Source: a virus. From it: a stretch of DNA of 20,189 nt. Every line of letters starts with the position of its first letter. The first letter of the stretch is position 1. Under the pieces are notes generated by a model that was given only the letters and a program-made list of their open reading frames with translations, had not been told where the DNA came from and ran no database searches. The stretch covers positions 1 through 20,189 of IMG/VR virus record IMGVR_UViG_3300005253_000196, one strand, 5' to 3'. Below are positions 1-20,189 of this stretch, piece by piece. A program made the position numbers and the translations under genes.

Positions 1-146
1 GCCAATAGTAATAGTTGAGCATCCAAAGCCCCGCGAGTTGTCTTTGTGCATACCGCACACAAGTTATGCTCGCCTTCACAGAGAAGGACGTAATACCCTC
101 GCTGGTCCCGGCGCTTGAGTTCGTATCGTGGTTTTGTTTCAGTCAT
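1..146 (-). CDS. Hypothetical protein, N-terminal part only (runs off left edge)
   Basis: An open frame starts with ATG at 146 and stays open for 48 codons to the left edge, so the C-terminus is missing. The start is chosen because GGAG lies about six bases upstream (near 153-156). The visible protein begins MTETKPRYELKRRDQRGYYV and holds a Cys pair (CAVC, about residues 31-34) plus one earlier Cys. That could be half of a zinc-binding element, but this is only a possibility. It follows the 212-aa gene after a 46-nt gap and would be the third gene of that operon. I recognise no family. The call rests on the ribosome binding site, the operon position and the absence of stops. Confidence 0.5.
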   Translation of the reverse strand, partial: MTETKPRYELKRRDQRGYYVLLCEGEHNLCAVCTKTTRGALDAQLLLL

Positions 147-161
147 TAACATCTCCAAATT

Positions 162-177
162 GGGCCATCCCTGGCCC
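162..177 (-). promoter_or_regulatory. Small hairpin between two genes
   Basis: On the transcribed sense the 46-nt gap contains GGGCC-AGGGAT-GGCCC, a perfect 5-bp GC stem with a 6-nt loop. It lies six to ten bases before the Shine-Dalgarno of the next gene (ATG at 146). There is no T-run, so it is more likely to affect translation or RNA stability than to terminate transcription. It could also be chance. Confidence 0.25.
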
Positions 178-192
178 CGTAGCCATCCGTGA

Positions 193-831
193 TTAAGCTA
201 CTCTAAACATCCCACACGACCCGCCTGCTTGAGAACTTGGCCGCCATTCACCAACTCCACAAGCAAACCCTGCAAGATGCAGAAGGTTGATTACTTGTTC
301 GGCAGTGAGAACGCCAGCATTGAACTCGATTTCCAGCCTTGCTTCCCATCCGCTCCATCCACCGCGATAACGGACATCGGAAGTACCCTGACCTATCCGT
401 ACCATGTCTGTTCGCATAACCGGAGTTGCTTTTTCGATTAGCACGAACTCACCGAGAACATGAAACGCGCCTCTGGCAAGTGTCATAGGGATATCGTCAA
501 TGTTCCGGCAGGCAGCTACCATTGCTTTCTTGAAGGACCGGGACGGGATACCGAAGTATTTATGTTTCGCCGGGTCTTTCTTTGGAGCAATGCCCTTACC
601 GTTCTTGTCCAGCCAGTACATACTCGCACAATACTCAGCATGAGGCACGCGGGGCGCTTTCTTTTTTGACTTCGCTACGCCTTGTTGCTTGTCCTCAATC
701 ATCTTGATTGATTTCGGGTCCCATGCGTGCATTATCAAGTCCGAGCCGGACTTGCCGACTACATGCACATTCAGAGTCTCTAATTTAATTGGTTTGATTT
801 CCAATACTTTTGTTTCTGTTTTCTTTGCCAT
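193..831 (-). CDS. Conserved phage protein of unknown function, 212 aa
   Basis: Complete frame from ATG at 831 with a strong AAGGAG seven bases upstream. The N-terminus is lysine-rich, followed by a beta-rich segment with VHVVGKSGSDLIMHAW (about residues 23-38). The C-terminal half has DMVRIG, YRGGW-x2-W, a helix with ALT/EQVINLLHLAG-like spacing and a closing G(V)GEWRP-...-GMFRVA element. From memory this C-terminal pattern recurs in many uncultured phages as a hypothetical protein, usually beside a protein like the 149-aa neighbour. I know of no proven function. It is the first gene after the pentamer array at 862-1518 and has its own ribosome binding site, so it can be translated independently of the upstream gene. 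The beta-alpha alternation could be a ferredoxin-like or nucleic-acid-binding fold; that is a guess for structure prediction to test. Confidence 0.88.
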   Translation of the reverse strand: MAKKTETKVLEIKPIKLETLNVHVVGKSGSDLIMHAWDPKSIKMIEDKQQGVAKSKKKAPRVPHAEYCASMYWLDKNGKGIAPKKDPAKHKYFGIPSRSFKKAMVAACRNIDDIPMTLARGAFHVLGEFVLIEKATPVMRTDMVRIGQGTSDVRYRGGWSGWEARLEIEFNAGVLTAEQVINLLHLAGFACGVGEWRPSSQAGGSCGMFRVA

Positions 832-861
832 TTCATTCTCCTTTAATTACAAATTAGCCTT

Positions 862-1518
862 ACCGCGCCCAACCTAACCTAACCAAACCGGACCTGACCT
901 CACCTCTCCGCACCCCACCATGCCAAACCTGCCATACCATGCCTTGCCGGACCTAACCTCACCTCTCCGGACCATACCGCACCATACCTGCCACGCCTTG
1001 CCGAACCTTATCTTAACACACCTCTCCGGACCATACCTGCCAAACCGCACCGCACCTGCCATTCGGAACCTCACCAGACCGGACCATACCCGACCAATCC
1101 TCGCCGCGCCATACCACACCTGACCGTACCTGCCAAACCACAACTGACCAGTCCCAACTCCACCGCACTCACCATACCTGCCTAACCAATCCCAAACCAA
1201 CCTCGACGGACCTTACTTCACCCAACCACACCTGCCTTACCATGCCTCACCTGACCAAACCGCACTACACCACGCCGAACCTGCCATACCTCATCCCACC
1301 TGACCAAACCTGACCCAACCTTGCCTGACCCAACCTTGCCTAACCTGCCAAACCCAACCTGAACTGACCTCACCTGACCGCACCAAACCTCACCTTACCA
1401 TACCTGCCTTACCCAACCGCACCTTGCCCCAACCTACCAAACTACACCGCATCCCACCGCACCTCACCTGCCAAGCCGAACCGTACCTCACCTCATCGCG
1501 CCCGACATCACCATACCA
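862..1518. repeat. Degenerate pentanucleotide array, NNACC (sense GGTNN), non-coding
   Basis: This 660-nt stretch between the 149-aa and 212-aa genes holds no convincing gene. The plus strand parses into consecutive five-base units ending in ACC or GCC (AACCT AACCT AACCA... at its right-hand gene-proximal end), that is GGTNN on the transcribed strand. A four-base unit TGCC breaks the phase and yields ACCTGCC at 927, 986, 1035, 1054, 1128, 1176, 1230, 1279, 1343, 1402 and 1466. Nine of the ten spacings are one less than a multiple of five. Longer exact copies occur inside: an 18-mer at 961-978 and 1020-1037, and a directly adjacent 15-mer pair at 1311-1325 and 1326-1340, which suggest slippage growth. 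Units are too variable for a simple microsatellite and there are no spacers of the CRISPR kind. Function unknown. Confidence 0.9.
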
Positions 1519-1522
1519 TATC

Positions 1523-1972
1523 TTATAGTTTGTCAATCTCACCAAATAGCGATCCAAACTCTGTGATGTCTTTGTATTTTTGCTGGAATGCCTTGATTTC
1601 AGCCACAGCCTGCATTAAAACGCAGTTCCATAGTTCAGGGTCTTTGAGAGCAGATTCAATCGTTGTGTATCCCTGTTGTTCCTCACTGCTGACGTGGTGA
1701 AATGCCCTGACAACGAACGATGTTTCGTCTCCTCTTTCTACCATAACATTTATCTGGCGGAGAATGTACTGGGCCTGAGTTATCCGATATGCCTTAGCAG
1801 CCGTAGTATCGTCCCACTCAAAGCACTTGTGGAGCGGAGAACTCTTCTTTGCGGCGTCCTTAACCAAATCCGCAGGGGTGATGATACCGTCCTTTGCCAG
1901 AGATTCAATATGCTCGCCAATTACATCTGCATCCGCACCGGCAAAAGGTTGTCGTTTCCATTTGTAATACAT
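1523..1972 (-). CDS. Conserved phage protein of unknown function, 149 aa
   Basis: Starts with ATG at 1972 behind AGGAG (about eight bases upstream) and ends right at the pentamer array. The first third reads WKRQPFAGADADVIGEHIESL and TPADLV, then SPLHKCFEWDD, then AAKAYRITQAQYILRQI (about residues 58-74). The pattern splits into a short trans-helical N-terminus, the FEWDD/AA-x-YR motif and a helical C-terminus rich in Glu and Lys. I recall this motif set from many unrelated phage genomes, where the protein is left hypothetical and often lies near the family of the 212-aa protein at 193-831. That pairing suggests one process, perhaps DNA metabolism or gene control, but nothing here proves it. 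A structured leader and a possible promoter precede it, so it may head its own operon. Confidence 0.88.
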   Translation of the reverse strand: MYYKWKRQPFAGADADVIGEHIESLAKDGIITPADLVKDAAKKSSPLHKCFEWDDTTAAKAYRITQAQYILRQINVMVERGDETSFVVRAFHHVSSEEQQGYTTIESALKDPELWNCVLMQAVAEIKAFQQKYKDITEFGSLFGEIDKL

Positions 1973-1990
1973 TTCTTTCTCCTAAATATA

Positions 1991-2039
1991 AGCCGCTCCC
2001 CGCCGAAGTGCTGGCAAGCAGGACAGAAGGGAGGCGGCT
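1991..2039 (-). promoter_or_regulatory. Leader hairpin just before the 149-aa gene
   Basis: On the sense strand AGCCGCCTCCC (2039-2029) can pair with GGGAGCGGCT (2000-1991), leaving one bulged C. Inside lies a second small hairpin, TGCT-TGCC-AGCA (2020-2009). The 3' arm ends about 12 bases before the AGGAG of the gene starting at 1972 and is followed by TTATATTTAGG, which is T-rich but not a clean T-run. It may be a translational control element or a weak terminator. The rest of the 243-nt gap (1973-2215) holds only the promoter and terminator candidates listed separately. Confidence 0.4.
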
Positions 2040-2086
2040 CGGTTTGCTATAGCTTGTTGTGTTATCCCGCTTGCCATTATGGTTAC

Positions 2087-2114
2087 AACTTACCACATGA
2101 CACTCAGAAGTCAA
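2087..2114 (-). promoter_or_regulatory. Possible sigma70-type promoter upstream of the early-type genes
   Basis: On the minus strand TTGACT (2114-2109) is five of six to the -35 consensus. It is followed after 16 bases by TAAGTT (2092-2087), a weak -10. It would fire about 110 bases upstream of the 149-aa gene. The -10 match is poor and no second copy was seen elsewhere, so this is a candidate only. Confidence 0.25.
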
Positions 2115-2156
2115 ATACTTTCTTGGCATTTGGTGAATATTAGCAAGATAGTGTTA

Positions 2157-2167
2157 TGCTAATTAAA
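2157..2167. repeat. 11-bp direct repeat, copy 1 (holin side)
   Basis: TGCTAATTAAA here is identical to 2513-2523. The two copies bracket the holin-like gene and its terminator-like hairpin, a block of roughly 350 bp. The second copy overlaps the stop codon of the tail-fibre gene. It may be a relic of recombination that brought the block in, or a chance match of AT-rich sequence. Confidence 0.5.
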
Positions 2168-2201
2168 CCCTAACCCCCTGCGTAACAAGAGGTTAGGTTA
2201 A
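2163..2201 (-). terminator. Imperfect terminator-like inverted repeat after the holin-like gene
   Basis: On the sense strand TTAACCTAACC (2201-2191) can pair with GGTTAGGGTTTAA (2175-2163), with two single-base bulges and a 15-nt loop. It lies 15 bases after the stop of the holin-like gene and is followed by TTAGCATAA rather than a clear T-run. Position at the end of the structural operon favours a terminator; the sequence alone is only moderate support. Confidence 0.35.
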
Positions 2202-2215
2202 GGAAAGAAATGGAA

Positions 2216-2497
2216 CTATTTCGCGTAATTCAAAATAGCAAAGGCAACATTTGCCAGAAGTGTTACGATGGCGACAATAATCATCACGTTTGCGATAGTC
2301 AATTTTTTTCCTTCCACCGTTTCTGCTTTTCGGGCCGGACATTGGTCCTGTCGCTCCTGAAGCAGGGTGACATCTCGTATAAGGCCGGGTTTCCTGTTAC
2401 CGAACAGGGCCTCATTGTGGTCTTTCACTTGCTTAACCATCACTATTACAGCATCATGGGTTGCAGATATTTTATCGTCGCGCTCTTCGTTGTTCAT
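2216..2497 (-). CDS. Small membrane protein, probable holin or holin-associated (XhlA-like)
   Basis: A 93-aa protein, MNNEERDDKISATHDAVIVM... The first 60 residues are charged and likely helical (a coiled-coil-like stretch with heptad-spaced V/L/I). A single hydrophobic helix, about residues 66-88 (LTIANVMIIVAIVTLLANVA), ends the protein with only a short polar tail. That layout, a cytoplasmic charged helix plus one C-terminal membrane helix, resembles the XhlA/hemolysin-type family of phage lysis proteins. It follows the tail fibre after 17 bases and precedes a terminator-like repeat, a usual place for lysis genes. The upstream ribosome binding site is weak (TATGGA). No endolysin gene is visible in the window, so the lysis role is inferred. 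A spanin or other inner-membrane protein is possible. Confidence 0.7.
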   Translation of the reverse strand: MNNEERDDKISATHDAVIVMVKQVKDHNEALFGNRKPGLIRDVTLLQERQDQCPARKAETVEGKKLTIANVMIIVAIVTLLANVAFAILNYAK

Positions 2498-2512
2498 TGT
2501 CTGTATCCATAT

Positions 2513-2523
2513 TGCTAATTAAA
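2513..2523. repeat. 11-bp direct repeat, copy 2 (fibre side)
   Basis: TGCTAATTAAA, identical to 2157-2167. It covers the last codon and stop of the tail-fibre gene, so one copy is partly constrained by coding. Confidence 0.5.
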
Positions 2524-4047
2524 ATGTAGTATACATCTTGCCAGTCCCGCTCCAACTCTTGTCTCTATACAATGCCCTATTTCCAGGAAGTGTGTCGCCA
2601 CCGCCCCGCCTACATTCCATACGTCAGCACTTCCTGCGGTCGCCGAAGATATTATTCTATCCCCTCTTGCCGAACCACCGGCATCCATGAGTACATCGGC
2701 TATCCCGGAAACCACAACCCACGCTTCACTACCATCAGCGACTCCCGCATCCAGAACAACTCCTATAACGTTATCAGCACTTCCAGCAGCAGTTTCAAAA
2801 GCATCATCCGTGTCTGCTCCTACGGGAGTTGACGCTTCTACTAATTGACCGGCAACAGTATTGCCTCCGGTCTTGTTTGTCAGTTTTACTGCAAAGCCGC
2901 CGGTTGTTGTATGGCCTGATTTTTCCAATACAGACAGCGGGAGCGTTGGAGTTGTTGTCCCGATTCCTACTTCACCTGTGTTATAATTGACTGACATAGC
3001 AGGTGTAGTATCTAAGGTAGCACCTCCTCCTATTTCTAATCTTGGACCTCTTACATTGAGTTGAACAATCCAAGCTCCTACCTTACCACGCATCCATAAA
3101 CCTTCGTGGCGGTCATTAATACCAGCGGTATCTCCAGTTATATTCAAAGGTGCCAACATATCACTTGTTGTCCCTATTTTCACCCTACCATCTGAATCTA
3201 TAGTCATCACATCCGTTGGCGTATCCCCATCATTGCCATCATTGACGCTTAATACTATTTTGCCCTTTTCGTCATCAGCTACGCCATCGTGTGATACCTC
3301 TATTCTGGCAAGGGTAGTTTCTTCTGTACCGTCCTGTTCACCCTTGAAGTTGATACGGGACTCTCTACCACCGTCGCTATTTTCTTCTGTGGAGTTGTGA
3401 AGGGTAAAATATGGTGCTGTGGAGGTCAATTCAAGTAAAGTTTCAGGGGCGGTTTCACCGATGCCGACTTGACCACTTTCATCAACTACCAAACGTGTTT
3501 TAACAGCAGTTGCATCAGATATTACAAATCTATCTGATGCATCTATACCAAAGTCCCAATGCCTGGCATCGTTAAATAATTGCACCTGTGCTAATCCGTT
3601 TACTTTTTCTGTTTGAATACGCATATTTGCATTCTCAGAACTTTCAAACAAATGTAATCTCACTCCGGGGTTACTTATCCCAATACCTACATTCCCTTCA
3701 TTTTGAACCATAAAAAAGTTACCTGCCGAAAGGTCATTGGCTGAAGATATAAAAAAATCATTGTTCGTCAGGCCAATATACATTGAACCGCCTGTCCCTT
3801 TGTATTCTGTAACAACATTGCTGGCACTCGTTCTTTCAAATAAAGCTTTTATGGATACTGAGCCGCGTATGTGTAGCTGTTGACCTGGACTCGCTATTCC
3901 GATACCAAACCTCTTATTTGTGTCATCCCAAAAGAGTTCTGAAGTCTCTGCATTAACCCATCTCTTGAGTGTGTTGTCCCAAAACATTATCTGGCCCTGG
4001 GCAGTGCCGGACTTTAACCTGGAATCAATTATTGCATGGACTTCCAT
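2515..4047 (-). CDS. Tail fibre / appendage protein with GxVGIGxxxP repeats
   Basis: A 510-aa virion protein that starts directly after the stop of the gp16-like gene, with AGGAG just upstream. Residues 1-40 form a short attachment-like region. From about 46 to 375 there are five copies of a beta motif: FGIGIASP, GNVGIGISNPGVRLHL, GQVGIGETAPETLLEL, GRVKIGTTSD and GEVGIGTTTPTLPLSV. Between them lie 40-90 residue inserts. Such repeats are typical of trimeric phage fibres and of carbohydrate-facing surface proteins. From about 385 to 510 comes a compact domain (IGVVLDAGVADGSEAWVVVSG... RGDRIISSATAG... CILHFN) seen at the C-terminus of many phage fibres and similar to small capsid-decoration folds. 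It probably binds the host surface and would set host range together with the nozzle module. No enzymatic motif is visible. Confidence 0.87.
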   Translation of the reverse strand: MEVHAIIDSRLKSGTAQGQIMFWDNTLKRWVNAETSELFWDDTNKRFGIGIASPGQQLHIRGSVSIKALFERTSASNVVTEYKGTGGSMYIGLTNNDFFISSANDLSAGNFFMVQNEGNVGIGISNPGVRLHLFESSENANMRIQTEKVNGLAQVQLFNDARHWDFGIDASDRFVISDATAVKTRLVVDESGQVGIGETAPETLLELTSTAPYFTLHNSTEENSDGGRESRINFKGEQDGTEETTLARIEVSHDGVADDEKGKIVLSVNDGNDGDTPTDVMTIDSDGRVKIGTTSDMLAPLNITGDTAGINDRHEGLWMRGKVGAWIVQLNVRGPRLEIGGGATLDTTPAMSVNYNTGEVGIGTTTPTLPLSVLEKSGHTTTGGFAVKLTNKTGGNTVAGQLVEASTPVGADTDDAFETAAGSADNVIGVVLDAGVADGSEAWVVVSGIADVLMDAGGSARGDRIISSATAGSADVWNVGGAVATHFLEIGHCIETRVGAGLARCILHFN

Positions 4048-7035
4048 TTACTCCTCCGGCTCAATAAAAAACAACTCTGCTTTAGCATCCTCTCTTGCAA
4101 CCGCAAGAATATCCTGCAACCACTGCCGTCTCGAAAAGTCTTCCGGTTTCAAGTCTGCCAACTTCGGATATTGCCTTAGTTCCCGTTTTATAAATTTAAC
4201 ATAGATATCATTCAGGAAATCATGCTGTTCCGCGTTTAATCTAACATCTTGAACAGTAGCGCTTAAGCCATTGGTGGCGATATTGCTATCTACAAACAAC
4301 TTGTAATTCGTGCCGAGACCATCACGTACTCGGCGGTCAGCTTTGTTCTGGGCCTTCTGCATCTTTGCTGCGGTTTTTCGTGTTACAGGCGACATTCCCA
4401 TTTCTTCTTTGAGCCTGTCAGTTCTGTCTATATCATCGTTCTCCGCTTCCCACAACACTTCTTCTTTTCGATATGGAACAAGGTCCGCAAAATCTTTGGC
4501 ATATAATTCCTGCGCCTTATCATTTACCATCAATTCATATTCTTTGCGAGCAGACGGTTCGTATGTCTGGACTCCCGCACCCAAAAAGCCTAACCCTATC
4601 GTGCTTACGCCGCTTTCAATAGCATCCGCATACGTTCCACCCTCTGTTTCATACTCAAGAAAGATTTTGTCTTTGATATCCTGCAAATATAACGGAATGA
4701 ATTTGTTCCGTATTGTTTTCGCTAACACCTTCGGGTCATCGATATCCTCACCCTCAAACGTAGCGCCTACAACCCATTTGTCCACTGCGAGCGACCATAG
4801 CGGATTCAACTTGCCTGCTGCATAACGTACAGCAATCTCACTGGCCAATATGTCCTTTATCAGGCCTGTCGATGTGTCTTTAGTTTCACCTGTAACCAGC
4901 CGTGCAGCAAGAACCTGTAACTGCATGTCTCCGCCGAGTATATCATATCGGGTATCGCCTACTTTAATCTTCAAAAAGTCTGCGCTTTGCGGATTTTCCT
5001 CTACCTCGAACCCGTTTTGTTTGGCGTAGTGGGCTAATCTCTCGTATCTTCGCCATCGCAACAGTGTGTCGCCAGCAAGCATCCTTCTCATGGCATTGGG
5101 AGTTTCCTTGCCAAACATTAACTGCGCCGCGACCCTATGCCTGTTCCATTTGGAAGCTGTAAAGCGGGGCGCAAATAATACATCCTTTGCAACTTCAGCC
5201 ATTCCTATCATTGCTTTATTGGCTTTTGCTATATTGTCTATATCCGCCCTGCCAAGCATATTGTTTACATACGCAGCCCATTTTCTTACAAGGTCATCAT
5301 TGCCCGCCCTGCCAGTTCTTTCAAGTATCCTGTATCCTTCATCAAACCAGTCGAGACGAATAGAATTTAACCCGGAAACATAACCTCTCTCAAATGCCTT
5401 AACAACTTTACCGATAGTTTGTTTTAATATCGGAACGTTTTGTAGCCATTCGGCCATAAAGATTTCTTCTCTGGCCAAAACACGCGCGCCTTCATCAAAC
5501 CGTCCAAGGAACAGGCCGTGTTCTATACCAACCTTGCCCGCTTTGCTGAACCGAAACGCATCGTCCATGTGCCGGGCGTACTTTGGAGAAAGCAAAGACC
5601 GGGCAGCAACAGCAAATGACCGAACAGCATCTTTTGGCCTGGTCCATGCTCTAAAGTTGGCTTGCCGAAGAAGAAACGACAACTCGCTTGTAGTCATTAA
5701 AGTTCGTGATGTTGCAGCCAAACCTTTTAATGTTTTACTGCCAATAGCAGCCGCTTTACCAGCAACACCAACAGGTTTAACTGTAAACTTCGTAAGAGCA
5801 TTGGCAAAGTCATGGCCTAAAACATCTCTTAGCAATTCCACTTCACCCCTTGTCAGTAACTCGCCATATTCATACAATTTGGCAAGGGCTTCATGCGCAT
5901 TGGCTTGGGTATAAATCTTGCCGGCAAAATCGTGGTTGGCAATGACTTTATTTAAGGTTGTCAAATCATCAGCAGCTTTAGTAGATACTTCCAGTAAAGG
6001 CTTAAATGCTTTTTCCGCTTTTTCCGCGCGGCCAGCGGCTCTCATTCTTGCTGCGAGGCCGGGACCATATTCTCCGGTTTTGTCCGCACTTCTCTGAACA
6101 GCGTGCATCCGGGCAGCGGCCTGTCTGCGAGCCGCTGTTATAGTTTGTTTTTTTGTAAGTCTCGCATCGCCGGATTGTTTTATATATTCAAATGTTCTTT
6201 GCATGGCATCGTCGATTTCCCATTGCTGGGGTTTCGTTCCTAATGTGCCATACATTCTAAAATTAGCTGCATCATCTATTGCAGCAATCTCGTCATCTGT
6301 CATCTGTCCCAGGATATGTTTAATGCCTCGCTTTTGGACCTGTTCCCCTGCTTCGTAAGTTGTTTTCATTAACTTCGATGCAGCCTTGCGGGCTACTGTT
6401 TTTGTTACCTTGATAACATTAGCCTCAATCCATAACTCTCCGACTAAATCATATATCCATTCCATTTGTTCCGGTGCGCCAGTTGTTTCAATTACCACTC
6501 TTCCAACGCCGGGCAGTGTATCTTCTGGAACAGACGGTTTAGCAAGTATTTCGGGAATCTCTTTTGTCAACGCGAGCGACCTTTGCGCAATTTGCATTTT
6601 CCCTCCAGCAACCGGCGTAATCGGATTCAGTGAGTTCATAAGGTCTGCCATCGCAGTCCAGAATCCCATACTCTTACGTACATCACCAAAGCGTTCTGCT
6701 GTCGCTGAGATTCCTGTTAAAGCCATAGCAGAACGAATAAGACGCTGCGGATATCCCAAAGCGAAATTTGTCTTTCGAAGTATACCCTGAAATCTATCAC
6801 TGCGAAATGTATCAACCAAATCGAAAGTACCTTCATCGGAATATGGGTCTATCGGCAATGAAGATGGGTCAGCGGGCGACATAGTAGTAAACCCTGTCTC
6901 TATCCGGCGCTGCGCAACAATACCGTTTATGTCCCGTCCTTGCCCGGCAAGTTCTTCATGAGAGCTAATATCCGGCTGTATTGGCGGCTCGACTACCTTG
7001 TTTCGGTTCCATTCTCTTAATTGATCAAAACTCAT
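4048..7035 (-). CDS. Ejection / internal virion protein, T7 gp16-like (large)
   Basis: A 995-aa, largely alpha-helical protein at the gp16 position: after the gp14- and gp15-like genes and before the fibre. ATG at 7035 follows the upstream stop without a gap (TAAATG). Residues 1-60 are polar and probably disordered. About 85-165 and 195-330 are amphipathic helices rich in Ala, Arg and Lys. About 450-640 (ELSFLLRQANFRAWTRPKDA, SLLSPKYARHMDDAF, FAPRFTASKWNR) resembles a large-polyvalent-protein-associated domain that I recall from podovirus ejection proteins. A Gly/Ala segment near 795-815 is the only weakly hydrophobic stretch. In T7 the equivalent carries an N-terminal lytic transglycosylase; I see no such catalytic E-containing motif here, and the protein is about 320 residues shorter. 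The expected role is forming the trans-periplasmic conduit during DNA entry. Confidence 0.8.
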   Translation of the reverse strand: MSFDQLREWNRNKVVEPPIQPDISSHEELAGQGRDINGIVAQRRIETGFTTMSPADPSSLPIDPYSDEGTFDLVDTFRSDRFQGILRKTNFALGYPQRLIRSAMALTGISATAERFGDVRKSMGFWTAMADLMNSLNPITPVAGGKMQIAQRSLALTKEIPEILAKPSVPEDTLPGVGRVVIETTGAPEQMEWIYDLVGELWIEANVIKVTKTVARKAASKLMKTTYEAGEQVQKRGIKHILGQMTDDEIAAIDDAANFRMYGTLGTKPQQWEIDDAMQRTFEYIKQSGDARLTKKQTITAARRQAAARMHAVQRSADKTGEYGPGLAARMRAAGRAEKAEKAFKPLLEVSTKAADDLTTLNKVIANHDFAGKIYTQANAHEALAKLYEYGELLTRGEVELLRDVLGHDFANALTKFTVKPVGVAGKAAAIGSKTLKGLAATSRTLMTTSELSFLLRQANFRAWTRPKDAVRSFAVAARSLLSPKYARHMDDAFRFSKAGKVGIEHGLFLGRFDEGARVLAREEIFMAEWLQNVPILKQTIGKVVKAFERGYVSGLNSIRLDWFDEGYRILERTGRAGNDDLVRKWAAYVNNMLGRADIDNIAKANKAMIGMAEVAKDVLFAPRFTASKWNRHRVAAQLMFGKETPNAMRRMLAGDTLLRWRRYERLAHYAKQNGFEVEENPQSADFLKIKVGDTRYDILGGDMQLQVLAARLVTGETKDTSTGLIKDILASEIAVRYAAGKLNPLWSLAVDKWVVGATFEGEDIDDPKVLAKTIRNKFIPLYLQDIKDKIFLEYETEGGTYADAIESGVSTIGLGFLGAGVQTYEPSARKEYELMVNDKAQELYAKDFADLVPYRKEEVLWEAENDDIDRTDRLKEEMGMSPVTRKTAAKMQKAQNKADRRVRDGLGTNYKLFVDSNIATNGLSATVQDVRLNAEQHDFLNDIYVKFIKRELRQYPKLADLKPEDFSRRQWLQDILAVAREDAKAELFFIEPEE

Positions 7036-8697
7036 TTACTGCCCTATCATCGTGAGTATTTCTTCATTAGATAACCCATTACTCACAGCTTCTACTATAT
7101 CCGCCTTCTCCCTGTCGGTTGCAGATTCCCATACCTTCTGGCTAAAACCGTCCGGTCTCGGCACACGCTGGCCTGTATATTCTTTGAAAGCATTTATCTT
7201 TGCACCCAATGTTTTTGTTCTGTATTTCTCCCATACTTTCGACGCGATAGCAGTAGCCTCTACGCCACTAATAACATCTTTTTCTGTAACCGGAGGCCTC
7301 ATGTTTCTTTCAATCTCGCCCTTGATGAGAAATAGTTGATGTCTGTTGATTTGTAACAAATACGCATTGCTGCTGGCCTGCCCTGCTTCTTGTTGAGTCA
7401 GCGGCCTTTCCAGCGACCTGATAATGAAACGCGACTCCAAATCAGTAAATCTTCTAATCAATGCGTTTTCTATTTTATCCACTTCAAATTTCACCGCTGC
7501 ATCTACAGCGTCCCGTCCACCCTTTTTGGACAATGCCCTGAATTTGTCCCTTGTCTCTCTTGTCAATTCACCATCTACGGCAGTATCATTTATGTGCCGG
7601 TCCATCTGAGTTCTATCGATTACTCCCGCTTCCAAAGATGATAACTGGCTATCCAACTGCTCTACTGCCAAATCGTTATCGACAAGAGGCCATGTTCTAT
7701 TTACGTCTCGCTGTGCAAAGTTTTCTTCATCATTAACCAATCGCCTTTTGGCGGCGGCGTCCAGATTACTACTCATAACATCTGAGATAGATTTAGTTTT
7801 ATCTGCAAGACCATCATACAAGTCGTTTTCCAAATCCCGTTGTTGCCGGTTTCTTTCGGCTGCCGTATCCGCAAGCAACTGGACTTCCCTGGCATTCGCC
7901 AAGTTAATCAATGACTGAATATCCGCACTTTCAAGTACAGGGATTGTGCCTTTGTCTTGCTTTCTGGCCTCCAGTTCAGCACTTAATATATTTTCAACCA
8001 CAACGGGATTCTCTGCAATCTTATCCTGCCATTCGTCAATAACATCTTGTTTTCTTAACTTCTGGCCCGCAGTTCTTGCTGCTTTAATATCGTTCAAGAC
8101 TTCGACTGTATCCTTGCCCATATTAGCGCCGTTGTCTCTGTATCTCGTAACCGCTTCAAGTTGTTCCCTTGCCCCACCGGTACGAAACGCATCGACCATT
8201 GCCTGTGTCTGAGCTTCGATAGTATCTGTTCTTAATTGACGGGTGGCAGCGGTTAATGCTTGTGCAGTTTCAACACTGCCATATAGCGCGGATTTTGCTT
8301 GCTGTGTAATAAGAGCATCCTGCGAAAAATCCAATCCACTTATTTCGTTAGCAACCTGCTGGACCTGCCTTGTTCTTTCCGTTTCCCACGTTTCTTGCGA
8401 GTTGGTTAATTTGAATGTTTCAAATTCGGCATCGGCTGTTCGCCTCAATGTATCTGCCAAGACAGCAGAATTAGCATCCATCATCTGGCGACGCTTGACT
8501 TCTATGGCTTTTCTTGCTATACTTTGTTGCTGTCGTTCTTCACCCACCTGTTCAAGTATATCTAAAACAGCCTGTCCTAACACAGCCCCGGTTGCACCTG
8601 CCGCCGTATCTGTTCTCATGCCCGCCCGTGCGCGTGTTGCAACAACAGGGACAACACCTAATTTCTGCCTTGCTTCTACTATTGGAAAATTAGCCAT
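7036..8697 (-). CDS. Internal virion / ejection protein, T7 gp15-like
   Basis: A 553-aa protein, almost entirely alpha-helical and rich in Glu, Arg, Gln and Ala, with long coiled-coil-like stretches (about residues 45-200 and 245-345). No signal peptide, Cys or membrane segment is evident. ATG at 8697 lies one base after the upstream stop (TAGTATG), with AGGA about eight bases before it. Position between a gp14-like and a gp16-like gene and the helical make-up fit the middle ejection protein of T7-type phages (747 aa in T7), which assembles on gp16 in the inner core. Sequence motifs alone would not identify it; the call is mostly by gene order. Confidence 0.72.
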   Translation of the reverse strand: MANFPIVEARQKLGVVPVVATRARAGMRTDTAAGATGAVLGQAVLDILEQVGEERQQQSIARKAIEVKRRQMMDANSAVLADTLRRTADAEFETFKLTNSQETWETERTRQVQQVANEISGLDFSQDALITQQAKSALYGSVETAQALTAATRQLRTDTIEAQTQAMVDAFRTGGAREQLEAVTRYRDNGANMGKDTVEVLNDIKAARTAGQKLRKQDVIDEWQDKIAENPVVVENILSAELEARKQDKGTIPVLESADIQSLINLANAREVQLLADTAAERNRQQRDLENDLYDGLADKTKSISDVMSSNLDAAAKRRLVNDEENFAQRDVNRTWPLVDNDLAVEQLDSQLSSLEAGVIDRTQMDRHINDTAVDGELTRETRDKFRALSKKGGRDAVDAAVKFEVDKIENALIRRFTDLESRFIIRSLERPLTQQEAGQASSNAYLLQINRHQLFLIKGEIERNMRPPVTEKDVISGVEATAIASKVWEKYRTKTLGAKINAFKEYTGQRVPRPDGFSQKVWESATDREKADIVEAVSNGLSNEEILTMIGQ

Positions 8698-8698
8698 A

Positions 8699-9241
8699 CT
8701 AAAATCCTGTCAGAAACTTTCTGCCAAATTGTGTCTGGCTCATGCCTGTGGTAGCCTTAAATGTCCCGGCGGGGGCAACTGTTCCCTTTGCGCCTTTGAA
8801 TAAACCCGCACCAGCACCCGCAGTTGCTAATTGTAATCCAAATTGAACATTGGCCGCCCTTGCCGCACTCTTGCCTCTTTGTCTCGAAATCCTGCCCGTC
8901 AACCTGTCAAGTTCAGCCTGAGATTCAGCTTGCCCCGCGGCTACCTCACCCTCAAACCCTATCAGGAGATTCTCAAGTTCCAGTTCAGCAGCTTGTTCGG
9001 CAGCCAGGTCAAGGGCAACGGGTGAGCCTATACCACCGGCAGCGCCAAGTTTTGCAGTCAAGGCACTCGTTATCTCAGCGCCGCGTTTAGCTTGACGCTT
9101 CTGGGCAAAGCCTGCCCTTGCTCTTAGAGCCTCCGCTTCCTGCTCGGCAACGGCGGCATTGAAATTGGCTATGTTCTGAGCAGATTTACCTTCTGCCCTC
9201 AAACCTGCTGCGCCACTTAATTGTTCAAAGAATCCACCCAT
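8699..9241 (-). CDS. Internal virion protein, T7 gp14-like
   Basis: A 180-aa alanine- and glycine-rich protein (MGGFFEQLSGAAGLRAEGKS...). Residues 15-75 form an AxxxAxxE helix (NFNAAVAEQEAEALRARAGF). The middle (about 68-118) is a second Ala/Leu/Glu helix, and 128-150 (ANVQFGLQLATAGAGAGLF) is a mildly hydrophobic Ala/Gly segment. This composition and length match the gp14 class (196 aa in T7), which is ejected first and forms the outer-membrane channel. It lies between the small proline-rich protein and the gp15-like gene with one-base gaps, which suggests translational coupling. The identification is by composition and order. Confidence 0.72.
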   Translation of the reverse strand: MGGFFEQLSGAAGLRAEGKSAQNIANFNAAVAEQEAEALRARAGFAQKRQAKRGAEITSALTAKLGAAGGIGSPVALDLAAEQAAELELENLLIGFEGEVAAGQAESQAELDRLTGRISRQRGKSAARAANVQFGLQLATAGAGAGLFKGAKGTVAPAGTFKATTGMSQTQFGRKFLTGF

Positions 9242-9242
9242 T

Positions 9243-9428
9243 TTATCCCAGCACTTTCTTCTTTCCCGTTTCGGGAATTAAATCACCTGTCAGAAATGTT
9301 TCGCGTCTGCCTCTGGGCGCTCTACGCCTTGCCTGCTCACCCACCTCTTCTCCCACGTCCGGTATAGCAAGAGGTGGAGGAACCGGAGGAGCAGTAACTG
9401 GTTTCGGTTTATCCAAAAAGCCGCCCAT
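9243..9428 (-). CDS. Small proline-rich phage protein, 61 aa
   Basis: A short protein: MGGFLDKPKPVTAPPVPPPL, an acidic/Arg middle with RRRAPRGRRE, and the tail TFLTGDLIPETGKKKVLG. A G(R)R-x-TxLTG ending with a lysine-rich (K)xxLG terminus recurs in small podovirus proteins encoded beside the ejection genes, as far as I recall; none has a proven role. The ribosome binding site GGAG overlaps the stop codon of the preceding gene (TAGGAG). The protein is likely disordered apart from the ends. The next gene also begins MGGF, which may be coincidence. Confidence 0.78.
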   Translation of the reverse strand: MGGFLDKPKPVTAPPVPPPLAIPDVGEEVGEQARRRAPRGRRETFLTGDLIPETGKKKVLG

Positions 9429-9437
9429 AATAAGCTC

Positions 9438-9866
9438 CTAAAATGTCTTTGCATATAAAAACGAATCACCTTTGTCCGGACGTTGATGTTTCATTAGACC
9501 TTCCCGTCTAAATCCGAACGCCTCTATCATCTTAATAGCTTGTAGAAAGTCAGTTGCCACATAAGCCTCTGCCCTATACAAATTATTCACCTCTATCAGA
9601 TACTCCACCTTCTCTCGTATCGCGTACAAAGCCCTGAAACCGTGTATGCCGTCCTTTTTGCAATCTGCGGTCAATATCAGCCAGAACAGCCCCACGCCCT
9701 CCCAGCGAACGAACAAGCCGCCTACGGCCACAAGGGAACTCTCGTACATCACCGCATAAGTATTGCTGTCAGGAACCTCCATATATGGATAGTTCTTGAC
9801 CGCGCCCTCAAATGGGTTCTGACGGACATAAGCCAAATCTTCCTGTGTAGCAGCGCGAAAATTCAT
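9438..9866 (-). CDS. GNAT-fold virion-assembly protein, T7 gp13-like
   Basis: Start placed at ATG 9866 (142 aa), not the upstream codon at 9911, because it overlaps the nozzle stop as ATGA and the upstream extension lies inside the nozzle gene. The protein begins MNFRAATQEDLAYVRQNPFE and runs through YAVMYESSLVAVGGLFVRWE, GLFWLILT and AIKMIEAFGFRREGLMKHQR. This is the strand-strand-helix-...-FGF pattern of the acetyltransferase (GNAT) fold. T7 gp13, 138 aa, encoded directly after gp12 and needed for virion assembly, also has a GNAT-like look. The usual acetyl-CoA loop (Q/RxxGxG/A) is absent or degenerate (KDGIHGFRAL), so catalysis is doubtful. Whether it acts on a protein or only as a scaffold is unknown. 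Confidence 0.8.
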   Translation of the reverse strand: MNFRAATQEDLAYVRQNPFEGAVKNYPYMEVPDSNTYAVMYESSLVAVGGLFVRWEGVGLFWLILTADCKKDGIHGFRALYAIREKVEYLIEVNNLYRAEAYVATDFLQAIKMIEAFGFRREGLMKHQRPDKGDSFLYAKTF

Positions 9867-12800
9867 CTGCCTGTCACCTCCATCCTCGGTATAATTGCCC
9901 TCACGACACAAGGTAGCGGATCAGCCTGTGAGATAACGAGCGTGTCTTCCATATCAAAGCCACCGTCAAGGGCAACCGTAATAAGGCCACTAAACAAACC
10001 TTCAATCTCGCTGGCATTTTTCCATCTCGGATCATCCCAGTCGAAATCAAATAATGCTGCTACAGATGCACCGTATTTTGCATTTAACGTATTGTGAAAA
10101 TTGAAAGATACTTCCGGTATTTTCTTGATACTGCCGTGCGTAGTGCCTGTTGGCAAATTGATATCCAACCTCATTGGAATCGCCTGCGAAAGATAAGGTA
10201 TTCCACCTCTTACGTTTCTTGCGGCAGTTGCGAGTTCTATCTGGCCCCCGACCACCCGTTGTCTTTCCAACACTTCACCGTCCGCCAAAATTGCAACAAC
10301 TTTGTTTTCGAGATGACTGTACCCGGTTACAGTAGTTGTCGCTTCACCGCTGTAAATCGTACCGCTGTCCACAAAAAACGCATTTTCCTTCCTGACATCA
10401 AGATGTCTCGACTGGAATTGTTCAATATAAACTTTGTTATCACCGTCAACGGCCCGTACTATCGAAATCCAAACCTCATCTTCGCCCGATGCAGGGATTA
10501 CTGCAACGGACTGAACCAAACCGTCCATAGGATGTTTCGCCCACGCGATGACATTCTGTTCCCGTTCGTAACTCAGTGTAATCAAGTCCCCGTTGTCAAG
10601 AACGCACCATAGCATTGAATCGGGATTCTTCTGATGCGCCACACAGACTATCCCGGAAAACGTAATGTGTTCGGCAAGTGCAGTCAAGTCGGGGGCAACA
10701 TATTTCTGCTGGTTTTCATTGAATACAAACTCTCTTACTTTCCTGCCAACCGAATCTATAAACAACAATACCGAACCAACTTCTACTACCTGTATATTAG
10801 CACTGCCGTAAGCAGTCTGCTTCTTCATGTCCCAGTTTTTCGGAGTCAGGGCTTCGTCCAAAGGTGCTTTTATTCTCCATTCCAACCCGCCATCACCGGC
10901 AGCAAGAGTACCAAGTGAACCTAACCACTTACCGCGATTAGCGGTTGGAAGTGTCAGGGCAAACGAATCTGCATCATTCAGCCCAGCTTCAAAATCCTCA
11001 AATCTCCCCGTCTCACTTAACCAGATATCCTGCTGGTCTGAATTAGTAAATCCATAAACTACCCGCTCTTCAAAAAAGGTGACCGCAGACGGATAACCCC
11101 TTTCCCTGGACCATGCACCTTCCGCCCATCGTTTCGTATCGGTTGTTTGGCTGACTTTGGCAACTACAGTTATTTCGGCAGTTGTATTGGAAAGGATACT
11201 GTTTATACGCACAATACCCGATTGCGTGCTCGACGTAGCCGCAAGGTCCGCCTCGACGGTTCCGCTTGTATAAGCAGTTACATTTATTCGATATTGAACA
11301 TTGTCCTCTTCCTCAACTTGGGCAAATTGAACATTCCTACTGCCTACGCTGTTGGTTATTACCGACTTGTATTGTCTGTACGGTTCCCAACCTGCGTTAT
11401 CCTCGTTTCTTTCCAGTGCAACGGTAGCGTCCCAGTTCCCGTGTGTGTTAAAATTGAAATCCCCTTTTATATCCAGCGGGACACCAATTACCCCAACAGC
11501 AGTTGCGGAACCGCTAACGGAACTGGTGTTTATAGCAAGACTGGCAGCGATTGTTCCGCGTAAATGTGTAGTAACATTTATACGGTATTGAAACCCTGCC
11601 TCTGTTTCCGTAGCTTGAAATGTCGTCACGCCCGTACTAAGAAAAGTTTTTATATCTGTGCTTGTAACCCAATTGTCATCGCTTCTTTGCAATCTTACTG
11701 TTCCTATCCATTGTTCTGTGGTGATAGAAAATATATAGTCTCCGAACACATCAATTTGTTCACCTATTAAACCAATGTCGGTCCCCTCTGACCTGCCATT
11801 CGTTTGCCGATTCACACGCGGATGAGTAAGTTTGAATAATGCACCAACGTGCCCTGGTTGAAATATACCCGATGACCGGGTAAGCGTTCCTGCAGTCCCG
11901 GCAATAGTTGTATCCACGTTCATTACAACATCATCGTCGTTTGCGATATCATTTCGTTCGATAAACGGGCCTTTGTTAAAAACAATATCTTCCACTACAA
12001 AACTTGTAGGCGTTACCCTTTTCAACTGGGCCTGTGGATGCGAAGGATGGACCATCCACATAACGTCGGCACTTTGTATAGTTTGGAGTTGATACAATTC
12101 CGAGGACTCGTAATCAGTCGTTACTTCAACGTGAACCTCGGCGTCGCCTAATAGCGGGTCGCCGTCAAAATAGAACCTGGCATATTTCTCGCCAAACTCT
12201 ATAGGATACGCTATGTCAGAAGAAAATATAAACGGCATCATCCTCACCACAGGGAGCGGAGCGAGCGTATTTGGTTGTTCTATTGAAACACTTAATGTAA
12301 GCACGGAAACTACAACAGTTACATCCTGTTCTATTTCCACAGAAACAGTACTAAGAGACAGAGATAGAGACAATGCTGTCGGTTCAACAGTAACATCTAT
12401 GACAACAGAAGGAGCTTTTAGGGCAAGTGTGAGAGCCTGCACTGTCTCTTCATGTGTTTTGCTTATCGTGATAGTCGGAGCGTTCAACGTCAACGTCAAA
12501 GGCAATGCAGAAGCAAGTATCGTAGGACTGTTGTCAATATCAATAGAAGGAAGCAAAAGACTTAATGACAAAGCGAGGGCGTCCGGTTCCGGGGTCACAG
12601 GAACCTGGACCTGCTTGAAGGCGGCAACAGACATGGCCCAACCATGAGTACCGTTGTACCTGCCGCCGCCATAAACACCACCGCCATAAACACCAGTTGT
12701 CCAACTTGTCGCTACTGCACCGGCACTTGCCTGCAAAGTAAATTGGTTACTGTCGGAATATAACCCGTTATCAGTTCTGTTTAGATTCGTTCCCGATTGG

Positions 12801-13261
12801 GCAGTCGGTGCATAATCCTGGTCAGAACCTAATACTCCAACAATAACATCCCCGTCCACCGTAGTAGTAAGAGAAACTGACGGGCTGGCACTTGGCGAAC
12901 CCAGAGAGCCACCGTCAACATCCAAGGCACTTGTAAAGCCGGGAGCAACGTTATAGCTTGATACCTGAACATGAAGAGGGGCAGATACCGAATTAGACAC
13001 GCTGATTTCAAGCGCAGAACCCGTGGGTGGATTTGTCATATACCATAGTTCACAACCCACCTGTGGGAAAATAAGACGAACAAAATCAGCAAGAGTTAGT
13101 TCTACGCCATCATACGTTGGAGCGACACCGAACCGACCACCTGCAGGGCCTATGACTATACCTACAACTAAAAGCGTTGCGTTGTCTCCGCAGGTATAAT
13201 CACTCGTAAGCGGATTCGTACCCCCGACAAACCGTAAATTGTTATCAAATGTATGTGCCAA
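9863..13261 (-). CDS. Tail nozzle protein (T7 gp12 / tail tubular B-like) with a foreign N-terminal module
   Basis: A 1132-aa protein starting with TTG at 13261, directly after the stop of the preceding gene (TAATTGGC). Residues 1-216 are a beta domain (FVGGTNPLTSDYTCGDNATL, TYDGVELTLADF, YMTNPPTGSALEI) of adhesin type. Residues 226-332 are about five 22-residue AL-x-L-x-L repeats. The nozzle proper starts near 338 (VVRMMPFIFSSDIAYPIEFG). Two tandem beta-sandwich repeats follow at 500-585 and 593-675, both ending QYRINVT. Then comes the family core at 711-950 (GAWSRERGYPSAVTFFEERV, DIWLSETGRFEDF, MLWCVLDNGDLITLSYERE). The core is 795 aa, near the T7 size of 794. The usual N-terminal GGE...RRPGTRFV element is missing here and is encoded separately at 14272-14448. 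The module probably displays a binding domain on the tail. Confidence 0.88.
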   Translation of the reverse strand: MAHTFDNNLRFVGGTNPLTSDYTCGDNATLLVVGIVIGPAGGRFGVAPTYDGVELTLADFVRLIFPQVGCELWYMTNPPTGSALEISVSNSVSAPLHVQVSSYNVAPGFTSALDVDGGSLGSPSASPSVSLTTTVDGDVIVGVLGSDQDYAPTAQSGTNLNRTDNGLYSDSNQFTLQASAGAVATSWTTGVYGGGVYGGGRYNGTHGWAMSVAAFKQVQVPVTPEPDALALSLSLLLPSIDIDNSPTILASALPLTLTLNAPTITISKTHEETVQALTLALKAPSVVIDVTVEPTALSLSLSLSTVSVEIEQDVTVVVSVLTLSVSIEQPNTLAPLPVVRMMPFIFSSDIAYPIEFGEKYARFYFDGDPLLGDAEVHVEVTTDYESSELYQLQTIQSADVMWMVHPSHPQAQLKRVTPTSFVVEDIVFNKGPFIERNDIANDDDVVMNVDTTIAGTAGTLTRSSGIFQPGHVGALFKLTHPRVNRQTNGRSEGTDIGLIGEQIDVFGDYIFSITTEQWIGTVRLQRSDDNWVTSTDIKTFLSTGVTTFQATETEAGFQYRINVTTHLRGTIAASLAINTSSVSGSATAVGVIGVPLDIKGDFNFNTHGNWDATVALERNEDNAGWEPYRQYKSVITNSVGSRNVQFAQVEEEDNVQYRINVTAYTSGTVEADLAATSSTQSGIVRINSILSNTTAEITVVAKVSQTTDTKRWAEGAWSRERGYPSAVTFFEERVVYGFTNSDQQDIWLSETGRFEDFEAGLNDADSFALTLPTANRGKWLGSLGTLAAGDGGLEWRIKAPLDEALTPKNWDMKKQTAYGSANIQVVEVGSVLLFIDSVGRKVREFVFNENQQKYVAPDLTALAEHITFSGIVCVAHQKNPDSMLWCVLDNGDLITLSYEREQNVIAWAKHPMDGLVQSVAVIPASGEDEVWISIVRAVDGDNKVYIEQFQSRHLDVRKENAFFVDSGTIYSGEATTTVTGYSHLENKVVAILADGEVLERQRVVGGQIELATAARNVRGGIPYLSQAIPMRLDINLPTGTTHGSIKKIPEVSFNFHNTLNAKYGASVAALFDFDWDDPRWKNASEIEGLFSGLITVALDGGFDMEDTLVISQADPLPCVVRAIIPRMEVTGR
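12266..12586 (-). repeat. Five in-frame ~22-residue beta repeats inside the nozzle gene
   Basis: Residues 226-332 of the nozzle protein contain successive units: DALALSLSLLLPSIDID, SALPLTLTLNAPTITIS, VQALTLALKAPSVVIDV, TALSLSLSLSTVSVEIE and VSVLTLSVSIEQP. The consensus is about A-L-x-L-x-L-x-x-P-(S/T)-(V/I)-x-I. The alternating pattern predicts short beta strands in a stalk linking the N-terminal adhesin-like domain to the nozzle body. The DNA copies have diverged, so they are not recent duplicates. Confidence 0.8.
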
Positions 13262-13699
13262 TTAGTACCCTATTGCTGTCCAATAAAAGTCTTTTGAACT
13301 CCCAACTCTTGTAAATCCATTCACAGTAACTGTATGCACGGCATAAGTCTGTCCTGTAAAATTTTCAGCAATCGTAATATTAACTGAAACTATCGCATTT
13401 GGGAAAGCGTCAGCAAACGTTACTGAATTGCCTACTGCTTGTATTCCTGTTTTTAATATTAAACCTCCATCGAAAGTATGACTCTCTCCCCCGGAATACG
13501 CTGGGTCGGAAGATGCTGTTATCTGGTCGTCAACATATTTCTTATTGGCGACCCCTGCATCAACGGTTGGCGCAGCCGAGGTAGAAAACACTGCCCCGTC
13601 CAGCACCTTGCCGTCAGCAGCCAATGATACTTCCAGATACGCATTTAACTCAGTGCCCCACGTTCCGTCGGAACCGCCGGGTGATGGTTTCGTAGCCAT
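13262..13699 (-). CDS. Tail-fibre-like protein with gp53-like C-terminal domain
   Basis: A 145-aa protein with GGAG six bases before ATG 13699. Residues 8-35 (GGSDGTWGTELNAYLEVSLA) match the common start of phage fibre proteins. Residues 40-60 contain APTVDAGVANKKYVDDQI, the usual neck that joins shaft to tip. The last 70 residues (SVTFADAFPNAIVSVNITIA ... GSSKDFYWTAIGY) match the gp53-like tip fold: an early strand with F-x-x-x-FPNA and a closing YW-x-AIGY. Such tips bind the host surface as trimers. It is short for a fibre, having no shaft, and sits inside the ~2-kb block that separates the two parts of the nozzle. It may attach to the nozzle module or to another fibre. Confidence 0.82.
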   Translation of the reverse strand: MATKPSPGGSDGTWGTELNAYLEVSLAADGKVLDGAVFSTSAAPTVDAGVANKKYVDDQITASSDPAYSGGESHTFDGGLILKTGIQAVGNSVTFADAFPNAIVSVNITIAENFTGQTYAVHTVTVNGFTRVGSSKDFYWTAIGY

Positions 13700-13708
13700 G
13701 ATTATCTC

Positions 13709-14122
13709 CTACCCTGCAAGGGTTATAATACCAGCCGAGTCCCATTGTATCGTGAACGTACCCGCCACAACTACTTTTGCACCGCCGAAATCTATAGAAG
13801 CAATAAGATTATCGGTTACTGAAGTGTCATATATCACAGCATGATACGCCGTGAAAGTTGCAGTGGTCCAATTCCTGTTAGCCGCGTCCCATTTGGTTGT
13901 TACTGCTTGCGTAACGGCCTTACTTGCCAGTGTGTTGCCACCCGTAGTATAACCACTGCCAGAGGCCAATTCATTAGCAGACACGTCACCTAAAACGTCA
14001 TTGCCTGCCGTAAAAGTGTGGCTGTTGTCAAGCAATATCACCTTGATAACGTCCGCTTCTAAATCAACTTCCTTATTCATAAGATTTGCTTTGAAGCGAT
14101 TGTAAATTCCTGTCTCTGCCAT
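13709..14122 (-). CDS. Phage structural protein of the 'NRFKANLMNKEVDLEAD' family, 137 aa
   Basis: ATG at 14122 is preceded by AAGGG. The N-terminus (GIYNRFKANLMNKEVDLEAD ... VILLDNSHTF) and the C-terminus (YHAVIYDTS, SIDFGGAKVVVAGTFTIQWD, GIITLAG) are a pattern I know from many phage tail regions, where the protein is about 130-140 aa and called structural or hypothetical. Composition is beta-rich with many Thr, Ala and Asp, no Cys and no membrane segment. Probably a virion component near the tail tip or fibre base, judging by position between the nozzle N-terminal fragment and the gp53-like protein. No enzymatic motif is visible. Confidence 0.83.
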   Translation of the reverse strand: MAETGIYNRFKANLMNKEVDLEADVIKVILLDNSHTFTAGNDVLGDVSANELASGSGYTTGGNTLASKAVTQAVTTKWDAANRNWTTATFTAYHAVIYDTSVTDNLIASIDFGGAKVVVAGTFTIQWDSAGIITLAG

Positions 14123-14125
14123 GAT

Positions 14126-14275
14126 TTACCCTTTCTCGTTTTTTGCCCTAATTTGTAAACACGGAACATGCACTATCACATCTATCCGCCCGTCAGGATG
14201 ACGTATTTCTTCTGCTGTCGCTTTGATAACGCCATCCTGTACTTCCACTAATTTATCATCTATTCTTGCTTTCAT
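14126..14275 (-). CDS. Small protein, 49 aa, translationally coupled to the nozzle fragment
   Basis: ATG at 14275 overlaps the stop of the 58-aa nozzle-N reading frame (ATGA). The protein begins MKARIDDKLVEVQDGVIKAT and contains DGRIDVIVHVPCLQ. An in-frame upstream start at 14359 would lie inside the nozzle fragment and gives an unconvincing extension, so the coupled ATG is preferred. It has one Cys, an acidic/hydrophobic alternation suggesting a small beta sheet, and no recognised family. Confidence 0.6.
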   Translation of the reverse strand: MKARIDDKLVEVQDGVIKATAEEIRHPDGRIDVIVHVPCLQIRAKNEKG

Positions 14276-14448
14276 TTTGCTTCCTTTACAAACCGCGTGC
14301 CCGGTCTTCGTTCGATTACGCCATATATTCTCGGAAAGAAATTCTCCAACTTGCGACACCCGGACTTGTATTTTTCAATATCCGCCCGTGCATCGATGAG
14401 AGGAGTGACCTCCCCGCCGTTCAAGTTTATTATCGGTATATTCGCCAA
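14272..14448 (-). CDS. Detached N-terminal element of the tail nozzle protein, 58 aa
   Basis: The frame starts with TTG at 14448, immediately after the TAA of the preceding gene, and ends TGA at 14272. It reads ANIPIINLNGGEVTPLIDAR (residues 2-21), then ADIEKYKSGCRKLENFFPRI, then YGVIERRPGTRFVKEAK. The sequence G-G-E-x-x-P...R-x-D-x-x-K-Y-x-x-G-C...L-x-N-F...RRPGTRFV is the conserved opening of tail tubular protein B / nozzle proteins, where it continues directly into the body. Here the body starts 2 kb downstream, near residue 338 of the 1132-aa protein. The frame is intact, so it is either expressed as a separate chain that joins the nozzle, or a preserved remnant. No clear Shine-Dalgarno; reinitiation after the upstream stop is likely. 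Confidence 0.8.
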   Translation of the reverse strand: MANIPIINLNGGEVTPLIDARADIEKYKSGCRKLENFFPRIYGVIERRPGTRFVKEAK

Positions 14449-14817
14449 TTATCGCTCGTAAACATTAAGTACCTGGCTCTTCTGTGCAGACAATACATCC
14501 ATCTGGTCAGACAGGCTTTCCAACGTGTCACCATCTGCACCAATAAGCGTATCCGTAAAGTCCGCACCTTCAATAAGAACAGTATTTACCTCACTTCGGT
14601 ATTCACCGAAACCAACTTTATTCGTCCCGTCATCCACTACAACTACATCGCCGGCAACCATCGCGGTTGAAGGAGTGCCCTTGTAATACCCACTTACACC
14701 CACTTCCGTTTCCGTTAAACTCTGGTCAGCCGCGCCCCTTGCGCTGCCGTCCGGCTGAAACGCCGTAAAGGTTAAAGTTTCACTAACTGCCCAGCCGAAT
14801 TTGACTTCGTTTGCCAC
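14449..14817 (-). CDS. Phage structural protein, 122 aa
   Basis: Start is GTG at 14817 with AAAAGGTG about five bases upstream; no nearer ATG fits. The protein begins MANEVKFGWAVSETLTFTAF and has a beta-rich, Asp/Gly-rich body (GVSGYYKGTPSTAMVAGDVV). A C-terminal helix (GDTLESLSDQMDVLSAQKSQ) could be a short coiled coil or a docking segment. The opening V-x-Y/FG-x-x-x-x-E-T...FQPDG-x-x-R is common in phage tail regions among proteins that cap or decorate fibres. It ends exactly where the detached nozzle element begins. Unknown role; virion component inferred from neighbours and composition. Confidence 0.78.
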   Translation of the reverse strand: MANEVKFGWAVSETLTFTAFQPDGSARGAADQSLTETEVGVSGYYKGTPSTAMVAGDVVVVDDGTNKVGFGEYRSEVNTVLIEGADFTDTLIGADGDTLESLSDQMDVLSAQKSQVLNVYER

Positions 14818-14828
14818 AAAAACACCTT

Positions 14829-15434
14829 TTAAGCATAGCGAGCATCGTTCCAGGTTTCTAATTCGTACTGGCCTGCGGTGTTGGTTTCCTGTCTGTCCAA
14901 TGCCTTGACCGACGGCATTAGGTTTTTCAGATCATCCTTGAGACTTTCTCTGATTTCCGGCGTTGAACCGGCAAGAGAGGTAAGTTTCAATGCTAATTGC
15001 AAAACAAGTACCTCAATAAATAACGAGTCAAACTCGGTAACATCGGTAACGTTTTTGGTATACCTGATTGACATTGCATTTTCGTCAGTAAGAAGAAGAC
15101 TCCCTTCAAGTGCATAAGAACGAAAATTCTCGCCTGAAAATCTGTTCTCGTAAATAGACCTCATTGCCAGAAAATCATCAGGTAAATCAAAAGCGTAGTC
15201 CCATTCAAAAGCAGGAGTAGTAGTCGTTGACAGTGCTTTTCTTGCCGCAGCAAAGCGCCACGAATGCGAACGAACCAAGGCATCTCTGGTCTGTTCGTAA
15301 TGTAACCTGCACTGGACAGCTTCCAATGTGGCACTGCCCTCCACTGTTTGGCCGTCAGGTATCTTATTCGCACCAAGTTTGGCAAGGCTCATATTACAAA
15401 TGGATGTTTCGCTTAATGTCTCGCTTAATGCCAT
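14829..15434 (-). CDS. Tail adaptor / gatekeeper, T7 gp11-like (tail tubular protein A)
   Basis: A 201-aa protein with AGGAGG before ATG 15434. It shows the adaptor pattern: ICNMSLAKLGANKIPDGQTV (residues 12-31), LHYEQTRDALVRSHSWRFAA (about 44-63), then FEWDYAFDLPDDFLAMRSIY and a helical C-terminus (LFIEVLVLQLALKLTSLAGS). Length matches T7 gp11 (196 aa). This protein forms a dodecameric ring joining the portal to the nozzle. In most relatives the nozzle gene follows at once; here one small structural gene comes between it and the first nozzle fragment. The family assignment is firm on motifs and synteny. Confidence 0.9.
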   Translation of the reverse strand: MALSETLSETSICNMSLAKLGANKIPDGQTVEGSATLEAVQCRLHYEQTRDALVRSHSWRFAAARKALSTTTTPAFEWDYAFDLPDDFLAMRSIYENRFSGENFRSYALEGSLLLTDENAMSIRYTKNVTDVTEFDSLFIEVLVLQLALKLTSLAGSTPEIRESLKDDLKNLMPSVKALDRQETNTAGQYELETWNDARYA

Positions 15435-15443
15435 TACGCCTCC

Positions 15444-15893
15444 TTACTTACAATTTTGTCCCCATATCATTACTTTCGGGATATGAGCTACTTTCTTTTT
15501 CATTTCTTCGACTTCTTCCGTGTTCTGTTCTGTCCAAATATCTATATAGGCACAATCAAAGTCTCCCAACTTATACTCCCATATATCCCCACAAATAAGT
15601 TTAGCTTTCTTATGTCTTATATGTGGCCAGACTAAATCAATTACTTCCTGTGATTTCTCGATAACTGTGACGGTTTTAACATCGTCCTTGTCTTCCATCG
15701 CCTCTACGAAATAACCCAGACCCAAACCAGCTGTCAAAACTCTGCCCTTGCACTTTGCGATTACATCTTTTTGCTTCCCGGCTTCCTGAGTTGTCATTAT
15801 TGTTTCAGTGTTATTCGGTCTGCACCTCAACAATACACAGTTGTCGCCTTCGTGCGATACACGATATTCACCTTTCGTTGCCACTGGTATCAT
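15444..15893 (-). CDS. SAM-dependent methyltransferase-like protein (Rossmann, spermidine-synthase type)
   Basis: A 149-aa protein overlapping the preceding gene as ATGA at 15893-15890. It carries a class I methyltransferase core: RVLTAGLGLGYFVEAM (motif I, Gly56 to Gly60), VTVIEKSQEVIDLV (acidic Glu79 at the end of strand 2), ICGDIWEY (Asp103) and FDCAYIDIWTEQN (Asp118, motif IV position). The DIW after motif IV recalls the spermidine-synthase-like branch. It is short and seems to lack the substrate-binding lobe, ending soon after strand 5 (PKVMIWGQNCK). Active or not, its place beside a glycosyltransferase and a lectin-like protein suggests surface or saccharide chemistry; an assembly role is also possible. 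Substrate unknown. Confidence 0.78.
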   Translation of the reverse strand: MIPVATKGEYRVSHEGDNCVLLRCRPNNTETIMTTQEAGKQKDVIAKCKGRVLTAGLGLGYFVEAMEDKDDVKTVTVIEKSQEVIDLVWPHIRHKKAKLICGDIWEYKLGDFDCAYIDIWTEQNTEEVEEMKKKVAHIPKVMIWGQNCK

Positions 15894-16591
15894 ACGCCGT
15901 ATTTGTGCCTTGTCAGTTCGTAGAGATTTCTCATGTCAGTATCAGACCGTTCGTCAGTCCACACCCAGCATTGGCCTATAGTGCCTTCAAAATATCTATC
16001 CGCAGTTGCTATACGTCTTCTGCCTATAGCAAAGCTGTCAATACCTGATGGGAACGCTACATCGGTACCACCTGCCGAATCCAGATTCTCCGCGCCATCC
16101 AGATATAACTTATGAGTTGTCTCGTCCGCCTCTGGAAATACCAAACCTATTAAGTGCCATTTATTGTCGTCTATCTCATCGGCTGAAACTTTTGCTGAAG
16201 CTTTCGCACCATTCCCCAAGGCGCCTCTATTTAACCCAGTCGCATCATGCCCTAAATCAAGCCACTGAGTATCAAAGTCTTTGTCTGCTATTGATATTGT
16301 ACTGGCGGCAGCACTGACCGCATTACATTTAGCCCACGTCGCCAACGAGATAGGAAACGCGGTTACAAGGGCAAGCGTTCTCCATATAGTATGGGTGTTC
16401 GCTTTTATAAATACAAAACCGGGAAACGCAGGCGACGGAAGTCCTGTACCCCCTTCTGCAAAGCCATGACGCTGATATTGGCTGTGGTCCTGGACGAAAA
16501 CACCCCGCATAAAACCGCTATCCAAAGGCATACTAAGGACAGTGCTCGATCCCATAGGAAACTCTGGCCGTATCTTGTGTTGGATTTTCAT
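15890..16591 (-). CDS. LamG / concanavalin-A-like lectin domain virion protein
   Basis: Start set at ATG 16591 (233 aa): it follows the upstream stop by one base and has AGAGG seven bases before it. A longer in-frame version from 16777 would overlap the previous gene by 180 bases. The body shows a LamG_3-type jelly roll: VLSMPLDSGFMRGVFVQDHS near residues 18-37, a Trp/Ala-rich middle, DDNKWHLIGLVF, THKLYLDGAENLDSAGG, FAIGRRRIA, and the closing FEGTIGQCWVWTDERSDTDM. The hallmark strand pair (KWHLIGLVF...LYLDG) and GTIGxxxVW ending are clear. In virions these domains bind carbohydrate or decorate the capsid. The ATGA overlap with the methyltransferase indicates coupled translation. Confidence 0.87.
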   Translation of the reverse strand: MKIQHKIRPEFPMGSSTVLSMPLDSGFMRGVFVQDHSQYQRHGFAEGGTGLPSPAFPGFVFIKANTHTIWRTLALVTAFPISLATWAKCNAVSAAASTISIADKDFDTQWLDLGHDATGLNRGALGNGAKASAKVSADEIDDNKWHLIGLVFPEADETTHKLYLDGAENLDSAGGTDVAFPSGIDSFAIGRRRIATADRYFEGTIGQCWVWTDERSDTDMRNLYELTRHKYGV

Positions 16592-16592
16592 C

Positions 16593-16964
16593 CTAAATAC
16601 CTCTACAGGTAACAACGATTTCCCAATCCGAACCAGAATCAGGGTCGTCGCCCGGGTCAACCCGAATATCGAAAGTACCCGCAACCGGCTTGGAAAAGGC
16701 CAGGATTGTTTCAGAACTTTCCGCCAAAGAAGCGTTTGCCGAAAACTCCACACCTTCATCGTCGTCGAAATCAACATTTACTGTTTCGCTTCCCTGGGTG
16801 GTAGTGCCGACTTCGATAACCGCTTCCTGCAGAATACCGTTGATTTTCACTGAATGCGTTAATTCATCGTGTCCGCCGCCAGCCTCTATACTAAATGTAA
16901 TTTTGCGTTTCCAAACAGGGTCTCCCCTGAAATCCGGATTTCCTCTTGTTGCTCTATTCGCCAT
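16593..16964 (-). CDS. Small beta-rich virion protein, 123 aa
   Basis: Start set at ATG 16964 rather than the TTG two codons earlier, since the GGAG then lies seven bases upstream instead of one. It begins MANRATRGNPDFRGDPVWKR, then KITFSIEAGGGHDELTHSVK, an acidic middle (DFDDDEGVEF) and a final strand (DWEIVVTCRGI). Residues 60-110 resemble an Ig-like sandwich (TVNVDF ... AGTFDIRVDPGDDPDSGSDW). Probably a decoration or adaptor protein; I do not recognise a named family. It stands between the 140-aa protein and the LamG protein with very short gaps. Confidence 0.78.
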   Translation of the reverse strand: MANRATRGNPDFRGDPVWKRKITFSIEAGGGHDELTHSVKINGILQEAVIEVGTTTQGSETVNVDFDDDEGVEFSANASLAESSETILAFSKPVAGTFDIRVDPGDDPDSGSDWEIVVTCRGI

Positions 16965-16974
16965 AATCAAACTC

Positions 16975-17397
16975 CTAACCTATTGGTTTATCACCAGTAA
17001 AACCTTCCACGAAAACAAAACATGCCGCTTTATAACTACCAGACCCACCAGAGCCAGATACGTCTAATGCCTTCTTATCTGTTATCTTTACTGGATACTT
17101 AAAATCTTTCGAGAATACTGTAGTTCCATCTGGGGCAAAGTGGACCGGCCCAAATACGTTCTCTCCATTGCCGTCTGCAATGGCAAGTTCTATATCAGAC
17201 AGGTAATCATTTGTGCCCTTAAGAATTCCCATAGTAATATGGGTTAAATACAAAGCACTATTATCCCTGGTCGGCGCTGCCTTTAACTCTGCTGCCAAGG
17301 TTGTACCTATCCACGTTCCAGAACTATAATTTACCGCCCACGGCCCAGTCCTGACATGGGTTATTTCCTGCACTACCGTTGGTGTCGTAGTTGCCAT
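16975..17397 (-). CDS. Phage structural protein, 140 aa
   Basis: ATG at 17397 shares one base with the stop of the glycosyltransferase gene (TAATG), so the two are coupled. The protein starts MATTTPTVVQEITHVRTGPW, has a beta body (LTHITMGILKGTNDYLSDIE, VFGPVHFAPDGTTVFSKDFK) and a Gly/Ser hinge (SGSGGSGS, about 116-123). It ends with the strand KAACFVFVEGF. It is acidic and Thr-rich with no signal or membrane segment. Placement suggests a head or head-tail decoration protein. No family name can be given from the sequence alone. Confidence 0.78.
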   Translation of the reverse strand: MATTTPTVVQEITHVRTGPWAVNYSSGTWIGTTLAAELKAAPTRDNSALYLTHITMGILKGTNDYLSDIELAIADGNGENVFGPVHFAPDGTTVFSKDFKYPVKITDKKALDVSGSGGSGSYKAACFVFVEGFTGDKPIG

Positions 17398-17978
17398 TAC
17401 AAAGCCCTCTTATTGTAGTGGGTACAGATTATGGTCGGGTCAATCATTATCTTGTATCCCGCTTCTCGTGCCAGTCTACTGAAATACTCGTCTTCGCCTT
17501 CATCGTAAGCACGGCCCTCTTCGTCTATGGCCTTATATACTATCTTGAACCACGGCCTTTCCATCTTCTCGAATACTTCACGTTTAACCAAAAGAGTTGA
17601 ACCACCTATAGCCGTAGTTTCTGTTAATCCTTTCGGTAATGACAAATCCTTGTTTTCCCAGCCAGCAGTAGTCTTAAACGACCAACATGGCATATCAGTA
17701 CACATAGGGTAAATACCGGCCACGATAGGTACGTCGTGGTCAAGTAGTTTACTCAACGTCCCTTCCGGCGGAACAACGTCAGAGTCCATAAAATACAAAT
17801 GGGTCACATCCGGGTTTTTTAGTGCCCGGTACGCGAATGTACTGCGCCCGACGCCAGCTTCTCTTGAACTTGCATATCCCCACTTAACGTTAGGATGCAT
17901 CGCTTCCGCCGAACAGTATGCGGCAGTACGCACATCTATCGTAAAGTTCTTGTCAACTGGTACGCCAATGACAATCAT
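17397..17978 (-). CDS. Glycosyltransferase, family 2-like GT-A fold
   Basis: A 193-aa protein. It opens MIVIGVPVDKNFTIDVRTAA, as in GT-A enzymes that start with a strand and a sugar-nucleotide loop. HLYFMDSDVVPPEGTLSKLL follows, where DSD (residues 65-67) is the metal- and UDP-binding DxD. Then come IVAGIYPMC and AIGGSTLLVKREVFEKM (about 123-139). EDEYFSRLAREAGYKIMIDP (162-181) has the acidic pair that usually supplies the catalytic base, and THYNKR has the C-terminal His that often completes the metal site. All key elements are present, so it may be active. Enzymes of this type in phage head operons may glycosylate virion proteins or the host surface; acceptor and donor are unknown. It is short, with no membrane segment. 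Confidence 0.87.
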   Translation of the reverse strand: MIVIGVPVDKNFTIDVRTAAYCSAEAMHPNVKWGYASSREAGVGRSTFAYRALKNPDVTHLYFMDSDVVPPEGTLSKLLDHDVPIVAGIYPMCTDMPCWSFKTTAGWENKDLSLPKGLTETTAIGGSTLLVKREVFEKMERPWFKIVYKAIDEEGRAYDEGEDEYFSRLAREAGYKIMIDPTIICTHYNKRAL

Positions 17979-17987
17979 TTTTATCTC

Positions 17988-18329
17988 TTACATTATGTGT
18001 TTTTGTGGATACAGTGATTCCGCACACAACAACTCATTGGCCGCAAGCGTAGTGCTCGCGTCAAGGCCATTTCCGTCAGTTGCATATCGGGTGGCCGCCA
18101 CGAATTTCGGAAAATCTACATCTGTGGTAAAGTCCACAACACCAAAACCCTGATTGGCGTGGGACAGCAGTGTCGCTGCGGTCAATCCTGCACTTGTGTC
18201 ATTTACCTCCGCAAACTGTCTCGCCATTTCGTGTAAATCTTCCCATGTCATGTTTTCTATGGAGATGTGTGGATTATGTTTAATCCAAAACAGAAATCCC
18301 CAGAATACTTTGTCGGCTGCTACTGGCAT
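17988..18329 (-). CDS. Conserved-looking small phage protein, 113 aa
   Basis: ATG at 18329 with GGAG about seven bases upstream. Starts MPVAADKVFWGFLFWIKHNP, then an amphipathic helix (WEDLHEMARQFAEV, about 29-42), a Gly/Asp-rich region (GFGVVDFTTDVDFPKFVAAT) and an Ala/Leu helix (TTLAANELLCAESL). The aromatic N-terminal stretch could be a buried helix, but it is too short and charged for a membrane span. No family recognised. It lies between the 71-aa protein and the glycosyltransferase within one transcript. Confidence 0.75.
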   Translation of the reverse strand: MPVAADKVFWGFLFWIKHNPHISIENMTWEDLHEMARQFAEVNDTSAGLTAATLLSHANQGFGVVDFTTDVDFPKFVAATRYATDGNGLDASTTLAANELLCAESLYPQKHIM

Positions 18330-18340
18330 AATAATACTCC

Positions 18341-18556
18341 TTAATCATGTCCAAAAATTCTTCTGTAATTTTTTCTGTATTGTTCGTTTGACGGCATAGA
18401 CCTTATTTTGGGCAGGTCTTTTGGCTGTCCGTCCCTGTCGGTATGACCGGCTTTGAACGAACGCAGGTTGAGTTCATCCTGCAATCCAGCCGGGGCGGGA
18501 CCGAACGGAACCACATCACCATCGTTCGGTCCCCTTGCTCGTTTCAGTATTTCCAA
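18341..18556 (-). CDS. Small basic protein, 71 aa (TTG start)
   Basis: The frame opens after a stop near 18571 and contains no ATG before the conserved-looking part. TTG at 18556 is used because GAAAGG lies about eight bases upstream (18570-18565). The protein reads MEILKRARGPNDGDVVPFGP, then APAGLQDELNLRSFKAGHTD, and a basic tail (NEQYRKNYRRIFGHD). It overlaps the zinc-ribbon gene by 13 bases, so translation is probably coupled. Probably flexible; function unknown. Confidence 0.6.
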   Translation of the reverse strand: MEILKRARGPNDGDVVPFGPAPAGLQDELNLRSFKAGHTDRDGQPKDLPKIRSMPSNEQYRKNYRRIFGHD

Positions 18557-18714
18557 AACATCAACCTTTCATACCAACGAGGTTCGTCATAAAGAAAAAA
18601 ACCGCACGTCTTGCAAATTTGCGCATCTCTATCGTTCTTCTTTTTGGGAAGATACATATACCCTTTACATTTAGGGCATCGCCCAAACATACTGAAAATA
18701 ACACCTCGTGTCAT
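18544..18714 (-). CDS. 56-aa zinc-ribbon protein
   Basis: ATG at 18714 overlaps the stop of the 25-aa reading frame as ATGA. The protein is 56 aa: MTRGVIFSMFGRCPKCKGYM, then YLPKKKNDRDAQICKTCGFF and LYDEPRWYERLMFWKY. Cys13-x2-Cys16 and Cys34-x2-Cys37 make a CPxC...CxxCG zinc ribbon with a 17-residue gap. The C-terminus is aromatic (three Trp or Tyr pairs). Such tiny ribbons bind nucleic acid or stabilise protein contacts; which applies here is unknown. The frame is short, but coupling, Cys spacing and the following SD-bearing gene support it. Confidence 0.75.
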   Translation of the reverse strand: MTRGVIFSMFGRCPKCKGYMYLPKKKNDRDAQICKTCGFFLYDEPRWYERLMFWKY

Positions 18715-18788
18715 TTTTGTCCGCGTTCTTTTTTCAGACGTGTCTCGCGCTCTTCAGGCGTTTCGGTTTTTACTTCGTCTTTAGCCAT
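18711..18788 (-). CDS. 25-aa highly charged peptide
   Basis: ATG at 18788 with GAAAGG eight bases upstream (18801-18796). The peptide, MAKDEVKTETPEERETRLKK plus ERGQK, is almost all Glu, Lys, Arg and Thr, and likely forms one amphipathic or coiled helix. It sits just after a terminator-like hairpin and before the zinc-ribbon gene, with which it shares ATGA. It may be a leader peptide that couples translation of the ribbon gene, or a tiny virion-associated helix. Confidence 0.55.
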   Translation of the reverse strand: MAKDEVKTETPEERETRLKKERGQK

Positions 18789-18801
18789 TATTTTACCTTT
18801 C

Positions 18802-18838
18802 AAAAACGGGACGAGGGCAGTTGCCCGCCCAAGTCCGT
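18802..18838 (-). terminator. Terminator-like hairpin after the capsid genes
   Basis: On the sense strand ACGGAC (18838-18833) pairs with GTCCCGT (18812-18806), one bulge, around an inner GGGC-AACT-GCCC hairpin (18826-18815). Five T residues follow (18806-18802). It stands directly after the 263-aa gene that follows the capsid, where T7 has its terminator after gene 10. Partial termination here would keep capsid transcripts more abundant than those of downstream genes. The stem has an internal loop, so efficiency is uncertain. Confidence 0.5.
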
Positions 18839-18843
18839 TAAAA

Positions 18844-19635
18844 TTAAATACTTATCTGCAAAAAGACCATCGGTATACAACCGGCGGAGCCACTACTCTC
18901 ATCGAGAATATATCCTGCTTTTTGCCAGCCAGTCTCGATTGTGAGTTCGGAACCATCTCTGACAGAACCATCAGAAGCAAAATACAGCGACCGCTGATTA
19001 TTTGCATTGCCAGCAGAACCGCTACTGAGCATACCACAGGGTCCATAAGTCTGATTCCAGATAAAGTTACCGGTCGTAGACACAATAACCGGTACACCCA
19101 CAACGGCACTGAGGGCATTTGCCGGGGCAGCTGCCGCCAAATAGTTGTACGGATTCAACATTATTTCGGTCCAGGGAAGAGTTGCAGCCTTATGGTAAGG
19201 AGCATCGACAGTTACGATAACTGTCCCGGTTGAAACCACCGCAGCGTTATTGCCCATAATGAGTCGGGTTGTAGTAGATGAAAAGATGTAACCGCCAATC
19301 AATTCATCTTCCGCAACACCGCCACCGCCGTAACCATCATCACCACCGAGCAGAAAACTCATTGTTCTGCTTCCGGCAACCATGTTCGACGTTGCGTTAC
19401 CGCCTATATTGACTACACCGGATTTGTTGAAAATGCCCATACCAAGTACGGAACCACCTTTGAGTCTGCCGTATTTGAATACGGAACCATCCCATCTTAG
19501 AAACCTCGTACCGGGGATATATCGCTGGGTTGTTTCGGCGGTATACATGCCAAGCACGTTATCTCCGGTAAAATCGTGAGGAACCGCAGGCCAATTGATT
19601 GGATTGTAGGGTTTCATATTTGTTTTAGTACCCAT
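18844..19635 (-). CDS. Capsid-associated beta-rich protein, probable decoration protein, 263 aa
   Basis: ATG at 19635 with AAAGGAG eight bases upstream, 20 bases after the capsid stop. The protein begins MGTKTNMKPYNPINWPAVPH, then YIPGTRFLRWDGSVFKYGRL. It is rich in Gly, Ala, Ser and Thr with short strands throughout. The middle contains a Gly cluster (GDDGYGGGG). The C-terminal third has WNQTYGPCGMLSSGSAG and GSELTIETGWQKAGYILDES. From memory, proteins of this size with a GxFxWxQTxGPC element follow the capsid gene in several uncultured podoviruses. A capsid cement or head-fibre role fits position and fold but is inferred. No enzymatic motif. Confidence 0.78.
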   Translation of the reverse strand: MGTKTNMKPYNPINWPAVPHDFTGDNVLGMYTAETTQRYIPGTRFLRWDGSVFKYGRLKGGSVLGMGIFNKSGVVNIGGNATSNMVAGSRTMSFLLGGDDGYGGGGVAEDELIGGYIFSSTTTRLIMGNNAAVVSTGTVIVTVDAPYHKAATLPWTEIMLNPYNYLAAAAPANALSAVVGVPVIVSTTGNFIWNQTYGPCGMLSSGSAGNANNQRSLYFASDGSVRDGSELTIETGWQKAGYILDESSGSAGCIPMVFLQISI

Positions 19636-19655
19636 TAGTTAATCTCCTTTCAAGA

Positions 19656-20189
19656 TTAAGCGGAAGTCGGAAGTGTAATTTCGACTACTGCTGGCCCCTC
19701 TACTCTGGTTGCGCCAATACTCAAGGTAGAGAAAACCTGAGTACTGTTTAGCAAGTCGGGGCGAAGGTCGATAGAAACATTCGGCTCTTCGGCGACTGCA
19801 AGCACGATAGCGTCCTGAGCGAAAGCATAGCAAAGCGTAGCGCTTGTGTCAGTTCCATCCGCTACAAGCCTTGTTGACCGTAGGAATCTGAATCCCATAA
19901 AGGTATCAATATGTCCCTGGGCCAACGCTTTCACTGTATTGTAATCCGCACTCTTAACTTCAGTCAGGTTGAGTAACTGGTTAATGTTGTAGGGATTAGT
20001 AAGGAAATAACGCTGTCTGTCATCATCAATTTCTGCATCGTCCAGAAGTTGTTTACAGGTAAGCAGTTTTGCGATTGACAGCGGGGTATCCGTTGTCGCA
20101 TCGTGGTCGCTGCCTGCGGGCTCTACTGAACCATCTGACTCGTTGAGGCGACATTCGCGTACGTCATAGTTGTTAATCGTAGTGCCTGT
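19656..20189 (-). CDS. Major capsid protein, C-terminal 177 residues (cut by right edge)
   Basis: The frame stays open from the right edge to TAA at 19656; the GTG at 19934 is an internal codon, not a start. The visible part begins TGTTINNYDVRECRLNESDG and includes PLSIAKLLTCKQLLDD, then RYFLTNPYNINQLLNLTEVK and SADYNTVKALAQGHIDTFMG, then FRFLRSTRLV. The RYFLxxP-x-x-INxLLNLxxVxSADYNxVKALxxGxxxxFMGFxF pattern is typical of the HK97-fold capsid family found in many podoviruses (Pfam Phage_capsid_2 type). The C-terminus (IGATRVEGPAVVEITLPTSA) is the usual final strand. It starts the structural cassette in T7-like order. The N-terminal arm and any scaffold-processing site lie outside the window. 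Confidence 0.88.
   Translation of the reverse strand, partial: TGTTINNYDVRECRLNESDGSVEPAGSDHDATTDTPLSIAKLLTCKQLLDDAEIDDDRQRYFLTNPYNINQLLNLTEVKSADYNTVKALAQGHIDTFMGFRFLRSTRLVADGTDTSATLCYAFAQDAIVLAVAEEPNVSIDLRPDLLNSTQVFSTLSIGATRVEGPAVVEITLPTSA

Follow-up and report, generated by a model that had tools for sequence, protein, structure and literature searches.

The tail nozzle of short-tailed phages is the essential gate for DNA ejection and is built as a hexamer on a dodecameric adaptor. To our knowledge, every solved nozzle is a single chain. The window analysed here, a 20,189-nt stretch of viral DNA, raises the question of whether such a gate can be made from separately encoded pieces, as the nozzle sequence in it is distributed over two open reading frames with other genes between them. 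Our main reading, to which we assign a probability of about 0.85, is that the window encodes a two-chain nozzle of the T7 gp12 class held together non-covalently, and that the break has been reused for a receptor-binding-type gene cassette and for the fusion of an additional module. No earlier report of a split nozzle was found in the open-licence literature.

The Two Nozzle Pieces

The initial annotation proposed that a 58-aa frame contains the opening of gp12-like nozzle proteins and that the rest of the nozzle begins at about residue 338 of a 1132-aa protein. Both proposals are borne out by profile searches. The 58-aa frame (14272..14448, minus strand, as are all genes described below; hereafter n58) matches positions 5–60 of PHROG_376, a tail protein family of 712 positions, with E = 1.4e-16. 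The 1132-aa ORF (9863–13261) continues consecutively with positions 66–711 of the same family (E = 1.1e-153), the match running from residue 339 (window position 12247) onward. The profile search revealed nothing nozzle-like in the residues before 339, so the 1132-aa protein lacks an N-terminal nozzle element of its own. The nozzle body (residues 339–1132, 794 aa; 9863..12247) is also a profile relative of the tail nozzle in PDB 8ck1, with E = 3e-136 for an alignment profile; by homology, it is predicted to comprise the beta-propeller, the tip, the fibre dock and the C-terminal platform. As had been expected from the family size, the two pieces without the intervening block (58 + 794 aa) amount to a full-length nozzle. 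In the nearest unsplit relatives, both segments are continuous in a single ORF of 834–876 aa.

The n58 frame starts with TTG immediately behind the TAA of the preceding gene and ends with TGA at 14274–14272. One gene upstream of it lies a gp11-like adaptor of 201 aa (14829..15434), the ring that carries the nozzle. The adaptor matches the tail protein family phrog_394 (E = 1e-42) and the tail tubular family phrog_9239 (E = 4e-10). As is typical of the class, the nozzle gene thus sits beside the adaptor gene. The 122-aa gene upstream of n58 (14449..14817) is outside the break; it is syntenic in relatives, including ahead of unsplit nozzles such as that of L019.

The Genes between the Pieces

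About 2 kb of cargo separates n58 from the body, and the four elements listed in the initial annotation, namely a 49-aa gene, a 137-aa structural gene, a gp53-like fibre tip and an adhesin-like module, are all in place. The 49-aa ORF (14126..14275) overlaps the n58 stop codon (ATGA) and is conserved at 52–94% across the clade; PHROG and Pfam profile searches gave no family match for it. The 137-aa protein (13709..14122) is of the minor-tail type (phrog_644, E = 2e-25); actinophages and other phages have related proteins, and part of these are annotated as minor tail protein. The 145-aa fibre-tip gene (13262..13699) matches the Gp53-like_C domain PF21882 with E = 5e-6 and 27.3 bits against a cut-off of 24.9. 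Its relatives align over the first 45–68 residues only and the C-terminal tip varies; the sequence reads as a conserved N-terminal anchor followed by a Gp53-like C-terminal tip.

The last element is the module of 337/338 aa at the N-terminus of the 1132-aa protein (12248..13261), which continues in frame into the nozzle body. It is conserved at 60–88% within the clade, has no relative in Pfam, PDB or phage records, and probably consists of a beta-sandwich-type domain with short LSLSLxxPSxxID-type repeats. In the AlphaFold2 (AF2) model of the 1132-aa protein the module has a pLDDT of 23–59 and no recognised fold; a role as a display domain is plausible. A homology of the module with a cargo domain in the related contig L059 was considered and dropped, since a 29-residue patch with 48% identity (E = 4e-4 in a single pairwise comparison) is too weak.

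Conservation of the Split and Recurrent Fission in Relatives

The search for relatives with and without the split showed that nine contigs share the layout: the window and eight further ones with both pieces (L044–L050 and L006), whose bodies are 64–92% identical to that of the window. L006 has an extra frame break within the body and was counted for the window's break position (site 1) only. The purifying selection on n58 is about as strong as that on the body, the pN/pS values being 0.224 and 0.262, respectively. The residues G12, D19, K26, R32, N36, P39, G43 and R48-PGT51 are invariant in split and unsplit relatives alike. The N-terminal piece is retained in all site-1-split contigs that reach far enough, and two copies are present in some. 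No second nozzle was found in 14 related contigs of 35–46 kb, which are possibly partial. A scan of genome contigs with the body alignment, aimed at finding a host via a prophage, gave no match; the same scan with the N-terminal piece returned four bacterial contigs, in all of which the nozzle is unsplit.

A broken nozzle is found in ~33 distinct contigs, at four positions (profile 57–60, 441, 615 and ~676). On a 74-row tree this corresponds to at least 12 state changes: five at site 1, four at site 2, two at site 3 and one at site 4. The count leaves out L025 and L033, whose overlapping ORFs without cargo may be frameshift errors; the start of the second ORF in L152 is unclear. Pseudomonas phage UFJF_PfDIW6, with two annotated nozzle ORFs, was also dropped, because an out-of-frame copy of an adjacent stretch makes up the end of its 158-aa ORF. 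Five contigs (L069, L072, L100, L108 and L116) have three-chain nozzles, and six (L060, L062, L064, L067, L093 and L095) carry two N-terminal pieces with one body, several of the copies being fused to different cargo. Unsplit relatives have in-frame insertions of 83–587 aa at three of the four break sites. The cargo at the other breaks includes GLUG-type, lectin-like and serine-rich stalk modules, and pectate-lyase tailspike genes lie inside breaks; these look like surface-exposed adhesive parts.

Proposed Architecture

The AF2 model of an unsplit relative (46% body identity, pLDDT 78) is a T7-class nozzle, with Z = 38.1 to 8ck1 and Z = 25.4 to T7 gp12 (6r21). The break sites fall in loops of this model. 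Its confidence is low for residues 1–30, and T7 therefore serves as the template for how the n58 element packs. In T7 gp12, three of the strands in the C-terminal platform barrel come from the N-terminal 45 residues, and the first strand closes the propeller; the authors of that study suggested a circular permutation that starts from the N-terminal platform strands (PMC6702177). It had been proposed that the N-terminal strand is supplied as a separate chain, which fits the selection on n58 and the T7 platform structure (PMC6702177), except that the split-off element probably comprises several strands, namely three of the platform and the one that closes the propeller.

Since the T7 N-terminus supplies three platform strands, n58 most likely completes the nozzle non-covalently. 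By analogy with T7, n58 would contribute the N-terminal strands that complete the adaptor-proximal platform barrel, probably together with the first (velcro) strand of the beta-propeller, with the 794-aa body providing all remaining nozzle parts. Both chains would be made from nearby, probably coupled cistrons and would join during assembly. The break lies in a loop that accommodates inserted domains in relatives as well. It would have been used to insert the receptor-binding-type gene cassette, and the module, fused to the N-terminus that the break created on the body, would be placed on the outside of the nozzle.

Alternative Explanations

The window is one 20-kb metagenomic contig, which could suggest an artefact of assembly or sequencing, but the same layout in eight independent contigs argues against both misassembly and chance, and we regard an artefact as practically ruled out. 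Split genes in phages are in some cases due to introns or inteins, and one of these, or translational bypass, might conceivably restore a single chain. However, an Rfam scan of the window was empty, with no intron or other RNA family, and no intein was seen at the break by eye. Moreover, all clade members keep the cargo in frame with the body, which an intron would not preserve, the body in L060, L062, L064, L067 and L093 begins at the break with a start codon of its own, and bypass over 2 kb is implausible. Rejoining is thus very improbable. A somewhat less remote alternative, still unlikely, is that n58 is a mere remnant or has taken on another role, such as that of an adaptor-binding peptide, while the body functions without the N-terminal strands. 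The body of the window is indeed predicted with fair confidence in the absence of n58 (a moderate AF2 model, pLDDT mostly 70–90), yet n58 is constrained as strongly as the body, at the same residues as in unsplit relatives, and the piece is never lost from sufficiently long site-1-split contigs and is doubled in some.

A more serious competitor accepts the two-chain nozzle and concerns the role of the module, which might serve structurally as a collar or provide the place where the 145-aa fibre tip docks. A conserved module and a variable tip, as seen here, would be predicted if it is the tip that touches the receptor and not the module, and in T7 the docking point of the fibre is between the adaptor and the nozzle (PMC6702177). 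On the other hand, the modules and tailspikes at the other fissions look adhesive, and we consider this role for the module possible but not the favoured one.

Comparison with Known Nozzles

T7 gp12 (6r21) and the Carin-1 tail nozzle (8ck1) belong to the same fold class and family as the nozzle of the window, and the platform-packing 45 residues of T7 gp12 are the element split off here (PMC6702177). They are, however, one polypeptide, whereas the window has two, encoded by segments that stand ~2 kb apart with other coding sequence in the gap, and its body carries a 337-aa module. Epsilon15/phiV10-type tail proteins (PHROG_376), with 31–33% identity over the body, rank among the closest named relatives by sequence; in them the N-terminal element continues unbroken into the body. 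In the cultured Xanthomonas phages CP2, Olaya, Soumapaz and relatives, the nozzle has two adjacent ORFs (463 + 570 aa) with a TAATG overlap, but the tip region is where it is broken (profile 204|407), there is no cassette and the N-terminal strands stay on the first piece. These phages show only that a two-ORF nozzle exists in cultured phages, not that the break of the window works. Uncultured phages of the L062/L064/L067/L093/L095 type share the site-1 break; they have two N-terminal copies, several with C-terminal GLUG-like or YEN-repeat cargo, and a body that begins with its own start codon and lacks the fused N-terminal module.

Implications

With the window and more than 30 relatives lacking single-chain encoding, a single-chain nozzle turns out to be a usual, not a defining, feature of the family. 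Repeated fission, selected pieces and a duplicated, cargo-fused piece reveal the free loops of the nozzle machine, and the natural split versions make the independence of the N-terminal platform element directly testable. The natural break points are ready split sites for non-covalent display on phage tails. Nozzle pieces are missed by annotation pipelines as small hypothetical genes, and host-recognition cassettes can hide within a core structural gene.

If completion is non-covalent as proposed, the N-terminal piece can exist in more than one copy, each joined to an adhesin of a different kind. We see about even odds that it acts as such a plug-in tag and that the nozzle is a breakable scaffold on which host-recognition modules are swapped at at least four loops; one nozzle body would then display mixed cargo. 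In the uncultured phage of the window and dozens of relatives, nozzles encoded as two or three chains with attachment genes at the breaks suggest that this gate is assembled piecewise and serves as a mounting point for host-recognition parts.

Organization and Conservation of the Split Nozzle

The window, a virus record of 20,189 bases, has its tail genes on the minus strand. Read in the direction of transcription, the region begins with a 201-aa adaptor (15434–14829) and a 122-aa gene, followed by the separate 58-aa N-terminal nozzle chain (n58, 14448–14272), a 49-aa ORF, a 137-aa gene, a 145-aa gene and, last, the 1132-aa gene (13261–9863). n58 matches positions 5–60 of PHROG_376 (E = 1.4e-16) and the 1132-aa protein, from residue 339 onward, matches positions 66–711 (E = 1.1e-153); these two segments are consecutive on the family profile. 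A Gp53-like tip domain (PF21882) is present in the 145-aa protein. The 137-aa protein is a phrog_644 member; its relatives occur in many actinophages, and some of them bear the annotation minor tail protein. These matches bear out every element of the initial annotation, which had read a nozzle gene divided by a block of receptor-binding-type genes. A PF13385 laminin-G/concanavalin-like protein is encoded two genes upstream of the adaptor (15890–16777). Elsewhere, at 870–1500, a ~630 bp degenerate pentamer repeat, of the GGTNN type on the minus strand, separates a 149-aa and a 212-aa gene (lag-5 identity 0.57 vs. ≤0.31 at lags 1–4); a like array occupies the same place in relative L160 (about 10640–11140) and is absent from relative L159.

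IMG/VR was scanned with n58 and with the nozzle body (residues 339–1132, 794 aa) as queries. Eight additional contigs (L044–L050, L006) carry both pieces in the gene order of the window, and n58 only was found in L009, L013, L014, L081 and L085 of the same clade. The split-clade contigs come from several metagenomes, and their bodies are 64–92% identical to that of the window. The nearest unsplit relatives possess one ORF of about 830–880 aa, matching 58 and 794 aa combined. n58 begins immediately at the upstream gene's stop codon or close to it, and in several clade members its own stop overlaps the start of the following gene (ATGA), which suggests that n58 and its neighbours are translationally coupled. 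Pairwise comparisons, pooled, give a pN/pS of 0.224 for n58 against 0.262 for the body; only this contrast is meaningful, since synonymous sites are close to saturation in many pairs. n58 is a retained protein rather than a relic.

Structural Context

AF2 was applied to L066, an unsplit relative of 837 aa that is 46% identical to the body of the window. The resulting model (mean pLDDT 78, low at residues 1–30) matches the nozzles of Carin-1 (8ck1, Z = 38.1 over 620 residues; also matched by sequence profile, E = 3e-136), LME-1 (9efk, Z = 33.4) and T7 (6r21, Z = 25.4). With profile positions taken as about equal to L066 residues, breaks 1–3 fall between strands (56|65, 440|448 and 616|622). PDB beta-propeller structures align to the model from about residue 36–48 to about 660; the final strand in the n58 element (51–56) is therefore probably the first, ring-closing propeller strand. 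In T7, according to Cuervo et al. (PMC6702177), the 45-residue N-terminus contributes three strands to the C-terminal platform barrel, and the propeller is closed by its first strand. Placed by homology, n58 would thus most likely be an independent element that clamps both platform and propeller in the body. In the AF2 model of the 1132-aa protein itself, pLDDT is mostly 70–90 in the body and 23–59 in the 337-aa N-terminal module fused to it.

Recurrence of Nozzle Fission

Every ORF in every locus was compared with a full-length nozzle profile (834 positions, from alignment A3). About 33 distinct contigs divide the nozzle among two or three ORFs, each with a start of its own, mostly with cargo at the break, and 54, some near-identical, have it full-length and unsplit; L025 and L033, with overlapping-frame breaks without cargo, were left out of the split count. 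Site 1 (profile 57–60) is broken in the window's clade and in L060, L062 (the same contig as L042), L064, L067, L093, L095 and L104, and together with site 2 in L069, L072, L100, L108 and L116. Site 2 (441|442) is broken in L063, L065, L094, L097, L111, L123 and L144, site 3 (614|617) in L015 and less clearly in L152, and site 4 (about 676) in L059, L061 and L071. L152 (8159–10684) has the C-terminal piece (profile 618–832) in two tandem copies, one with about 400 aa inserted. The minimum number of changes at sites 1 to 4 is 5, 4, 2 and 1 on a quick 74-row body tree, which has SH-aLRT support only and leaves gains and losses undistinguished.

The cargo is varied. A pectate-lyase-type tailspike gene (PF12708) lies inside the break in L062 and L015, and by inspection the tailspike N-terminus has a WGT-LN-YL anchor motif in common with the 145-aa gene of the window. 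GLUG modules are joined to nozzle pieces in L063 and L093. Elsewhere the fusion partner is an M26/GLUG-like module (L060) or a lectin-like domain (L072), both below the Pfam cut-off, or, by inspection, serine-rich stalk repeats (L059, L061, L071). Six contigs (L060, L062, L064, L067, L093, L095) combine two different n58 copies with one body; the copies are each fused to about 330–350 aa of cargo in L064, and to 84 and 861 aa in L093. Short C-terminal YEN/WEN-x-x-x-CYEN-type repeats occur on n58 copies of L017 (8001–8429), L093 (5998–6414), L125 (5141–5563) and L060 (5100–5417).

Unsplit relatives have in-frame insertions at site 1 (L131, 209 aa), site 3 (L101, L120, L146; 260–587 aa) and site 4 (L056, L039, L135, L142; 83–329 aa); none was found among them at site 2. 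The breaks thus mostly lie in loops that tolerate extra domains.

Cultured Phages

GenBank phages yielded no member of the window's clade; the best body matches there are about 33% identical. Xanthomonas phage Soumapaz has a two-ORF nozzle (463 + 570 aa, TAATG overlap), and its first piece recurs at 94–100% identity in nine more Xanthomonas records (Olaya, Bolivar, Usaquen, Alcala, Fontebon, two CP2 records, 10KY502B and SAC), the ORF layout having been read in Soumapaz only. Unlike the site-1 break of the window, this one maps to the tip region, and therefore it speaks for two-ORF nozzles being viable in general but not for the viability of the window's break. Pseudomonas phage UFJF_PfDIW6 (NC_070881.1, 7562–10031; L153) has two annotated nozzle genes, the first ending with neighbouring sequence copied out of frame; this looks like a local duplication or an assembly error.

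Proposed Assembly and Cassette Movement

Most probably, n58, the cassette proteins and the module–body fusion are made from neighbouring cistrons. n58 would dock on the body by strand complementation, and six copies would assemble on the adaptor. The module, at the new N-terminus, would lie on the exterior, close to the adaptor and the fibre dock, the place of fibre attachment in T7 (PMC6702177).

Opposite-strand HNH-like genes accompany 9 of 33 split loci vs. 1 of the 54 unsplit loci (Fisher p = 5e-4, ignoring relatedness and unequal locus lengths). In four cases the gene lies at most about 30 bp from the nozzle end or just overlaps it. The genes beside the nozzle include L015 11567–12154, L061 4215–4715, L065 7621–8091 and L103 5229–5753, with others elsewhere in L017, L062, L063, L069, L111 and L116. 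Pfam gives these genes a weak DUF968 match only. As possible agents of cassette movement, the HNH-like endonuclease genes offer a lead on how cassettes arrive.

The split nozzle, unreported in the literature searched, is a real variant of a known family, and what was observed on a single contig is one instance of repeated nozzle fission.
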